NCBI GenBank assembly: GCA_002711845.1 | Contig: PASF01000009.1 | Location: 62,001-126,000 of the forward strand | DNA from: Gammaproteobacteria bacterium | GTDB lineage: Bacteria > Pseudomonadota > Gammaproteobacteria > Pseudomonadales > Pseudohongiellaceae | DNA: 64,000 nt | Reading direction: 5' to 3' | Shown: piece by piece, positions 1-64,000 of the stretch | Layout of the letters: each line of letters opens with the position of its first letter | How positions within the stretch are numbered: position 1 is the first letter of the stretch | The notes under the pieces: model-generated | The model's database searches: none | What the model was told of the DNA's origin: nothing | The model's input: only the letters and a program-made list of their open reading frames with translations | Translations under genes and position numbers: made by a program

Positions 1-60
1 CAGGAGTGCCAGGCCCATGGCACCGGCAAAGAACAAGGGTAGCCAGAATTCCAGGTCCAT
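1..60 (-). CDS. cydB: Cytochrome bd ubiquinol oxidase subunit II, N-terminal fragment
   Basis: Only the first 20 codons lie in the window; the gene continues past its left edge. The reading begins with ATG at 60 and gives MDLEFWLPLFFAGAMGLALL, which matches the start of CydB proteins, the second membrane subunit of the bd-type quinol oxidase. It sits 4 nt downstream of the cydA stop codon on the same strand, the usual cydAB arrangement. Because so little is visible, the call depends mainly on this N-terminal match and on cydA next door. Confidence 0.85.
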   Translation of the reverse strand, partial: MDLEFWLPLFFAGAMGLALL

Positions 61-64
61 ATGC

Positions 65-1435
65 TTATGCTCCTGCGTTCGATTGCGGGTGGGTGGCCTG
101 GCCCGGGACCTGCTGCATGGCTAACAGAGAGGCTGCCGGTTTGCTCGCCATGTATCGCAGTGTGGCGATATAGGACACCAGGATGAACACGTACAGCGCC
201 ATATAGCCAGAGAGGGTCGTCAGCATGACGCCGCTGGCATGATCAGCGACCACGTCGGCGCTGGTCAGCAGGCCCTGTACGATCCAGGGCTGCCGGCCGA
301 TCTCGGTGACATACCAGCCCGCCAGCACAGCCACCCAGCCGGAGAAGGTCATCCAGGACGCCGCGGTCAGCAGAGCAGCGCTGGGCTTCTGTTTGCGCCT
401 GAACAGCTCCCAGCCGGCCCACCACGACACCAGGATCATCATCATGCCAACCCCTACCATGACACGGAAAGACCAGAACACAGCCGCGACGGGCGGGTGC
501 TCTCCTTCGAATTCGTTCAAACCTCTGACCTCACCATTGATGTCGTGGGTCAGTATCCAGCTGGCGGCGTAGGGGATTTCCAGCGCAAAGCGAGTGGTGC
601 GGGTGGCTTCGTCCGGGAATCCGAAGACGGTAAAGGGCACGCCCCGATGTGTTTCCCAGACGCCTTCTATGGCGGCAATCTTGGCAGGCTGATGTTTCAG
701 TGTGTTCAGGCCGTGAAGGTCACCGATGACAACCTGCAGCGGCGCGAACAGCATGGTAATCACCACCATGGCTTTGAAAATTTTGGCGGTGCCCGGACCG
801 TCCACTTTCTGTTTCATACGCCAGGCGCTGACACCCATGACCAGAAACGCGGCGGTCAACATGGTGGCAGCCATCATGTGCGCCAGCCGGTACGGAAAGG
901 ATGGGTTGAAAATGACAGCAGTCCAGCTGTCGACGTGGAAAACGCCGTCTTCAATAATGTAACCGGCGGGCGTCTGCATCCAGGAGTTCAGGCTCAGAAT
1001 CCAGAACGCAGACAGTGATGTGCCAACGGCCACCAGTGCGCAGGACAGCAGGTGCACTTTGTTGGATACGCGGTTTTTGCCAAACAGCATGACGCCGAGG
1101 AAGGTTGCTTCCAGAAAGAAAGCGGTCAGCACTTCGTAACCCAGCAAAGGCCCGGATATATTGCCGGTTCTCTCCATGAATCCTGGCCAGTTGGTGCCGA
1201 ACTGAAAGCTCATGGTAATGCCGGAGACCACGCCGATGGCGAAGGACAGGGCGAAAATCTTGACCCAGAAGTGGTAAGCGTTTTCCCAGTGTTTGTCGCC
1301 GGTGCTGGTGTAGCGCACGCGGAAAAACAGCAGTATCCATGCCAGACCCATGGTGATGGCCGGGAACAGAATATGGAAGCTGATATTGGCAGCGAACTGT
1401 ATTCGGGAGAGCACGAACGGATCCAAGTCAATCAT
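65..1435 (-). CDS. cydA: Cytochrome bd ubiquinol oxidase subunit I
   Basis: Membrane subunit of the high-affinity terminal oxidase that oxidises quinol and reduces oxygen to water; it carries hemes b558, b595 and d. The 456-residue product opens MIDLDPFVLSRIQFA, followed by the CydA segments FHILFPAITMGLAW, SFAIGVVSGITMSFQFGTNW and a GWYVTEIGRQPW motif near residue 390. The open frame extends upstream of this ATG, but the CydA-type N-terminus and an AGGTAGG Shine-Dalgarno fix the start at 1435. cydB follows after 4 nt. The peroxiredoxin gene lies just upstream on the same strand, with a terminator-like hairpin between them, so cydA has almost no private promoter space. Confidence 0.96.
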   Translation of the reverse strand: MIDLDPFVLSRIQFAANISFHILFPAITMGLAWILLFFRVRYTSTGDKHWENAYHFWVKIFALSFAIGVVSGITMSFQFGTNWPGFMERTGNISGPLLGYEVLTAFFLEATFLGVMLFGKNRVSNKVHLLSCALVAVGTSLSAFWILSLNSWMQTPAGYIIEDGVFHVDSWTAVIFNPSFPYRLAHMMAATMLTAAFLVMGVSAWRMKQKVDGPGTAKIFKAMVVITMLFAPLQVVIGDLHGLNTLKHQPAKIAAIEGVWETHRGVPFTVFGFPDEATRTTRFALEIPYAASWILTHDINGEVRGLNEFEGEHPPVAAVFWSFRVMVGVGMMMILVSWWAGWELFRRKQKPSAALLTAASWMTFSGWVAVLAGWYVTEIGRQPWIVQGLLTSADVVADHASGVMLTTLSGYMALYVFILVSYIATLRYMASKPAASLLAMQQVPGQATHPQSNAGA

Positions 1436-1455
1436 ACTGCCTACCTGTTCTGTGT

Positions 1456-1494
1456 TAAAAAAGAAGGGGGGCAGGGCGTGATCAAGCCCCTGCC
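1456..1494 (-). terminator. Terminator-like hairpin between peroxiredoxin gene and cydA
   Basis: Read on the minus strand, GGCAGGG (1494-1488) pairs with CCCTGCC (1476-1470) around an 11-nt loop. A C-rich then T-rich run ending in six T residues (to 1456) follows. It starts 8 nt after the peroxiredoxin stop and ends 20 nt before the cydA ATG. It looks like an intrinsic terminator, but its position makes an attenuator or processing site equally possible. Confidence 0.6.
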
Positions 1495-1502
1495 AATTAT
1501 CT

Positions 1503-2141
1503 TTACAGTGACTTCTTGCAGAAATAAAAATCGGTGCATTCGTATTCGCCCGATGCCACACGCCGATTGGCTTCATCAAAGGTCTTGGCTGGCGGCACAA
1601 TAACCTTGTCGCCGGGCTGCCAGCCTTCCGGTGTCGCGACACCATGAGCATCGCTGGTTTGCAGCGCCGTGAGTAGGCGCAGAAACTCGGCAATAGAGCG
1701 ACCGTTGGACATTGGGTAATACACCATGGCACGCAGTTTTCCTTCCGGATCAATCAGAAAAGTGGCGCGCACGGCAGAAGTATCTGAGGCACCTTCATGA
1801 ATCATGCCATATGCCTTGGCAACATCCATTTTCAGGTCGTCAATGATCGGGAAGGGTATTTCGACATCAAACTTTTCTTTGATGTTTCGCATCCAGGCAA
1901 TATGGGAATGCGTGCTGTCAATGGACAGGCCCAGTAACTCGGCGCCCAGTTTGGCGAAGGCTGGCGCCGCCTCGGCAAAGGCGATAAATTCCGTGGTGCA
2001 TACCGGCGTGAAGTCTGCCGGATGTGAGAACAGGACCAGCCACTTGCCACGATAGTCGTTCAGTGCGCGTGGCCCGTGTGTTGTGGGTGCGTTGAATGCC
2101 GGAGCGGCTTCATTAAGTCTGGGTAAACCGTTCTCGTTCAT
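1503..2141 (-). CDS. Peroxiredoxin, 1-Cys/Prx6 (AhpC/TSA) family
   Basis: Thiol peroxidase that reduces hydrogen peroxide or organic peroxides in the cytoplasm. The 212-residue protein has the peroxidatic cysteine motif HPADFTPVCTTEF with Cys48, the family Thr45 and a long C-terminal extension. Two further cysteines near the end (YECTDFYFC) resemble the C-terminal cysteine pair of archaeal-type Prx6 enzymes, so a resolving cysteine may be present despite the 1-Cys family name. The start at 2141 is supported by AGGAGG 9 nt upstream; a longer in-frame extension is not needed. It lies upstream of cydA on the same strand, which would suit joint use under low oxygen or oxidative stress. Confidence 0.92.
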   Translation of the reverse strand: MNENGLPRLNEAAPAFNAPTTHGPRALNDYRGKWLVLFSHPADFTPVCTTEFIAFAEAAPAFAKLGAELLGLSIDSTHSHIAWMRNIKEKFDVEIPFPIIDDLKMDVAKAYGMIHEGASDTSAVRATFLIDPEGKLRAMVYYPMSNGRSIAEFLRLLTALQTSDAHGVATPEGWQPGDKVIVPPAKTFDEANRRVASGEYECTDFYFCKKSL

Positions 2142-2402
2142 GTTTCCTGCCTCCTGATGGATTAATAGGATAGTCACGGGTATCCATTGCAGGGGGCGTG
2201 CCATAGCTGTTTTTAACGCTGCAAATAATTAGCAACATGCTGAATATAATAAATAATATATCCTTCTTAAGTATTCCCGAGGGTTCTGATTGTTGTCTCG
2301 CAGCGAATATTTTGCCGTAAATGGCAGAGAAATTGTCAATTATGACGAAGCCGCCGTGTATTGATCGAGACTGCTGATAAATGCCTGCGTGGCATCAGGG
2401 AT

Positions 2403-3299
2403 TTAAATCAGTAATCTGCTTTGTACCAGTACCGCAGTATTGCGAGGCACAATGTCCTTACCCTGCGCCTGCAACTGCACCTTGGTAAAGGCCGCGCCGA
2501 ACAGGAGAATGAGGGAGGAGTAGTAGACCCACATAAGGATCAGTACGACCGCACCGGCGGCACCATAGGCTGATGCCGGCGCGGTGTACGCCAGGTACGC
2601 GGCGATGGCATACCGACCCAGCGAGAACAGCAGGGCGGTTAACATGCCACCGACAATGACCTGTCGCCACTTAAGCACAACATCGGGCAGTACCTTGAAA
2701 ATGGTGGCAAACAGCAGGGTGACAACGGCAAATGACAGCAACAATTCGGCACCGCTGATCAGCATCTCCACGCCCGGCACAAAGCGAGCGGTAAAATCCA
2801 GCGTCGCGCGCAGGGCCACGCCCAGTACCAGCGATACCAGCAGCACAAAACCGATGGCAAGAACGACCATCAGCGAGAAGAACCGTTTTCGGATAAACAG
2901 AACCATGCTGTTGCGACTGGGTTTGGGTCGGACACCCCAGAGCGCATTCAGGGAATACTGCATTTGCGCGAAGACGGTTGTTGCCCCGATCATCAAGGCT
3001 GCAACGCCTGCCAGCGCTGGCAAAATACCGCTGTTGTCCACGCGTGAGTTGGAGACGGCTTCTTCGACCACAGATGCCGCTTCGGCACCCATGACATCCT
3101 GGAACTGGGCCACGATCTGACCTTGCGCGGCCTGTTCGCCCAGCACCAGGCCGATAACAGCGACGGCAATAATGACGGTCGGCGCCAGTGAGAACAGTGT
3201 GTAAAACGCTAGGGCGCCGGCGTGATTGAACGCGTTGCATTCAATCCAGAGTTTTCCCGAGTCACGGATGAGTTGCCATCCGTATCTCAATTTGTTCAA
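2403..3299 (-). CDS. YihY/BrkB family inner-membrane protein
   Basis: A 298-residue polytopic membrane protein of the YihY/virulence factor BrkB family. The family N-terminus is seen (NHAGALAFYTLFSLAPTVIIAVAVIGL, shown here only by its key residues H-GALAFY-LFSLAP). It is followed by the MQYSLNALWGVRPKP stretch and four more hydrophobic segments, ending with AGAVVLILMWVYYSSLILLFGAAF. Molecular function is not settled for the family. The start codon is TTG at 3299, preceded by GGGAG at a good distance; no suitable ATG exists upstream. It appears to be a single gene; the next gene upstream is 83 nt away. Confidence 0.88.
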   Translation of the reverse strand: MNKLRYGWQLIRDSGKLWIECNAFNHAGALAFYTLFSLAPTVIIAVAVIGLVLGEQAAQGQIVAQFQDVMGAEAASVVEEAVSNSRVDNSGILPALAGVAALMIGATTVFAQMQYSLNALWGVRPKPSRNSMVLFIRKRFFSLMVVLAIGFVLLVSLVLGVALRATLDFTARFVPGVEMLISGAELLLSFAVVTLLFATIFKVLPDVVLKWRQVIVGGMLTALLFSLGRYAIAAYLAYTAPASAYGAAGAVVLILMWVYYSSLILLFGAAFTKVQLQAQGKDIVPRNTAVLVQSRLLI

Positions 3300-3382
3300 A
3301 ACAACTCCCGCAATCAGCTTGCTGCCGTGAATTGGCTGCCGGCACTGTTATCGATCCATGCCGGCAGCGATCAGGTTTGCGA

Positions 3383-3868
3383 TCAGGGAACGCGGGCGGC
3401 GCGCACTTCGATTTCGATCAGCCAGCCGTCAACAACCAGGTCTTCGATTTCGACAAACGAGCGTACCGGTTTCATCGGGTTTTCTTCCGTGCCGAAAAAC
3501 TCCCGGTAGGCTTCGTTAAAGCCGTCAAAGTCCAGGAAGTCATTGTCGTCAGCCACGCCAAAGGCGCGAACCTGAATGATGTCGGACATTGACCAGCCTT
3601 CGGCTTCCAGTTTTTCCTTGAAACCATTAAAGGTATCGCGGGTCTGCTGTGCCATGTCACCCCAGGTACCATCTTCCAGGCGGCCGGCGCCGGCGCCGCT
3701 GAGATACATGAATTCAGCATTGGCGGGCACACGAATGGTGGTGTAAAAATGACGACCTTCGCCTTTGCGCTCGATTTCCTGGGCGCTGGCAAGCGGCGCA
3801 GTCACGGCGAGCATGCTGCCGACAACCAGAGCAGCGGGCGCAAAAATACACTTCTTCAATGATTTCAT
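3383..3868 (-). CDS. Exported RidA/YjgF-family protein
   Basis: A 161-residue protein with a clear Sec signal peptide (MKSLKKCIFAPAALVVGSML, cleavage likely after ASA at about residue 29) and then a RidA/YER057c/UK114 domain. RidA proteins deaminate reactive enamine/imine intermediates in the cytoplasm; the arginine that holds the substrate carboxylate is conserved here as Arg136 in KPVRSFVEI. The signal peptide makes this a periplasmic variant whose substrate is unknown. The start at 3868 has AGGA upstream. It stands alone between the BrkB and DUF503 genes. Confidence 0.85.
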   Translation of the reverse strand: MKSLKKCIFAPAALVVGSMLAVTAPLASAQEIERKGEGRHFYTTIRVPANAEFMYLSGAGAGRLEDGTWGDMAQQTRDTFNGFKEKLEAEGWSMSDIIQVRAFGVADDNDFLDFDGFNEAYREFFGTEENPMKPVRSFVEIEDLVVDGWLIEIEVRAARVP

Positions 3869-3966
3869 TTTAGTTTTCCTGTGCTGTGTTGAGATGTTAT
3901 AAGCGCCCTAAGTCTCGCTAATTGTGCGGATATAATCAAGCACTTAAGCAGTTTATCGATGTCGGT

Positions 3967-4308
3967 CTAAAGGATCTCGCGATGGACCTCAACGATGGGG
4001 GCATCGATTTTTTGTGCGATTGCTTTCTCCACCTGATCCAGTCGCGCGGTCAGTTGCTGACTGCTGCCGCCCAGGGCAACGATGCTCCACGTAGCACTGT
4101 CCAGTGCCTCGAAATCCCCGGTTTCGGCAACCGCCAGGTCAGCCTCCTTGCCCCACAAGGCGCGCAAAGCATTAAACACTTTTCGTTTGGCTTTCAGGTC
4201 GTCGACCCCGTAAAGCTGGAACTGCAAGGTCAGCACACCGACCGTTGGCGTTATCGAGGTGGGTGCTGCTTGCCGCTCGGCCAGCAACTTGCGAAACAGA
4301 TCAGACAT
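3967..4308 (-). CDS. DUF503 family protein (YlxP-like)
   Basis: A 113-residue soluble protein. Residues 22-95 match the DUF503 pattern: GVLTLQFQLYGVDDLKAKRKVFNALR, the AVAETGDFEALDSATWSIVAL core strand, and a helix with LDQVEKAI. The DUF503/YlxP family is small and its biochemical role is not established; in other bacteria the gene lies near translation factors, which is not the case here. AAGGAAG lies ahead of the ATG at 4308. It starts 21 nt after the crotonase gene ends on the same strand, so the two are probably co-transcribed. Confidence 0.8.
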   Translation of the reverse strand: MSDLFRKLLAERQAAPTSITPTVGVLTLQFQLYGVDDLKAKRKVFNALRALWGKEADLAVAETGDFEALDSATWSIVALGGSSQQLTARLDQVEKAIAQKIDAPIVEVHREIL

Positions 4309-4329
4309 GCGGTCTTCCTTTGGAGAATG

Positions 4330-5106
4330 TTATTTGCCCTTGAATACGCCAGCCCGGCGCTCAGCGACGGACGTCACGCCTTCCTGGAAGTCTTCGGTCA
4401 ACCGTTGCCAGTCCTGCTCCCGGGCTTCGTGGTCGGTGACTGCCTGCAGCATCTCGGTCAGGCCCTGCCGCACAGTGGCACGCACTGACATGACGGCGAG
4501 GGGCGCATTGCCGGCTATTTCCTGCGCCAGGGCCATGGCTTCGCTGCGCACCTGGTCGGCGCTGACCAGCACATCAGCCAGTCCCCATTCATGGGCCTGA
4601 TCGCCCTTGATGCGCCGCCCTGTATAAAACATGAGCGCGGCTTTTTGCTGCCCGATAATCGCCGGCAGGGTATGGGTCAAGCCAAAGCCGGGGTGGAAGC
4701 CCAGTTTACTGAAGTTGGCGGCAAAGCTGGCCTCCGGGCAGGTGACCCGAAAGTCAGGCACCAGGGCCAGACCCAGCCCGCCACCAATGGCAGCACCTTC
4801 GATGGCGCCCACCACCGGCTTTTTATTGCTGAACAGCCTGACCGCGGCCACATACAAGGGGTTGCGGCCCTGACCGTCGGACTGCTCCAACACCGACGGG
4901 CCGGATGAGAAGTTGGCGCCTGCGCAAAAGGCCTTGCCCTGCGCCGTCAGCACCAGCGCTCGACAGTCATCGTCTGCGTCCATGGCGTCAAAGGCGTCGG
5001 CCAGGTCCTCAATCAGTGCCACATCAAAGAAGTTATAAGGGGGACGTTGTATTTCCACGATTGCGACGTGGTTCTCCAGGGTGACGCTGATGTCGCCGAA
5101 TTGCAT
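4330..5106 (-). CDS. Enoyl-CoA hydratase/isomerase (crotonase) family protein, both catalytic Glu missing
   Basis: A 258-residue crotonase-fold protein. The oxyanion-hole segments are intact (AFCAGANF at residues 59-66 and AIGGGLGLAL at 106-115), so acyl-CoA thioester binding is expected. The two glutamates that activate water in classical enoyl-CoA hydratase are replaced: Gly112 stands where the GGGCE-type Glu is found, and Phe132 stands at the GQPE position (sequence FAANFSKLGFHPGFG). Hydratase activity is therefore unlikely; isomerase, hydrolase or another crotonase activity fits better. The start at 5106 has AAAGGA upstream. It is divergent from the prp operon regulator. Confidence 0.85.
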   Translation of the reverse strand: MQFGDISVTLENHVAIVEIQRPPYNFFDVALIEDLADAFDAMDADDDCRALVLTAQGKAFCAGANFSSGPSVLEQSDGQGRNPLYVAAVRLFSNKKPVVGAIEGAAIGGGLGLALVPDFRVTCPEASFAANFSKLGFHPGFGLTHTLPAIIGQQKAALMFYTGRRIKGDQAHEWGLADVLVSADQVRSEAMALAQEIAGNAPLAVMSVRATVRQGLTEMLQAVTDHEAREQDWQRLTEDFQEGVTSVAERRAGVFKGK

Positions 5107-5210
5107 ATCTGAGATCCTTTAAGCGTTGGTGTCCGGGTGTGGTGCATGCCCGACCTGTTTTATCATCCAGGTGTGAATCGTGCCACGCTATATATGTGCC
5201 CGTCGAGCCA

Positions 5211-5259
5211 TTGTGGCACAAAAGCGATTGTTGACAATATTGGCTTTATCATCCAGTAT
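5211..5259 (+). promoter_or_regulatory. Candidate operator and promoter of the prp operon
   Basis: In the 203-bp divergent region an 11-bp palindrome TTGTG-G-CACAA lies at 5211-5221, followed by a perfect -35 hexamer TTGACA at 5231-5236. The best -10 at 17-bp spacing (CAGTAT, 5254-5259) is weak. GntR/FCD regulators often bind short palindromes of this type beside their own promoter, so autoregulation by the downstream gene is plausible. Both elements are eye-read candidates only. Confidence 0.35.
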
Positions 5260-5309
5260 CGCTGCAAATATTGCACACAATTCGTCTTTATTCTCAGGAT
5301 TATCTACAA

Positions 5310-6020
5310 TTGACCGTTTCCGAGTTTCGCAGCAGCGGGCAGACACTCGCCGATGGCGCCTTTGAACGTATCCAGAATGCGATTGTCAAAGGGGATATTG
5401 CACCGGGTACACGACTCAGCGAGCAGTATCTCAGCACCACTTTTGGCATCGGTCGGGGGCCGCTGCGCGAGGCGATCCGGCGCCTGGAAGGACGCCGACT
5501 GGTGGTGCGTGTTCCGCATGCCGGCATCCGCGTCGCGTCACTCAGTTACGAGGAGCTGATCGAACTGTATTTTGTGCGTGAAGCGCTGGAAGGTATGGCC
5601 TGCCGGCTGGCTGCACAGCATATGACAGATGACGACATCGTCAGTATGCGCAAGGTACTGGCCATGCACGAGAATCACAGTGGCTTGCAGCACAACGAGT
5701 CGTATTATCAGCAGGAAGGTGATCTGGATATTCATTACCTGATCATTCAGGGCAGCAAGAACAGCACGCTCAGTGAACTGTTATGCGGCGACCTCTACCA
5801 TTTGTTGCGTATGTATCGCTATCGCTACTCGACGACGCCCAAACGTCCCCGGCAGGCGTTCGCCGAACACCATCGAATCATAGAAGCCATTGCTGATCGC
5901 GATGGTGAGCTGGCAGAACTGCTCATGCGCCGGCATATCAGTGCGTCGCGTCGCAATATTGAACGTCTGATGCTGGCACAGGCAGACAACGATCCGTCCT
6001 CAGGAGGAAACACTGTATGA
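5310..6020 (+). CDS. GntR-family (FCD) transcriptional regulator of the prp operon
   Basis: A 236-residue regulator with an N-terminal winged helix ([21 protein letters not shown], then [18 protein letters not shown]) and an all-helical FCD ligand domain ([39 protein letters not shown]). The FCD metal-binding Asp and His residues appear present. It is the first gene of the propionate block and overlaps prpB by 4 nt (ATGA), so it most likely controls the methylcitrate cycle in place of a sigma54-type PrpR. No ATG suits the start. TTG at 5310 has AGGA 10 nt upstream; TTG at 5271 is the alternative but lacks a ribosome site. Confidence 0.88.
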
Positions 6021-6904
6021 ACACAACACCCGGTCAGCGCTTTCGTGATGCCGTTGCTGAAGAACATCCGCTGCAGGTGATCGGCGCCATCAATGCCAAC
6101 CATGCCCTGCTGGCCAAACGTGCCGGTTTCAGGGCGATCTATCTGTCAGGTGGCGGTGTTGCGGCCGGCTCGCTGGGCTTGCCTGATCTGGGCATCACCG
6201 GGCTGGACGACGTGCTGACTGATGTGCGCCGTATTACCGATGTCTGTGACCTGCCACTGCTGGTCGATGTCGATACCGGATTTGGTGCCAGTGCCTTTAA
6301 TGTAGCGCGTACCGTCAAGTCCATGATCAAGTTTGGTGCCGCTGCCATGCATATTGAGGATCAGGTGGGGGCGAAACGTTGTGGTCACCGGCCCAATAAG
6401 GAAATTGTCACGCAGCAGGAAATGGTTGATCGCATCAAGGCTGCGGTGGATGCCAGAACCGATGACAGCTTTGTGGTGATGGCCCGAACCGACGCACTGG
6501 CGGTCGAGGGACTGAACGCGGCGCTGGATCGAGCCGAGGCCTGCATTGAAGCCGGTGCCGATATGATCTTCCCGGAAGCCATTACCGAATTGTCCATGTA
6601 CAAGCAGTTCACTGAGCGGCTGCCAGTACCGGTGCTGGCAAACATTACCGAATTCGGCGCGACGCCGCTGTATACCACCGAGCAGCTGGCCTCGGTGGAT
6701 GTGTCGCTGGTGCTGTATCCGCTGTCAGCGTTTCGTGCCATGAACAAGGCAGCCGAGGCTGTGTACACTGCCATTCGCCGTGACGGTACGCAGCAGAATG
6801 TCACCGATCTGATGCAGACGCGCGCAGAGCTTTACGACCGTATTGATTACCATGTATTCGAGGAGAGGCTGGACGCGCTGTTTGCAAAACAGAAAAAGTC
6901 CTGA
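6017..6904 (+). CDS. prpB: 2-methylisocitrate lyase
   Basis: Final enzyme of the methylcitrate cycle: it cleaves 2-methylisocitrate to pyruvate and succinate. The 295-residue length is typical. Seen are the ICL/PEPM-fold motif [10 protein letters not shown] (Mg-binding Asp84/Asp86), the catalytic KRCGH at residues 120-124, and [10 protein letters not shown]. The ATG overlaps the regulator's stop codon, indicating translational coupling. prpC follows after 56 nt with its own GAGGAGAG ribosome site. Confidence 0.96.
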
Positions 6905-6960
6905 TACCACTGCCGTATCATTATTGACGACCAAAAACGGATAAAACGAGGAGAGCAGCA

Positions 6961-8088
6961 ATGGCTGAAGCAAAAGTATTGGGTGGCGCAGGACTGCGCG
7001 GACAGATCGCCGGTAAAACCGCGTTATCGACGGTGGGTGTATCGGGCTCCGGGCTGACCTATCGTGGTTATGATATTCAGGACCTGGCGGACACGTGTGA
7101 GTTTGAAGAAGTCGCGCACCTGATCCTGAAAGGCCATTTGCCAAACCGCGCAGAACTGCTTGAATACAAGTCCCGGCTGAAAAGCCTGCGGGGGCTGCCC
7201 AACGCACTGAAAGAGGTACTCGAGCGGATTCCCAAAACCGCGCACCCGATGGATGTCATGCGCACGGGCTGCTCTGTGCTGGGCAACCTGGAAACCGAAG
7301 AGAATTTCAAGCAGCAGGGCGCCGCTGCTGACCGGTTGCTGGCAATTTTCCCGTCCATCATTTGCTACTGGTACCGCTACAGCCATGATGGCGTGCGCAT
7401 CAATGAAAACACCGACGATGAGTCCGTCGGTGCGCATTTTCTGCATATGCTGCGTGGCGAAAAACCCAAACAGCTGCATGCCCAGACCATGAATGTGTCG
7501 TTGATTCTGTATGCGGAGCATGAGTTCAATGCATCCACGTTTAGCGCACGGGTCTGTGCCTCGACGCTGTCTGACATGCACAGTTGTGTTACCGGGGCTA
7601 TCGGCACACTGCGTGGCCCGTTGCACGGTGGCGCCAACGAAGCCGCCATGGACATGATTGAGAAATTCCGTGACCCTGACCATGCCGAGCAGGAAATGCT
7701 GGGCATGCTGCAGCGCAAGGAAAAGATCATGGGTTTTGGCCACGCGATCTACAGCGAGTCCGATCCGCGTAATGCAATCATCAAAACCTGGTCGGAAAAG
7801 CTGGCAGACGATGTCGGCGATAGCACACTTTATCCGGTATCAGTGCGCTGCGAGGAAGTCATGTGGCGCGAGAAGAAACTGTTCTGTAATGCCGACTTCT
7901 TTCACGCGTCGGCCTATCATTTCATGGACATCCCGACCAAACTGTTCACGCCCATCTTCGTGATGAGCCGGTTGACCGGCTGGGCAGCGCATGTGATGGA
8001 ACAGCGTGCCGACAATCGCATCATTCGTCCCAGTGCCGAGTACACCGGCCCCGAACCGCGTAAAGTCAAACCCATCGATCAACGCTAA
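6961..8088 (+). CDS. prpC: 2-methylcitrate synthase
   Basis: Condenses propionyl-CoA with oxaloacetate to give 2-methylcitrate. The 375-residue protein has the citrate-synthase catalytic set: His222 in LHGGANEAAM, His261 in GFGHAIY and Asp312 in NADFFHASAYHF. The short form and the ADFFHASAYHFMDIP signature are those of PrpC rather than the main citrate synthase GltA. It lies second in the prp structural-gene order. Confidence 0.96.
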   Translation: MAEAKVLGGAGLRGQIAGKTALSTVGVSGSGLTYRGYDIQDLADTCEFEEVAHLILKGHLPNRAELLEYKSRLKSLRGLPNALKEVLERIPKTAHPMDVMRTGCSVLGNLETEENFKQQGAAADRLLAIFPSIICYWYRYSHDGVRINENTDDESVGAHFLHMLRGEKPKQLHAQTMNVSLILYAEHEFNASTFSARVCASTLSDMHSCVTGAIGTLRGPLHGGANEAAMDMIEKFRDPDHAEQEMLGMLQRKEKIMGFGHAIYSESDPRNAIIKTWSEKLADDVGDSTLYPVSVRCEEVMWREKKLFCNADFFHASAYHFMDIPTKLFTPIFVMSRLTGWAAHVMEQRADNRIIRPSAEYTGPEPRKVKPIDQR

Positions 8089-8104
8089 CAAGGTCTGCCT
8101 CATC

Positions 8105-10711
8105 ATGAATACCCGTTATCGCAAGTCGCTGCCTGGATCGTCGCTGGATTATTTTGGTGCGCGCGAGGCTGTCGATGCCATACAGGCAGGTGCCTATGAC
8201 CGGATGCCGTACACCTTGCGCGTGCTGGCAGAAAACCTGGTGCGACGCTGTGACCCTGCTATGTTGACCGACTCTTTAAAGCAACTGATCGAGCTGAAAA
8301 GTGATCTGGATTTTCCGTGGTTTCCGGCTCGGGTGGTGTGCCACGATATTCTGGGGCAAACGGCGCTTGTGGATCTGGCCGGTTTGCGTGATGCCATCGC
8401 TGAGCAGGGCGGTGATCCAGCCAAGGTCAACCCGGTGGTGCCAACGCAATTGATTGTCGATCATTCACTGGCAGTGGAGCATGCCGGGTTCGACAAAGAG
8501 GCGTTCGAAAAAAACCGTGCCATTGAGGACCGGCGCAATGATGACCGGTTTCATTTTATCAACTGGACCAAGACCGCGTTCGAAAACGTCGATGTGATCC
8601 CGCCCGGCAATGGCATCATGCACCAGATCAATCTGGAAAAAATGTCGCCGGTGGTACAGGTACGTGACGGTGTTGCGTTTGTTGATACCTGCGTCGGCAC
8701 TGACAGTCACACTCCCATGGTCGATGCACTGGGCGTCATCTCGATCGGAGTGGGCGGTCTGGAGGCCGAAAGCGTGATGCTTGGACGAGCCTCCTGGATG
8801 CGCCTGCCGGATGTGGTCGGCGTGGAACTGCGCGGAAAATTACAGCCGGGTATTACCAGTACCGACATGGTACTGGCGTTGACCGAGTTTCTGCGTCGCG
8901 AGAAAGTGGTGGGTGCCTATCTCGAGTTCCACGGCGAAGGCGCTGCGCGTCTGAGTGTGGGCGATCGTGCCACCATTTCCAATATGACGCCGGAATACGG
9001 CGCCACAGCGGCGATGTTTTTTATTGACCAGCAAACCATTGATTACCTGACCCTGACCGGGCGCGATGATGAGCAGGTGGCCCTGGTGGAAAAATTCGCC
9101 AGACATACCGGGTTGTGGGCAGAGAGTTTAAAAACGGCGCAATACCAGCGCACGCTGACATTTGACCTGTCCACGGTCGCGCGCACCCTGGCGGGGCCGT
9201 CAAACCCGCATGCACTGTTGCCGACCTCGCAACTGGCAGCGCGCGGCATCAGTGGCAAGGTGGACAGTGAGCCGGGGCTGATGCCGGATGGTGCGGTGAT
9301 CATCGCCGCCATCACCAGTTGCACCAACACCAGCAACCCGCGCAACATGATTGCCGCCGGATTGATCGCCCGCAATGCCAACAGGCTGGGTCTGCAGCGC
9401 AAGCCCTGGGTAAAAACCTCACTGGCACCGGGCTCCAAGACGGTCAAGATGTATCTGCAAGAGGCCGGGTTGCTGACGGAGCTGGAGCAACAGGGTTTCG
9501 GGGTGGTCGGCTTCGCCTGCACCACCTGCAACGGCATGAGCGGTGCTCTGGATCCCGTTATTCAAAAGGAGGTGATCGACCGCGATTTGTACGCCACTGC
9601 TGTGCTGTCGGGCAACCGTAATTTTGACGGTCGCATTCACCCGTATGCCAAACAGGCGTTTTTGGCATCACCGCCGCTGGTGGTCGCCTACGCCATTGCC
9701 GGCAGTATTCGCTTTGACATCGAAAAGGATGTCCTTGGTACTGACGCTGATGGTCATCCGGTGACCCTGAAAGACATCTGGCCCGGTGATGAAGAGATTG
9801 ATGCCATCGTCAGGCAAAGTGTCAAGCCGCAGCAATACCGTGATGTGTATATTCCCATGTTTGATATCACGCGTGACGCTGAAAACCGCACCGAACCGCT
9901 GTATGACTGGCGGGCGCAAAGCACCTATATTCGCCGCCCACCTTACTGGGAAGGCGCGCTGGCAGGTGAACGACCATTGCGGGGTATGCGGCCTCTGGCA
10001 GTGCTGGGTGACAATATCACCACCGATCACCTGTCACCCTCCAATGCCATCATGATGGACAGTGCGGCCGGCGAATATTTGCACAAGATGGGTGTGCCGG
10101 AAGAAGATTTTAACTCCTATGCCACGCATCGCGGCGACCACCTGACCGCGCAGCGTGCCACGTTCGCCAATCCCAAACTGATCAATGAAATGGTGGGCGT
10201 CGATGGCAAGGTTAAGCAGGGATCGCTGGCGCGTATCGAACCTGAGGGCGAAATCACCCGTATGTGGGAGGCCATCGAAACCTACATGGTGCGCAAACAG
10301 CCGCTGATCATCATTGCCGGTGCCGACTACGGCCAGGGATCCTCACGCGACTGGGCTGCCAAGGGCGTGCGTCTGGCCGGTGTGGAAGCCATTGCGGCAG
10401 AAGGTTTTGAAAGAATTCACCGTACCAATCTTATCGGTATGGGTGTTCTGCCACTGGAGTTTGCACCGGGTACCACCCGCAAGACTCTGGAGATCGACGG
10501 CACTGAGCTGTTCGATGTTGTCGGAGAGCGGACGCCGGGGGCGCAGCTGACGCTGGTCATTCAGCGTCGGGAGGGACAACGCGTTGAGGTCCCGGTGAAG
10601 TGTCGGCTGGACAGCAACGAGGAAGTGTCCATCTATGAGGCCGGCGGGGTGCTGCAACGCTTTGCCCAGGACTTCCTGGAATCAGTAAAAGTGACAGGAG
10701 CAACAGCATGA
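8105..10711 (+). CDS. acnD: Fe/S-dependent 2-methyl-cis/trans-aconitate-forming hydratase
   Basis: Aconitase-family dehydratase that, with PrpF, replaces PrpD by converting 2-methylcitrate to a methylaconitate. The 868-residue product carries the three [4Fe-4S] cysteines: Cys406 in TSCTNTSNPRN and Cys472/Cys475 in CTTCNG. The C-terminal swivelling domain contains GADYGQGSSRDWAAKG. The frame is open upstream into prpC, but the ATG at 8105 with AAGG upstream gives the normal AcnD N-terminus (MNTRYRKSLPG). prpF starts within the last 4 nt. Confidence 0.95.
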   Translation: MNTRYRKSLPGSSLDYFGAREAVDAIQAGAYDRMPYTLRVLAENLVRRCDPAMLTDSLKQLIELKSDLDFPWFPARVVCHDILGQTALVDLAGLRDAIAEQGGDPAKVNPVVPTQLIVDHSLAVEHAGFDKEAFEKNRAIEDRRNDDRFHFINWTKTAFENVDVIPPGNGIMHQINLEKMSPVVQVRDGVAFVDTCVGTDSHTPMVDALGVISIGVGGLEAESVMLGRASWMRLPDVVGVELRGKLQPGITSTDMVLALTEFLRREKVVGAYLEFHGEGAARLSVGDRATISNMTPEYGATAAMFFIDQQTIDYLTLTGRDDEQVALVEKFARHTGLWAESLKTAQYQRTLTFDLSTVARTLAGPSNPHALLPTSQLAARGISGKVDSEPGLMPDGAVIIAAITSCTNTSNPRNMIAAGLIARNANRLGLQRKPWVKTSLAPGSKTVKMYLQEAGLLTELEQQGFGVVGFACTTCNGMSGALDPVIQKEVIDRDLYATAVLSGNRNFDGRIHPYAKQAFLASPPLVVAYAIAGSIRFDIEKDVLGTDADGHPVTLKDIWPGDEEIDAIVRQSVKPQQYRDVYIPMFDITRDAENRTEPLYDWRAQSTYIRRPPYWEGALAGERPLRGMRPLAVLGDNITTDHLSPSNAIMMDSAAGEYLHKMGVPEEDFNSYATHRGDHLTAQRATFANPKLINEMVGVDGKVKQGSLARIEPEGEITRMWEAIETYMVRKQPLIIIAGADYGQGSSRDWAAKGVRLAGVEAIAAEGFERIHRTNLIGMGVLPLEFAPGTTRKTLEIDGTELFDVVGERTPGAQLTLVIQRREGQRVEVPVKCRLDSNEEVSIYEAGGVLQRFAQDFLESVKVTGATA

Positions 10712-11904
10712 GCTCTGCGCCACGGGTCTTCGCGCCACAAATCAGAGTGCCGGCGACCTATATCCGAGGTGGCACCAGTAAAGGTGTGTTCTTCCTGCTC
10801 GATGACTTGCCGGCGAATGCGCAACAGCCTGGGGCTGCGCGTGACGAATTGCTGTTACGCGTGATCGGCAGTCCCGACCCTTATGCCAAGCATACCGATG
10901 GCATGGGAGGCGCGACGTCGAGTACCAGCAAGACGGTCATTGTCAGTAAAAGCACTCGCCCGGGTCATGATGTTGATTACCTGTTTGGTCAGGTGGCGAT
11001 CGACAAAGCGTTTGTCGACTGGAGCGGCAATTGCGGCAATCTGTCGTCTGCGGTGGGCGGTTTTGCCATCAGCAAAGGGCTACTCGCTGCGAACAGGGTT
11101 CCGCACAATGGTCTGTGTACCGTCCGGATCTGGCAGGCCAATATCGGCAAGACCATTGTTGCACATGTTCCGGTGACCCGGGGCGAGGTGCAGGAAACTG
11201 GCGATTTCGAGCTCGACGGTGTGACGTTTCCGGCAGCTGAAGTGCAGCTTGAATTCATGGATCCGGCCGACGACGGCGAAGACGGGGGCGCCATGTTCCC
11301 GACCGGCAACCTGGTGGACAGGCTGGACGTGCCTGAGTTGGGCACCATCAATGCCACTTTTATCAATGCCGGTATTCCGACCATTTTTGTTAATGCCAGC
11401 GACATTGGCTACCAGGGCACGGAGTTGCAGCAAGCGATTAACGACAGCAGCAGTGCCCTGGCCATGTTTGAGTCTATCCGTCGCCACGGCGCCGTCAAAA
11501 TGGGGCTGATCGGTGATATCAGTGAAGCCGTGGCGCGTCAGCACACGCCAAAGATCGCATTCGTGGCGCCTCCCCAGGATTACCTTGCCTCCAGTGGCAA
11601 GACTGTCGCAGCCGGCGAGGTGGATTTGCTGGTGCGTGCCATGTCCATGGGCAAGCTGCATCACGCCATGATGGGCACGGCGGCGGTGGCCATTGGTGCG
11701 GCAGCGGCAGTGCCTGGCACATTGGTCAACCTGGCGGCAGGCGGTGGGGACCGAACGCAGGTTGTTTTCGGTCACCCCTCGGGTACATTGCGTGTCGGCG
11801 CCGAGGCGACAAGAATCAATGGTGAATGGATCGTCAAAAAAGCCATTATGAGCCGCAGCGCCCGCGTTCTCATGGAAGGCTGGGTAAGAGTGCCCGGTAT
11901 TTGA
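10708..11904 (+). CDS. prpF: 2-methylaconitate isomerase PrpF
   Basis: PrpF isomerises 2-methyl-trans-aconitate to the cis form that aconitase can hydrate; it is needed where AcnD is used instead of PrpD. The 398-residue protein shows the family N-terminus PATYIRGGTSKGVFF, the DGMGGATSSTSKTVIV stretch and the diaminopimelate-epimerase-fold motif SGNCGNLSSAVG with a candidate catalytic Cys. It overlaps acnD by 4 nt (ATGA), completing the prpB-prpC-acnD-prpF operon. No prpD is present. Confidence 0.95.
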   Translation: MSSAPRVFAPQIRVPATYIRGGTSKGVFFLLDDLPANAQQPGAARDELLLRVIGSPDPYAKHTDGMGGATSSTSKTVIVSKSTRPGHDVDYLFGQVAIDKAFVDWSGNCGNLSSAVGGFAISKGLLAANRVPHNGLCTVRIWQANIGKTIVAHVPVTRGEVQETGDFELDGVTFPAAEVQLEFMDPADDGEDGGAMFPTGNLVDRLDVPELGTINATFINAGIPTIFVNASDIGYQGTELQQAINDSSSALAMFESIRRHGAVKMGLIGDISEAVARQHTPKIAFVAPPQDYLASSGKTVAAGEVDLLVRAMSMGKLHHAMMGTAAVAIGAAAAVPGTLVNLAAGGGDRTQVVFGHPSGTLRVGAEATRINGEWIVKKAIMSRSARVLMEGWVRVPGI

Positions 11905-11941
11905 GTAACAGCCCTGTTGTTCCGCTAGCAGTTGGGGCGTG

Positions 11942-12181
11942 CTAGTCCGACGATGTCAGTATCTGTTGCACTGACTGCAGATGTTCGGCTGCCTCATGTC
12001 CCAGCGTGGTCAGAAATCCTCCATCCTCATGCTCCACCAGCTCTTTGTGGTACAGGCGCCTGGCTGCGGCAATCACCGATGCATCGGCGTTACTGTGTAT
12101 TTTCAGGCCAACGCGCGCGCTGCTCAGGTCGAATTTAAGCAGTAACTCCATTTCGTCGATCAGATCATTGTTCAGTTGCAT
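11942..12181 (-). CDS. TIGR02647-family small protein
   Basis: A 79-residue protein starting MQLNNDLIDEMELLLKFDL and containing VGLKIHSNADASVIAAARRLY and DGGFLTTLGHEAAEH. This matches the small TIGR02647 family of gammaproteobacteria, sometimes labelled DNA-binding; its function is not established. An upstream in-frame extension exists, but the ATG at 12181 has GGGAGC just ahead and gives the family length. It converges with prpF; only 37 nt separate the two stop codons. Confidence 0.75.
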   Translation of the reverse strand: MQLNNDLIDEMELLLKFDLSSARVGLKIHSNADASVIAAARRLYHKELVEHEDGGFLTTLGHEAAEHLQSVQQILTSSD

Positions 12182-12367
12182 GACGTGCTCCCGTTTATTG
12201 TTATGCGACGAGTGTGGCACGAAAACGCAGCGAAGGGGAGTTCTTTGGTGGCCGCCTATTTTGCAACGAATTGTAGCCAACTATGGGTGCAGCATTGCCT
12301 GCCGGTTATATTCGCTTAACCCCTACCGCCCACAACGAGCCTGGGGAAAAAAAAGAGAATAACAAAG

Positions 12368-14779
12368 ATGCAGATTTTCAGGCGGCGCCCGCTCGGGCGC
12401 AAACCGCTTCTCGCGACACTGTTCGTCGTTCCCATGCTTTTTGCCGGCGCCGTGATTCAGGCACAGGAACCGGCGCCACGCCTGGTTCGCGTCACTGGAA
12501 GTGATGCCAGTATTGTCCTTGATGGCCGTCTTGATGAGGATGTCTGGCAACGTGTGCCCGCCATAGACGGCATGCGGGTTATTCAGCCTGATACGCTGGC
12601 GGATGCGGCGTTGCGCACTGATACGCACATTTTCTACACCGAACGTGGCATTTATGTCGGCGTCATGAATCACCAGGATCCCGATACCCTGGTAGCTCGC
12701 ATGACTTCCCGCGATACCCGACTTGAGCGTGACGGTTTTGTTATCAATATCGATCCTTCCGGCCAGGGCCTGTATGGCTACATGATGCGCGTAAACCTGG
12801 GTGGCTCAAAAACCGATGCCACCATTCTGCCGGAACGACAGCTGAATCTGCAGTGGGATGGCTCGTGGGACGCGGAAACCAGTGCGGTTGATGGTGGCTG
12901 GGTGGCCGAGTTTTTTATTCCCTGGACCATGATGGCGCTGCCCAATGTGTCCGGCGATGCGCGTCGAATCGGTATCTATACTGAGCGGCAGGTTGGTTAC
13001 CTGAACGAGACCTGGTCGTTCCCGCCATTGCCGACCACGGTTAATGAGTTTCTGTCTGCCTATCACAAGCTGGAGATTGATGCGATTGAGCCCAGCGCGC
13101 AGCTGACCTGGTATCCCTACCTGTCAGGAAGCTATGATGGCATTCGTGACGAATCAGAGTTGCGGACCGGTCTTGAGGTTTTCTGGCGGCCGACCACCAA
13201 CACCCAGTTGTCGGCGAGCATCAACCCTGACTTCGGCAATGTGGAATCAGACGATATTGACGTCAATCTGACCGCGTTTGAAACGTTCTTCCCGGAAAAG
13301 CGCGCATTTTTTCTCGAGGGTCAGGATGTGTTCAACACGTCGCCGCGCAACCAGAGTGCCCGTGGCCCCGGGGGACCGACCACGCTGTTGAATACCCGTC
13401 GTATTGGCAGTGCTGCGTTATTTGATGTGCCCAGTGGTGTCAGCACCATTGCCACGGATCTCAGTGCGCCAACCGACCTGCTGGGCGCGGGCAAGTTTAC
13501 CGGGCAGAATGGCAACTGGCGGTATGGTACGCTGCTGGCCTCGGAAGATGACAGTGAAATCCGTGGTCAGGCCCTTGACGGAACACGGGTTAGAATTGAA
13601 GCGGAGGGCCGCGATTTTGGAGTCGGCCGCCTGCTCTACGAAGACACTGTCGGGGGTGGTCGTCGTTCCATCGGCTGGATGGGGACATCGGTGTCACACT
13701 CGAAAGTGGATGCCGTGGTGAATGGTGTCGATATGCACTATTTTTCAGCCGATGCGCGCTGGGTGTTTGACGCTCAGGCCGTCAATAGCGACGTAGACGG
13801 CGTCAGCGGGCAGGGCGCCTTCGCCGACATTATTTTCCAGCCAGTGCGCGGTCGCCAGCACCGGGTCGCAGCCGGGTATCATGACGACAAGCTGAATCTC
13901 AATACGCTGGGCTTTCTCACGCGCAATGACCTGATGCACCTGGATTACAATTACACACGCAACGAATCCAATATTGAAGGTTTGCGCTCACGCAGCACCA
14001 GCATTTTCAGCTTTAACCAGTGGAACAGCAACGGCGATTTTGTGCGGCAGGGCATCTTTGCCACCCGAAATTATACCTTCCTGAACAACCATTCGATGAT
14101 GGCCAGTGCCCGTTACTATCATCGGCGTGTTGACGACAGACTTGGCCGCGGTAGCGGTGATTATTATGTCCCGGGCCGCTGGCAGTTTGTGTTCGGCTGG
14201 GACACCGACCCGTCCCAGAAACTGGTGTACAACGTTAATCTGGATGCTAACTCTGAAGATCTTGGGGAGCGCAATACCACCACCAGGGCAGGTGTCACCT
14301 ACCGGCCGGTAGACAATTTTTCGCTGCAGGCCGAAGCGGCATACACGGACCGGGAGGGGCTGTTGGTGTATCGCGGTAACGGGCGGTATACCAGTTTTGA
14401 AGCAACGCAGTGGTCACCGAAACTGACGTTGAACTATTTCATCAACGCCCGGCAACAGATCCGGCTGGGCATGCAGTGGACCGGGCTGAAAGCGTTTGAA
14501 AACAAATTTCTGCAGGTCAATCCCAACCGTATTGAGGAGCTGCGTGAAGTGCCCAAGCCGAATGCCACCAGTGACAATTTCAGCATCAGTCGCATGATAT
14601 TCCAGGCACGATACCGCTGGGAGATTGCGCCGCTGTCGGACCTGTTTATCGTGTATACCCGAGGTGGTAACTTGCCGGGCAACACCTTTGATGATTACAC
14701 TGGACTTTTGCAGGATGCATGGACCGAGCCAGTGGTGGATACGCTGGTGATCAAGCTGCGTTACCGGCTCGGATCCTGA
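12368..14779 (+). CDS. DUF5916 outer-membrane protein with N-terminal CBM9-like domain
   Basis: An 803-residue exported protein. After a signal peptide (to about residue 33, AGAVIQAQ), residues 40-230 look like a CBM9-type beta-sandwich (LDGRLDEDVWQRVPAIDGMRVIQPD; YGYMMRVNLGGSKTDA; WVAEFFIPWTMM). The remainder is a DUF5916 beta-barrel-like region with SINPDFGNVESDDIDVNLTAFETFFPEKRAFFLEG at its start and many alternating aromatic strands. It ends with -RYRLGS rather than Phe. DUF5916 proteins occur in marine bacteria; the ligand is unknown. The next gene starts 41 nt later on the same strand. Confidence 0.8.
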   Translation: MQIFRRRPLGRKPLLATLFVVPMLFAGAVIQAQEPAPRLVRVTGSDASIVLDGRLDEDVWQRVPAIDGMRVIQPDTLADAALRTDTHIFYTERGIYVGVMNHQDPDTLVARMTSRDTRLERDGFVINIDPSGQGLYGYMMRVNLGGSKTDATILPERQLNLQWDGSWDAETSAVDGGWVAEFFIPWTMMALPNVSGDARRIGIYTERQVGYLNETWSFPPLPTTVNEFLSAYHKLEIDAIEPSAQLTWYPYLSGSYDGIRDESELRTGLEVFWRPTTNTQLSASINPDFGNVESDDIDVNLTAFETFFPEKRAFFLEGQDVFNTSPRNQSARGPGGPTTLLNTRRIGSAALFDVPSGVSTIATDLSAPTDLLGAGKFTGQNGNWRYGTLLASEDDSEIRGQALDGTRVRIEAEGRDFGVGRLLYEDTVGGGRRSIGWMGTSVSHSKVDAVVNGVDMHYFSADARWVFDAQAVNSDVDGVSGQGAFADIIFQPVRGRQHRVAAGYHDDKLNLNTLGFLTRNDLMHLDYNYTRNESNIEGLRSRSTSIFSFNQWNSNGDFVRQGIFATRNYTFLNNHSMMASARYYHRRVDDRLGRGSGDYYVPGRWQFVFGWDTDPSQKLVYNVNLDANSEDLGERNTTTRAGVTYRPVDNFSLQAEAAYTDREGLLVYRGNGRYTSFEATQWSPKLTLNYFINARQQIRLGMQWTGLKAFENKFLQVNPNRIEELREVPKPNATSDNFSISRMIFQARYRWEIAPLSDLFIVYTRGGNLPGNTFDDYTGLLQDAWTEPVVDTLVIKLRYRLGS

Positions 14780-14820
14780 GGTTTCCCAGACGCTGATCGA
14801 TAACAATAACGAGCGAGCCT

Positions 14821-16716
14821 ATGACCTGTTTATCCCCGTTAACACGGCCCACCCGGGCCGCAGTCTCCGGACTGATGATGGCTGTCGTGCTGACCTTGTC
14901 CGGGCAACTGATGGCCCAGGACACTGATGCCCACCCGGGCGCGGCGGTTTTCGCCAATTACTGCGCGGGCTGCCATGAAGGTGGCGACCCGCGGGCTGCA
15001 TCCACTGAGGCGCTGCAGGCAATGACTGCTGACAGCCTGCGTTTTGCTCTGACCGCCGGCCTGATGCAGGCTCAGGGGCAGGGCCTGTCGATGAGACAGC
15101 GCGAGGCCGTGATTGATTATCTGGCGGTACCGCCGGTGTCCGGTGAATGGCTGACAGACAATCGGTGCGCGGACAGTGACCGCGTGATTGAGCTGACCAC
15201 CGTGTCGCTGGCCAGCGCCGGCGCAGATCTGCGTTTTTCCCGCAACCTCAGTGCCGGGCAGAGCGGACTCAGCAAGGCCGACATGCCGATACTGGAAGTC
15301 GCCTGGGCGCTGGGTCTGCCCGGCATTGGCGGGCTGCGTTCAACACCCGTGATTGCCGGCGATACGGTATTTTATCCGGCTGCAGCGACCGAGCAGGTAT
15401 TGGCGCTTGATGTGGGCACTGGCTGCATCAAATGGGCCTATGATGCGGGCGCCAGCTTGCGCAGTTCGGCGACCCTGAGTGATGAGTTCGCCGACGGCCA
15501 GCGCCTGCTGTATGTCAGCGATGAGCGAGCGCGCCTGCATGCCATTGACCCCTATACCGGCGAGGCGGCCTGGGTCATTGATGGTGCCGTTGACGACAAT
15601 GTCCACACGCGCCTGACCGGTGCGCCGCTGTTCCACGAACAGCGACTTTATTTGCCGGTATCGGCCTCCGGCGTGCAGCGCGGCGCCGAAGCCAGCCATG
15701 AGTGTTGTGATGGTCGCGGCGCCGTGATCGCCCTGGACGGGCAGAGTGGCGAACGCGTGTGGACCTATTACACCATGCCGCCGGCTGAATACACCGGCGG
15801 TGTCAGTTCGGTGGGCACGCCTTTGCGCGGACCGTCAGGGGCGCCGATCTGGTCCAGCCCCAGCCTGGACGAAAAACGGCGCCTGCTGTATGTCACCACC
15901 GGCGAAAACACCTCTCTGCCTGCCACCGATACCAGTAACGCCATTATCGCCCTGGATCTGGACTCAGGCGCGGTGCGCTGGCAATTCCAGGCGATCGCCA
16001 ATGATGTCTGGAACATGGCCTGTACCGGCCGTGAATACGGGCCAAACTGCCCGTCGCCACAGGACAGTATTATCAAGGACTGGGACTTTGGGGGTGCGGC
16101 AATCCTGGTGACACTGGCGGACGGTAGCGAGCGTCTGCTGGCCGGCCAGAAGTCCGGTCATTTGTGGGCGCTCGACCCCGATGACGGCACAGTAGTCTGG
16201 CAGCAGCGGGTTGGCGATGGCGGGGCGCTGGGCGGTAATCATTGGGGTATCGCCGTGGATGGCGAACGGGTATTTTTACCGATCAATGACCCGCATTACG
16301 CCAGCATGACTGACGATATGATCGATGCGGGTGTCCATGCCTTCGCTGTTGGCAGTGGCGAGCCGGTGTGGGAATTCCGTGCCCGTCCCGACTGTGCCAA
16401 TGGCCGTGACCTGCGTGTGGCCACCTGTCAGGAGCGCTATGGATTCTCAGCCTTGCCGCTGGTCATTGATGGCGCGCTGGTGGCCGGTAATATTGACGGG
16501 CGTCTGTTCATATTTGATGGTGAGGACGGCGACATCCTGTTTGAGTTTGACACCTCCCAGGGCTTTGTCACGGTCAATGGTGTCGAAGCACGCGGCGGTT
16601 CCATTGATTCACACGCCATTGCGGCCGGCGCCGGCATGCTGTTTGTCGGTTCAGGTTATGACCGCTTTCGGCAACAGGCGGGCAATGTACTGTTGGCCTT
16701 CAGGCCCCGCCGTTAA
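14821..16716 (+). CDS. Cytochrome c / PQQ-type beta-propeller dehydrogenase (polyvinyl-alcohol-dehydrogenase-like)
   Basis: A 631-residue periplasmic quinohemoprotein. A signal peptide (to about residue 32) is followed by a cytochrome c domain with heme site CAGCH (48-52), then an eight-bladed quinoprotein-type propeller from about 150 (VIAGDTVFYPAAATEQVLALDVGTGCIKW and repeats). A vicinal Cys pair occurs in ASHECCDGRGAVIALD, as in polyvinyl alcohol dehydrogenases, together with GAPIWSSPSLD and IANDVWNMAC. It probably oxidises an alcohol and passes electrons to its own heme. The substrate cannot be read from sequence. It may be co-transcribed with the DUF5916 gene. Confidence 0.85.
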   Translation: MTCLSPLTRPTRAAVSGLMMAVVLTLSGQLMAQDTDAHPGAAVFANYCAGCHEGGDPRAASTEALQAMTADSLRFALTAGLMQAQGQGLSMRQREAVIDYLAVPPVSGEWLTDNRCADSDRVIELTTVSLASAGADLRFSRNLSAGQSGLSKADMPILEVAWALGLPGIGGLRSTPVIAGDTVFYPAAATEQVLALDVGTGCIKWAYDAGASLRSSATLSDEFADGQRLLYVSDERARLHAIDPYTGEAAWVIDGAVDDNVHTRLTGAPLFHEQRLYLPVSASGVQRGAEASHECCDGRGAVIALDGQSGERVWTYYTMPPAEYTGGVSSVGTPLRGPSGAPIWSSPSLDEKRRLLYVTTGENTSLPATDTSNAIIALDLDSGAVRWQFQAIANDVWNMACTGREYGPNCPSPQDSIIKDWDFGGAAILVTLADGSERLLAGQKSGHLWALDPDDGTVVWQQRVGDGGALGGNHWGIAVDGERVFLPINDPHYASMTDDMIDAGVHAFAVGSGEPVWEFRARPDCANGRDLRVATCQERYGFSALPLVIDGALVAGNIDGRLFIFDGEDGDILFEFDTSQGFVTVNGVEARGGSIDSHAIAAGAGMLFVGSGYDRFRQQAGNVLLAFRPRR

Positions 16717-16746
16717 CGCCGGCATGGGTCGCCAGCGGCCGGGTTG

Positions 16747-17193
16747 CTAGATGGGCAGCATGGTGGTGGTCTTGATCTCTTCCATGACAAAACTGGCAGT
16801 GACATCAAACAGGTCGGCGGCGATCAGCTGTTGATACAGCCGGTCATACCCGGGCATGTCGGCAACTACCGCTTTCAGCAGGTAGTCGATCTGCCCGCCC
16901 AGCCGGTACACCTCAAGGACACCTTCCACGTTCTGCACCACCTTGTTGAAATTGTCTGCCCAGTCGGCATTGTGCTGATTGGTGCGCACTGTCACAAATA
17001 CCGTCAAACCCAGGCCCAGTTTGGCCGGGTCCAACAGGGTCACGCGTTGTTTGATGACCCCGGCGTCTTCCAGTTTCTGGATGCGTCGCCAACAGGCCGA
17101 TTTGGAAATACCCACCGAGTCTGCGAGATCTGCTACTGACAGCGAGGCGTCCTGCTGCAGCAGCCGCAGCAGTTTGCGATCCTGTGTATCCAT
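16747..17193 (-). CDS. Lrp/AsnC-family transcriptional regulator
   Basis: A 148-residue feast/famine regulator: MDTQDRKLLRLLQQDASLSVADLADSVGISKSACWRRIQKLEDAGVI is the helix-turn-helix (key residues D-KLL-LLQ-DA and VGISKSACWRRI). It is followed by an RAM/AsnC effector domain (GVLEVYRLGGQIDYLLKAVV). Such proteins respond to amino acids. It is divergent from the class-V aminotransferase gene, and repeated GATGTTCC elements fill the 187-bp region between them, so it probably regulates both genes. AGGACA precedes the ATG. Confidence 0.92.
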   Translation of the reverse strand: MDTQDRKLLRLLQQDASLSVADLADSVGISKSACWRRIQKLEDAGVIKQRVTLLDPAKLGLGLTVFVTVRTNQHNADWADNFNKVVQNVEGVLEVYRLGGQIDYLLKAVVADMPGYDRLYQQLIAADLFDVTASFVMEEIKTTTMLPI

Positions 17194-17237
17194 GATTTGT
17201 CCTGGTCATCTTTGATTGAGAATGGGTGTCGCGTTTG

Positions 17238-17323
17238 CGAATCGATGTTCCTATAATAGTCATTATATCGAATAGATGTTCCGAAAAAAAGCTTAAGAAT
17301 GACACAAATGGGAACAATGTTCC
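17238..17323. promoter_or_regulatory. Candidate Lrp/AsnC operator array
   Basis: Two near-identical 14-mers, CGAATCGATGTTCC (17238-17251) and CGAATAGATGTTCC (17269-17282), are 31 bp apart. A third GTTCC element lies in a perfect palindrome GGAACA-A-TGTTCC (17311-17323), 41 bp further on. The spacings are close to 3 and 4 helical turns, so all sites face one side of the helix, as expected for an Lrp-type octamer. A TATAAT occurs at 17252-17257 between the first two copies. Confidence 0.55.
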
Positions 17324-17380
17324 GGCGCAAACTGGTTAAGATGGCCTCCTGAAACCAACTCTTTGCAATTCGGGGTGACC

Positions 17381-19036
17381 ATGAGCGAGCTGATCCAGAA
17401 AATCCGTGATGACGTTATCGGTCAGCGCCGGGCGATGACCACGCCATTTGGAGACAAGCCGCTGATTTATGCCGACTACACGGCATCGGGCCGCAGCCTC
17501 GGGTTTATTGAAGACTACATACGCGAGCATGTGTTGCCCTGTTATGCCAATACGCACACGGAAACCACCTTCACCGGTGCCCGCACGTCGGCGTTGCGCG
17601 AATCGGCGCGGCAACTGATCCGGCGTGCAGTCAACGGCACCGCTGATGACAAGGTGATTTTTTGTGGCGCCGGTGCCACGGCGGCTATCAACAAGCTGAT
17701 TGATGTGCTTAACCTGCGTCTGCCGGCAGACCTTGACCAGCGTTGCTGCCTGGCCGCGGCCTTGCCTGAAGACGAGCGGCCGGTGGTTTTTATCGGTCCT
17801 TATGAACATCATTCCAATGAGCTGCCCTGGCGCGAGAGCATTGCCCGCATCGAACTGATTCCGCTGGATGCCGCCGGTGGTATTGACCTGACGGCACTGG
17901 AGCAGGCGCTGATCAGGCACCGGCAGCGTCGCCTGCTGATTGGCAGCTTTTCGGCGGCATCCAATGTGACCGGCATCAAATCTGATGTGCCCGCCGTGAC
18001 GGCGCTGCTCAAGCGTTACGGCGCGCTCGCGTGCTGGGACTATGCAGCGGCCGGTCCCTACGTGCGCATCGACATGAACGCGGCGCAGCCGCTGGACGCG
18101 GTGTTTCTGTCGCCACACAAATTTGTGGGTGGCCCGGGAACCCCCGGCATTCTGGTTGCCAAGCGCGGCCTGTTTCGCAACCGCGTACCCGCGGTGGTCG
18201 GTGGCGGCACGGTGTCCTATGTCACCCCGCAAGACCATGTCTATGTCGCCGATATCGAGCGACGCGAAGAAGGGGGCACCCCGGCCATCGTCGAGTCCAT
18301 CCGCGCCGGGCTGGTGTTTTCCCTGCAGCAACAGGTGGGCATTGATGTGATTCAGGCTCGTGAGCAGGCGATGGCGGACACGGTGATGAGACGCCTGCAG
18401 GCCTGCGCCAATATCGAAGTGTTGGGTAGCCCGGATGCTCACCGGTTGCCGATTTTTTCCCTGCGCTTCTGGCACGGTGAGCGTGAATTGCACTACGGGT
18501 TTGTCGTGTCGTTGCTCAATGACCTGTTTGGCATACAGGCTCGTGGTGGCTGTTCCTGCGCCGGCCCCTATGCGCACAGTCTGCTGGGCATGGACATGGC
18601 CTACAGCAAGCGAGTGGAGGCAGCTGTGACGTCGGGCGCCGGCTTGATGCGGCCGGGCTGGGTCCGACTGAACTTTAATTATTTCATTGCTGAAGACGAG
18701 CTTGAGTACCTGTTGCGCGCACTGGAGCTGGTCGCTGCGCATGGCTGGCGTCTGCTGACGTGTTATCGCTATGATGCGACGCACGGCGTCTGGCGGCATC
18801 AAAACGCCGGTGCCGAGCGCCAGGACCCGCTCGCTGGCCTGGACTGGGCGCAGATGTCAGGTATCAAGCTGACACCGCGTCATGCGGGCAGCCTGCAGGA
18901 TGAGCTGGTTATTGCCGAACGGGCGCTGCGCAGCGATGACACTCAGTCTTCGCCCTGTACCCTGACATTGTGCCCTGAACACGAAGCGATTCGCTGGTTT
19001 GTGTTGCCGCAAGAAACTGCCACTCAGGCGTCCTGA
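17381..19036 (+). CDS. Class-V aminotransferase-fold PLP-dependent enzyme
   Basis: A 551-residue PLP enzyme of the cysteine desulfurase/class-V fold. Features in order: IYADYTASGRSLGFIE near the N-terminus; FCGAGATAAINKLIDVL for the phosphate site; HHSNELPWRE; and LACWDYAAAGPYV with the PLP-ring Asp. The Schiff-base Lys247 is in LSPHKFVGGPGTPG. A Cys cluster RGGCSCAGPYAHSLL lies in the C-domain. A long C-terminal tail of about 120 residues lies beyond the core. It is not a standard IscS/SufS by length; the amino donor is unknown. GGGGTG precedes the ATG at 17381. It is divergent from the Lrp-type gene and overlaps the next gene tail-to-tail by 13 nt. Confidence 0.82.
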   Translation: MSELIQKIRDDVIGQRRAMTTPFGDKPLIYADYTASGRSLGFIEDYIREHVLPCYANTHTETTFTGARTSALRESARQLIRRAVNGTADDKVIFCGAGATAAINKLIDVLNLRLPADLDQRCCLAAALPEDERPVVFIGPYEHHSNELPWRESIARIELIPLDAAGGIDLTALEQALIRHRQRRLLIGSFSAASNVTGIKSDVPAVTALLKRYGALACWDYAAAGPYVRIDMNAAQPLDAVFLSPHKFVGGPGTPGILVAKRGLFRNRVPAVVGGGTVSYVTPQDHVYVADIERREEGGTPAIVESIRAGLVFSLQQQVGIDVIQAREQAMADTVMRRLQACANIEVLGSPDAHRLPIFSLRFWHGERELHYGFVVSLLNDLFGIQARGGCSCAGPYAHSLLGMDMAYSKRVEAAVTSGAGLMRPGWVRLNFNYFIAEDELEYLLRALELVAAHGWRLLTCYRYDATHGVWRHQNAGAERQDPLAGLDWAQMSGIKLTPRHAGSLQDELVIAERALRSDDTQSSPCTLTLCPEHEAIRWFVLPQETATQAS

Positions 19037-19959
19037 GCCTGACGCAGGTTGGCGGCCGTCATGTCGACCACCGTTTGCCTGGCCTCCGGGGTAATCCAGG
19101 CGTTGTGTGGCGTCACGATCAGGTTAAGTCCGTCCTGCAATGCGTCCAGCAGCACGTGCCCGCGTGTGGGGGGTTCCTGCGGCAGCACATCCACGCCCAG
19201 ACCACCCAGTTGGCTCTGACGCAGTGCTGATAGCGCCGCCGCGTCATCGATCATGCCGCCCCGGGCACAGTTGATCAGCAGCGTCCCTGGCTTCAGTGTA
19301 TCCAGAATCGACTGGTTGATCAGTTGCCGGGTGTGTTCGGTGAGCGGGCAATGCAGACTGATGACGTCGGCGGTCGGTGCCAGCCGGGCCAGTGCCGTGC
19401 GTGCATCGTTGTCCTCGTTGCCCGGACGGGCGCTAAAACTGACCTGCATGCCAAACGCGGCCGCCAGTTGGGCCACCCGCTGCCCCAGTTCTCCCTGACC
19501 AACGATCACCAGGTGCTTGCCGGCCAGTTGCAGGGTGCGGTGTGTCATCAGGCAAAAGGCGGTGTTTTGCTGCCAGTGCCCGGCGCCGACGTCCTGTTGA
19601 TAACGTGGCAGGCGATTGGCCAGGGCCAGCATCAGCATCATTGTGTGCTGGGCAACGCTGGCGGTGCCATAGGCGGTAATATTGCGCACGGCAATACCCA
19701 GTCTGGTCGCTGCGTCCATGTCAATGTTGTTGGTGCCGGTTGCCATCACACAGATCAGTCTGAGCTCGGGAAGCGCTGCCAGCGTGTCGGCATTCAGCAT
19801 GGCCTTGTTGGTGATGGCCGCCTGCGCGCCTGTCAATCGGGTGCGGATTTGATCGATGTCACTGTGCGGGTGAACAACAAGCGTGTCGACCACGGCTGCT
19901 ATCGGCGCGAGGTCGACATCATCGCCCAGGCTGGCGGCATCCAGTATCACGGCTTTCAT
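19024..19959 (-). CDS. D-2-hydroxyacid dehydrogenase (NAD-dependent, glycerate/hydroxypyruvate type)
   Basis: A 311-residue member of the D-isomer 2-hydroxyacid dehydrogenase family, reducing a 2-oxoacid such as hydroxypyruvate. Seen are VGQGELGQRVAQLAAAFGM (dinucleotide fold), the substrate-binding Arg in INCARGGMIDD and the catalytic His in VTPHNAW. The N-terminal domain has ICVMATGTNNID. The frame is open upstream, but the ATG at 19959 has AAAGGA in place and starts at the first strand (MKAVILDA). Its last 13 nt overlap the convergent aminotransferase gene. The exact substrate is unproven. Confidence 0.85.
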   Translation of the reverse strand: MKAVILDAASLGDDVDLAPIAAVVDTLVVHPHSDIDQIRTRLTGAQAAITNKAMLNADTLAALPELRLICVMATGTNNIDMDAATRLGIAVRNITAYGTASVAQHTMMLMLALANRLPRYQQDVGAGHWQQNTAFCLMTHRTLQLAGKHLVIVGQGELGQRVAQLAAAFGMQVSFSARPGNEDNDARTALARLAPTADVISLHCPLTEHTRQLINQSILDTLKPGTLLINCARGGMIDDAAALSALRQSQLGGLGVDVLPQEPPTRGHVLLDALQDGLNLIVTPHNAWITPEARQTVVDMTAANLRQAQDA

Positions 19960-20063
19960 GCGAGAGTCCTTTGGCATTGCTGGTAATGACATGCACAGAC
20001 AGGTAATACGACACAGGTACTGCAAAACGTCAGTCTAATATGGTAATAATGCATGAGTAAAAC

Positions 20064-20099
20064 AACGACAAGATACAACCGTCCACAATAACGACAAGA
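20064..20099 (+). repeat. Pair of direct repeats upstream of the glycerol-type ABC operon
   Basis: AACGACAAGA occurs twice, at 20064-20073 and 20090-20099, 26 bp apart. Both copies lie just before the AGGGTAGGG ribosome site of the first ATPase gene. They may be a regulator or RNA element; nothing else in the sequence identifies a binder. Confidence 0.4.
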
Positions 20100-20112
20100 A
20101 ACAGGGTAGGGA

Positions 20113-21201
20113 ATGCTGGAACTGGCAGGCGTGAGCAAACGGCTGGGCAACGAGGATCACATCCGCGATGTCAGTCTGCAGCTGGAACGCGGATCAATGA
20201 ATGTGCTGCTGGGGCCAACTCTGTCAGGCAAGACCAGCCTGATGCGGCTGATGGCGGGGCTGGACCGGCCGACGCATGGCGATATTCTGCTTGACGGTGT
20301 CAGCGTGCTGGGTGTGCCCGTGCAAAAGCGTCGGGTCGCCATGGTCTATCAGCAGTTCATCAATTATCCCACCCTGACCATCTATGAAAACATCGCCTCG
20401 CCACTGCGTGTGGCCAGAGTGCCCCGGACAGACATTGATCGCAAGGTGCGTCATGCGGCTGATCTGTTACGGCTGACGGAGTACCTGGACAAACGACCTG
20501 CAGAACTCTCGGGTGGGCAGCAGCAGCGCACCGCCATTGCCCGGGCACTGGTCAAAGAGTCGCAACTGGTGCTGCTTGATGAACCACTGGCAAACCTGGA
20601 TTACAAGCTGCGCGAAGAGCTTCGCCAGGAATTGCCGCGCATTTTTGCCGAGCTGGGCGCGATTCTGGTGTACGCCAGTACCGAACCGTCCGAAGCCCTG
20701 CTCCTGGGAGGCAATACGGCCACCCTGCATCAGGGTCGTGTGACCCAGTTTGGTCGCACCATTGATGTCTTTCAGCGCCCGGTGGACCTGGTGACCGCCA
20801 GAATTTTCTCCGACCCGCCACTCAATACAGCGCCGGTCTGCAAGCGCGGCGCCGAGTTGCAGCTGGAGCGGTTTGTCATTCCGCTGTCGGGCAGCCAGGC
20901 GGCATTACCCGACGCCAGTTACACCCTGGGGCTGCGTCCCTGGCATCTGAGCCTGCAGGGCAGCAGCGGCTGCAGCGTTGAGGGGCAGGTAACGGTGACC
21001 GAAATCACCGGCTCTGAAACCTACAGTCATCTTCAGGTTGCCGGGCATCCCTGGGTGAGCCTGACCCATGGTATCCGGCAACCTGAAGTTGACACATTGC
21101 AGTCACTGTATTTTTTGCCGGAGAATATGTATTTGTTTGATGAGGCAGAGCGATTGGTACTGGCCCCTGATCTGCCGACGGAGCCAGCATGGCCAGAATA
21201 A
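20113..21201 (+). CDS. glpS: ABC importer ATP-binding protein, glycerol-type (GlpS-like)
   Basis: A 362-residue ATPase with a C-terminal TOBE-like domain, first gene of a six-gene importer operon. Walker A is GPTLSGKT (34-41), Walker B LVLLDEP (Asp156, Glu157), and the signature LSGGQQQR (132-139) is canonical. The H-loop is not: the segment reads YASTEPSEAL, putting Thr190 where the switch His belongs. Gene order matches the Rhizobium glycerol transporter glpSTPQ-U-V, hence the symbol; note these names differ from E. coli glpT and glpQ. AGGGTAGGG precedes the ATG. It overlaps the second ATPase gene by 13 nt. Confidence 0.82.
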   Translation: MLELAGVSKRLGNEDHIRDVSLQLERGSMNVLLGPTLSGKTSLMRLMAGLDRPTHGDILLDGVSVLGVPVQKRRVAMVYQQFINYPTLTIYENIASPLRVARVPRTDIDRKVRHAADLLRLTEYLDKRPAELSGGQQQRTAIARALVKESQLVLLDEPLANLDYKLREELRQELPRIFAELGAILVYASTEPSEALLLGGNTATLHQGRVTQFGRTIDVFQRPVDLVTARIFSDPPLNTAPVCKRGAELQLERFVIPLSGSQAALPDASYTLGLRPWHLSLQGSSGCSVEGQVTVTEITGSETYSHLQVAGHPWVSLTHGIRQPEVDTLQSLYFLPENMYLFDEAERLVLAPDLPTEPAWPE

Positions 21202-22262
21202 CGCTCAAAAATATTGCGCATTCTTACGACGGTGGCGACAGTTACGCGCTGAAGGCCATGTCTCATGAATGGCTTGATGGTGGCGCCTATGCGTTACTGG
21301 GGCCGTCAGGCTGCGGTAAAACCACCTTGCTCAACATAATCTCGGGACTGCTGCAGCCCAGTGAGGGGCAGTTGTTATTCGATGGTGTCGACGTCAGCCA
21401 GCTACCCACCGAGCAACGCAACATCGCTCAGGTATTCCAGTTTCCGGTACTGTACGACACCATGACAGTGGCAGAAAACCTGGCGTTTCCGTTGCGTAAC
21501 AGACGGGGAGCAGACAAGCTGTCAGCTGCGGAAATTGCCAGTCGTGTGCAGCAGGCCATCGCCATGCTCGGGCTGGAAGCATTGGCCGGGCGCAAGGCGC
21601 GCGGCCTGAGTGCTGACGATAAACAGAAAATTTCCCTGGGCCGGGGCCTGGTGCGTACCGATGTCAATGCCATCCTGTTCGATGAACCCCTGACGGTGAT
21701 CGATCCGCATCTGAAGTGGCAGTTGCGCACCCAACTGAAGCAGATCCACCGTCAGTTCGGGCATACCATGATATATGTGACACACGACCAGACTGAGGCG
21801 CTGACCTTCGCCGATAAAGTGGTGGTGATGCTCGCAGGCGAAGTGGTGCAGGTCGGCACACCACAGCAACTGTTTGATACGCCCCAACATACCTTTGTCG
21901 GCAAATTCATTGGCTCGCCCGGCATGAATGTACTGCCCTGTGAACTGGCCGGCAATGAAGCGGTTGTGGACGGTCATCACATTGCGCTGGTCCGGGAATA
22001 CCCGGTGCTGACGGGCGTGATGGAGCTGGGGATACGACCGGAGTTTGTGCGGCTGGTGGGTCAGGGGCAGGGCATCCCGGTACAGATCATCAGCGTTGAG
22101 GATGTCGGGCGACACCGGATTGCCCGGGCACAGCTGAACAGTCACCGGCTGGATATTATTGTGCCAGAGCATCAGCCGCTGCCCAGTATGCCTTGCGTGC
22201 TGTTTGACAGCGACAGAATCAATATTTACCAGAATTCACAGTTGGTTGGGTGGGACTTATGA
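21189..22262 (+). CDS. glpT: ABC importer ATP-binding protein, glycerol-type (GlpT-like)
   Basis: A 357-residue second ATPase of the same importer. Walker A GPSGCGKT (38-45), Walker B AILFDEP (Asp165, Glu166) and the H-loop VTHDQTEAL (His199) are intact. The ABC signature is degenerate: LSADDKQ at 140-146 replaces LSGGQ. The C-terminal half is a MalK-like regulatory/TOBE region. With its partner, which keeps the signature but lacks the switch His, it would form one complete and one defective ATP site. It overlaps the first ATPase gene by 13 nt, consistent with coupled, equimolar synthesis. Confidence 0.82.
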   Translation: MARITLKNIAHSYDGGDSYALKAMSHEWLDGGAYALLGPSGCGKTTLLNIISGLLQPSEGQLLFDGVDVSQLPTEQRNIAQVFQFPVLYDTMTVAENLAFPLRNRRGADKLSAAEIASRVQQAIAMLGLEALAGRKARGLSADDKQKISLGRGLVRTDVNAILFDEPLTVIDPHLKWQLRTQLKQIHRQFGHTMIYVTHDQTEALTFADKVVVMLAGEVVQVGTPQQLFDTPQHTFVGKFIGSPGMNVLPCELAGNEAVVDGHHIALVREYPVLTGVMELGIRPEFVRLVGQGQGIPVQIISVEDVGRHRIARAQLNSHRLDIIVPEHQPLPSMPCVLFDSDRINIYQNSQLVGWDL

Positions 22263-22278
22263 CACGTTGGAGATTTTC

Positions 22279-22318
22279 GTGAAACCCTGGAGCTTATCGT
22301 GAAACCCTGGAGCTTATC

Positions 22319-22332
<14 letters not shown>
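22279..22332 (+). repeat. 20-bp tandem duplication of a ribosome-site/start-codon module
   Basis: The 20-bp unit GTGAAACCCTGGAGCTTATC occurs at 22279-22298 and 22299-22318. A third, partial copy (22319-22331) becomes the start of the permease gene. Each unit holds GTG AAA CCC TGG plus a GGAG placed 6 nt before the next GTG. The first two GTGs open seven-codon frames that stop at a TGA overlapping the next GTG. A diverged half-unit (TTGGAGATTTTC) precedes the first copy, suggesting the original start was 22279-like. Confidence 0.9.
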
Positions 22333-23208
<876 letters not shown>

Positions 23209-23212
<4 letters not shown>

Positions 23213-24033
23213 GTCTGTCGGCCCGTCATTCACGGTCCAGTCAGGCCTGGCTGGTGCCCACCGTTTACATTCTTTTTCTGATGCTGCCCCTGTACTGGCT
23301 GCTGATGATGAGTTTCAAGACCAATCAGGAAATCCTGTCCACATTTTCGCTGTGGCCGCAGGATTTCACGCTGCAGAACTATCGCACCATTCTGACCGAT
23401 GCCAGTTGGTACAGCGGCTATATCAACTCGATGATTTACGTGGTGATGAACACTGTCATCTCGCTGGCAGTGGCGCTGCCAGCCGCCTATGCGTTTTCTC
23501 GCTATCGTTTTCTGGGCGACAAGCACCTTTTCTTCTGGTTACTGACCAATCGTATGGCACCGCCGGCCGTGTTTGTGTTGCCGTTTTTTCAGTTGTACTC
23601 TGCCTTTGGCCTGATCGATACCCATATTGCGGTAGCGCTGGCCCATTGTCTGTTCAATGTGCCACTGGCGGTCTGGATTCTGGAAGGTTTTATGTCCAGT
23701 GTGCCCAAAGAGATCGACGAAACTGCCTATATTGATGGCTATTCGTTTCCGCGCTTCTTTGGCAAAATTTTCATGCCTCTGATAGCCTCGGGAATCGGTG
23801 TGGCAGCCTTTTTCTGCTTCATGTTTTCCTGGGTGGAACTGTTGATTGCGCGCACCCTGACGGTGACCGATGCCAAGCCCATTTCCGCGATCATGACGCG
23901 AACCGTCTCGGCATCGGGTCTGGACTGGGGGGTGCTGGCGGCTGCCGGGGTGTTGACGGTGATACCCGGTGCGCTGGTGATCTATTTTGTACGCAACCAT
24001 ATCGCGCGGGGCTTCGCCCTGGGGCGTGTTTAA
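23209..24033 (+). CDS. glpQ: ABC importer permease, glycerol-type (GlpQ-like)
   Basis: A 274-residue MalG-type permease. Segments include LVPTVYILFLMLPLYWLLMMSF, a long YINSMIYVVMNTVISLAVALPAAYAF membrane region (shown by its ends only), the EAA loop VPKEIDETAYIDGYSFPRFFGKIFMP (key residues E-A-DG---F-KI--P) and a final FVRNHIARGFALGRV typical of this subfamily. The ATG overlaps the first permease stop. A GGGGGAGG ribosome site for the next gene follows its stop. Confidence 0.83.
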
Positions 24034-24050
24034 CGGGGGAGGCATTGACC

Positions 24051-24332
24051 ATGGATTTATCCTGGATGGCCTGGACGACGCCGACCGCTATATTTTTTGC
24101 CGTCATTGGCAGCCTGATCGCCCTGATGTGTGTCTGGGAAGCGGTCAGCCCCGGCGGTCAGCCGCGCAAGGGTATACTGCAATTCGAAACCACTCGTGGT
24201 GACCGGCTGTTTGTGAGCCTGCTGGGCAGCGCCTTTATCAATCTGGCCTGGCTGGCGTGGGCGGGCCCGCCGCTGTGGGGGGCACTGGGCGTCTGTGTGC
24301 TATTTGCTGTGCTCGTATTTCTGTTTGTCTGA
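24051..24332 (+). CDS. DUF2160 small membrane protein of the glycerol-type ABC operon
   Basis: A 93-residue protein with three hydrophobic segments: TPTAIFFAVIGSLIALMCVWEA, LFVSLLGSAFINLAWLAWAG and ALGVCVLFAVLVFLFV. A conserved loop GGQPRKGILQFETTRGDRLF lies between the first two. This is the DUF2160 family, found with glycerol-type importers, where it is named GlpU in rhizobia; its role is unknown. The ATG at 24051 has GGGGAGG 8 nt upstream; an in-frame TTG two codons earlier is less likely. Confidence 0.82.
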   Translation: MDLSWMAWTTPTAIFFAVIGSLIALMCVWEAVSPGGQPRKGILQFETTRGDRLFVSLLGSAFINLAWLAWAGPPLWGALGVCVLFAVLVFLFV

Positions 24333-24354
24333 TAACAATAACCGGAGATGTCTC

Positions 24355-26073
24355 ATGTTACCTAAAAAAACTGCGATTGTGGCCCTGATGGGGGCTGCCG
24401 GCCCACTGTTCCTTCTGTCGGCGTCTCCGTTGTTGGCTGATACGGAAGCGGCGCAGCGCTGGCTGGACGAATTTCAGCCCTCGACCCTGAGCCGTGACGA
24501 GCAGATGACTGAACTGCAGTGGTTTATCGACGCGGCCCGCCCCTACCAGGGGATGGAAATCAAGGTCGTGTCAGAAACGCTGACGACACATGAGTATGAA
24601 GCGCAGACGCTGGCGCGGGCATTTACCGACATTACCGGTATTGAAGTGACACATGACCTGATTGGTGAAGGCGATGTGGTGGAAAAGTTGCAGACCCAGA
24701 TGCAGTCGGGTGAAAACATCTACGATGCCTACGTCAACGACTCTGATCTGATTGGTACACATTTTCGTTATCAACAGGTACGCAATCTCACCGACTGGAT
24801 GGCTGGCGAGGGCAGTGCGGTAACCTCGCCGACACTGGATCTGGACGATTTTATTGGCCTGTCATTCACCACGGCTCCGGACGGCAAAGTCTACCAGTTG
24901 CCCGATCAGCAGTTTGCCAATTTGTACTGGTTCCGTTATGACTGGTTCACGGACCCTGACATCAAGGCGCAGTTTCAGGATAAATACGGCTACGAACTGG
25001 GTGTGCCGGTGAACTGGTCGGCGTATGAAGATATTGCCGAATTCTTCACCAATGATATTGGCACCCTTGACGGACGTCGTGTTTACGGGCACATGGATTA
25101 CGGCAAAAAAGATCCGTCACTGGGCTGGCGTTTTACCGATGCCTGGTTGTCCATGGCCGGTGCCGGTGATGTGGGTATTCCCAATGGTCTGCCGGTAGAC
25201 GAGTGGGGTATCCGGGTTGATGGTTGCCGGCCGGTTGGCTCCAGTGTTGAGCGTGGCGGCGCAACGGATGGGCCGGCAGCGGTCTACTCGGTCACCAAGT
25301 ATGTCGAATGGCTGCAGAAATACGCACCGCCGGAAGCGGCGGGCATGGTCTTCAGTGAAGCCGGACCGGTGCCGGCACAGGGCAATATCGCCCAGCAGAT
25401 TTTCTGGTACACGACCTTTACGGCGGACATGGTCAGGCCGGGCCTGCCGGTGATGAATGAAGATGGCACCCCCAAGTGGCGCATGGCACCATCACCGCGT
25501 GGTGCGTATTGGGAGGAGGGTCAGAAGCTGGGCTATCAGGATGCCGGTGCCTGGACACTGATGAAATCGACGCCAGTGGATCGTGCCAGCGCTGCCTGGT
25601 TATACGCGCAGTTCGTCACCTCCAAAACGGTGTCTCTGAAAAAGAGCCATGTGGGACTGACGATTATCCGGGATTCGGACATCCGTCATGAAAGTTTCAC
25701 CGAACGCGCGGATGAGCTGGGCGGCCTGGTTGAATTCTATCGATCTCCGGCCCGCCTGCAATGGACGCCTACCGGCACCAATGTGCCAGATTATCCGCGT
25801 CTGGCACAGTTGTGGTGGCAGAATATTGGTGATGCAGCCTCCGGCGCCAAGACGCCTCAGGAAGCCATGACATCGCTGGCAGCCGACCAGGATCGCCTGA
25901 TGCAGCGGCTGGAACGCGCTAACGTGCTCGGTGAATGCGGACCACGTCTGAATGAGCCGCAAAGCCGTGAGTACTGGTTTGCCCAGCCCGGGGCACCCAA
26001 ACCACCATTGGCCAACGAAAAGCCGCAACCCATGACTGTGGATTATGATGAGCTGGTGCAAAGCTGGCAGTGA
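24355..26073 (+). CDS. glpV: ABC importer solute-binding protein, glycerol-type (GlpV-like)
   Basis: A 572-residue periplasmic binding protein with a signal peptide ending near residue 28 (ASPLLA-D). It is long for a family-1 solute-binding protein, as expected of the GlpV subgroup. Seen are EIKVVSETLTTHEYEAQTLARAF, YDAYVNDSDLIGTHFRY, YQLPDQQFANLYWFRYDWF and a C-terminal YWFAQPGAPKPPLANEKPQPM. It presumably delivers glycerol or another small polyol to the two permeases. GGAG precedes the ATG; the motif GATAACAATAAC lies at 24331-24342, as before several other genes here. No glycerol kinase or dehydrogenase gene is nearby. Confidence 0.85.
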   Translation: MLPKKTAIVALMGAAGPLFLLSASPLLADTEAAQRWLDEFQPSTLSRDEQMTELQWFIDAARPYQGMEIKVVSETLTTHEYEAQTLARAFTDITGIEVTHDLIGEGDVVEKLQTQMQSGENIYDAYVNDSDLIGTHFRYQQVRNLTDWMAGEGSAVTSPTLDLDDFIGLSFTTAPDGKVYQLPDQQFANLYWFRYDWFTDPDIKAQFQDKYGYELGVPVNWSAYEDIAEFFTNDIGTLDGRRVYGHMDYGKKDPSLGWRFTDAWLSMAGAGDVGIPNGLPVDEWGIRVDGCRPVGSSVERGGATDGPAAVYSVTKYVEWLQKYAPPEAAGMVFSEAGPVPAQGNIAQQIFWYTTFTADMVRPGLPVMNEDGTPKWRMAPSPRGAYWEEGQKLGYQDAGAWTLMKSTPVDRASAAWLYAQFVTSKTVSLKKSHVGLTIIRDSDIRHESFTERADELGGLVEFYRSPARLQWTPTGTNVPDYPRLAQLWWQNIGDAASGAKTPQEAMTSLAADQDRLMQRLERANVLGECGPRLNEPQSREYWFAQPGAPKPPLANEKPQPMTVDYDELVQSWQ

Positions 26074-26113
26074 TGCGGTAGCGCGTGGTGATAACCCGGA
26101 GTAGAGACGAAAC

Positions 26114-27724
26114 ATGAACAAGATTATGCTGTTTGCCGCTGTTGCCCTGCTGGTGGCCTGCTCGGCGGAGCGTGAAGACATGCCGGCCGCGCCACTGGAT
26201 ATCCTGTTGGTCGGTGGCATGCTCTATTCGGGCGCTGACGAACCGCCACTGGCCGCCGATGTCGGTATCATGGATGACCGTATCGTCGCCATTGGCGAGC
26301 TGGAGGGTCGGTCGGCAGCACTGACTCTGGATGTCTCCGGGCTCGCCGTGCTACCCGGTTTTGTTGATATTCACAGCCACGCTGTCCGCGACGAGCTGAA
26401 TGATGGCATCTTCCGTTGGCCCGATGCCGAAAACCTGATTCGCCAGGGTGTCACCACCGTCGTTGGTGGGCCCGACGGCAGTTCGCCATTGCCTGTCACT
26501 GACACGTTCGCAGCGCTGGCAGCGGATCCTGCTGCCGTCAACTTTGCAACATTTGTCGGTCATGGCTCCATCCGCAGTCTGGTGGTGGGTGAGGATGACC
26601 GGCCGGCGAGCGACGTCGAACTGGAGCAGATGCGTGAACAGGTCAGGTTCGCCATGGAGTCAGGTGCCTTTGGCCTGTCTTCAGGGCTTATTTATGCGCC
26701 TGGACGCTTTGCAGAGACGGATGAAGTGATCGAGCTGGCCAGGGTGGCCGGCGAGTTCGGCGGCATCTATATCAGTCATATGCGCGAGGAAGGTCTGGCC
26801 GTGCTCGACAGCGTGGCGGAGACCATCCGTATCGGGGAAGAAGGCGGTCTGCCGACGCAGATCACCCACCACAAGATCGTGGGCGCGCCAATGTGGGGTC
26901 AATCAACGGAAACCCTGCGGCTGGTGGATGAAGCAGTTGCCCGGGGTGTGGACGTTTCCATTGATCAGTATCCCTACACGGCATCTTCCACCAGTCTGAC
27001 CATCCTGTTCCCGGGCTGGAGTCTGGACGGTGGCCGCGCGGCGTTGCTGGCGCGACTGGATGATTCCGAACAACGCCAGCGGCTGAAGAGCGACATCGTT
27101 TACAATATCGAAATGGATCGCGGCGGCGATGACCCGGCCAATGTAGTGATTGCCAATTGCCCGCACGACAACACCCTCAATGGCCTGAATCTCAGTGACA
27201 TTCTGCGGCTTCAGGAGCGCGGTGTCAGCCATCAGAACGCTGCCGAGCTGTTAATGGAGCTGGTGTATGCCGGCAACTGCAGCGCCGTGTTTCACGCAAT
27301 CGATGAAGATGATGTGCGTCGCATCATGCAGCACGACCGTACCATGATCGCATCCGATGGGGGTATTGAAGGCCCCTCAGAACGGGTGCCGCACCCACGC
27401 AACTATGGCACCTTTGCGCGCGTGCTGGGCCACTATGCGCGGGACGAAGGCGTGCTGCCGCAATACACGGCGATCCATAAAATGAGCATGAAACCAGCCG
27501 ACCGGATCAATATGCACGATCGTGGTCGCGTGGCGATCGGCGCGGTGGCGGATATCGCAGTGATTGATCTGAACACGGTCATCGACCGTTCAACCTTTGA
27601 GGCGCCGCATCGCTATGCACACGGCGTACAGCATGTGTTTGTCAATGGCCAACCGGTGTTGCTGGATGGCGAGATGACCGGCGCACGGCCTGGGCGGGTG
27701 CTGTTATCAGGCGATTACCGTTGA
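26114..27724 (+). CDS. N-acyl-D-amino-acid deacylase-type amidohydrolase, lipoprotein
   Basis: A 536-residue amidohydrolase with a lipoprotein signal (AALLVACS, Cys16). Metal-binding motifs are VDIHSHAV near residue 92, an EEGL/HMREEG region near 222, ITHHKIV near 254 and the catalytic Asp in MIASDGGIEG near 413. The domain order matches D-aminoacylase/DAN deacylases (DUF-type AIDE...RVPHPRNYGTFARVLG is diagnostic). It would hydrolyse N-acyl-D-amino acids or related amides at the membrane. It follows the ABC operon by 40 nt but need not share its function. Confidence 0.83.
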   Translation: MNKIMLFAAVALLVACSAEREDMPAAPLDILLVGGMLYSGADEPPLAADVGIMDDRIVAIGELEGRSAALTLDVSGLAVLPGFVDIHSHAVRDELNDGIFRWPDAENLIRQGVTTVVGGPDGSSPLPVTDTFAALAADPAAVNFATFVGHGSIRSLVVGEDDRPASDVELEQMREQVRFAMESGAFGLSSGLIYAPGRFAETDEVIELARVAGEFGGIYISHMREEGLAVLDSVAETIRIGEEGGLPTQITHHKIVGAPMWGQSTETLRLVDEAVARGVDVSIDQYPYTASSTSLTILFPGWSLDGGRAALLARLDDSEQRQRLKSDIVYNIEMDRGGDDPANVVIANCPHDNTLNGLNLSDILRLQERGVSHQNAAELLMELVYAGNCSAVFHAIDEDDVRRIMQHDRTMIASDGGIEGPSERVPHPRNYGTFARVLGHYARDEGVLPQYTAIHKMSMKPADRINMHDRGRVAIGAVADIAVIDLNTVIDRSTFEAPHRYAHGVQHVFVNGQPVLLDGEMTGARPGRVLLSGDYR

Positions 27725-27777
27725 TCACGCCACAACGTCTCTGGCCAATTCATTAAACTGACAACTCTGGAAAAATA

Positions 27778-28995
27778 ATGTCGCAACAAGCTGTTTCTGC
27801 ATCGCCTGCCGACGCTGTCACCATCGGCACCCCCCTGACGCCCAGTGCCACGCGCGTGATGTTTCTGGGTAGCGGCGAACTGGGCAAGGAAGTGGTCATT
27901 GAATTGATGCGTTTTGGCTGTGAAGTGATTGCAGTTGATCGTTATGCCAATGCGCCGGCCATGCAGGTCGCCCATCGCAGCCATGTTATCAACATGCTGG
28001 ACGGGGTGGCTTTGCGCGCGCTGGTCGAGCAGGAAAAACCCCAGTTGATTGTGCCGGAGATTGAGGCCATCGCCACGGATGAGCTGGTGCGCCTGGAAAC
28101 AGAGGGCTGGCAGGTAGTCCCGTCGGCGCGCGCCGCGCAACTGACCATGAATCGTGAAGGCATCCGTCGTCTTGCCGCGGAAGAACTGGGGCTGTCGACA
28201 TCCCCGTATCAGTTTGCCGAGACCCGCGAGCAATATCTGCAGGCCATCGATGACGTCGGCTTGCCCTGCGTGGTCAAACCCATCATGTCATCGTCCGGCA
28301 AGGGCCAGACCACAGTCAAACATCCTGAGGATGTTGATGGGGCCTGGGAGTATGCGCAATCCGGTGGGCGCTCGGGCAAGGGCAAGGTGATTGTGGAGGG
28401 CTTCGTCGACTTCGACTATGAGATTACCCTGTTGACCGTCTGCCATCGGGGCGGCACCAGCTTCTGCGCGCCGATCGGACACCGTCAGGAAAAAGGAGAT
28501 TACCGTGAATCCTGGCAACCGCAGCCCATGAGTGCGGTGGCCCTGGCAGAGGCGCAGCGTATCGCCGCAGCGGTGACGGCCTCGCTGGGTGGTTTTGGTC
28601 TGTTTGGTGTTGAGCTTTTTGTCAAAGCTGACACTGTCTATTTCAGTGAGGTGTCACCGCGTCCGCATGATACCGGGCTGGTGACCCTGATCTCCCAGAA
28701 CCTGTCCGAGTTTGCGCTGCATGCCCGGGCCATCCTGGGCTTGCCAATACCGGTGATCAGGCAATTGGGGCCGTCGGCATCTGCGGTATTGCTGGTCGCG
28801 GGCGACTCAGACAACATGCGTTATGGCAACGTCGAGCAGGCGCTGACAGAATCCGATACTGACCTGCGTCTGTTCGGCAAGCCGGAAGTGCGCGGCGAGC
28901 GGCGCCTGGGTGTGACCCTGGCCCGCGACGAAAACATCGCCGATGCGGTTCAGAAAGCATTACGCGCCGCGCAGAGTATCAACGTGATGCTGTGA
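27778..28995 (+). CDS. purT: Formate-dependent phosphoribosylglycinamide formyltransferase 2
   Basis: Makes formyl-GAR from GAR, formate and ATP in purine synthesis. The 405-residue ATP-grasp protein shows [20 protein letters not shown] at the N-terminus, [30 protein letters not shown] (ATP loop), [29 protein letters not shown] and the metal-binding [13 protein letters not shown]-like segment (here [16 protein letters not shown]). Length and motifs are typical. It lies 53 nt after the amidohydrolase and converges with the O-methyltransferase gene, with only 9 nt between stop codons. Confidence 0.97.
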
Positions 28996-29004
28996 GCGCC
29001 GGCG

Positions 29005-29661
29005 TTAATGTTTGTACACCATCTGGATGCCGTCACCGATCGGCACCAGACTGGCACTGACGCGGCGATCACTGGCAATCTTGCTGTTCAGTGCCTTGAG
29101 CGCCAGTGTGTCGTCATCGCCGCCAGGTTCTGCAACCTGGCCATACCACAAACAGTTATCAAGCATGATCAGCCCGCCCGGGCGCAGCAGTTTCAGTGAC
29201 TGTTCGTAATAATGGTCATAACCGGTTTTGTCGGCGTCTATGAACACAAAATCATATTGTCCGGCACCGTCTGCATTCAGCAGCTTTTGCAGGGTATTCG
29301 CTGCCGGTCCCAGGCATAACTCGATACGGTCTTCGACCCCGGCCTGCTGCCAGTAATGCTGGGCGATATCTGTCCACTCCTTGCTGAGATCACAGGCTAT
29401 CAACTGGCCGCCCGACAGCATGGCCTGTGCGGTGACCAGCGTACTGTAACCGGTATACACACCAATTTCGATAGCGCGGCGCACCTGCATGCTGCGCAAT
29501 ACAACACTCATGAAGCATGCCTGCTCGTGAGAAATCTGCATCTGGGCATCTTCCAGTGTCGCGGTTTTTTCATGCAAGGCTTTGAGAACGGGCTGCTCAG
29601 GCGGCAGATGCTGGCTAATGTAGTTGTGCAGGGTTTCGTTTACGGGTATCCATCTCGACAT
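29005..29661 (-). CDS. Class I SAM-dependent O-methyltransferase
   Basis: A 218-residue methyltransferase of the O-methyltransferase family 3 (caffeoyl-CoA/catechol type). Seen are AIEIGVYTGYSTLVTAQAM (SAM motif I), ACDLSKEWTDIA, YDFVFIDADKTGYDHYYE (metal-binding Asp) and GGLIMLDNCLWYGQV. Such enzymes methylate vicinal hydroxyls with a divalent metal; the acceptor here is unknown. The ATG at 29661 has AAGGGGGC upstream, so the in-frame extension to 29691 is not needed. It follows the sulfatase gene by 55 nt on the same strand. Confidence 0.88.
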   Translation of the reverse strand: MSRWIPVNETLHNYISQHLPPEQPVLKALHEKTATLEDAQMQISHEQACFMSVVLRSMQVRRAIEIGVYTGYSTLVTAQAMLSGGQLIACDLSKEWTDIAQHYWQQAGVEDRIELCLGPAANTLQKLLNADGAGQYDFVFIDADKTGYDHYYEQSLKLLRPGGLIMLDNCLWYGQVAEPGGDDDTLALKALNSKIASDRRVSASLVPIGDGIQMVYKH

Positions 29662-29716
29662 AATGCCCCCTTGCTTCAATTTCGATAACAAAGTCTAACA
29701 CTGTGGCCGGTCGAGG

Positions 29717-31042
29717 TCAGGGCCGGAACCACATGGTTTCCGGTACCGTGGTGTCGAGATCCCGCTGTGCCTGTTCCAGGTAGCCGCGCAGCCGCGTGAC
29801 CACATCAGGGTTTTCACGGGCGAAGCTGTAGGTCTCACCGGGGTCAAGATGCAGGTCAAACAACAGCCCTGATGGCCCGTAATACGATTGTGAATTGTCA
29901 AAGCTGGTGATGACATTGCGATATGAGGATTCCACCACCAGTTTCCATTGGCCACTGCGAACACCGGCGATGCGATCGTTCTGGAACAGGTACAGCGCTT
30001 CATGCGGGCTGGGAGCTCCGCGGGTGAGCATGGGCAGGATATCCTTACCATCTATGGGGCGGTCGTCGGGCATCTCTCCGCCAGCCATCGCCACCAGCGT
30101 CGGAAACAGATCGATATTCATGGCAGGTTCATTGCTGACCTGTGCAGCCGGGATGGTGCCCGGCCAGCGGGCTATGAAAGGCACGCGCATGCCACCTTCC
30201 CAGGAGGCGCCTTTGCGGTCGCGCAGGTGACTGGCACTGCCTTCAAACCAGGGCCCATTGTCCGAGGTGAAAATCACCAGCGTGTTGTCGTCCAGACCCA
30301 GGCTCTGAAGAGTGTCCAGAATCCGACCGGTGCTCCAGTCCAGGGTTTCCACGGTATCGCCATAAAGGCCTGCAGCTGACTGACCTTCGAATGGTGCGGC
30401 GGTATGCAGCGGGGTATGCGGGAAAGTATGCGCCAGGTACAGAAAGAACGGGTTGCTGCGATTGTTCTCGATAAAAGCCACGGCCTGATCCGTGTAACGC
30501 TCGGTCAGTGTGCTCTGATTTACCGGATCCTCAATCACCTGGCTACCCTGATAGAGTTGCAACGGATGCATGTCATTGCTGTGCAACAAACCATAAAAAG
30601 TATCGAAGCCGTAGTGCAGTGGCGCATGCTGTGGCTGACTGCCCAGATGCCATTTGCCGATCAGCGCCGTGCGGTATCCGGTTGCCTGCAGGGCGTCGGC
30701 AATAGTGACTTCCTCCCGTGCCAGACCGATATCGTTGCTGGGTCGCGCAACATCGGCAGTGAGCCCCAGGCGGACCGGATAGCGGCCAGTCAGCAGTCCG
30801 CCGCGTGATGGTGTACAGACATTGGCGCTGGCATAAAAACTATCCAGGCGGATACCTTCGGTGCTCATCCGGTCCAGATGGGGCGTGCTGATCAGCGACG
30901 CGCCATAGACACCGATATCACCATAACCCAGGTCGTCAGCCATGATGACAATGATGTTGGGCCTGAGGCCCCCGACAGCATCGCTGCAGGCGCTGACAAC
31001 GGCCATGCAGGCAAGCAGCAGACAAAGTCGAATAGTCGCCAT
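29717..31042 (-). CDS. Sulfatase (arylsulfatase-type), lipoprotein
   Basis: A 441-residue sulfatase with a lipoprotein signal (AVVSACS, Cys19). The formylglycine motif is Cys-type, CTPSR at 76-80. Metal site residues occur in NIIVIMADDLGYGD, substrate Lys/His in LIGKWHLGS and TFPHTPLH, and FTSDNGPW completes the site. It would release sulfate from an ester, plausibly on an algal polysaccharide. Maturation needs a formylglycine-generating enzyme, which is not in this window. It is divergent from the GMC oxidoreductase gene, which begins the sugar cluster. Confidence 0.92.
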   Translation of the reverse strand: MATIRLCLLLACMAVVSACSDAVGGLRPNIIVIMADDLGYGDIGVYGASLISTPHLDRMSTEGIRLDSFYASANVCTPSRGGLLTGRYPVRLGLTADVARPSNDIGLAREEVTIADALQATGYRTALIGKWHLGSQPQHAPLHYGFDTFYGLLHSNDMHPLQLYQGSQVIEDPVNQSTLTERYTDQAVAFIENNRSNPFFLYLAHTFPHTPLHTAAPFEGQSAAGLYGDTVETLDWSTGRILDTLQSLGLDDNTLVIFTSDNGPWFEGSASHLRDRKGASWEGGMRVPFIARWPGTIPAAQVSNEPAMNIDLFPTLVAMAGGEMPDDRPIDGKDILPMLTRGAPSPHEALYLFQNDRIAGVRSGQWKLVVESSYRNVITSFDNSQSYYGPSGLLFDLHLDPGETYSFARENPDVVTRLRGYLEQAQRDLDTTVPETMWFRP

Positions 31043-31224
31043 TTCAGGTGTTTCCCACTGAGATTATTGTCGACAAACGATAACATATTCATACGCGCGA
31101 AAGTCACCAACTTATGATGGACGTACAGGGATCAGCAGTTTATGCTCAGGTACAACGGTCGATCAAGAAACAGCGGTGACCATTATGAATCAGACTGATA
31201 ATAACAATAAGTGACAGGAATTTT

Positions 31225-32910
31225 ATGAATCACAATGAATACGACGCCATCGTGGTTGGCTCCGGCATCAGTGGCGGCTGGGCTGCCAAGGAGCTGACCG
31301 AAAAAGGTCTCAAGGTGATCATGCTGGAGCGCGGCCGCAGTCTTGAGCACGTCAAGGATTACGTCAACGAGAACAAGGAAATCTGGGAGTTTCCCCATCG
31401 TGACATGCGCACCCGGGAGATGGTTGAAAACTATCCGGTGCTGCGCCGCGACTACCCCCTGAATGAGCAGACGCTGGGTAGCTGGACTAATGAGCAGGAT
31501 TCACCCTACCAGGAAATCCAGCGCTTTGACTGGTATCGCTCTTACCAGGTAGGCGGACGCTCGCTGTTGTGGGGCCGACAGAGCTACCGCTGGAACAAGA
31601 TGGATTTTGAAGCCAATCTGCGCGAAGGCATTGCCGTTGACTGGCCGATACGGTACGAGGATCTTGCACCCTGGTACGATTACGTGGAAGGCTTCGCCGG
31701 TATCAGCGGCTCCCGGGAGGGCCTGGAGGTGCTGCCGGATGGCAATTTCCTGCCGCCGATGGATCTCAATTGTGTGGAACAGGATGTCGCGGCGCGGATC
31801 AAGGCGCATTTTAATGGTGAACGGCACATGTTCATCGGTCGCGTGGCAAACATTACTGAATCGCGTCCCGAGCAGAACCGCGTGCAATGTCAGTATCGCA
31901 ACCGGTGCTGGCGCGGCTGTTCGTTTGGTGCCTATTTCAGTACCCAGTCCACGACGTTGCCCGCTGCAATGGCGACTGGCAATCTCACACTGCGACCGTT
32001 CTCCATTGTGACCCGAGTTTTGTATGACAGGGACACGCGTCGCGCCACAGGCGTTGAGGTAGTGGATGCTGAAACCAGCGAAGTCATCGAGTACAGGGCA
32101 AAGGTGGTGTTCCTCAACGCCTCGACGTTCAACTCAACCTGGATTCTGATGAACTCGGCCACGGATGTCTGGCCGGATGGCCTGGGCAGCAGCAGTGGCG
32201 AACTGGGTCACAATGTCATGGACCATCATTTCCGTCTGGGTGCGTCTGGCCGCGTCGATGGCTTCGAAGACAAATACCATTATGGGCGCCGCCCCAATGG
32301 GTTTTATGTGCCCCGGTTCCGTAACATCGGGCGCGACCAACGGTCATACCTGCGAGGTTTCGGCTATCAGGGCTCTGCCAGCCGCACTGGCTGGAGTCGC
32401 AATATCAGTGAGCTCAATGTGGGTGCAGATTTCAAGCAGGCGCTGACTCAGCCGGGGGACTGGACCATTGGCATGACCGCCTTCGGAGAAATGCTGCCGT
32501 ATCATGAAAACCGCATGTTTCTCAATCGTGATCAAACTGACAAGTGGGGTCTGCCGATTCTGGCATTCGATGTCAGCATCAAGGACAACGAATTCGCCAT
32601 GCGCGAAGACATGATTGCTGATGCTGTGGAGATGCTGGAGGCCGCAGGTGTCAAGAATGTTCAGGGCCGGGATGCCGGCTACGCGCCGGGTATGGGTATC
32701 CATGAGATGGGCACGGCCCGCATGGGGCGTGATCCGGCTACGTCGGTGCTGAATGCGCACAATCAGGTTTGGGATGCCCTGAATGTGTTTGTGACCGATG
32801 GCGCCTGCATGACGTCGGCGTCCTGCGTGAACCCGTCACTGACTTATATGGCGCTGACGGCCCGGGCCGCACAGTTTGCGGTGGATGAACTGAAAAGAGG
32901 AAATCTGTGA
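31225..32910 (+). CDS. GMC-family FAD oxidoreductase, catalytic subunit (glucoside 3-dehydrogenase / FAD-GDH type)
   Basis: A 561-residue flavoprotein. The FAD motif is AIVVGSGISGGWAAKELTEKGL at the N-terminus, and the GMC catalytic pair lies in HEMGTARMG and NPSLTYMAL near the C-terminus. It has no signal peptide and is followed after 1 nt by the exported small subunit, which is expected to carry it through the Tat system. Cys222, Cys228 and Cys232 form a C-x5-C-x3-C motif, spaced like the 3Fe-4S cysteines of FAD-dependent glucose dehydrogenase catalytic subunits. Relatives oxidise glucose at C1 or glucosides at C3. The surrounding 3-keto-sugar genes favour the C3 activity. Confidence 0.85.
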   Translation: MNHNEYDAIVVGSGISGGWAAKELTEKGLKVIMLERGRSLEHVKDYVNENKEIWEFPHRDMRTREMVENYPVLRRDYPLNEQTLGSWTNEQDSPYQEIQRFDWYRSYQVGGRSLLWGRQSYRWNKMDFEANLREGIAVDWPIRYEDLAPWYDYVEGFAGISGSREGLEVLPDGNFLPPMDLNCVEQDVAARIKAHFNGERHMFIGRVANITESRPEQNRVQCQYRNRCWRGCSFGAYFSTQSTTLPAAMATGNLTLRPFSIVTRVLYDRDTRRATGVEVVDAETSEVIEYRAKVVFLNASTFNSTWILMNSATDVWPDGLGSSSGELGHNVMDHHFRLGASGRVDGFEDKYHYGRRPNGFYVPRFRNIGRDQRSYLRGFGYQGSASRTGWSRNISELNVGADFKQALTQPGDWTIGMTAFGEMLPYHENRMFLNRDQTDKWGLPILAFDVSIKDNEFAMREDMIADAVEMLEAAGVKNVQGRDAGYAPGMGIHEMGTARMGRDPATSVLNAHNQVWDALNVFVTDGACMTSASCVNPSLTYMALTARAAQFAVDELKRGNL

Positions 32911-32911
32911 C

Positions 32912-33472
32912 ATGAACAGACGCGAACTTTTACAGATGATCATGTCGGCAACCGGCTATGCCATGATCGGCAGTCCGGTCCTGCTGTCGGCCTGTGCGGG
33001 GAGCACGGGTTACCGCAGCGCTGCGTTTTCGGACAGCGATCAGGCGTTGCTGTCCGATATTGCCGAAACCATCATTCCGCGCACAACCACGCCTGGCGCG
33101 AAAGATGCCGACGTGGCACCTTTCATGAGCAAAATTGTTGATGACTGCTACTCGGATGCCGAGCAGACGGTTTTTCACCAGGGGCTGGCAGCATTTCGCG
33201 AACAGTGCCGCGCGCGGTTTGGCCTGGACTACGCCGAGCTGACGGAAGCACAGCGCACCGGCTTTGTGAACGAACAGGATCAGGCGGCAAGGGCGTATCC
33301 ACGCAGCCCCGGCAGCCCGGCGCATTATTTTGTGATGATCAAACAACTGACCCTGTTTGCCTATTTCACCTCCGAAATTGTGCAGACCCAGGTATTGAGG
33401 CTGGTGCCTGTGCCGGGTCGCTATGATGGCTGTTATCCTTATCAGGAAGGGGAAACCGCGTGGGCCATCTGA
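32912..33472 (+). CDS. Gluconate 2-dehydrogenase subunit 3 family protein (small subunit of the GMC enzyme)
   Basis: A 186-residue small subunit. The N-terminus MNRRELLQ followed by a hydrophobic stretch and LLSACAG (Cys28) looks like a Tat signal with a lipobox. The body has LLSDIAETIIPRTTTPGAKDADV and a C-terminal GRYDGCYPYQEGETAWA, both typical of the subunit-3 family. In known complexes this subunit exports and stabilises the flavoprotein and passes electrons to a cytochrome c. No cytochrome gene is adjacent here, so the electron acceptor must be encoded elsewhere. Confidence 0.86.
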   Translation: MNRRELLQMIMSATGYAMIGSPVLLSACAGSTGYRSAAFSDSDQALLSDIAETIIPRTTTPGAKDADVAPFMSKIVDDCYSDAEQTVFHQGLAAFREQCRARFGLDYAELTEAQRTGFVNEQDQAARAYPRSPGSPAHYFVMIKQLTLFAYFTSEIVQTQVLRLVPVPGRYDGCYPYQEGETAWAI

Positions 33473-33508
33473 ACCCTGTAAGTCCATTGACCAACGGAAA
33501 CCCTGCAC

Positions 33509-34366
33509 ATGCATAGAAGAAAGTTCCTTCAAGTCAGTGCCGCGCTCGCCGGGCTTGGTCAACTGTCGTTGCTCGGTTGCTCTTCAGATGCAGCGCAGAG
33601 CAGCTATCCGTTTGGTATTCAGCTTTATACGCTGCGCGATGATATGCCGACCGACCCTGACGCAGTGCTACAACAGCTGGCACAATTCGGCTATCGACAA
33701 ATACAAAGTTACGAAGGCCCCACAGGCATGTTCTGGGGACGGTCTCCGGCAGACTTCAGCCGGTTTGTGCGCGAACTGGGCATGGATGTTGTGGCGAGCC
33801 ACTGCAGTATTGAAGAGAATTTCGAACGGAAAGCCAATGACGCAGCGGAAGCCGGCATGCAGTACCTGATCTGTCCGTTGATCGGTCCTCAGTCAACGAT
33901 TGATGCGTATCGACGCTATGCTGAACGTTTCAACCGCTGTGGCGAAATCTGCCGGGATGTCGGTCTGCGATTTGCCTACCACAATCACCATTACACGTTC
34001 TTCGAGCAGGAAGGTGTCATTCCGCATGATGTGCTGATGCAGAATACAGACGCAGAGCTGGTCGATTTTGAGCTGGATATTTTCTGGTTGGTGGCTGCCG
34101 GCCAGGATCCATTGACCTGGATTCGCAAATACCCGGGACGTTTTGCGTTCTCACATGTCAAGGACCGGTTGCCCGATATGCCGGCCGACTCCTTCAGCGC
34201 ATCGACGACATTGGGGCAGGGCATCATCGACTATCCGACGATTCTGCCGGTGGCCTACGAACATGGCATGCGTTACTTCATGGTTGAGCAGGAGTCGTAT
34301 GCGGGCACCACGCCGTTGGACAGTGCCCGGGACAATGCCGCGTATATGCGGCAGTTTTCTTTTTAG
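33509..34366 (+). CDS. Sugar isomerase/epimerase-like TIM-barrel protein, Tat/lipoprotein signal
   Basis: A 285-residue AP-endonuclease-2-fold TIM barrel. The N-terminus MHRRKFLQ plus LLGCSS (Cys24) suggests a Tat-exported lipoprotein. Seen are FGIQLYTLRDDM, RFAYHNHHYTFF, VDFELDIFWLVAAGQDP and FSHVKD, which carry the Glu/Asp/His metal ligands of the family. Members include isomerases, epimerases and the hydratases of 3-keto-glycoside breakdown. Periplasmic placement beside the GMC pair suggests it acts on the oxidised sugar. The ATG is 36 nt after the small subunit gene. Confidence 0.82.
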   Translation: MHRRKFLQVSAALAGLGQLSLLGCSSDAAQSSYPFGIQLYTLRDDMPTDPDAVLQQLAQFGYRQIQSYEGPTGMFWGRSPADFSRFVRELGMDVVASHCSIEENFERKANDAAEAGMQYLICPLIGPQSTIDAYRRYAERFNRCGEICRDVGLRFAYHNHHYTFFEQEGVIPHDVLMQNTDAELVDFELDIFWLVAAGQDPLTWIRKYPGRFAFSHVKDRLPDMPADSFSASTTLGQGIIDYPTILPVAYEHGMRYFMVEQESYAGTTPLDSARDNAAYMRQFSF

Positions 34367-34394
34367 GCGTCGAGGGGACGGCGCTGGCGGATTG

Positions 34395-35117
34395 TTAAAG
34401 TTCGCGGATTCTGATGTTGCGGAATCGAACGACGTCGCCGTGATCCTGCAGGCCGATATGGCCTTGTTGCATGGCGCCGAACTCGTTGTGCTCCCGAAAC
34501 TTGCTGTCGCGTAGCATGGCAAACCACTCAACGGTCCAGCGCTCGTAATGCAACACGCGCTCGCCATTTAGCCAGTGTTCGACAGTCGGCCCCTGGGAGA
34601 TGATGCGGACTTCATTCCATTGTCCGAATGGTCGCGCAGTCTTGGGCTCGATTGGCAGCAGGTCATACAGGGAGCCTGCCTGTCGGTTGCCATTGACGCC
34701 CTGAAAGCTGTCCGGGTGATTCTCGTCATCCAGCACCTGCATTTCCAGCCCTGACCAATAGATGGCTTTGCTGGGCTGCTCCAGTATGTGATAGAAAATA
34801 CCACTGTTGCCGCCTTCCTCGACCATCCATTCGAGCTGAAGTTCAAAATCACGGAATATGCGCTTGCTCATGATATCGCCGGTGGCCCGGCCATCAGCAC
34901 GAGGTCGCAGAACAAGGGCATTGTCCTCGATCACCCAGCCTTCGGCTGGGAAATGTGCTTCATTGTAGAGCCGCCATTCATCGGTGGAGCTGCCGTCAAA
35001 CAGGGTGATCCATGCGCCATCCCCCTGGTTGTCGGCAACAGCATTCTGGCCCAGGGACATGAACAGAGTCATTCCCAGCACGGTGGTAGCGAGGGTGAGC
35101 GTGGTAGCCTGTTTCAT
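34395..35117 (-). CDS. DUF1080 (3-keto-disaccharide hydrolase family) secreted protein
   Basis: A 240-residue protein with a Sec-type signal (to about residue 29, NAVADNQ) and one DUF1080 concanavalin-like domain: WITLFDGSSTDEWRLYN, the FELQLEWMVEEGGNSGIFY core (key residues F-L--EW----GNSGIF), GLEMQVLDDENHPDS and HIGLQDHGDVVRFRNIRIREL at the end. The family is linked to cleavage of 3-keto-glycosides by elimination. It converges with the Tat TIM-barrel gene (28 nt between stops) and lies first-downstream of the cytoplasmic isomerase and Gfo/Idh genes on the same strand. Confidence 0.85.
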   Translation of the reverse strand: MKQATTLTLATTVLGMTLFMSLGQNAVADNQGDGAWITLFDGSSTDEWRLYNEAHFPAEGWVIEDNALVLRPRADGRATGDIMSKRIFRDFELQLEWMVEEGGNSGIFYHILEQPSKAIYWSGLEMQVLDDENHPDSFQGVNGNRQAGSLYDLLPIEPKTARPFGQWNEVRIISQGPTVEHWLNGERVLHYERWTVEWFAMLRDSKFREHNEFGAMQQGHIGLQDHGDVVRFRNIRIREL

Positions 35118-35146
35118 GGTTCGGTCCTCATGACGGTGATGTGGTT

Positions 35147-36214
35147 TCAGGACGAGAGTCCCAGAATTTTTCGATTTAATGTCGCATCGGGTGCCTGGCC
35201 GGCGAAGTCGTCAAAAGCCTTGTCGGTGACCGTGATCAGGTGATCGCGGATAAATGGTGCACCTTCCTGCGCACCTTGTTTCGGATGTTTGATGCAACAC
35301 TCCCACTCAAGCACGGCCCAGCCGTCAAAGCCATATTGACTGAGTTTGCTGAAAATGCCAGCAAAGTCGACCTGGCCATCACCCAGAGACCGGAAGCGTC
35401 CCGGCCGGTCTATCCAGTCCTGGTAACCGCCATAGATGCCGCTGCGGCCGTTGGGGTTAAACTCGGCATCCTTGACATGAAACATACCGATTTTGTCGTG
35501 GTAGATATCAATGAACTGCAGATAATCCATTTGCTGCAATACAAAGTGGCTGGGATCAAACAGGATGCGGGCGCGCGGATGATGGCCACTGGCCTCCAGG
35601 AAGCGTTCATAGGTGATACCGTCATGCAAGTCCTCGCCGGCATGAATTTCATAACAGACATCCACACCCTGCTCATCAAAACCATTCAGGATCGGCAGCC
35701 AGCGCCGCGCCAGTTCAGCAAAACCCTGCTCAACCAGGCCGGCCGGCCGCTGAGGCCAGGGGTAAACCGTATGCCACATCAGCGCGCCGGGGAAAGAGGC
35801 ATGCACATTGATACCCAGGTGGCGGCTGGCTTTTGCTGCCATGTTCAGCTGGTTGATCGCCCACGCGGTGCGTGCTGTCGGATTGCCGCGCAGATGGTCG
35901 GGCGCAAACCCGTCAAACATGTCATCGTAGGCCGGGTGCACAGCCACCAGCTGCCCCTGCAGGTGCGTACTGAGCTCCGTAATCTCCAGGCCATGTTCGG
36001 CAATCCGGCCCTGATACTCTTCTGCATAGGTTTTGCTGCTGGCCAGTTTTTCCAGGTCAATCAGACGTGTGTCCCAGGTCGGAATCTGTACGCCTTTGTA
36101 ACCCAGAGAGGCAGCCCACTCGCAAATGCCGTCGATCGTGTTGAACGGGGCGCTGTCGTCTGCAAACTGGGCCAGGAAAATGCCTGGCCCTTTGATGGTT
36201 TTCATAACACTCAT
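35147..36214 (-). CDS. Cytoplasmic sugar phosphate isomerase/epimerase-like TIM-barrel protein
   Basis: A 355-residue TIM barrel with no signal peptide. Seen are GPGIFLAQFADDSAPF, VQIPTWDTRLIDLEKL, VCYEIHAGEDLHDGITYERF, ILFDPSHFVLQQMDYLQF and MFHVKDAEF, which supply Glu, Asp and His metal ligands, and a C-terminal VLEWECCIKHPKQGA. It overlaps the Gfo/Idh gene by 4 nt (ATGA), so the start at 36214 is translationally coupled; two short in-frame alternatives exist. Pairing with a Gfo/Idh enzyme is typical of inositol-type and 3-keto-sugar catabolism. Exact substrate unknown. Confidence 0.82.
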   Translation of the reverse strand: MSVMKTIKGPGIFLAQFADDSAPFNTIDGICEWAASLGYKGVQIPTWDTRLIDLEKLASSKTYAEEYQGRIAEHGLEITELSTHLQGQLVAVHPAYDDMFDGFAPDHLRGNPTARTAWAINQLNMAAKASRHLGINVHASFPGALMWHTVYPWPQRPAGLVEQGFAELARRWLPILNGFDEQGVDVCYEIHAGEDLHDGITYERFLEASGHHPRARILFDPSHFVLQQMDYLQFIDIYHDKIGMFHVKDAEFNPNGRSGIYGGYQDWIDRPGRFRSLGDGQVDFAGIFSKLSQYGFDGWAVLEWECCIKHPKQGAQEGAPFIRDHLITVTDKAFDDFAGQAPDATLNRKILGLSS

Positions 36215-37368
36215 AGAGTAATGGCCGTCCATTTTTGCGTGGAAGTTGCTGAGGCCTGCATGGCGTCGATGAATGCCATGCCTCGCAGACCCTCAGTGAT
36301 GGAGGGGTAGTCAAAGCCCGATGCCGCCAGATCCGCCGCCGGCGGGGGTTCAGACACCTGCAGGGCGCGGGCAAAACTGGCGTATATATTACCGAAAGCT
36401 TCGATAAAGCCTTCGGGGTGTCCCGGTGGCAAGCGACAGTTGTTGAGTGCTGCCGGTGACAGATAGGGGGCGCCGCGCCGATACAGTTGTGTTGGCTGAT
36501 CATGCATGCTCAGGTGCAGGGACTCAGCCTCGCGGTGACACCATGACAGCCCGCCCAGTTCGCCGTAAACCCGGAGTCGCAGATTGTTTTCCTCACCGGT
36601 GGCAACCTGTGTTGCAATGAGTGCACCGCTGGCGCCGCCATCAAAGCGCAGCAGAGCGGCAGCGTCATCATCCACCTGACGTCCGCTGATGACGCTGTTC
36701 AGGTCAGCACAGACATCGGTAATCAACTGGCCGCTGACATATTCTGCCAGATGCGCCGCGTGGGTGCCGATGTCGCCGGTGGCACCGGCACCCGCCCGCG
36801 CCGGATCAGTGCGCCAAGACGCCTGCCGGTGACCATCGTCCTCGACCGGAAAACTTAGCCAGCCTTGTGGATACTCGACCAGTATTTTGCGGATCCGCCC
36901 CAGTTTGCCTGCGTTAACCAGGTGCCGGGCTTCCTTGATCATCGGGTAGCCGGCGTAGGTGTGCGTCAAGGCGAGCCGGCAACCGGTTGCCTGCATCACC
37001 TGGCGGATCTGCTTTGCCTCGTCCAGTGTCAGGGCCAGCGGCTTATCGACGATGACATGAAAGCCATGTTCCATCGCGGCCATTGCCGGTGCAGCATGCA
37101 GGTGATTGGGTGTGACAATGGCGACGACCTGCATACGGTCCGCCGCCGGTCGCGCGGACTCCTGCCGGAACATGTCTGCGAACGATGGATAGGCACGGCC
37201 TGCTGCAAGTCCCAGCGCAGCCCCGGTTTCGCGGGCGTTCAGCGGCTGGCTGCTGAACGCCCCGCAAACCAGTTCATAGTGGCCGTCCAGGGCCGCAGCT
37301 TTGCGATGTACGGCGCCAATAAAGGAGCCCTGGCCGCCACCCACCATGCCGAGTTTGATTTTTTTCAT
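36211..37368 (-). CDS. Gfo/Idh/MocA-family NAD(P)-dependent oxidoreductase
   Basis: A 385-residue oxidoreductase: MKKIKLGMVGGGQGSFIG is the dinucleotide-binding turn, VAIVTPNHLHAAPAMAAMEHG and HVIVDKPLALT carry the EKP-type Lys (here DKP), and GDIGTHAAHLAEYVSG holds the catalytic Asp/His. Family members reduce or oxidise keto-sugars, inositols and 3-keto-glycosides. Lack of a signal peptide places it in the cytoplasm. The ATG at 37368 lacks a good ribosome site; a GTG at 37401 is the alternative. It shares a 140-bp divergent region with the MFS gene. Confidence 0.85.
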   Translation of the reverse strand: MKKIKLGMVGGGQGSFIGAVHRKAAALDGHYELVCGAFSSQPLNARETGAALGLAAGRAYPSFADMFRQESARPAADRMQVVAIVTPNHLHAAPAMAAMEHGFHVIVDKPLALTLDEAKQIRQVMQATGCRLALTHTYAGYPMIKEARHLVNAGKLGRIRKILVEYPQGWLSFPVEDDGHRQASWRTDPARAGAGATGDIGTHAAHLAEYVSGQLITDVCADLNSVISGRQVDDDAAALLRFDGGASGALIATQVATGEENNLRLRVYGELGGLSWCHREAESLHLSMHDQPTQLYRRGAPYLSPAALNNCRLPPGHPEGFIEAFGNIYASFARALQVSEPPPAADLAASGFDYPSITEGLRGMAFIDAMQASATSTQKWTAITL

Positions 37369-37508
37369 ATTGTTTGACCAGGCGATATTGCTATTTGCCA
37401 CAACGTGTAATAAAAATTCCAGATTCCTGCTACTATTTTGTGGTCAGCGTCAGAGTCTAGAACGAAACCAGTCGGCAAACAATAACAAGAAAACCGGGAA
37501 GCCAGTTT

Positions 37509-38798
37509 ATGGATTCAGATCGATACATTATCACCCGCCTCAGCATCATGATGTTTTTGCAGTTTTTTGTCTGGGGTGCTTTTTTTGTCACCATGGGCAG
37601 TTATCTGCTATCCGTGTTTCAGGGCGAATCCGGCATCAACAGTATTATAGGTCAGGCTTATGCCACCCATAACTGGGCTGCATTACTGGCGCCACTGTTT
37701 GTGGGATTATTGGCGGATCGTTACTTCAACGCTGAACGGCTGAATGCGTTTTGCCAACTCGCCGGTGCCGCGCTGTTATGGTATGCGGCGTCAGTCAGCG
37801 ATCCGGCCGTGTTCATCTGGGTGATGTTTGTTTACTTCATGCTCTACATGCCAACGCTGGCATTGACCAATGCGATTGCGTTTTCCAACATTGACAGCCC
37901 GGAACGGCAATTTCCTGCGATTCGTGTGTGGGGAACCATTGGCTGGATCGTGTCAGGGTTTGTGGTGGCTCAGACAATACTGGGCTGGGTGCAGATTCCG
38001 CTCTTGCAAATGATCACCGGTGTGGACAATACCCAGGCTTCCAACGTGCCGCTCAAAATGGCGGCGATTGTGTCGTTCCTGTATGGCCTGTACAGCCTGA
38101 CCCTGCCGGCGACGCCGCCACAGGCAAAAGGGGAGCGTTTCAGCCTCAGCAAGACCTTTGGTCTTGATGCGATCAAGCTGATGGCCGAGCGGAATTTTTT
38201 CATTTTTGCGTTAAGCAGCTTTCTCATCAGCATTCCGCTGGCATTCTATTACGCGCGCACCAATGACTTTGTTGCGGCGATGGCATTTGGTGAGCAGTCA
38301 GCTTCGTTTATGGCCATCGGACAGATGAGTGAGGTCCTGTTCATGCTGCTGGTGCCGTTCTTCCTGATCCGCTTCGGCGTCAAATGGATGCTGGTCGTGG
38401 CCATGGGGGCCTGGGCCTTGCGCTATCTGGTTTTCGCCAGCTTCCCGGAGTCGGCGGCATTGCTGATTTTTGGTATCGCTCTGCACGGCATCTGTTACGA
38501 CTTCTTTTTTGTAACGGGTCAACTTTATGTGGATCGTAAAGCGCCGGCGCCGATTCGTGCCAGCGCTCAGGGCCTGTTTGCGTTGTTGACCTATGGCGCT
38601 GGCATGCTGATGGGCAACTACCTGTTGGGCTGGTGGGGGGACAGTATTGCGCTGGACGGTTCATCAATGGCCGGCTGGCAGCAAAGTGCGTTCACGTTCT
38701 GGATCATGCCTGCCGCGCTGGCACTGGCGATTTTGCTATTTTTCATCTTTACATTCCAAAGTGAGAAACATCATGGGCCAGTCACTCAACCGGCGTGA
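37509..38798 (+). CDS. MFS transporter, nucleoside:H+ symporter (NHS/NupG) type
   Basis: A 429-residue transporter with about 12 membrane segments. Family marks are RLSIMMFLQFFVWGAFFVTMGSYL, APLFVGLLADRYFNAERL, MPTLALTNAIAFSNI and FPAIRVWGTIGWIVSGF, followed by HGICYDFFFVTGQLYVDRKAP. NHS-type carriers import nucleosides, but relatives in sugar clusters carry other substrates. Its position between a Gfo/Idh enzyme and an isomerase suggests uptake of the keto-sugar or glycoside product. Its 3' end overlaps the next gene by 26 nt. Confidence 0.85.
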   Translation: MDSDRYIITRLSIMMFLQFFVWGAFFVTMGSYLLSVFQGESGINSIIGQAYATHNWAALLAPLFVGLLADRYFNAERLNAFCQLAGAALLWYAASVSDPAVFIWVMFVYFMLYMPTLALTNAIAFSNIDSPERQFPAIRVWGTIGWIVSGFVVAQTILGWVQIPLLQMITGVDNTQASNVPLKMAAIVSFLYGLYSLTLPATPPQAKGERFSLSKTFGLDAIKLMAERNFFIFALSSFLISIPLAFYYARTNDFVAAMAFGEQSASFMAIGQMSEVLFMLLVPFFLIRFGVKWMLVVAMGAWALRYLVFASFPESAALLIFGIALHGICYDFFFVTGQLYVDRKAPAPIRASAQGLFALLTYGAGMLMGNYLLGWWGDSIALDGSSMAGWQQSAFTFWIMPAALALAILLFFIFTFQSEKHHGPVTQPA

Positions 38799-39687
38799 AC
38801 TGTTAAAACGCGCAGCGCTCAGTTCGCTGGCCTTGTCCGGACTGCCCGGAGGGGCATTGGCCGCACAGTCGCTGCCGGGCAGCCACGAATTTGTGGGCAA
38901 AGGCAATATCAGGCACTCTGTGGCGCAGTGGACCTATGGTTTTCTGACCCTGGAGGAATTGTGCCAGGTGGTCAATGAGATCGGGTTCTCGGCGATTGAT
39001 CTTATTGGCCCCGAACAATGGGGCATATTGAAGGCCCATGATATTGACTGCTCAATGTGCAACGGTGCCGAGATCAGTTTGACCGAAGGGTGGAATCGCC
39101 CGGCGTATCATGGCAGATTGATTCAGAGCTATACCTCGCATATAGAACTGATGGCGCAGGCCGGCTACAAAAACCTGATCTGTTTCAGTGGCAATCGTGA
39201 CGGCATGGATGACGACAGCGGGCTGCAGAATTGCGCAGATGGCATAAAGCAGATCATGTCGCTGGCAGAGCGCCACGGTGTTGTTGTGCACATGGAACTT
39301 TTTAACAGCAAGATCGATCACCCCGATTACATGTGTGACAGCTCGCAATGGGGGATTGAGTTGTGTGAACGGATCGGGTCACCCAATTTCAGGCTGCTGT
39401 ATGATATCTATCATATGCAGGTCCAGGAAGGCGATGTCATGCGCACCATTCGTGATCATCACCAGTGGTTTGGTCACTATCATACTGCCGGTGTTCCGGG
39501 GCGCAATGAAATAGATGATACCCAGGAACTGTACTATCCGGCCATCATGAAAGCGATCCTGGCCACCGGTTTTGATGGATATGTCGCCCAGGAATTTATA
39601 CCTCGTCGCGCCGGCCCAGAGGGTGTGCGCAGTGACGAGGCTCGGGTGGCATCACTGGCACAGGCCGTGGCAATCTGCGATGTCTGA
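38773..39687 (+). CDS. Hydroxypyruvate-isomerase-like TIM-barrel protein with Tat signal
   Basis: A 304-residue TIM barrel of the hydroxypyruvate isomerase group. The N-terminus has a twin-arginine motif (NRRELLKRAA) followed by a hydrophobic core and ALAAQ. The body has HMELFNSKIDHPDYMCD, LLYDIYHMQVQEGDV (diagnostic), HYHTAGVPGRNEID and GYVAQEFIP. Export makes a true hydroxypyruvate role unlikely; an isomerase or hydratase for oxidised sugars in the periplasm fits better. The ATG at 38773 lies inside the 3' end of the MFS gene (26-nt overlap), so the two are probably translated together. Confidence 0.83.
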   Translation: MGQSLNRRELLKRAALSSLALSGLPGGALAAQSLPGSHEFVGKGNIRHSVAQWTYGFLTLEELCQVVNEIGFSAIDLIGPEQWGILKAHDIDCSMCNGAEISLTEGWNRPAYHGRLIQSYTSHIELMAQAGYKNLICFSGNRDGMDDDSGLQNCADGIKQIMSLAERHGVVVHMELFNSKIDHPDYMCDSSQWGIELCERIGSPNFRLLYDIYHMQVQEGDVMRTIRDHHQWFGHYHTAGVPGRNEIDDTQELYYPAIMKAILATGFDGYVAQEFIPRRAGPEGVRSDEARVASLAQAVAICDV

Positions 39688-39696
39688 CGAGGGACC

Positions 39697-40713
39697 TTAT
39701 CGGGCCTGGCCCGCCTGACGCTGACTGAAGGCGGCGCAGCCCTGCAGGCCGGGATCAGTGATGTTGAGCAGCCCAACCGGCACACGTTGGCACCAGTTGC
39801 TGAAGCGGCCCTTGTCTGTAAAAGCGGTCATGAACAGGTCATGATCAAACAGCTCATCCAGCTTCTGCAGTATGTTGCCGGAGAGGAAAAAGCCGCCGAG
39901 GCTGCCCATGCTTAGCGCAAGATCTCCGCAGACGGCACCAAGAATCCGACTGAACTCCTCCATGCTTTGTCTGGCGAGCTGGTCGCCATTGCGCGCCGCC
40001 TCGACCAGCGCAGCGGGTGTGACTGCCGGCGATGTTTTGCCGGTTTGCAGCACGTATATTGCTGAATGGATATTGCTTAACCCTGGCCCCGACAACAGGT
40101 GGTCTGCGGTGACACGCGGATGACTGTCCCACAGATGTACCAGTATCGCCAGTTGTCGAGGTGTCAACGGAGCAAAGGCACATTGCCCGGGTTCGGATTC
40201 AATGATTTCCCGCGTCAGCGTCATGGTGGCGGCACCAAAGCCGGTGCCAGGCCCGGCGATGCTGCGATTGCCCTGTGACCAGTCAAGGTTGTTGCCAGTG
40301 ACCTGCTGTAGCCAGCGCACATCCGCCTCACGCAGCCCAGGCAAGCACCATGCCTGGGCGGTAAAGTCATTGATGGCCATGACCGGCATGGCATATTTGT
40401 GGGCCAGTGCCCGTTGACTGAATTGCCAATGGTTATTGGTCAATATCACCTCATCCTGATCGGTTGCCGCCGCGACCGCCAGCACCATCTGCTGTGGTGT
40501 CTGGTATGCCGCGCAGGTCTGCAGGTAGGCGTCGATGGCTGCGTCGATCTGGGCGTATTCGCGACAGGGCAAGGTGATGCTGTTGGCCAGCACACCGTCA
40601 CCATGGGTCAGTGCCAGGCGGGCATTGGTGCCGCCGATGTCCGCCACCAGCACGCAAGTGTCGCCCGACGCCAATGACGTCGATGTTTGTGGAGATATTG
40701 TGCCGCTCTGCAT
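39697..40713 (-). CDS. glk: Glucokinase
   Basis: A 338-residue kinase of the bacterial Glk type that phosphorylates glucose with ATP. Seen are VLVADIGGTNARLAL (ATP site), MAINDFTAQAWCLP (catalytic Asp, ND), AGPGTGFGAATM, and GSLGGFFLSGNIL in the second half. The open frame extends to 40764, but a promoter with a perfect TTGACA overlaps that extension, so the ATG at 40713 is preferred. It converges with the TIM-barrel gene (9 nt between stops), and could take up glucose released by the sugar cluster. Confidence 0.93.
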   Translation of the reverse strand: MQSGTISPQTSTSLASGDTCVLVADIGGTNARLALTHGDGVLANSITLPCREYAQIDAAIDAYLQTCAAYQTPQQMVLAVAAATDQDEVILTNNHWQFSQRALAHKYAMPVMAINDFTAQAWCLPGLREADVRWLQQVTGNNLDWSQGNRSIAGPGTGFGAATMTLTREIIESEPGQCAFAPLTPRQLAILVHLWDSHPRVTADHLLSGPGLSNIHSAIYVLQTGKTSPAVTPAALVEAARNGDQLARQSMEEFSRILGAVCGDLALSMGSLGGFFLSGNILQKLDELFDHDLFMTAFTDKGRFSNWCQRVPVGLLNITDPGLQGCAAFSQRQAGQAR

Positions 40714-40745
40714 ATTGCTGTCGCCCCGCCGGTCAAGTTGCAACC

Positions 40746-40774
40746 TTTTTAGCGAGGCCGGCATACCCTGTCAA
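40746..40774 (-). promoter_or_regulatory. Sigma70-type promoter of glk
   Basis: On the minus strand a perfect -35 TTGACA (40774-40769) is followed after exactly 17 bp by TAAAAA (40751-40746), 4 of 6 to the -10 consensus. The transcript would begin near 40740, giving a leader of about 25 nt before the ATG at 40713. Confidence 0.6.
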
Positions 40775-40909
40775 GCTCGCTGACGGTAGACAGTGATAGC
40801 CGGGCGATATATGCTCTTTACTTCAATCATCCGGTCACGGTATCACCACCCCCGATACCCTGACGTGTGCTTACGACCTACAAGGTCCGCCGGCACCCAG
40901 GAGTCAGAC

Positions 40910-41974
40910 ATGAACAAGCGTCAACCCGTGTACGCACCTGCGTACGACGGTGTGTTCGACAAGATCGAACGTGCCGACCTGAACGAACTGCACTTTCGCC
41001 ACGATAAAGCATCCGGCCTGCGCGCCATCATTGCCATTCATAACACCCGGCTGGGCCCGGCCCTGGGTGGTTGCCGATTTATGTCGTACAGCAGCGACGA
41101 TGATGCCCTTGACGATGTTATCCGTCTTGCCCGCGGCATGAGCTACAAGGCTGCGATTGCCAATGTGCCCCAGGGCGGTGGCAAGGCGGTATTGCTGAAA
41201 CCCATGGAGCCGTTCGATCGTCAGGAGCTGTTTCAGGCCTTTGGCGGATTCATTGAGGATCTCGGTGGCCGTTACATCACGGCTGTCGATAGTGGCAGTC
41301 TGATTTCCGACATGGATGAAGTGGCCAGAAAAACGGCCTATGTGTCAGGTACCAGCCGTGATGGTCATGATCCCTCACCGGTCACGGCGCTGGGGGTCTA
41401 CGCGGGCATCTGCGCCGCTGTCAGGCACCAGCTGAAACGGGATACAGTCCGTGGTCTGACGGTCGCCGTCCAGGGCGTGGGAAACGTTGGTTACGCATTG
41501 GCGGCGTTGCTGCACAGAGACGGCGCCCGTTTGATTGTCAGTGATACCGACCCCAAACGCGTGCAACGCTGTGTCACCGATTTTGCCGCCACAGCAGTGG
41601 CAGCAGACGCCATCTTCAACGTTGAGTGTGATGTGTTCGCGCCGTGCGGACTGGGCGGCATCCTCAATGAGAGGACCATCCCGCAATTGCGTTGCACGAT
41701 TGTCGCCGGTGCTGCCAATAATCAGCTCAGTACGGATACCCAGGGCGATGTGCTTCACCAACGCGGCATTCTTTACGCCCCTGACTATGTCATCAATGCC
41801 GGCGGTCTGATTCAGGTGTCGCTGGGTTATCTGAAGCAGGCTGACAGCGAAATTAAACGGCGCACACTGGCCCTGGGCAGCACCCTGACCGATCTGTTTG
41901 AACGCAGTCGCGCGGATAACATGCCGCCCGAACAGATAGCCAACCGGGTAGCCGAATCATTGTTGTTCGACTAG
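40910..41974 (+). CDS. Leucine/branched-chain amino acid dehydrogenase (Glu/Leu/Phe/Val family)
   Basis: A 354-residue NAD-dependent amino acid dehydrogenase that would deaminate leucine, valine or isoleucine to the 2-oxoacid. Seen are ALGGCRFMSY, MSYKAAIANVPQGGGKAVLL (substrate Lys80 and catalytic Lys92), VDSGSLISDMDE and the NAD turn VQGVGNVGYALA, with CGLGGILNERTI and GAANNQL further on. The ATG at 40910 has AGGAG 7 nt upstream; the longer open frame is not needed. It lies 34 nt before the E1 alpha gene, so the two enzymes act in sequence in one operon. Confidence 0.87.
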   Translation: MNKRQPVYAPAYDGVFDKIERADLNELHFRHDKASGLRAIIAIHNTRLGPALGGCRFMSYSSDDDALDDVIRLARGMSYKAAIANVPQGGGKAVLLKPMEPFDRQELFQAFGGFIEDLGGRYITAVDSGSLISDMDEVARKTAYVSGTSRDGHDPSPVTALGVYAGICAAVRHQLKRDTVRGLTVAVQGVGNVGYALAALLHRDGARLIVSDTDPKRVQRCVTDFAATAVAADAIFNVECDVFAPCGLGGILNERTIPQLRCTIVAGAANNQLSTDTQGDVLHQRGILYAPDYVINAGGLIQVSLGYLKQADSEIKRRTLALGSTLTDLFERSRADNMPPEQIANRVAESLLFD

Positions 41975-42008
41975 TTTTTTTGCGATCTGGTGACGCAGGG
42001 AGGAAGGC

Positions 42009-43115
42009 ATGTTCGACAGTCTTGATCAGGTCCCCGGCAAGCTCGGATTTATTGATGCCCAGGGCAATACCCGCCAGCCACTGCCGGCAGGCGTTGATGT
42101 AGCCTGGTTGCAGGCCAGCTACCAGCACATGGTTCGTATCCGGCAACTGGATAAGAAAGCGGTGGCACTGCAACGTACCGGCCAGATGCATACCTATCCG
42201 CCATGTCTGGGGCAGGAGGCCATCGGTACTGGCATCGGTCTGGCGATGCAGGATGACGACATACTGGTGCCTTATTACCGCGATCAGGCCACCCAGGTCT
42301 TGCGGGGCGTGACCATGCAGCAGGTGCTGCAGGTCTGGGGAGGCGATGAACGGGGCAATCTGTTTACCGGTGTAGCCGCCAGGGACTTCCCCAACAGCGT
42401 GCCAATTGGCACACAAATGAGTCACGCTGCCGGCATTGCCGCGGCTATGAAAAGCCGGGGTGTACGGCAGGCTGTGGTTGCCAATTGCGGTGATGGTGCC
42501 ACGTCTCGCGGTGACGTCTATGAGGCACTGAATCTGGTGGGTGTCTGGCAGTTGCCGATGGTGGCAGTGGTCAACAACAATCAATGGGCGATATCCGTGC
42601 CGAGAAGCCTGCAAACCGGTACCCGGACCCTGGCCGAAAAAGCCCTGGCGGTGGGTATTGAGGGGTTGCAGGTGGACGGCAATGATGTTGTTGCCGTGTT
42701 TCACGCGGTGCGCACGGCATTGGCCAGAGCCCGTCGTGGTAAAGGTGGCACCTTGATCGAAGCGGTGAGCTATCGGCTGAGTGACCATACCACGGCCGAT
42801 GATGCAACCCGCTACCGCGATGCGGCGGAGGTGAGTCGAGCCTGGGACTATGACCCGGTCAAACGGCTGCAGACCTGGCTGCATGCGTCCGGGCACTGGA
42901 CGCCGGCTCAGGAGCAGGCCTTGCTGGCGACGGTAAAAAAGGAGGTGGACGAGGCTGTGTCAGCCTACCTGAACGAGCCTCCCCAGGCCCCGGATGATTT
43001 TATTGCCTATGTGTTCGCTGAGATGACGCCGCCGTTGCTGGCCCAGCGCGACCGGCTGCTGATCAGGCTGGCACGTGACGCCGCTGCGCAGGGAGGTGAC
43101 TCCCATGGCCAGTAA
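42009..43115 (+). CDS. bkdA1: Branched-chain 2-oxoacid dehydrogenase E1 component, alpha subunit
   Basis: A 368-residue thiamine-diphosphate enzyme subunit. The ThDP/Mg motif is GDGATSRGD...NNN (Gly161-Asp162-Gly163 and Asn189-191). QMHTYPPCLGQEAIGTG, YYRDQATQVLRG and YRLSDHTTADDATRYR are typical of the branched-chain and Pseudomonas-type E1 alpha, the last being the phospho-loop region. It decarboxylates the 2-oxoacids made by the upstream dehydrogenase. Pyruvate as substrate cannot be excluded from sequence alone, but leucine dehydrogenase next door argues for branched-chain acids. Confidence 0.85.
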   Translation: MFDSLDQVPGKLGFIDAQGNTRQPLPAGVDVAWLQASYQHMVRIRQLDKKAVALQRTGQMHTYPPCLGQEAIGTGIGLAMQDDDILVPYYRDQATQVLRGVTMQQVLQVWGGDERGNLFTGVAARDFPNSVPIGTQMSHAAGIAAAMKSRGVRQAVVANCGDGATSRGDVYEALNLVGVWQLPMVAVVNNNQWAISVPRSLQTGTRTLAEKALAVGIEGLQVDGNDVVAVFHAVRTALARARRGKGGTLIEAVSYRLSDHTTADDATRYRDAAEVSRAWDYDPVKRLQTWLHASGHWTPAQEQALLATVKKEVDEAVSAYLNEPPQAPDDFIAYVFAEMTPPLLAQRDRLLIRLARDAAAQGGDSHGQ

Positions 43116-44124
43116 CAGGCGTGCAACATGCAAGGACCTGCAAACTCACGACGTCACGCTGGTGGAGGCCGTCAACCTGGCTCTGAGGCGTGCGCTGATC
43201 GATGATCCTGACGTGGTCGTGCTGGGTGAAGATGTAGGCACCAATGGGGGCGTATTTCGTGCCACCCTGGGTTTGCGCGAGGCGTTTGGCTACAAACGGG
43301 TGATTGACACACCTCTGGCCGAAGCCCTGATAGCTGGCATCTCGGTTGGCATGGCCAGTCAGGGCCTGCGACCGGTGGCGGAAATCCAGTTCATGGGGTT
43401 TATCAACTCGGCCGTGGAGCAGATGCTGTGTCATGCCGGACGTTTGCGTAATCGTACCCGTGGCCGGTTGAGTTGTCCGATGGTGCTGCGTGCGCCCTTT
43501 GGTGGCGGTATCCACGCACCCGAACATCACTCGGAAAGCACCGAAGCGATGTTTGCCCACATGCCGGGGCTGCGTGTGGTCATCCCGTCATCGCCGACCC
43601 GTGCGTACGGACTGCTGCTGTCATCCATCAGGGATCCGGATCCGGTGGTGTTTCTGGAGCCCAAGCGCATCTACCGACTGGTGCGACAGCAGATCGAAGA
43701 TGATGGACAGGGATTGCCGCTGGATACCTGTTTCACCTTGCGGCAAGGCAAGGATCTGACCCTGGTGGCCTGGGGCGCCATGATTCATGAAACCCTGCTC
43801 GCGGCCAGGGAGCTGGCCCAGCAGGGTGTCGATGCCGAGGTCATTGATGTCGCCACCATCAGTCCTCTGGATATGGCGACCATTTTGCGCTCGGTGGAGA
43901 AAACGGGTCGTTGTGTGGTCATTCAGGAGGCGGCCAGGAGTTTTGGTGTCGGCTCGGAGATCAGCGCCCGTATTGGTGAAGAAGCCTTGCTGTATCTGCG
44001 CTCGCCGGTCCAGCGCGTGACCGGTTATGACACACCCATGCCCTATCCCAGCAACGAAAGTCTGTACATGCCGTCCACAGCAGATATTGTCGAGGCGGCC
44101 AGAGCGACACTGGAGACAGCATAA
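43105..44124 (+). CDS. bkdA2: Branched-chain 2-oxoacid dehydrogenase E1 component, beta subunit
   Basis: A 339-residue E1 beta subunit: VVLGEDVGTNGGVFRATLGL, DTPLAEALIAGISVGMA (catalytic Glu of the ThDP site), PVAEIQFMGFINSAVEQM, GGGIHAPEHHSES and EVIDVATISPLDM. The start at 43105 has AGGGAGGTG upstream and overlaps the E1 alpha gene by 11 nt, which suits equal synthesis of the heterotetramer halves. It is followed by E2 after 9 nt. Confidence 0.87.
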   Translation: MASNRRATCKDLQTHDVTLVEAVNLALRRALIDDPDVVVLGEDVGTNGGVFRATLGLREAFGYKRVIDTPLAEALIAGISVGMASQGLRPVAEIQFMGFINSAVEQMLCHAGRLRNRTRGRLSCPMVLRAPFGGGIHAPEHHSESTEAMFAHMPGLRVVIPSSPTRAYGLLLSSIRDPDPVVFLEPKRIYRLVRQQIEDDGQGLPLDTCFTLRQGKDLTLVAWGAMIHETLLAARELAQQGVDAEVIDVATISPLDMATILRSVEKTGRCVVIQEAARSFGVGSEISARIGEEALLYLRSPVQRVTGYDTPMPYPSNESLYMPSTADIVEAARATLETA

Positions 44125-44133
44125 GGAGCGGCC

Positions 44134-45267
44134 ATGAGATATTTCAAATTGCCCGATCTTGGTGAGGGCTTGCAGGAAGCGGAAATTGTTGAATGGCACA
44201 TCAAGGCGGGTGATTCGGTTGAAGAAGACCAGATCATTTTGTCTGTGGAAACGGCCAAAGCGATTGTCGATGTGCCATCCCCCTGCGCGGGCAAGGTGCT
44301 GGCGCTGTTCGGGGGTGCCGGCGACCAGGTGCATGTGGGAGAACCCCTGCTGGAATACGCCGACGCGCAGGATGATGACAGTGGCACTGTGGTGGGGACG
44401 GTGAAAACCGGCAGCCGGGATGTGGAACGCGATGAATTCATCGTTGGCAGCCCCGAGGCCAGTGAGACTGAGCAGCACAGCCGGCGAGACCCTGGCCGGG
44501 TCCTGGCAACGCCATTGATCAGAGCGTTGGCAGAGCGCCTGGATGTGGATCTGGCGCAGGTCGCGGGATCAGGCGCTCACGGTTTGATCACCAGTGAAGA
44601 TGTGGAAAAGGCAGCCCGGGTCCGTGATGACTTTGGCAGCGCGCACACGCTGAAAGGCGTGCGTCGGGTGATGGCCAGGAACATGGCCAGGGCGCATGCC
44701 GAGGTGGTCGGTGTCACGCTTTATGATGACGTTGATATTCACGCCTGGAAGCAGGGCGAAGACCCAACCATGCGGCTGGTACGGGCAATCGGCGTGGCCT
44801 GCCGGGAGGCGCCGCAGCTGAATGCATGGTTTGATGGTGGCAAGCTGTCCTTGCGCCTGATCGACCGGGTTGATCTGGGTATCGCCGTGGATACGCCAGA
44901 TGGGCTGTTTGTGCCCGTGTTGCGGGATATTGCCGGGCGCACTGCTGATGACCTGCGCCGGGGCCTGGACAACCTGCGGGCTGCGGTCAAGTCGCGCAAG
45001 ATTCCGCCGCAGGAAATGACCGGGGCCACCATTTCCTTGTCCAATTTCGGCACGATCGCCGGACGTTACGCCAATCCGGTGATTGTGCCACCGACGGTTG
45101 CCATTCTGGGTGCCGGACGTCTGCGCGATGAGGTGGTTGCTGTTGATGGTAACCCGGCGGTGCATCGTATGCTGCCATTGTCGCTCACCTTTGACCATCG
45201 TGCTGCCAGTGGTGGTGAGGCGGCAAGATTCCTGGCAGTCATCATGCGAGACCTGGCGCAGGTCTGA
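44134..45267 (+). CDS. bkdB: Dihydrolipoamide acyltransferase E2 of the branched-chain 2-oxoacid dehydrogenase complex
   Basis: A 377-residue E2 with one lipoyl domain (residues 1-78, lipoyl-Lys42 in VETAKAIVDVP). Then come a linker, a peripheral subunit-binding domain near 122-160 (ATPLIRALAERLDVDLAQVAGSGAHG) and the catalytic core. The active-site motif is FDHRAASGGEAARF with His355; the usual DHRxxDG aspartate is Ser359, a variation I associate with this E2 subgroup. No E3 gene follows, so a shared lipoamide dehydrogenase must be supplied elsewhere. Confidence 0.86.
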   Translation: MRYFKLPDLGEGLQEAEIVEWHIKAGDSVEEDQIILSVETAKAIVDVPSPCAGKVLALFGGAGDQVHVGEPLLEYADAQDDDSGTVVGTVKTGSRDVERDEFIVGSPEASETEQHSRRDPGRVLATPLIRALAERLDVDLAQVAGSGAHGLITSEDVEKAARVRDDFGSAHTLKGVRRVMARNMARAHAEVVGVTLYDDVDIHAWKQGEDPTMRLVRAIGVACREAPQLNAWFDGGKLSLRLIDRVDLGIAVDTPDGLFVPVLRDIAGRTADDLRRGLDNLRAAVKSRKIPPQEMTGATISLSNFGTIAGRYANPVIVPPTVAILGAGRLRDEVVAVDGNPAVHRMLPLSLTFDHRAASGGEAARFLAVIMRDLAQV

Positions 45268-45505
45268 CCCGACATTGTGCCGGCAGTAAATGCGAGCTGA
45301 TTACCGGCCCGGGGTGGCGCTGACCGGGCAGAATGGGCTAGTGTGGCTGCTGAACCCTGTTTTGGTGTGGATAAGTATCCTGCTGGTGCTGGACCATTTT
45401 TTCGTCAAAATTTCATAATCCGTAAACAAATTATCAGTATCCGGCAGCCTTCGCGGGGTTGGCGTGTTTAAATCGCCGGTAAACTGCAGCAAGAGAGCAA
45501 TGACC

Positions 45506-47245
45506 ATGATTGACCGCATCACCCGCATGCCACTCATCTTTGTGCTGGCGTTCGTCAGCACCATGCTGACCGACAGCGTCCTGGCCAGCGGCGACTTTGC
45601 CCTCCTGGATCAGCATGGCCGGTTTCACCAATTGAGCCGCTACGCCGGGCATGACACCGTCGTGACCATGGTTGTGGCGGATGACGACCCGACATCCCTG
45701 CGCGCGTTGACGGCCCTGCAGCAGGTGCAGCAGTCTCTGCACCAACAGAATCCCGACGCCGACATCGCCTACCTGTTGCTGTATGCGGGCGCCAATCCGG
45801 AACGCGCCCGGGTTCAGGCCATGGCAGAAGCCATGGGGACAGATCTGCCGGTTTTACTGGATGCGGCGCAGATTGTGCTCGCTACCCTGCAGGCCGGGCA
45901 CCTGGGCGATGTTTACGTACTGGACCCCGCGTCCCAGGATGTGCTGTTCCGCAGCGCCCTGGGCGCCGAGGGTGATGCGGGCGCCGCGCAGGCAGAGGCT
46001 TTGCAACAGGCCCTGGCCGAGGTACTTGCCGATAACGCTGTCACCGTGGCCGCGAGTGCGGCAACCGGCCCCGCCATTGACTTTCCCTATCAGCGCCAGT
46101 GGCAGACTCGGCCAGTGTCCTATCAGCAGGACATTGCCCCCATGCTGCAACGCCGCTGTGCGCACTGCCACGTAGAAGAAGGGCTGGCGCCCTGGGCAAT
46201 GAACCGGCACCTGATGATACTGGGCTGGAGTCCGATGATCCGTGAGGTGGTGATGACCCGCCGCATGCCCCCGGGGCAGATTGACGGCTATGTGGGCAAC
46301 TGGCAGCAGACCCATGAACTACCGCCGGAAGAACTCGCCATGCTGATCCACTGGATAGATCAGGGCGCTGCTCAGGACGGTGACGTTGATCCGTTGGCGG
46401 AAACGGCACCGGACGCAGAGGCCTGGCCTCTGGGCGAGCCTGACCTGATTGTGGAAGTCCCTGCCCAGCAACTGCCTGCCACCGGTATCGTGGACTTTCT
46501 GCTGGAAAGCGCCGAATTGTCATTGCCGGAAGACAAATGGCTGCGGGCGGTGGCTTACGACGTCGGTGATAAGAGTGTCCTGCACAGCCTGATGATCTAT
46601 GCCCGGGAAGCCAGTGCACCTGTGTCGTCAGAGACTGACCTGATTGATCCGGCGGTGTCGGAGTATGTCAGTATCTTTGTACCCGGGGAGCAGGTGGACG
46701 CGTTTCCGGAGGGGGCTGCCTTTCGTCTGGCGGCCAATCGTGATCTGGCCTTCAAGATCCGCTATCTCACCTCGGGCCGGGAAACCGTGGACCGCACCCG
46801 TATCGGCCTGTATTTTCAGGATCAGGCACCCGTCAACGTCGTTGAAACCCTGGTCATTGCCAATGAAACGATCAGTATACCCGCCGGTGCTGCCGAACAT
46901 CGGGAGATCGCCCGCAGTGAACCCCTGGCGTCGGCTGTTTACCTCAGCAGCCTGTCCCCGCATGCCCACGGCCGCGCGCAAAGTATGCAATTGACAGCCA
47001 TTTATCCGGACGGAGAACGGCAGCTGATCGCCAATGTGGCCAACTACAATTTCAATTGGCAGCTGACCTATCGACTGCAGCAGCCACTGCTGCTGCCAGC
47101 CGGTACCCGCCTGGAAGCGGAAACTGTGTATGACAATTCACTGGCCAATCCATTGAATGCCGACCCTGAGGTGAGGGTGGAATGGGGTGTGAGCGATCAG
47201 GATGAAATGTTCAATCACTATGTGCGGTTTTTGCGGCCACGCTAG
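45506..47245 (+). CDS. Secreted three-domain protein: thioredoxin-fold, cytochrome c, PHM-like copper domain
   Basis: A 579-residue exported protein. After a signal peptide (to about residue 29), residues 30-180 look like a thioredoxin/redoxin fold without a CxxC. A cytochrome c-type heme site CAHCH sits at 218-222. The C-terminal 300 residues resemble the type-II copper, ascorbate-dependent monooxygenase fold: LHSLMIYA, SPHAHGRA (His486, His488) and DEMFNHY (Met568), corresponding to the CuB His-x-His and Met. Substrate is unknown. The ATG at 45506 has AAGAGAG 8 nt upstream; ATG at 45500 and GTG at 45464 are alternatives. A 238-bp gap separates it from bkdB. Confidence 0.72.
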   Translation: MIDRITRMPLIFVLAFVSTMLTDSVLASGDFALLDQHGRFHQLSRYAGHDTVVTMVVADDDPTSLRALTALQQVQQSLHQQNPDADIAYLLLYAGANPERARVQAMAEAMGTDLPVLLDAAQIVLATLQAGHLGDVYVLDPASQDVLFRSALGAEGDAGAAQAEALQQALAEVLADNAVTVAASAATGPAIDFPYQRQWQTRPVSYQQDIAPMLQRRCAHCHVEEGLAPWAMNRHLMILGWSPMIREVVMTRRMPPGQIDGYVGNWQQTHELPPEELAMLIHWIDQGAAQDGDVDPLAETAPDAEAWPLGEPDLIVEVPAQQLPATGIVDFLLESAELSLPEDKWLRAVAYDVGDKSVLHSLMIYAREASAPVSSETDLIDPAVSEYVSIFVPGEQVDAFPEGAAFRLAANRDLAFKIRYLTSGRETVDRTRIGLYFQDQAPVNVVETLVIANETISIPAGAAEHREIARSEPLASAVYLSSLSPHAHGRAQSMQLTAIYPDGERQLIANVANYNFNWQLTYRLQQPLLLPAGTRLEAETVYDNSLANPLNADPEVRVEWGVSDQDEMFNHYVRFLRPR

Positions 47246-47251
47246 ACCGCA

Positions 47252-48013
47252 TCAGGCCATGCTGCGGTCAACTTTCAGGGGACCCCAGGCCTGGCATACA
47301 GGCATGACTTCCAGGGCGTTGATATTGACATGGGGCGGCACACTGCAAACCCAGTGAATGATTTCGGCGATGTCTGTCGCGGTCAGCGGCTGAGTGCCAT
47401 CGTAGACAGTGCCAGCCCGGCCCTGGTCCTGCTTGAAACGTACCAGTGAGAACTCGGTTTCTGCCATGCCCGGCTCGATATTGCTGACCCTGATATTCCT
47501 GCCCAGCAGGTCCGCACGTAACTCGCGGCTAAAGTGCTGCACAAAGGCTTTGGTGGCGCCGTAGACATTGCCCCCGGGATAGGGCCAGTTGCCGGCCGTG
47601 GAGCCGATGTTGATGATGTGGCCGCGGTTTCTTGCCACCATGCCCGGCAACAGCAGACGGGTCATGTGCACCAGGGCGGTGATGTTGGTATTGATCATGG
47701 TGACCCAGTCCTGCATGTCTGCCTCGTGCGCAGCTTCCAGCCCGAGGGCCAGACCGGCATTGTTGATCAGGATGTCAGGCGCCTGGCACCAGTCCGGCAA
47801 TGCCGCCAGTGCTTGCGTCAGTGCCGCGGCATCGGTGATATCAATGCTGACGGTATGAACACGGCCTGCACTGGCCAGTTCATCGGCGAGTAACTGCAGG
47901 CGTTCTGCGCGACGGGCCAGCAGTACCAGGTGGTCACCGGACGCAGCAAACTTGCGGGCACAGGCTTCGCCAAAGCCGGATGAAGCACCGGTAATCAAAA
48001 CGGTTCGGGTCAT
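47252..48013 (-). CDS. Short-chain dehydrogenase/reductase (YdfG-like)
   Basis: A 253-residue SDR: TGASSGFGEACARKFA (cofactor turn; ARRAERL suggests NADP), NNAGLALG, catalytic Ser in NIGSTAGNWPYPG and YGATKAFV (Tyr-x3-Lys), IEPGMAETEFS. The pattern GNVYGATKAFVQHFSRELRADL resembles YdfG, the NADP-dependent 3-hydroxy acid/malonic semialdehyde reductase. The ATG at 48013 has GAGAGGG upstream; the long in-frame extension lacks SDR sequence. It converges with the copper/heme gene (6 nt apart). Confidence 0.88.
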   Translation of the reverse strand: MTRTVLITGASSGFGEACARKFAASGDHLVLLARRAERLQLLADELASAGRVHTVSIDITDAAALTQALAALPDWCQAPDILINNAGLALGLEAAHEADMQDWVTMINTNITALVHMTRLLLPGMVARNRGHIINIGSTAGNWPYPGGNVYGATKAFVQHFSRELRADLLGRNIRVSNIEPGMAETEFSLVRFKQDQGRAGTVYDGTQPLTATDIAEIIHWVCSVPPHVNINALEVMPVCQAWGPLKVDRSMA

Positions 48014-48084
48014 GATTTTCCCTCTCAAAACCAGACTATCGTCTATGTCCCGGTGTAGTGCAAGTGCTGCAGGGTAAACAAAAA

Positions 48085-48189
48085 CCGGGGACATCAAAAT
48101 CACGCAAAATTCTGATGCCCCCGGAAACCGGACCAGCAGGAAGCAGTGCAGGCCCGGCCGCCCGCCTTCCCTGACAGGCTTCGGGCGGC
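48085..48189. other. Two strong inverted repeats in the ydfG-like/hsp20 divergent region
   Basis: CCGGGGACATCA (48085-48096) can pair with TGATGCCCCCGG (48113-48124), a 12-bp stem with one A-C mismatch. GCCGCCCG (48157-48164) pairs with CGGGCGGC (48182-48189). Both lie in a divergent intergenic region where no gene ends, and neither has a T tract directly after it. They could belong to a small RNA, a 5' leader or a DNA-bound structure; nothing identifies which. Confidence 0.5.
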
Positions 48190-48254
48190 GTCCGTGCGCC
48201 CACAGTGTTTATAGATCACCTGTTCGATCTCTGCCATTTTTTTTGGGGTAGGTG

Positions 48255-48282
48255 CTTGAAAAAAGCGTCGTCGTCCCTATAT
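48255..48282 (+). promoter_or_regulatory. Sigma32 (heat-shock) promoter of the small heat-shock gene
   Basis: CTTGAAA (48255-48261) and CCCTATAT (48275-48282) are separated by 13 bp, matching the RpoH pattern CTTGAA - 13-15 bp - CCCCATnT closely. Transcription would start near 48290, giving a leader of about 100 nt that contains the thermometer hairpins. Confidence 0.75.
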
Positions 48283-48322
48283 CTGTGAGTGAGGCGGGTG
48301 CTCATGTTGAGGCCGGCCGACG

Positions 48323-48391
48323 ATACCCGATCCCTATGGATGGGTATGACATTAAACCGATTAATTTATATTGCTTGATGAGGATATGATG
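48323..48391 (+). promoter_or_regulatory. ROSE-like RNA thermometer in the hsp20 leader
   Basis: The last hairpin sequesters the ribosome site: AUAUUGCU (48368-48375), loop UGAUG, then AGGAUAU (48381-48387). The pairing needs a U-G pair and leaves G48373 bulged opposite the AGGA, which is the hallmark U(U/C)GCU motif of ROSE elements. An upstream hairpin pairs AUACCC-g-AUCC (48323-48333) with GGAUGGGUAU (48338-48347). Translation from 48392 would be released on heating. Confidence 0.78.
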
Positions 48392-48841
48392 ATGAGAAAT
48401 TTTGATTTTGCCCCGTTGTACCGTTCTACAGTGGGTTTCGAACACCTGAGCCAGTTACTGGATTCCATCGCGCAGCGCGATCAGAATCAGCCCAGCTATC
48501 CGCCCTATAATATTGAGCGGCTGGATAAAGATGAATATCGAATTACCATGGCGGTTGCCGGCTTTAATCAGGATGAGCTGAGCATCCAGTCCGAGCAGCA
48601 GACTCTCAAGGTGCGTGGTGATAAAGCGGCAGACAGCACCGAGCGTCAGTATCTGCATCAAGGCATTGCAGCACGCAATTTTGAACGGGTCTTCCAGCTG
48701 GCAGAGCATGTGAAAGTGGTCAATGCCAATCTGGAAAACGGTCTGTTGCATATCGAGCTGCGTCGGGAAGTGCCTGAGACCATGAAGCCAAGACAGATTC
48801 CCATTGGCCTGTCAGCAGACACGCTGCTCGAAGGCAAATGA
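48392..48841 (+). CDS. ibpA: Small heat-shock protein, Hsp20/IbpA type
   Basis: A 149-residue holdase chaperone that binds unfolding proteins. It opens MRNFDFAPLYRSTVGFEHL, the IbpA N-terminus, and carries an alpha-crystallin domain at about 35-125 (YNIERLDKDEYRITMAVAGF; GIAARNFERVFQLAEHV; ANLENGLLHIEL). Three ATGs in a row occur at 48386, 48389 and 48392; homology and AGGA spacing favour the last. Heat control is visible as a sigma32 promoter and a ROSE-like leader. A strong terminator follows 41 nt after the stop. Confidence 0.93.
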   Translation: MRNFDFAPLYRSTVGFEHLSQLLDSIAQRDQNQPSYPPYNIERLDKDEYRITMAVAGFNQDELSIQSEQQTLKVRGDKAADSTERQYLHQGIAARNFERVFQLAEHVKVVNANLENGLLHIELRREVPETMKPRQIPIGLSADTLLEGK

Positions 48842-48882
48842 TCTTCGCCTGATCGATACTCCGTGTAAGAAGGTTAATTCCA

Positions 48883-48910
48883 GGGCAGCCCGCGGGCTGC
48901 CCATTTTTTT
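48883..48910 (+). terminator. Rho-independent terminator of the hsp20 gene
   Basis: GGGCAGCC (48883-48890) pairs with GGCTGCCC (48895-48902) around a CGCG loop and is followed by ATTTTTTT (48903-48910). A textbook intrinsic terminator. Confidence 0.93.
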
Positions 48911-48961
48911 GTCTGATATTTGCCCGGTTCGTTTTTGCCTGCGGGTTTGCCTGCAGGAAAG

Positions 48962-48986
48962 GCACTGCGACAATCGGTCGCAGTGC
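48962..48986. other. Second perfect hairpin upstream of the beta-propeller/thioredoxin gene
   Basis: GCACTGCGAC (48962-48971) pairs perfectly with GTCGCAGTGC (48977-48986) around AATCG. It lies 52 nt after the hsp20 terminator and 72 nt before the next ATG, with no T tract on either side. It may be part of the downstream gene's 5' leader. Confidence 0.5.
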
Positions 48987-49057
48987 TTCAGCCTCCATTG
49001 ACTGCGGCCTTCAGGTAAACTTGCAAGTCCTGAACCCGGTTACAAACAGCGAGTGTC

Positions 49058-50731
49058 ATGATGCCATCCATTTCACCTTTCCCGCCATCCCGTGGCCTGC
49101 TTTTGACAGCGCTATTGCTGCTGTTTGTGGGTCGTATCGGCACGGTCAGTGCTGAGACCGGCTGCCTTGATGCCGACGTCATCTCGGTGCATTGCGGCCA
49201 GACTCCCAGCGCGCACGTCGACAGTGACGGACGTCTGTGGGTGGTTTTTGCACAGGATCAGCATGCCTATGTGGTCAATTCAGACGACCAGGGCAAGACA
49301 TTTTCACCACCTGTGCGCGTCAATGAGCGCGCCGAGAACATCGAGACCAATGGCGAGAACCGCCCGAAAATCCTGACCGACAATGGCGGTCAGACAATCT
49401 ATGTGTCCTGGACCGAGAAAACGGAAGGTCAGCACACCGGCGATATCCGCTTTTCCCGTTCCATCGATGGTGGTCAGCAATTTGCACCGGTGCGGACCAT
49501 CAATGACGACGGGCTGCTGACCAGTCATCGTTTTGACAGTCTGTTTCTGGCGGCATCGGGTCATCTGTATCTGACCTGGCTGGACAAACGTGAGCTGGAG
49601 TATGCCGCGCAGCGTGGCGAACACTATACCGGTAGCGGGGTGTTCTACACCGTATCCGCCGACCAGGGCGAGACGTTTGCCGCAAATCGGAAAATAGCGG
49701 ATCACAGTTGTGAATGTTGCCGTATTGCTGTGGCACCCTATGGTCAGGACGGCATGGCCTTGATGTGGCGTCATGTCTTCGATGGCACGACCCGTGATCA
49801 CGCCATCGCCGGCGTCGGTCCGGACGGGGTCCGCACCGGATTCAGTCGGGCAACTGTGGATGAGTGGAAAATAGACGCCTGTCCTCACCACGGGCCTTCC
49901 ATGGCGCAGGGCCGACCGGCGCAGGAGAGCGATGTCTACCATATGACCTGGTTCAGCGCCGGTGATCTGCACAAGGGCATCTACTATGGTCGCCATGCTC
50001 TCGAGTCGGGCGACACCAGCCTGGTGCGCCAGATTGATGGCAGTGCGGGGGCGAGTCATCCGCAGGTGGCCGAATGGCAGGGTGTGCAGCATCTGGTCTG
50101 GAAACGGTTCGACGGAGCCGATACCCGTCTTCTGTGGATATATTCTCAGGACGACGGTGTCAGCTGGAGTGAGCCACAAACACTGGCCCGAACGACGAGT
50201 GCCTCTGATCATCCGTTGTTGATAGCCGGGCAGGACGGTCTGATGTTGAGCTGGCACAGTCGCAATGAGGGGTATCAGGTTATGGCACTGCCTGATGTGC
50301 CCGAACCCAGCCTGGATATCAGGCCGTTTACCGCGCAAAGTTTTGCGCAGATCAAGGCCGAACGGGCAGGGCAGCCGTTCGTACTGGCGCTGTGGTCAGT
50401 GGATTGCCCGCCGTGTATGGTCGAGCTTGATTTGCTGGGCAGGCTGCGTGATCAGCACCCGGACCTGCCGCTGGTGCTGGTGTCGACCGATGACATCGCC
50501 CTGCAGGCCGATGCCGAGGACTTTCTTAAAGACTATGGGCTGGATGACATGACGTCATGGATGTTTGCCGATGATTACGCGGCGCCCCTGCGCTACAGTA
50601 TCGACCCGCAGTGGTTCGGAGAACTGCCACGCAGTTACCATTTCGATGCTGAGCATCAGTTTGAGTCCCATAGCGGCATCATGACCGAAGCCCAGCTCAG
50701 AGGCTGGCTGGGGCTGCAGGCGACCCGATAA
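49058..50731 (+). CDS. Exported BNR/sialidase-like beta-propeller fused to a TlpA-type thioredoxin domain
   Basis: A 557-residue protein. A signal peptide (to about 32) precedes a six-bladed-type propeller with BNR/Asp-box-like turns (SDDQGKTFSPPVRV, SIDGGQQFAPVRTI, SADQGETFAANRKI, SQDDGVSWSEPQTL), spanning about 40-410. Residues 430-557 form a TlpA/ResA-like thioredoxin domain with active site CPPC (450-453, WSVDCPPCMVELDLL). A Cys cluster CECC occurs in the propeller near residue 220. It probably acts in the periplasm on thiols, perhaps in heme or metal protein maturation; the propeller's ligand is unknown. Catalytic sialidase residues are not evident. Confidence 0.75.
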   Translation: MMPSISPFPPSRGLLLTALLLLFVGRIGTVSAETGCLDADVISVHCGQTPSAHVDSDGRLWVVFAQDQHAYVVNSDDQGKTFSPPVRVNERAENIETNGENRPKILTDNGGQTIYVSWTEKTEGQHTGDIRFSRSIDGGQQFAPVRTINDDGLLTSHRFDSLFLAASGHLYLTWLDKRELEYAAQRGEHYTGSGVFYTVSADQGETFAANRKIADHSCECCRIAVAPYGQDGMALMWRHVFDGTTRDHAIAGVGPDGVRTGFSRATVDEWKIDACPHHGPSMAQGRPAQESDVYHMTWFSAGDLHKGIYYGRHALESGDTSLVRQIDGSAGASHPQVAEWQGVQHLVWKRFDGADTRLLWIYSQDDGVSWSEPQTLARTTSASDHPLLIAGQDGLMLSWHSRNEGYQVMALPDVPEPSLDIRPFTAQSFAQIKAERAGQPFVLALWSVDCPPCMVELDLLGRLRDQHPDLPLVLVSTDDIALQADAEDFLKDYGLDDMTSWMFADDYAAPLRYSIDPQWFGELPRSYHFDAEHQFESHSGIMTEAQLRGWLGLQATR

Positions 50732-50828
50732 CGACTGCCATGCAGCGGATGACAAAAGACTCTTTGACGTAGCCTGTCTGTTTGTACTTTAATCAGTGCC
50801 TGATACGAAGTGCACACAGGAATGTCTT

Positions 50829-51830
50829 ATGAAAGCTGTTGGATACACAGACGGGCCATTGTTCGATTTCGACACCGAAAAACCCGCCCCCGGCCCCCGT
50901 GACCTGCTGATTGAAGTCAGTGCCATCGCCGTCAATCCGGTTGATACCAAGATACGTGGCCGTATCAAAGCCGACGTGGGTGAGCCCAAGGTATTGGGCT
51001 GGGATGCGGTAGGGCGTGTGGCTGCCGTGGGCGCCGACGTCAAAAACTTCCGTACGGGCGACCGCGTCTGGTATGCCGGCGATGTCAGCCGCAGCGGCTG
51101 CAATGTTCAGTATCAGTGTGTGGATGAACGCATTGCCGCCCTCGCGCCTGAATCCCTGAGTGATGCTGAAGCGGCGGCATTGCCGCTGACGACCATCACT
51201 GCCTGGGAAATGCTGTTTGATCGTCTGCAGATCCCGGGTGGCGATGACGGTGCCGGTCGTGTGGTGCTGATTGTGGGTGCCGGTGGCGGCGTCGGTTCCA
51301 TGCTGGTTCAGCTCGCCAGGCAATTGACCCGTGCCACGGTTGTCGCGACTGCCTCGCGGCCCGAGAGCAAAGCCTGGGTCGAACGTCTGGGTGCCCATCA
51401 CGTACTTGATCACAGTCAGCCCCTGCAGCCACAGCTTGCCGGCACAGGCCTGCCAGATATCACCGATGCGGCCTGTGTTAACCGCACCGGCGAGCACTAT
51501 GCCGACATCGTCGCCATGCTGCGGCCACAAGGCAGGCTTTGCCTGATCGATGACCCGGCCGAGCCGCTGGACATCAAGCTGATGAAGCAGAAAAGCCTGT
51601 CGTTGCACTGGGAGTTCATGTTCACGCGCGCGTTGTTCGAAACCGCGGATATGAATGCCCAGCACAGTCTGTTGTCACAGGTGGCGCAGTTGATCGACAA
51701 AGGCGCGTTGCAGACCACACTGGGAGCCCACTTGGGGATCATTAATGCCGCCAACCTGGAGCGTGCCCATGAGGCCATGAAAACCGAACACACCATCGGC
51801 AAGGTTGTGCTTGAAGGATTTGACACCTGA
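50829..51830 (+). CDS. MDR-superfamily NADPH:quinone/alkene reductase (zinc-free, YogA-like)
   Basis: A 333-residue medium-chain dehydrogenase/reductase. The GroES-like domain has VNPVDTKIRGRI and VLGWDAVGRVAAVG; the nucleotide fold has LIVGAGGGVGSMLVQLARQL. The catalytic and structural zinc cysteines of alcohol dehydrogenases are absent, so it belongs with quinone/alkene reductases. The ATG at 50829 has AGGA upstream; the ORF extension ahead of it is not conserved-looking. The next gene starts 43 nt later on the same strand. Confidence 0.85.
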   Translation: MKAVGYTDGPLFDFDTEKPAPGPRDLLIEVSAIAVNPVDTKIRGRIKADVGEPKVLGWDAVGRVAAVGADVKNFRTGDRVWYAGDVSRSGCNVQYQCVDERIAALAPESLSDAEAAALPLTTITAWEMLFDRLQIPGGDDGAGRVVLIVGAGGGVGSMLVQLARQLTRATVVATASRPESKAWVERLGAHHVLDHSQPLQPQLAGTGLPDITDAACVNRTGEHYADIVAMLRPQGRLCLIDDPAEPLDIKLMKQKSLSLHWEFMFTRALFETADMNAQHSLLSQVAQLIDKGALQTTLGAHLGIINAANLERAHEAMKTEHTIGKVVLEGFDT

Positions 51831-51873
51831 CAGCTGCCTGCCTAGCGAATCCATTCATTATTGCGGAGCTTAC

Positions 51874-52830
51874 ATGTCTCGATTACCACCCGTGTTAAAA
51901 AACCTGCCTTTCCCTGTCGTGGGCTCACCCCTGTTTATCATCAGCAACCCCAAACTGGTCATTGCCCAGTGTATCGCCGGTGTTGTCGGCTCCATGCCGG
52001 CGCTGAACGCACGACCGGCGGAACAGCTGGAGGACTGGCTGGCGGAGATTACCGAAACCCTGGCGGCCTACAACAAAGCCAATCCGGACAATCCGGCGGC
52101 ACCGTTTGCCATTAATCAGATTGTGCATCGCAGCAATGACCGTCTGGATCACGACATGGCGCTGTGTGAGAAGTACAAGGTGCCCATCATCATTACCAGC
52201 CTGGGTGCGCGTGAGGATGTCAACAAGGCGGTGCAGGGTTGGGGCGGTATTGTGCTGCATGATGTGATTAACAACGTGTTTGCCCACAAGGCCATCGACA
52301 AGGGCGCCGACGGGCTGATTTGCGTGGCCGCCGGCGCCGGGGGCCATGCCAGTGTCAAAAGCCCGTTTGCCATGGTGCAGGAGATCCGCGAATGGTTTGA
52401 CGGTCCGCTGTTGCTGGCCGGCTCGATTGCCACCGGGCGTGCGGTTCTGGCGGCGCAGGCAATGGGGGCCGATCTGGCCTATATCGGGTCACCTTTTATC
52501 GCGACTGACGAGGCCCGTGCTGTCGATGACTACAAGAAGATGATTGTGGCAAGTAACTCGGATGATATTGTGTACAGCAATTTCTATACCGGTGTTCACG
52601 GCAACTACCTGAAGGGCAGTATTGTCAATGCCGGCATGGACCCGGACAACCTGCCTGAGTCCGATCCCAGCAAGATGAATTTTGGCGGTGGCGGCGAGAA
52701 ACGGGCCTGGCGCGACATCTGGGGTTGTGGCCAGGGCATCGGGGCAATCCGTGAAATCGTGCCTACCGCCACCCTGGTCGCGCGACTGCGGCGCGAGTAC
52801 GCCGACGCCAAGAGCAGCCTGTGCCAATAG
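51874..52830 (+). CDS. Nitronate monooxygenase family FMN enzyme
   Basis: A 318-residue FMN TIM barrel of the 2-nitropropane dioxygenase/nitronate monooxygenase family, which detoxifies propionate-3-nitronate and related compounds. Seen are PFPVVGSPLFIISNPKLVIAQ (shown by its ends), ALNARPAEQLEDWLAEI, LICVAAGAGGHASVKSPFA with the active-site His, and LLAGSIATGRAVLAAQAMGADLAYIGSPF for FMN phosphate. The ATG at 51874 has GGAG upstream. It lies 22 nt before the next gene, suggesting one transcript with the reductase and FMN enzyme. Confidence 0.85.
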   Translation: MSRLPPVLKNLPFPVVGSPLFIISNPKLVIAQCIAGVVGSMPALNARPAEQLEDWLAEITETLAAYNKANPDNPAAPFAINQIVHRSNDRLDHDMALCEKYKVPIIITSLGAREDVNKAVQGWGGIVLHDVINNVFAHKAIDKGADGLICVAAGAGGHASVKSPFAMVQEIREWFDGPLLLAGSIATGRAVLAAQAMGADLAYIGSPFIATDEARAVDDYKKMIVASNSDDIVYSNFYTGVHGNYLKGSIVNAGMDPDNLPESDPSKMNFGGGGEKRAWRDIWGCGQGIGAIREIVPTATLVARLRREYADAKSSLCQ

Positions 52831-52851
52831 GCCTTGAGTCGGAGTAGCCTG

Positions 52852-54471
52852 ATGACAGCAGCGGTACGATTCTACTGGCTCTTTGTAGTGGTGATGCTGC
52901 CGCTGAGCGTTTTCGTGCTGGTTGATGCAACCCAGGGGGCAATAGCGCCGGTGGCATTGTTCCAGCATCCATGGCTGCTGATGCTGTTTCTGGGGGTGGT
53001 ATTGTTTACCGCCACTGGACTGCACGACCTGTTTTTTGCCGACAGCAATTTGCGCAAGAACTATCCTGTGTTCGCCAATATCCGCTTCATGCTGGAAGGC
53101 ATCCGACCGGAAATTCGTCAGTATTTTATTGCTGACAATCTGGAGGAGGCGCCGTTCAACCGCGAAACGCGCGATATTGTCTACCGCCGTGCCAAGCAGC
53201 TGGATGATACGCTGCCGTTTGGCACCGAGCGTGATATTCTGGCCGAGGGTTACCTGTGCATATTCCACTCCATCAATGCCAGGCACATCAATCCCGAGCA
53301 TGCCCGTGTCACGATTGGCGGGCCCGCCTGCCGTCAGCCCTACAGTTCGGCTTTGCTGAATGTGTCCGGCATGAGTTTCGGAGCACTCAGCAACAATGCC
53401 ATCAGTGCACTCAACAAGGGCGCAAAACTGGGCGGTTTTTCGCACAATACCGGGGAAGGGGGCATCAGTCCCTATCACCTGAAATACGGTGGCGACCTGG
53501 TTTGGCAGATCGGCACGGGCTACTTTGGCTGTCGCACCCCGGACGGTCGCTTCAGCGACGATGCGTTTCGCAGGGCGGCAGCCAGTGATGTTGTCAAAAT
53601 GATCGAAATCAAGCTGTCACAGGGGGCCAAGCCCTCCCATGGCGGAGTATTGCCCGGCGCCAAGGTCAGTCCGGAGATAGCCGCCATTCGCCTGGTTGAG
53701 GTCGGTGAAACGGTTTATTCGCCCGCATCGCATCCCGAATTTGATACGCCGCGTGGATTGCTGGCGTTTGTGCAACGGCTGCGCGACCTCAGTGATGGCA
53801 AACCTATCGGATTCAAGTTGTGTATTGGCAAAAAGGCGGAATTCATGGCGATCGTCAAAGCCATGGTGGAGACAGGCATTCTCCCGGATTTTATCAATAT
53901 TGATGGCGCCGAAGGGGGGACTGGCGCCGCCCCCATGGAGTTTTCCAATCGCCTGGGGATGCCAGTACTGGAAGCCACCTATTTTGTTGAACAGGTACTC
54001 AAGGGCGCCGGGCTGCGTCAGCATATCAGGTTGATTGCGGCAGGCAAGACTGCCAGTGGTTTTGACATACTGACCAAGATTGCGCTGGGTGCGGACGTCG
54101 TCAATGCAGGTCGCGCGATGATGCTGGCGCTGGGCTGCATTCAGTCCAAGACCTGCAATACCAACAAATGCCCCACCGGTGTCGCCACACAGGATGCCTC
54201 GCGCGCAAAAGCAGTCAATGTTGACCTGCGTGCGGTGCGGGTCAAAAACTATCAGGCGGGTACCGTGTCTGCCTTTCTGGAGCTCTGCGGCGCGCTGGGC
54301 TATGAACACCCGGGACAACTCAAGCCGTCAGACCTCCATCAGCGTACTGACAAGGGGTTGCGGCATTTTGATCAGGTCTATACGCCGCTGGCACATGAGC
54401 AGCTGATTGTCGGCAGGGTGCCTGAGGCGTATGAAGATGATTGGCACAAGGCAAGCGCAGAGCGGTTTTAG
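52852..54471 (+). CDS. FMN-binding glutamate-synthase-family protein, membrane-anchored
   Basis: A 539-residue protein with two N-terminal membrane segments (FYWLFVVVMLPLSVFVLV; LLMLFLGVVLFTATGLHDL) and a GltB-central-type FMN domain (MSFGALSNNAISALNKGA, NTGEGGISPYHL, FINIDGAEGGTGAAPMEFS). A 3Fe-4S-like cysteine set lies in CIQSKTCNTNKCPTGVATQ. It lacks the glutaminase domain, so it is not a full glutamate synthase; members are probably methylamine-glutamate-type or unknown FMN redox enzymes. The ATG at 52852 has GGAG upstream. It converges with the MaoC gene; a 14-bp palindrome GTGCTTTAAAGCAC spans 54473-54486. Confidence 0.83.
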   Translation: MTAAVRFYWLFVVVMLPLSVFVLVDATQGAIAPVALFQHPWLLMLFLGVVLFTATGLHDLFFADSNLRKNYPVFANIRFMLEGIRPEIRQYFIADNLEEAPFNRETRDIVYRRAKQLDDTLPFGTERDILAEGYLCIFHSINARHINPEHARVTIGGPACRQPYSSALLNVSGMSFGALSNNAISALNKGAKLGGFSHNTGEGGISPYHLKYGGDLVWQIGTGYFGCRTPDGRFSDDAFRRAAASDVVKMIEIKLSQGAKPSHGGVLPGAKVSPEIAAIRLVEVGETVYSPASHPEFDTPRGLLAFVQRLRDLSDGKPIGFKLCIGKKAEFMAIVKAMVETGILPDFINIDGAEGGTGAAPMEFSNRLGMPVLEATYFVEQVLKGAGLRQHIRLIAAGKTASGFDILTKIALGADVVNAGRAMMLALGCIQSKTCNTNKCPTGVATQDASRAKAVNVDLRAVRVKNYQAGTVSAFLELCGALGYEHPGQLKPSDLHQRTDKGLRHFDQVYTPLAHEQLIVGRVPEAYEDDWHKASAERF

Positions 54472-54477
54472 TGTGCT

Positions 54478-55074
54478 TTAAAGCACGTACATGACAATCC
54501 AGTCGGCTATCAGTGCCGGCTTGTCTTCACCTTCAATCTCGATGTTGACAGCATGTCGCATCAGCACTTCCTGACCGGATCTTTCCTGCGCGCTGAGCAG
54601 TGTGAAGCGGCCGCGAATGCGTTTGCCGATGCGCACCGGACTCAGGAAACGGACACGATCGAGACCATAAATAATTGACTGTTTGGTCCCCAGAATTTTG
54701 AGCGATCCCTGAGTGGCGAATGTTGGTACCAGCGCCATGGTCAACATGCCGTGCGCGATCGTGCCATCGTAACAGGTTTCCCGCGCTGAACGTTCCTTGT
54801 CAATATGAATGAACTGAAAATCGCCGGTCGCGCCGGCAAACCGGTTAACCCGTTCCTGTGTGACCGGGAACCATTTGGTCACACCCACTTCCTTGCCGAG
54901 ATAAAGTTGCGCTGTTTCCAGGCTCACGCGCAGTGGCAGGGTTTTATCGTCCTGGGTCAGGCAGGTAGTCGTTACATAATTACGTAACTGCGATTCGGGC
55001 GTGATAGTTGCCGAATCGTTCAGATAGTTGCGCAGATCCTGCAGAAAATCATGTTGCGACATAGTCGGGTTCAT
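54478..55074 (-). CDS. MaoC-like (R)-specific enoyl-CoA hydratase
   Basis: A 198-residue hot-dog-fold protein. The hydratase 2 motif is intact: FAGATGDFQFIHIDKERA with the catalytic Asp and His, then GTIAHGMLTMALVP. The N-terminal 60 residues are a polar extension. It would hydrate an enoyl-CoA in the (R) sense, for example for polyhydroxyalkanoate supply or fatty acid breakdown; the chain length is unknown. The start at 55074 lacks a clear ribosome site (ATG at 55062 is the alternative). A CRP-type site lies about 40 bp upstream. Confidence 0.85.
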   Translation of the reverse strand: MNPTMSQHDFLQDLRNYLNDSATITPESQLRNYVTTTCLTQDDKTLPLRVSLETAQLYLGKEVGVTKWFPVTQERVNRFAGATGDFQFIHIDKERSARETCYDGTIAHGMLTMALVPTFATQGSLKILGTKQSIIYGLDRVRFLSPVRIGKRIRGRFTLLSAQERSGQEVLMRHAVNIEIEGEDKPALIADWIVMYVL

Positions 55075-55106
55075 CTAATTGTTATTGATAAAAAACGAAA
55101 CTGCAT

Positions 55107-55126
55107 CATGTGATGCAAGTCACATG
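55107..55126. promoter_or_regulatory. CRP/Vfr-type binding site upstream of the MaoC gene
   Basis: TGTGA-TGCAAG-TCACA (55109-55124) matches the CRP consensus TGTGA-N6-TCACA exactly and extends to a 20-bp dyad with CA/TG flanks (55107-55126). It lies 33-52 bp before the MaoC ATG. The other neighbouring gene ends here, so MaoC is the likely target. The dyad has TGTGA half-sites, not the TTGAT of FNR. The rest of the 267-bp region shows no gene. Confidence 0.65.
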
Positions 55127-55297
55127 TCAGTGACAACCTGTCATAAAAAGACAAGATGGATGGATTATGGGTTAGAAATCAGGTGGCTGCAATATCGCGG
55201 CGTGACTTTTGATAGAGCGACTGTTCGTGCTCAAGAACGGGCACAGATGTGCACTAAAAGCGTGCGGAAAATCAATCAATGTGACGGCTTAAAGAGT

Positions 55298-55330
55298 GCC
55301 GGCGCAAGGGCACTGCGCCCTTGCGCCGGC
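55298..55330 (-). terminator. Terminator of the c4-type cytochrome gene
   Basis: A perfect 14-bp stem, GCCGGCGCAAGGGC (55298-55311) against GCCCTTGCGCCGGC (55317-55330) with loop ACTGC, lies 11 nt after the cytochrome stop. On the minus strand it is followed by ACTCTTTAAG, a weak T run, so it is a strong hairpin but a moderate intrinsic terminator. Confidence 0.75.
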
Positions 55331-55341
55331 GGGGGGGAGCG

Positions 55342-55974
55342 TTATCGGCCGAGCGTATTAATATAGCTGACTAGATCTCTCATGGCCGTGCGGTCAGGGA
55401 TACCCTGAGCCATCATGCGCATCTGGTTACCGTAGCGGTCCTGTGTGTCGTAGCCGCGGTAGCCTTCTTTGAAGTTGACCAGCTGGGTCATCAGGTACCA
55501 GTCGTTCTGGCCAGCCAGTGCCGGCGCATTCATGGCTTCATTGCCTTGGCCTTCGGTACCGTGGCACGCCGCACAGGTCTGGTAAAGCTGTTCACCACGC
55601 GCAGCATCGCCGTCAGTCATGGTGATCTCGGCAGGCTGGTATTCCCAGGTGCCTGCCCAGTCGATAATATCGGTAATGCTGTCATCGCTCAGGATCGCGG
55701 CCATCGGCTGCATTTCCTGACCGGGAAGATCGTCAGGATGCGTGCCTCGGAGTCCGTCACGGAATAATTCAAGTTGTCGCTTGAGGTACCAGGGTTCCAT
55801 GCCCGCGATCCGGGGTGCATCAATACCCTGATTGCCCTGTCCGTCAGTGCCGTGACAGGTCAGACAGAATCGGTCACTGACTTCTACGCCGTCCACGGTC
55901 GCAGCCTGAGCACTCAGGCTCAGCGCGGTGCCCAGCGTCAGACTAAACCAGAATCCTGCTTTATGCTTGTTCAT
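55342..55974 (-). CDS. Di-heme cytochrome c, c4 type
   Basis: A 210-residue periplasmic electron carrier with a signal peptide (ALSLSAQA-A, to about 24) and two cytochrome c domains. The heme sites are CLTCH near residue 37 and CAACH near 134, each followed by GTDGQGN/GTEGQGN and an axial Met region (QPMAAILS; RMMAQGI). The repeat structure and length fit the c4 family, which donates electrons to terminal oxidases or takes them from periplasmic dehydrogenases. It could serve the PQQ or GMC enzymes in this window, though nothing proves it. Terminators bound it on both sides. Confidence 0.9.
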   Translation of the reverse strand: MNKHKAGFWFSLTLGTALSLSAQAATVDGVEVSDRFCLTCHGTDGQGNQGIDAPRIAGMEPWYLKRQLELFRDGLRGTHPDDLPGQEMQPMAAILSDDSITDIIDWAGTWEYQPAEITMTDGDAARGEQLYQTCAACHGTEGQGNEAMNAPALAGQNDWYLMTQLVNFKEGYRGYDTQDRYGNQMRMMAQGIPDRTAMRDLVSYINTLGR

Positions 55975-55992
55975 AGTGTTTTATCTCTCGTT

Positions 55993-56023
55993 AAAAAAGG
56001 GACGGGGCGAACCCCGTCCCTTT
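55993..56023 (-). terminator. Rho-independent terminator of the TonB-dependent receptor gene
   Basis: On the minus strand GGGACGGGG-TTCG-CCCCGTCCC (56020-55999) is preceded by AAA and followed by TTTTTT (55998-55993). It lies 24 nt after the receptor's stop codon and 19 nt before the cytochrome ATG, so the two genes are transcribed separately. Confidence 0.93.
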
Positions 56024-56046
56024 GATTGTCAACCATCTAACGGGTG

Positions 56047-58593
56047 TTAGAAGTTTACCCGCACACGTGAGTACACGAAGCGACCATTCGGGCTGAAAGC
56101 GCCACTGGTGATGTACTCGTTACTGGTAAAGCTGAAGAAGTCCTCAGGACGGACGCGCTCCGGCAAAGTGTTGAACACGTTGTCAGCACCCAGGATAAAG
56201 GTGTAGCGATCGCCATAGTTGTAGGCGATTTCCGCACCGAATATTGTCTTGGCACCAACTGTGTAGTCACGACTCGGGTCCGAGCTGCTTGGTACTGACA
56301 AATACTCACCGTAGTAATTGGCCTGCAGTGTGAAGCGCCAGTCAGCGATGTTGTGGTTAGCACGGAAGTTGGCTCGATCAGACGGGATACCGTCTTCCAG
56401 ATCCGCGATATTGGCACGTGTCAGCAGACCAGGCGTGAAGTCTTTCAGCTCCTGCGTGGTGTAGGCGTATGACGCAGAGAAATCGGTGGTGCCCATTTCC
56501 TGCCAGTCCATAGACCATGAACCGACGATTTCCACACCTTCGTTGGTGGTGCTCATGTCGTTGGTATAGTAGTTGAATGACACGATGCTGCGCGCGCCAG
56601 AGACACCGGAGTCTTCCAGTTCCTGAGCAATGGCAGGGGTAATGTCAAACGTGGCCGAGTTCAGGATACGTTCGTCAATATCGATCTTGTAATAGTCGAT
56701 GGACAGATCCAGGCCGCCGATTTCAGCGGTCCAGCCGATGCTGAAGTTATCTGCTTCTTCCGGCCCCAGTTCCTCACCGCCGAAGCGCTGTGAAATCGGG
56801 TTGGTTGGTGGAATCTGGCCTTGCGTGACCGGGATGGAATCGACAACACCGGTGGAGATGTTGGAGATATTGGCCTGGCCTGGTGACGGCGCACGGAAAC
56901 CGGTGCTGACGGTGCTACGCAGGTTCATGGTGTCGGTCAGGCGATAGCGGGCGCTTAACTTGCCATTGGTGGTGTCACCAAAGGTGTTGTAAAAGTCCTC
57001 GTAACGCAGTGCGGCACCCAGCAACAGTCGCTCGGTGACATCGACTTCCAGGTCGACGTAGAAGCCCCAGTTCTTGCGGTCCCAGCTGCCCTGCTGGTCA
57101 GGACCGAAACCCTGGAAGCCGTCAGAACCAACGCCAAAACCCTGGTCAGCATATGGCCCGATGCGATAGGAGTCCTGATCTTCAGAGCGTACCTTGAAGA
57201 TCTCACGGCGCCATTCAACACCGTAGGCCACGTTCAGGTCTGAGTACATGCCTACGTCAAACCCTTTAACCAGGTCGACGTTAAAGTTGTTCTCAATGGT
57301 GGTGTAAATGCCCGGTCTGAAATTGGACGGTGAATCCGGCCCCATGGACGGGTTGGTGGTGTTGTTCAGGAAGTAGTTCATCTCGTTGAACCCGTTACCG
57401 ATGCTGACATCGTAGCGGGTACCGTCGTCAAACTCACCGCGGATACCGGTGACGTTGGACATGTCAACGTTCTCACCACCAAAGTCGGGTGTGTAGCCGC
57501 CCGGGTAGCGTTCGGTGAACGAGAAGCAGTTCGGGTTGGCGAGACTGGCATCGCGGGCAGCCAGTGAGCTTGTCGCTTGTGTCTGCGGATTGACACCCGT
57601 GAGGATGATCGGGCAGCCCATGCCGTCATTCGGCGTCAGGTCAGCGAACAGCTGGCGGCGCGGGCTGCCAGTGGTAAAGACGCCGCCGCGATTTTCCGGG
57701 TTGCGCCAGAAGAAGCCCAGTTCAACGTCTTTCTCAGAGTAACCGCTGAATGTGTACACTTCCTGATCATTGCCCAGGTCAATGCCGGCATTAACAAAGA
57801 AGTTCATCATCTCGGTGTCAGGCAGGCCCTGGCGCATGACGTTGACACGCACGGCGTTGTTGCCTGCATCAATGATCGCCTGGGCATCGCCACGCTGAAT
57901 GCCGCGGTCGCTGCGGCGCTGGTCAGTCTTGTCGAAGCTGATGCTGGCAAAACCGTTGTTACCCAGCGGGAAGCCGACGTTACCGGCGAAGTAGTTCAGC
58001 ATACCGTCATCGGTTTCTGACAAGCGGCCGTGCTTGGCTTCAAAGGTAGCGCCTTCACGGTTTTCTTTCAGGATGAAGTTGATAACGCCAGCGATGGCGT
58101 CAGAACCGTACTGCGCTGATGCGCCGTCACGCAGGACTTCCACCTGACGCAGGGCGATCGGAGGGATCTGGGCGACGTCGGGGAAGTGAGTACCCTGACG
58201 ACCGAACTGGATAGCCGCCGAGCGGTGGCGCCGCTTGCCGTTGATCAGTACCAGTGTATCGTCTGCAGGCAGGCCACGCAGGGTAGCGGGGCGAACCAGT
58301 GAGTTGGAGTCGTTGATGTCCTGAACGTCAACGTTGAACGTCGGGATCAGGTTACGCAGCAGGTCGTTCATGTCCGATGTACCCTGGTCCTGGAAATCCT
58401 GGGCCGAGAATACGTCAATGGGAGCAGCAGATTCGAGGGCAGTTCGTGGGGCGCCCCGGGAGCCGGTTACTACCACTTCTTCTAGCTCTGGTGCAGCTTC
58501 CTGAGCGAACGCTGACGGAGCGCCAACGGCAGTCAGGGAACCTAGCAACACCAACGTGGAGGAGAGTGTGCAGAGTTTTAGAGACTTGTTCAT
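56047..58593 (-). CDS. TonB-dependent outer-membrane receptor
   Basis: An 848-residue receptor with a signal peptide (to about 30, PSAFAQ), a TonB-box-like ELEEVVVTGSR, and a plug domain near 55-175 (STLRGLPADDTLVLINGKRRHR; VEVLRDGASAQYGSDAIAGVINFIL). A 22-strand barrel follows, ending in a C-terminal Phe after FVYSRVRVNF. It imports a ligand too large for porins, but the sequence does not reveal which. AAGGA precedes the ATG. Its upstream region holds three 11-bp repeats next to the gene for a winged-helix regulator, suggesting specific control. Confidence 0.92.
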   Translation of the reverse strand: MNKSLKLCTLSSTLVLLGSLTAVGAPSAFAQEAAPELEEVVVTGSRGAPRTALESAAPIDVFSAQDFQDQGTSDMNDLLRNLIPTFNVDVQDINDSNSLVRPATLRGLPADDTLVLINGKRRHRSAAIQFGRQGTHFPDVAQIPPIALRQVEVLRDGASAQYGSDAIAGVINFILKENREGATFEAKHGRLSETDDGMLNYFAGNVGFPLGNNGFASISFDKTDQRRSDRGIQRGDAQAIIDAGNNAVRVNVMRQGLPDTEMMNFFVNAGIDLGNDQEVYTFSGYSEKDVELGFFWRNPENRGGVFTTGSPRRQLFADLTPNDGMGCPIILTGVNPQTQATSSLAARDASLANPNCFSFTERYPGGYTPDFGGENVDMSNVTGIRGEFDDGTRYDVSIGNGFNEMNYFLNNTTNPSMGPDSPSNFRPGIYTTIENNFNVDLVKGFDVGMYSDLNVAYGVEWRREIFKVRSEDQDSYRIGPYADQGFGVGSDGFQGFGPDQQGSWDRKNWGFYVDLEVDVTERLLLGAALRYEDFYNTFGDTTNGKLSARYRLTDTMNLRSTVSTGFRAPSPGQANISNISTGVVDSIPVTQGQIPPTNPISQRFGGEELGPEEADNFSIGWTAEIGGLDLSIDYYKIDIDERILNSATFDITPAIAQELEDSGVSGARSIVSFNYYTNDMSTTNEGVEIVGSWSMDWQEMGTTDFSASYAYTTQELKDFTPGLLTRANIADLEDGIPSDRANFRANHNIADWRFTLQANYYGEYLSVPSSSDPSRDYTVGAKTIFGAEIAYNYGDRYTFILGADNVFNTLPERVRPEDFFSFTSNEYITSGAFSPNGRFVYSRVRVNF

Positions 58594-58718
58594 TTAATTT
58601 TCCTTCTTCTGTAGTAAGTGCGTCTTTTTCTTGAACCGATTAAGAGCCTGCCGATATAAAATTATTATTAGGTTGCGCAATACGGCAGTCCGATTATGGT
58701 GACATACAGCCGACAAAG

Positions 58719-58819
58719 TCCTCCTAAAAACCTTCTTAATACCTCCTAAAACGCTCTCGGAGCCCGAGAATACGGGGATATCAGAGGTTTTAGCAGGCTT
58801 GCCATTGACAATTTGTCAA
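58719..58819. promoter_or_regulatory. 11-bp-period direct repeats and two dyads upstream of the TonB receptor
   Basis: Three adjacent 11-mers lie at 58719-58751; on the minus strand they read TTTTAGGAGGT, ATTAAGAAGGT and TTTTAGGAGGA. Winged-helix proteins of the OmpR/PhoB type bind direct repeats of 11-bp period, and such a protein is encoded next door. Two perfect dyads follow: TCTCGG-AGC-CCGAGA (58755-58769) and TTGACA-ATT-TGTCAA (58805-58819). The 309-bp intergenic region has no gene. Confidence 0.5.
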
Positions 58820-58902
58820 CGCGCTGCCGCCAAAAACCGGATTTCTGTATATAAACACAAATCTGTAGGAAAAAACATAAGGATATCGGTATTTTAAGCG
58901 GT

Positions 58903-61056
58903 TCAGTGAACGCGTGCCGCGTTCAGTGTGGAGGCTTGCGCCAGCCGCTGTGAAAGGTAGTGCTGGTGCTCGCTCCAGTCCTGTTCGGACCACAGGTTGT
59001 TTTTGATCATCATGCGCTGACTGTCGTAGGCTTCCCGGGATCGCCTGCTGAGGCCAACGCCGGTCACTGACTCCATGGCCATGACCCCTTCCATCAAGCG
59101 CCGCTGCCATTCCAGGCCGGCACCCAGGGCGTCCAGCAGCGCCAGATACTGCGGTGAGTAAAGCACCTCGTCGGGGAAGTATTTCTCGGCGGCGTGAGTC
59201 ACATTAAACAGGCGTCGCAGGTGCACGGGTTGCAGGTTTTGCCAGTAGTGCACGCCGCGCTCGATGTCGCCGACCATGAACGCCAGCACGCCGTTGTTGT
59301 AAAAAAAGTCGGGATGCTCGCGCAGAGCCGCAAAATAGCTGGGTGTGTCCGCCAGAATGTCGCCGGCAAGCACGCCCATGATGGTCTCCGAGTAGTGCGC
59401 CAGTATACCCTCCAGGTCTACTTCGCGTTGCTGATTCAGATAGATCTGAGCTTGCCGGAAATCACCCAGCGTCGCCAGATTGACGGCCACTGACCCCAGG
59501 AACGCTACGTGGTAGGGGCGCTGTTGCAGTTGATTTTTGCGCGCCAGCACGGAATCGGCAGGTGTCAGAATGTTGGTGCGATAGCTCCAGGCTTCATCAG
59601 GCGATATTTCAAACGGGCCGGCCTCGGTCGCCTGCGCCAGGAAGCGTTCGGCCTCGTCATACATGCGCGCACCGATCAGCAGCAGGGCGTAGTGGCTGAG
59701 TGCGAAATGGGGCGGGTTACCGGACAGGATCTGCTCGCGTAGCTGCATCTCCTGCTGAATATAGCTGGAACCGCGCATCCGCAGCTTGATGGCATGAATC
59801 GAATCGAGAATATCGCTGTCCGGATTGATTTGCGAAATCTGCCGGTGGGTATTGAGCACCAGCTGATACATGTCGTCGATCTTGTCTGCGCCGCTGTAGA
59901 CGGCCAGGTTGTTGGCGGCCGTGGCGATGCCGTGGTGAGCATTGAGGAAACCGGGATCCAGCGCAATGGCAGCCTGGTGTGACTCGATGGCACGCTCCCA
60001 GTCTGCAGGGCTGAACTGGTTGTTATAGAACTCCCCGCGCAGAAAGTGCTCATACGCCAGTGCGTTGGTGGTGCCCCAATCGCGCATCTGGGTGCGTTCG
60101 CTTTCGTTCAGGTAAACCCGCAATGCGCTGGTGACGTTGGAGACAATCTGATCCTGAACAGCAAAAATATCGTTCATCGGCAGGTCAAACTGGTCAGAGT
60201 ATTGGCGCAAACCGTCGCTGGCACGAACCAGTTGCACAATAACGCGCAGACGTCCCTCCGAGGTCATGACACTGCCTTGCAGCACATGGTCAGCCTGTTG
60301 CAGATAGCTGTCGGCATCGCGTTGACTGGTCGCCAGCAATTCGGCATTGCGCGCGGGCGATAGCACCTGCAACTGGCGTAGCTTGGACAGCCCGTGGATC
60401 AGGGACTCCCGTATGCCTTCAGCCAGAATCTGGTTTTCGTCACTGAAATCCCGTGACGCAAAGGGCAGCACTGCCAGCTTGACGACGCCATCGGCCTCCG
60501 GTGTGGTTTCCGGGCTGCGCAGAAAAAGAGGTGCACTGATCACCAGCGCGCTGAGCATGGCGGCGACGGCGATTTTGCGCCACAGTGTCAACTTGCCATG
60601 ACCAGCAGTCCCAGACCGTCCGGTGTCTGCCGGCGTCTCTGGTGTCAGTGTCGCCTTGGCCGGCGGGGCTCGCCGGTCAGTTTTGTCAGCTGCCGGGGAG
60701 GGTATGACTGCCACGGTGGCAATGGGGGCGATCAGGGTATAACCACGTTTGGGGATGGTTTTGATATAGCTGGGGTTGTGGGCGTCGTCCTGCAGGGCAC
60801 TGCGCAACTCAGCAATGGCCTTGTGGACCGCGTGATCGGTGGCAATCGGCGAGCGCCAGATCGTTTCCAGAAATTCGCCCGGGCTGACGACGTTGCCAGC
60901 GCGTTCAATGAGCAGCTTGAGCACATCCATACTGCGCGGCGTGATTTTGGTTTCTTCGCCGTTTCTCGCAATCGTGCAGGCCCCCGGCGACACTTGCCAG
61001 TCACCAATTCTAAGGTCTTTGTAGTCGTGCGCGTAAGCTGTCGTTTTTTCGGCCAT
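58903..61056 (-). CDS. Membrane-anchored winged-helix regulator with TPR-like C-terminal region (CadC/ToxR-like)
   Basis: A 717-residue protein. Residues 14-108 form an OmpR-type winged helix (LRIGDWQVSPGACTIARNGEETKITPRSMDVLKLLIE, shown by key parts; HAVHKAIAELRSALQDD; YIKTIPKRGYTL). A proline-rich linker and one membrane segment (WRKIAVAAMLSALVISAPLFL, about 157-177) follow. The periplasmic part begins with an FlgO-like LAVLPFASRDFSDENQILAEGIRESLIHGL and continues with TPR-like helices. It probably senses a periplasmic signal and activates transcription from the membrane. The TonB receptor gene downstream is the obvious target. The ATG at 61056 is preferred to 61062 on ribosome-site spacing. 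Confidence 0.84.
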   Translation of the reverse strand: MAEKTTAYAHDYKDLRIGDWQVSPGACTIARNGEETKITPRSMDVLKLLIERAGNVVSPGEFLETIWRSPIATDHAVHKAIAELRSALQDDAHNPSYIKTIPKRGYTLIAPIATVAVIPSPAADKTDRRAPPAKATLTPETPADTGRSGTAGHGKLTLWRKIAVAAMLSALVISAPLFLRSPETTPEADGVVKLAVLPFASRDFSDENQILAEGIRESLIHGLSKLRQLQVLSPARNAELLATSQRDADSYLQQADHVLQGSVMTSEGRLRVIVQLVRASDGLRQYSDQFDLPMNDIFAVQDQIVSNVTSALRVYLNESERTQMRDWGTTNALAYEHFLRGEFYNNQFSPADWERAIESHQAAIALDPGFLNAHHGIATAANNLAVYSGADKIDDMYQLVLNTHRQISQINPDSDILDSIHAIKLRMRGSSYIQQEMQLREQILSGNPPHFALSHYALLLIGARMYDEAERFLAQATEAGPFEISPDEAWSYRTNILTPADSVLARKNQLQQRPYHVAFLGSVAVNLATLGDFRQAQIYLNQQREVDLEGILAHYSETIMGVLAGDILADTPSYFAALREHPDFFYNNGVLAFMVGDIERGVHYWQNLQPVHLRRLFNVTHAAEKYFPDEVLYSPQYLALLDALGAGLEWQRRLMEGVMAMESVTGVGLSRRSREAYDSQRMMIKNNLWSEQDWSEHQHYLSQRLAQASTLNAARVH

Positions 61057-61539
61057 GGGCATGCTTTCTTTTTGTATCAGTATGCAAACAAATACTACGT
61101 CAAAGGTCAAGATTTTACGTCAATGATTTGACTTCTGTTTAATCTGGCTCAATACCCTCAGAAAGCTGTTACTCTAGTGTCATCAAGTGACCCTCTGCCA
61201 GGCAAGACTGGTCTGATCGGGCGGTTGGTTGGCTGTGTCTTACGGCCCTCAGTCTAGTTGATGCAAATACGAGGCCAGCTCGGCTTGGGCGAATGGCGCG
61301 CACGATACGGCGTCTCGCCCGTTGCAGTGTGCGCCACGCCGGTGCTGTCCAGGTCGCTGCGCACCACATCAGTGCCGGCTGACGGAGCTTTGATCGCATT
61401 TTAGTAGGTTTTGGGAATCTTTCAGGCAGGACTTTGTTCTTTTAATTGAGAGATAATGCCAGAGTACAAGCAGTCCGGGGCGGTATTGTTGTCAACCGCT
61501 CCGATTTACAAGAATTAGAGATCGCAGAGGATTACATCC
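61057..61539. other. 483-bp intergenic region, no convincing gene
   Basis: This divergent region separates the winged-helix regulator from the amine-oxidase-like gene. Open frames within it (for example one on the minus strand from 61399 to 61169) have no recognisable sequence. GTCAA occurs at 61099, 61106 and 61119, the first and third within TACGTCAA, with an inverted TTGAC near 61128; these could be regulator sites close to the regulator's own start. I see no clear promoter or RNA. Confidence 0.4.
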
Positions 61540-63111
61540 GTGTCAAAACCCGTTTCCCGTCGAGAATTTTTGAATCTGATTGCCGCCACTGGCGGCGTTG
61601 CCACCGTGCTGGGTATTGGCGGCGCGCTGGGTCTTATTCCCGGTACCACCTCTGCCAGTGCGCCCAATCTGATGGCGCTGAACGGTCAGCGCAAGCGTGT
61701 GGTGATTCTGGGTGGCGGCATCTCCGGTCTGACCACCGCTTACGAGTTGGGCAAAGCCGGTTATGACTGCACCGTCCTGGAAGCATCGCATCGCTGCGGC
61801 GGACGGGTCATGACCGTGCGTCACGGCGATCTCATCGATGAAATAGGCAATCCGCAGATCTGCCAGTTCGATGACGAACCGCATTTGTATTTCAACTGCG
61901 GTGCCGCACGGATTCCCAGTACGCATGCCAACGTGCTCGCCTACTGCAAGGAGCTGGGTGTTGACCTGGAGATGTTCATCAATGAGAACAAGCAGGCCCT
62001 GGTGCATGATCCGGACCTGAACGGCGGCAAACCCATGCGCAATATCGATATCAGCACGAACCTGAAAGGGTTTATGGCTGAGTTGATGTGGAAAGGGTAT
62101 AGCAATGTTGAGCTGGACCAGCCATTTAGTGATGACGAGGCGGAGAAGATCGTTACCCTGATTCGGCAGTTTGGTGACCTGGACCCCAACGGCGAATATC
62201 ACGGCAGCGGACGGGCAGGCTACGTCTCTGGCGGGTATATTGATGAGGGCGTTCATCACGAAATGATCAATATCCGTGACATTCTCAAGGCCAATGTTGG
62301 CCTGCTGCGTTCAACTTTGCTGGAAAACGAGGGCGAAACGGCGCCGATGCTGATGCAGCCGGTGCACGGTATGGATAACATCATCAAAGGGTTTACCCGT
62401 CAGCTTGAGGGCAAAATCGAATATCACGCAATGGTCATGGGCGTTTACGACCGCGGCGAAAAGGTCGAAATTGTCTATGATCAGCATGGTGAACGCCGCC
62501 GGGTCGAGGCAGATTACGTGTTCAACTGTATTCCTTCGCATTTGATGGTGGGCATCGACAACAACCTGCCCGATGCCTATATCACCGCGATGCGCCAGAT
62601 TGGTCGAGGCGAAGCGTATAAAGGCGCTTTCCAGATGAAAGAGCGGTTCTGGGAGAACGAGAACATTTATGGCGGCATCACCTGGACCAACCAGCCCATT
62701 CGTCAGTTATGGTATCCGTTCCATGGTTTGCTCAAGCAGAAGGGCGTCATGCTGGCGGCGTACGATTACGGTGGCGGTTCCGGGTTCATGCGGCTGACGC
62801 ATGAGGAACGTATCGAAGCCATGTTGGCACAGGGTGAAAAAGTGCATCCGCAGTATCGCGATATGGCAGAGCATGGCATCACCATCGCCTGGCACCGCAT
62901 GAATCACATGTTGGGCTGCTCTGCGCGCTGGGGCCAGATGACACCGGAAAAAACACAGTTCTACCGTCTGCTGCAACAGCCCAGCGGGCGACACTATTTT
63001 ATCGGTGATCAGGTCAGCATCCATGCCGCCTGGATGGAAAGTGCCATTCAGTCAGCGCACTGGGCGATGGCGAACATGGATCAGCGCGTGCGAGCGGAAG
63101 CCGGCGTTTGA
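61540..63111 (+). CDS. Tat-exported flavin amine oxidase-family protein
   Basis: A 523-residue FAD enzyme. The N-terminus has a Tat motif (SRREFLNLIAATGG) and the signal ends near residue 41 (TTSASA). The FAD fold is VVILGGGISGLTTAYELGKAGY, followed by EASHRCGGRVMTV, the GG-doublet motif of amine oxidases. The C-terminus ends with HYFIGDQVSIHAAWMESAIQSAHWA, the second FAD segment. It would oxidise an amine or L-amino acid in the periplasm; the substrate is not evident. GTG at 61540 is the start, with AGAGGA 8-9 nt upstream. Confidence 0.87.
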   Translation: MSKPVSRREFLNLIAATGGVATVLGIGGALGLIPGTTSASAPNLMALNGQRKRVVILGGGISGLTTAYELGKAGYDCTVLEASHRCGGRVMTVRHGDLIDEIGNPQICQFDDEPHLYFNCGAARIPSTHANVLAYCKELGVDLEMFINENKQALVHDPDLNGGKPMRNIDISTNLKGFMAELMWKGYSNVELDQPFSDDEAEKIVTLIRQFGDLDPNGEYHGSGRAGYVSGGYIDEGVHHEMINIRDILKANVGLLRSTLLENEGETAPMLMQPVHGMDNIIKGFTRQLEGKIEYHAMVMGVYDRGEKVEIVYDQHGERRRVEADYVFNCIPSHLMVGIDNNLPDAYITAMRQIGRGEAYKGAFQMKERFWENENIYGGITWTNQPIRQLWYPFHGLLKQKGVMLAAYDYGGGSGFMRLTHEERIEAMLAQGEKVHPQYRDMAEHGITIAWHRMNHMLGCSARWGQMTPEKTQFYRLLQQPSGRHYFIGDQVSIHAAWMESAIQSAHWAMANMDQRVRAEAGV

Positions 63112-63123
63112 TCTATTGGCAGT

Positions 63124-63137
63124 TTGATCTGCATCAA
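63124..63137. promoter_or_regulatory. FNR/Anr box upstream of a small secreted protein gene
   Basis: TTGAT-CTGC-ATCAA matches the FNR consensus TTGAT-N4-ATCAA at every defined base. A -10-like TATGAC lies at 63163-63168, placing the box near position -44, close to the usual class II activator site. The target is probably the gene at 63212; oxygen-limited induction is the expected effect. Confidence 0.72.
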
Positions 63138-63211
63138 AATAGGGTACTCCCGCTGAATTTAGTATGACGTGGTTTTGTTTAATCACCGATGACTGACAGG
63201 CGGGAGATACC

Positions 63212-63604
63212 ATGATAAAGAAATCAACTGTGCAAAAGACCTTGCTGATCACCAGCCTGCTGTTTGGCAGCCAGACAGCACTGGCGCAGATTGAAGGCGT
63301 ATACAAATCCGATAGTGGCGACGATTGCATCCTCACCATTTCCGAAATCAATATTCCTGCGCCCAAATTTGGCGATGCCTATTACCGCATTGAATCACGC
63401 GGCGTGGCAGCCTGCATGTGGGACGGTGTGGGTATCTCAATCTCGACCAACCTGACGGGTGGTTATGTGACCCTGCCGCCGGTGCATAACCGTGTCAGCA
63501 TTAATGCCAGGTGGCTATTTGGCCCCACCAGCCCCAAAATCGAAATCGAGCAGCGCAATGCTGCCGGTGAACATGTGCTGACCGGAACATTTACCAGGCA
63601 GTAA
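63212..63604 (+). CDS. Small secreted protein of unknown function
   Basis: A 130-residue protein with a signal peptide ending at ALAQ (about residue 25). The mature part, about 105 residues, starts IEGVYKSDSGDDCILTISEI and is rich in short beta-strand-like stretches. Two Cys residues (DDCILT and AACMWDG) could form a disulfide. I do not recognise the family; the opening resembles small lipocalin-like or DUF2147-type beta-barrels only superficially. GGGAG precedes the ATG. It lies just downstream of a perfect FNR/Anr box, which is the best clue to its role. Confidence 0.72.
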   Translation: MIKKSTVQKTLLITSLLFGSQTALAQIEGVYKSDSGDDCILTISEINIPAPKFGDAYYRIESRGVAACMWDGVGISISTNLTGGYVTLPPVHNRVSINARWLFGPTSPKIEIEQRNAAGEHVLTGTFTRQ

Positions 63605-63782
63605 GCAGGCGCCGATCATTGGTCCTGCACATGAGCGCGGGGGCTGCGGACAAGCAGTCCTGCGCGCTTGCTCTGAATTGCCCTCCCGACAAGTTGAATG
63701 CATTCACTATCTGTTGAACTGCGACACAAGCTGGTTTAGTCTTCCTGTTTCGCCGAACAACCGTGTCAGGAGCAAAAAATAA

Positions 63783-64000
63783 ATGACAATGCAACAGACT
63801 CCCCTCTTAATGCACCGGCTGATGGATCGGGGTGCCATGCTGCAACCCGACGTTGAAGTCCTGACGGCCACCGCCGATGGTGCCCGCAGCCAGACCATGC
63901 TGGAAACCCGCAACCGTGCCCACCAGCTGGCCCACGCATTGAACGATGCCGGTATTGAGATCGGCGACCGTGTCGGAACCTTCATGTGGAACGGGGCCCG
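63783..64000 (+). CDS. Acyl-CoA synthetase (AMP-binding), N-terminal fragment
   Basis: Only the first 72 codons are in the window; the gene runs off the right edge. The reading MTMQQTPLLMHRLMDRG is followed by TRNRAHQLAHALNDAGIEIGDRVGTFMWNG, which is the N-terminal pattern of medium/long-chain fatty acid-CoA ligases (the GDRVGTFMWN turn is diagnostic). It would activate a carboxylic acid to its CoA thioester using ATP. AGGAG lies 10 nt upstream of the ATG at 63783. Confidence 0.82.
   Translation, partial: MTMQQTPLLMHRLMDRGAMLQPDVEVLTATADGARSQTMLETRNRAHQLAHALNDAGIEIGDRVGTFMWNGA

Follow-up and report, generated by a model that had tools for sequence, protein, structure and literature searches.

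The window, by which we mean the whole stretch of 64,000 nucleotides that was analysed, contains an operon for an ABC transporter, and the positions of its genes and of the features at one of its junctions are collected in Table 1. The gene make-up resembles that of the glycerol ABC system GlpSTPQV, a likeness of gene content that makes glycerol no more than a candidate substrate. The 56-nt gap between the second ATPase gene and the first permease gene is occupied by a continuous series of four RTGA overlaps, which joins the ATPase, three seven-codon frames and the permease. In addition, the second permease gene overlaps the first by ATGA (23209-23212), and the overlap pattern thus goes on down the operon.

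Table 1. Genes and sequence features at and around the ATPase-permease junction (positions in the window; ribosome-site duplex energies in kcal/mol).
Feature	Position	Strand	Remarks
First ATPase of the ABC transporter	20113-21201		
Second ABC-transporter ATPase, 357 aa (upstream gene)	21189-22262	+	PF00005
GGGA, weak putative ribosome site of tiny frame 1	22252-22255	+	Within the 3' end of the ATPase gene; duplex -6.3 (15-nt stretch)
Tiny frame 1, MTRWRFS and stop	22259-22282	+	ATGA overlap with the ATPase stop (22259-22262)
Tandem array	22268-22331	+	Unit TGGAGCTTATCGTGAAACCC; period 20; 3.2 copies
GGAG ahead of GTG 22279	22269-22272	+	Duplex -6.4
Tiny frame 2, VKPWSLS and stop	22279-22302	+	GTGA overlap with the stop of frame 1
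GGAG ahead of GTG 22299	22289-22292	+	Duplex -5.6
Tiny frame 3, VKPWSLS and stop	22299-22322	+	GTGA overlap with the stop of frame 2
GGAG ahead of the permease start	22309-22312	+	Duplex -5.6
First ABC permease, 297 aa (downstream gene)	22319-23212	+	PF00528; start region the same in relatives; GTGA over the stop of frame 3
Second permease	23209-24033		
DUF2160 small membrane protein	24045-24332		
Binding protein	24295-26073		Pfam matches slightly below gathering scores

Among the 17 tandem-repeat rows of the window, the array of TGGAGCTTATCGTGAAACCC received the top score (114, against 53 for the runner-up). The original prediction had described a duplicated module of ribosome site and start ahead of the permease, and the array agrees with it, GGAG standing 6 nt before each of the three GTG starts. 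The starts themselves, ATG 22259 and GTG 22279, 22299 and 22319, the last of which belongs to the permease, are spaced by 20 nt. Because this unit length is 2 mod 3, every copied start opens a seven-codon frame whose TGA falls on the next start. The GTGA overlaps that had been ascribed to a period that is not a multiple of three are indeed those of the frames from 22279 and 22299, and a usable start is present whatever the copy number, as had also been proposed. At all four links, each start shares four bases with the TGA before it, so the -4/-1 nt stop/start overlap of a coupled gene pair is found at every step (four RTGA in the window). Only the count of the tiny frames has to be corrected: two had been named, corresponding to frames 2 and 3, while a third, from ATG 22259, had been missed. 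Since this frame starts on the ATPase stop and ends at 22282, the chain begins at the ATPase. The unit to which it belongs (22259-22278) is a diverged copy that matches the next unit at 14 of 20 bases. The duplex energies were calculated with a presumed anti-SD sequence. The array sequence had a single match in the whole genome. An assembly artefact is unlikely, because the array is only 64 bp long and diverged versions of it lie at the same junction in two other species.

We scanned the native sequence for tiny frames that overlap in series between two open frames, each of at least 100 codons. A 244-kb sample of this genome yielded 43 direct overlaps, six one-link chains, one two-link chain and one three-link chain, the last being the junction in the window. 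No further three-link chain was found in the four sets scanned (1.33 Mb in total; the sets overlap, with at least one contig, L032/L120, in common). Two-link chains in the 1.33 Mb lay at the corresponding junction of two relatives (G006, G011) as well as at three further places, and one-link chains were common, at 57. The same 244-kb sample held seven tandem arrays with a score of at least 60, and the six others all lie inside open frames of at least 100 codons, with periods of 12 or 18 in five and of 25 in one. Frames of such shortness are easily missed in gene annotation.

The permease is present in 10 of the 15 genomes of the genus, and three of these ten (this genome, G000, together with G011 and G006) carry 20-nt arrays at the junction, in which the units have diverged and every link is intact. 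The units of G011 are ATGAAACCCTGGAACTCTAT and ATGAAACCCTGGATCTGTTT, whereas the array of G006 consists of a 15-nt piece followed by GTGAAATCCTGGAGCTGCTT and GTGACACCCCGGAGCTATTT; both form two-link chains, and the frames of G006 have 12 and 7 codons. In the remaining species, the junction is a plain ATGA overlap (G013, G009 and G001) or TGA-ccc-ATG with a 3-nt gap (G002, G003 and G010), while that of G004 is cut by a contig end and is probably like that of G002. The comparison of copy number among relatives that had been suggested, made with one genome for each species, revealed differences between species, with three tiny frames here, two in G011, two in G006 and none in G013 and G009. In a tree of three operon genes, in which two genomes lacked one gene, G000 and G011 were sisters (support 96) and G013 was next (92), while the order of G009 and G006 was poorly supported (59). 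This topology requires two gains of the array, or one gain followed by two losses. Between the three species with arrays, the synonymous distance ranged from 0.59 to 2.41 in the three genes. Close spacing of this gene pair is conserved, the distance from ATPase to permease being -4 to +15 nt in 79 of 80 database loci of this transporter (named records, among which L032 is apparently the contig of G003); the only exception is L061, with an interrupted upstream frame. Another genus in the same family contributes two loci (G028 and G033) whose spacers, of 55 and 32 nt, contain no chain, which shows that a long spacer at this junction need not carry a relay.

To search for relays at other genes, we used the pattern RTGA-N6-GGA-N7 twice plus RTGA. 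It was found in 3 of the 15 genomes of the genus, at this junction only, in 5 of 381 genomes at the level of the order (against 1 of 381 for the reversed control) and in 3 of 398 genomes of the phylum; a 21-nt-spaced version, as an off-period look, matched in 0 of 15 and 4 of 390 genomes. Two further scans left the period free (381 and 283 genomes). The pattern demanding RTGA throughout recovered G223 and, first, G030, whereas G216 and G233 were found with a pattern demanding RTGA at both ends. In G030, hisH and hisF are joined by three links of 20 nt (L174 1566-1626, G030:C3) through TTGA, ATGA, ATGA and ATGA, the TTGA lying on the hisH stop. Among nine other genomes of its genus, hisH and hisF show a plain 4-nt overlap in six (counted, for G057 and G048, from an ATG six bases before a nearer TTG) and gaps of 11 and 16 nt in two, the latter in G035, where hisF follows hisH without overlap; in the ninth, G040, no hisH frame was found. 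In G223, two 20-nt units with tiny frames precede a lipoyl-ligase-like gene, and no coupled upstream gene was seen. The longest relay that we found lies in G233, between the genes of a HAD-type hydrolase and an hslR-like (S4-domain) protein, where seven 17-nt units form seven links of six-codon frames (L192 1447-1566, G233:C66). Four relatives of G233 in genus g85 have gaps of 16-64 nt before hslR, and all are chained, with two links in G212, one in G291, one of 22 codons in G310 and one of 14 codons ending at -8 (an 8-nt overlap) in G162; in G346 the gap is a plain 3 nt. G216 has two 17-nt units before argH, and the last frame, of 12 codons, overlaps argH by 11 nt (L191 1556-1628, G216:C49). 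In G257, a 17-nt unit is present in four copies between the genes for an acyl-CoA dehydrogenase and an enoyl-CoA hydratase (L173 1497-1562, G257:C1), with a 15-codon frame that stops 3 nt before the real start; its first frame would end beside the real start at some copy numbers only. The original observation was correct but understated, because a complete relay runs from the ATPase stop and comparable relays exist at other genes.

Among the matches listed, triplet-period arrays made up 22 of 26 tandem clusters, and all five non-triplet arrays at gene starts (G000, G030, G257, G216 and G233) had a period of 2 mod 3; none of 1 mod 3 at a gene start was among the matches listed from the two period-free scans, the numbers being small. 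Several candidates were set aside. The match to the 20-nt pattern in G346 is not tandem, and no long frame follows it; a possible diverged pair before a transporter-like frame in G639 was doubtful and left out of the count; and, judged from the flanking sequence, the arrays with periods of 22 nt (G081), 19 nt (G174) and 7 nt (G232, next to a stretch of N) do not lie at gene starts. Tandem repeats based on AATGACG mimic the pattern (L193 and L194 of G081, 22 nt; L207 of G174, 18-19 nt) and are not at gene starts where checked. We also noted CCC before TGGA or AGGA in at least one unit at unrelated genes (G000 22279-22318, G030 L174 1586-1605 and G223 L175 1532-1551).

The explanation that we consider best, and hold to be fairly probable, is that the initiation region at a coupled junction was duplicated in tandem and has been upheld since units of 2 mod 3 preserve termination-reinitiation. 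The permease initiation region (ribosome site, spacer, start and first codons) would have been duplicated at a junction with an ATGA overlap; from the single-copy junction of G013, we infer a route between TGGGA in the tail of the ATPase gene and TGGA in codons 4-5 of the permease. A ribosome terminating at TGA 22260-22262 would then reinitiate at ATG 22259, translate seven codons and stop, and reinitiation at 22279, 22299 and 22319 would bring it into the permease, while new ribosomes may also be recruited at each GGAG. Experiments in E. coli showed that reinitiation fell by 80-90% across a 38-nt gap in two gene pairs and ceased in a third, and that the final 15 nt of the upstream gene were enough to support it (PMC10666635). 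Given that loss, a 56-nt gap should uncouple the permease from the ATPase. The relay probably allows ribosomes to bridge a distance over which the two genes would otherwise be uncoupled, and its effect would be to maintain ATPase-permease coupling over the 56 nt. However, when a unit of 2 mod 3 is duplicated, the chain comes with it automatically.

This counterpoint supports the strongest alternative, which we regard as rather doubtful, namely that the start region was copied when slippage occurred between TGGA stretches of similar sequence and that such insertions come and go without function. Every copy retains a ribosome site and a start, so insertions would be tolerated. The two identical units in the array of this genome suggest a recent copy, the unit number varies between species, and the tree calls for two gains, or one gain and two losses. 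Shuffling the spacers also often gave a chain: under the strict rule (-4/-1), 278, 974 and 866 of 5000 shuffles chained for G000, G011 and G006, and 186, 680, 1411, 2578 and 4697 of 5000 for G030, G233, G212, G310 and G291, amounting to 4-52% of trials at seven loci and 94% at the eighth. Under a laxer rule (-8 to +3), the counts were 962, 1472 and 1617 of 5000 for G000, G011 and G006, and across the eight loci and G162 they ranged from 886 to 5000. Because the shuffles of G291 under the strict rule and of G162 under the laxer one (5000 of 5000) chain almost always or always, these two loci prove nothing on their own, and an argument for selection from the shuffles alone was rejected as too weak. 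Against neutrality, the chains are intact in three of three array species despite their synonymous distances. When decay was simulated neutrally with substitutions only, the chain was kept in 37% (G000), 58% (G011) and 55% (G006) of cases at 0.1 substitutions per site and in 10%, 26% and 24%, respectively, at 0.3 per site. In addition, 8 of the 20 columns are invariant among the seven full units of the three species, and they include all of TGA and GGA, whereas most spacer columns vary; the probability that all six TGA/GGA columns fall within eight random invariant columns is 7e-4, a value that is post hoc and comes from related rows. The lack of a gene-start array of 1 mod 3 among the matches listed from both scans points the same way, in small numbers. 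Taken together, the invariant columns, the decay and the shuffles moderately favour selective upkeep of the chain.

An improbable alternative is that the number of links sets the ratio of permease to ATPase, with ribosomes lost at each reinitiation or gained at the added sites, and that slippage adjusts this number. The variation in unit number between species would fit, as would the up to 20-fold rise in downstream output brought about by synthetic short frames that contain an internal ribosome site (PMC13255528); however, the seven-link hslR case suggests that long chains are tolerated. Very unlikely is attenuation by leader peptides that sense an amino acid or stall ribosomes: short frames do stand ahead of the gene, and six of the seven full units have an in-frame Trp codon, but the peptides differ (MTRWRFS, VKPWSLS, MKPWNSI, MKPWICL, VKSWSCL and VTPRSYL), and the conserved or residue-rich peptide with a terminator/antiterminator that marks an amino-acid attenuator leader was not found. 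An RNA switch, attenuator or fold is likewise unsupported, there being no strong fold at the array (z +1.79), no Rfam match and, in a consensus scan, no terminator-like site within it.

More speculatively, the relays may belong to a class of start modules, so far without a name, that arise repeatedly and duplicate themselves (17 or 20 nt, 2 mod 3); units could then be added or lost at a junction of coupled genes with the ribosome relay left unbroken, and the number of reinitiation steps could be an evolvable setting of subunit ratios. The natural series of 0, 2 and 3 tiny frames here and up to 7 elsewhere offers a means of asking whether one ribosome can reinitiate repeatedly and what is lost per step, and a frame rule is suggested, by which a unit length of 2 mod 3 decides which junction duplications survive. 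In the literature searched, largely outside the subscription journals, we found no description of tandem relays, which is not proof of their absence.

In the bicistronic design, a short frame carries the ribosome site of the next gene near its own stop. Synthetic upstream nonsense-peptide frames (PMC13255528) share this arrangement with the units described here. In contrast to both, the relay in the window occurs naturally, consists of several frames in a chain and is fed by a gene upstream of it. For bacterial leader genes near structural genes, reinitiation from the leader frame has been proposed to raise expression, and their distances peak at 10-11 bp, unlike the tandem overlapping units of the window (PMC4833913). 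The tiny frame described in PMC8708949 likewise acts in cis on the next gene, but it has two codons, ends 15 nt before the gene and has no overlapping tandem copy. Mycobacterial interspersed repetitive units (MIRUs) are closer: the repeat has a short frame that is coupled, at -4 nt, to the gene where it is inserted, which is thought to limit the effect on expression; they are also apparently mobile (PMC12548453) and, by name, interspersed. By their overlaps, the tiny frames of the window stand at -4 nt to the next start as well, but instead of copies interspersed at many loci there is one match in the genome, and the 20-nt unit looks locally derived. Closest of all is termination-reinitiation coupling by ATGA: 4-nt ATGA overlaps are overrepresented between genes for the subunits of heteromeric complexes (PMC10666635), and here each link is an RTGA overlap and the genes on either side code for components of a single transporter, the difference being that three seven-codon frames are chained in tandem between two genes. 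The relay is thus a variant of translational coupling and not a MIRU; its link is ordinary, and it is set apart by the chain of tandem copies.
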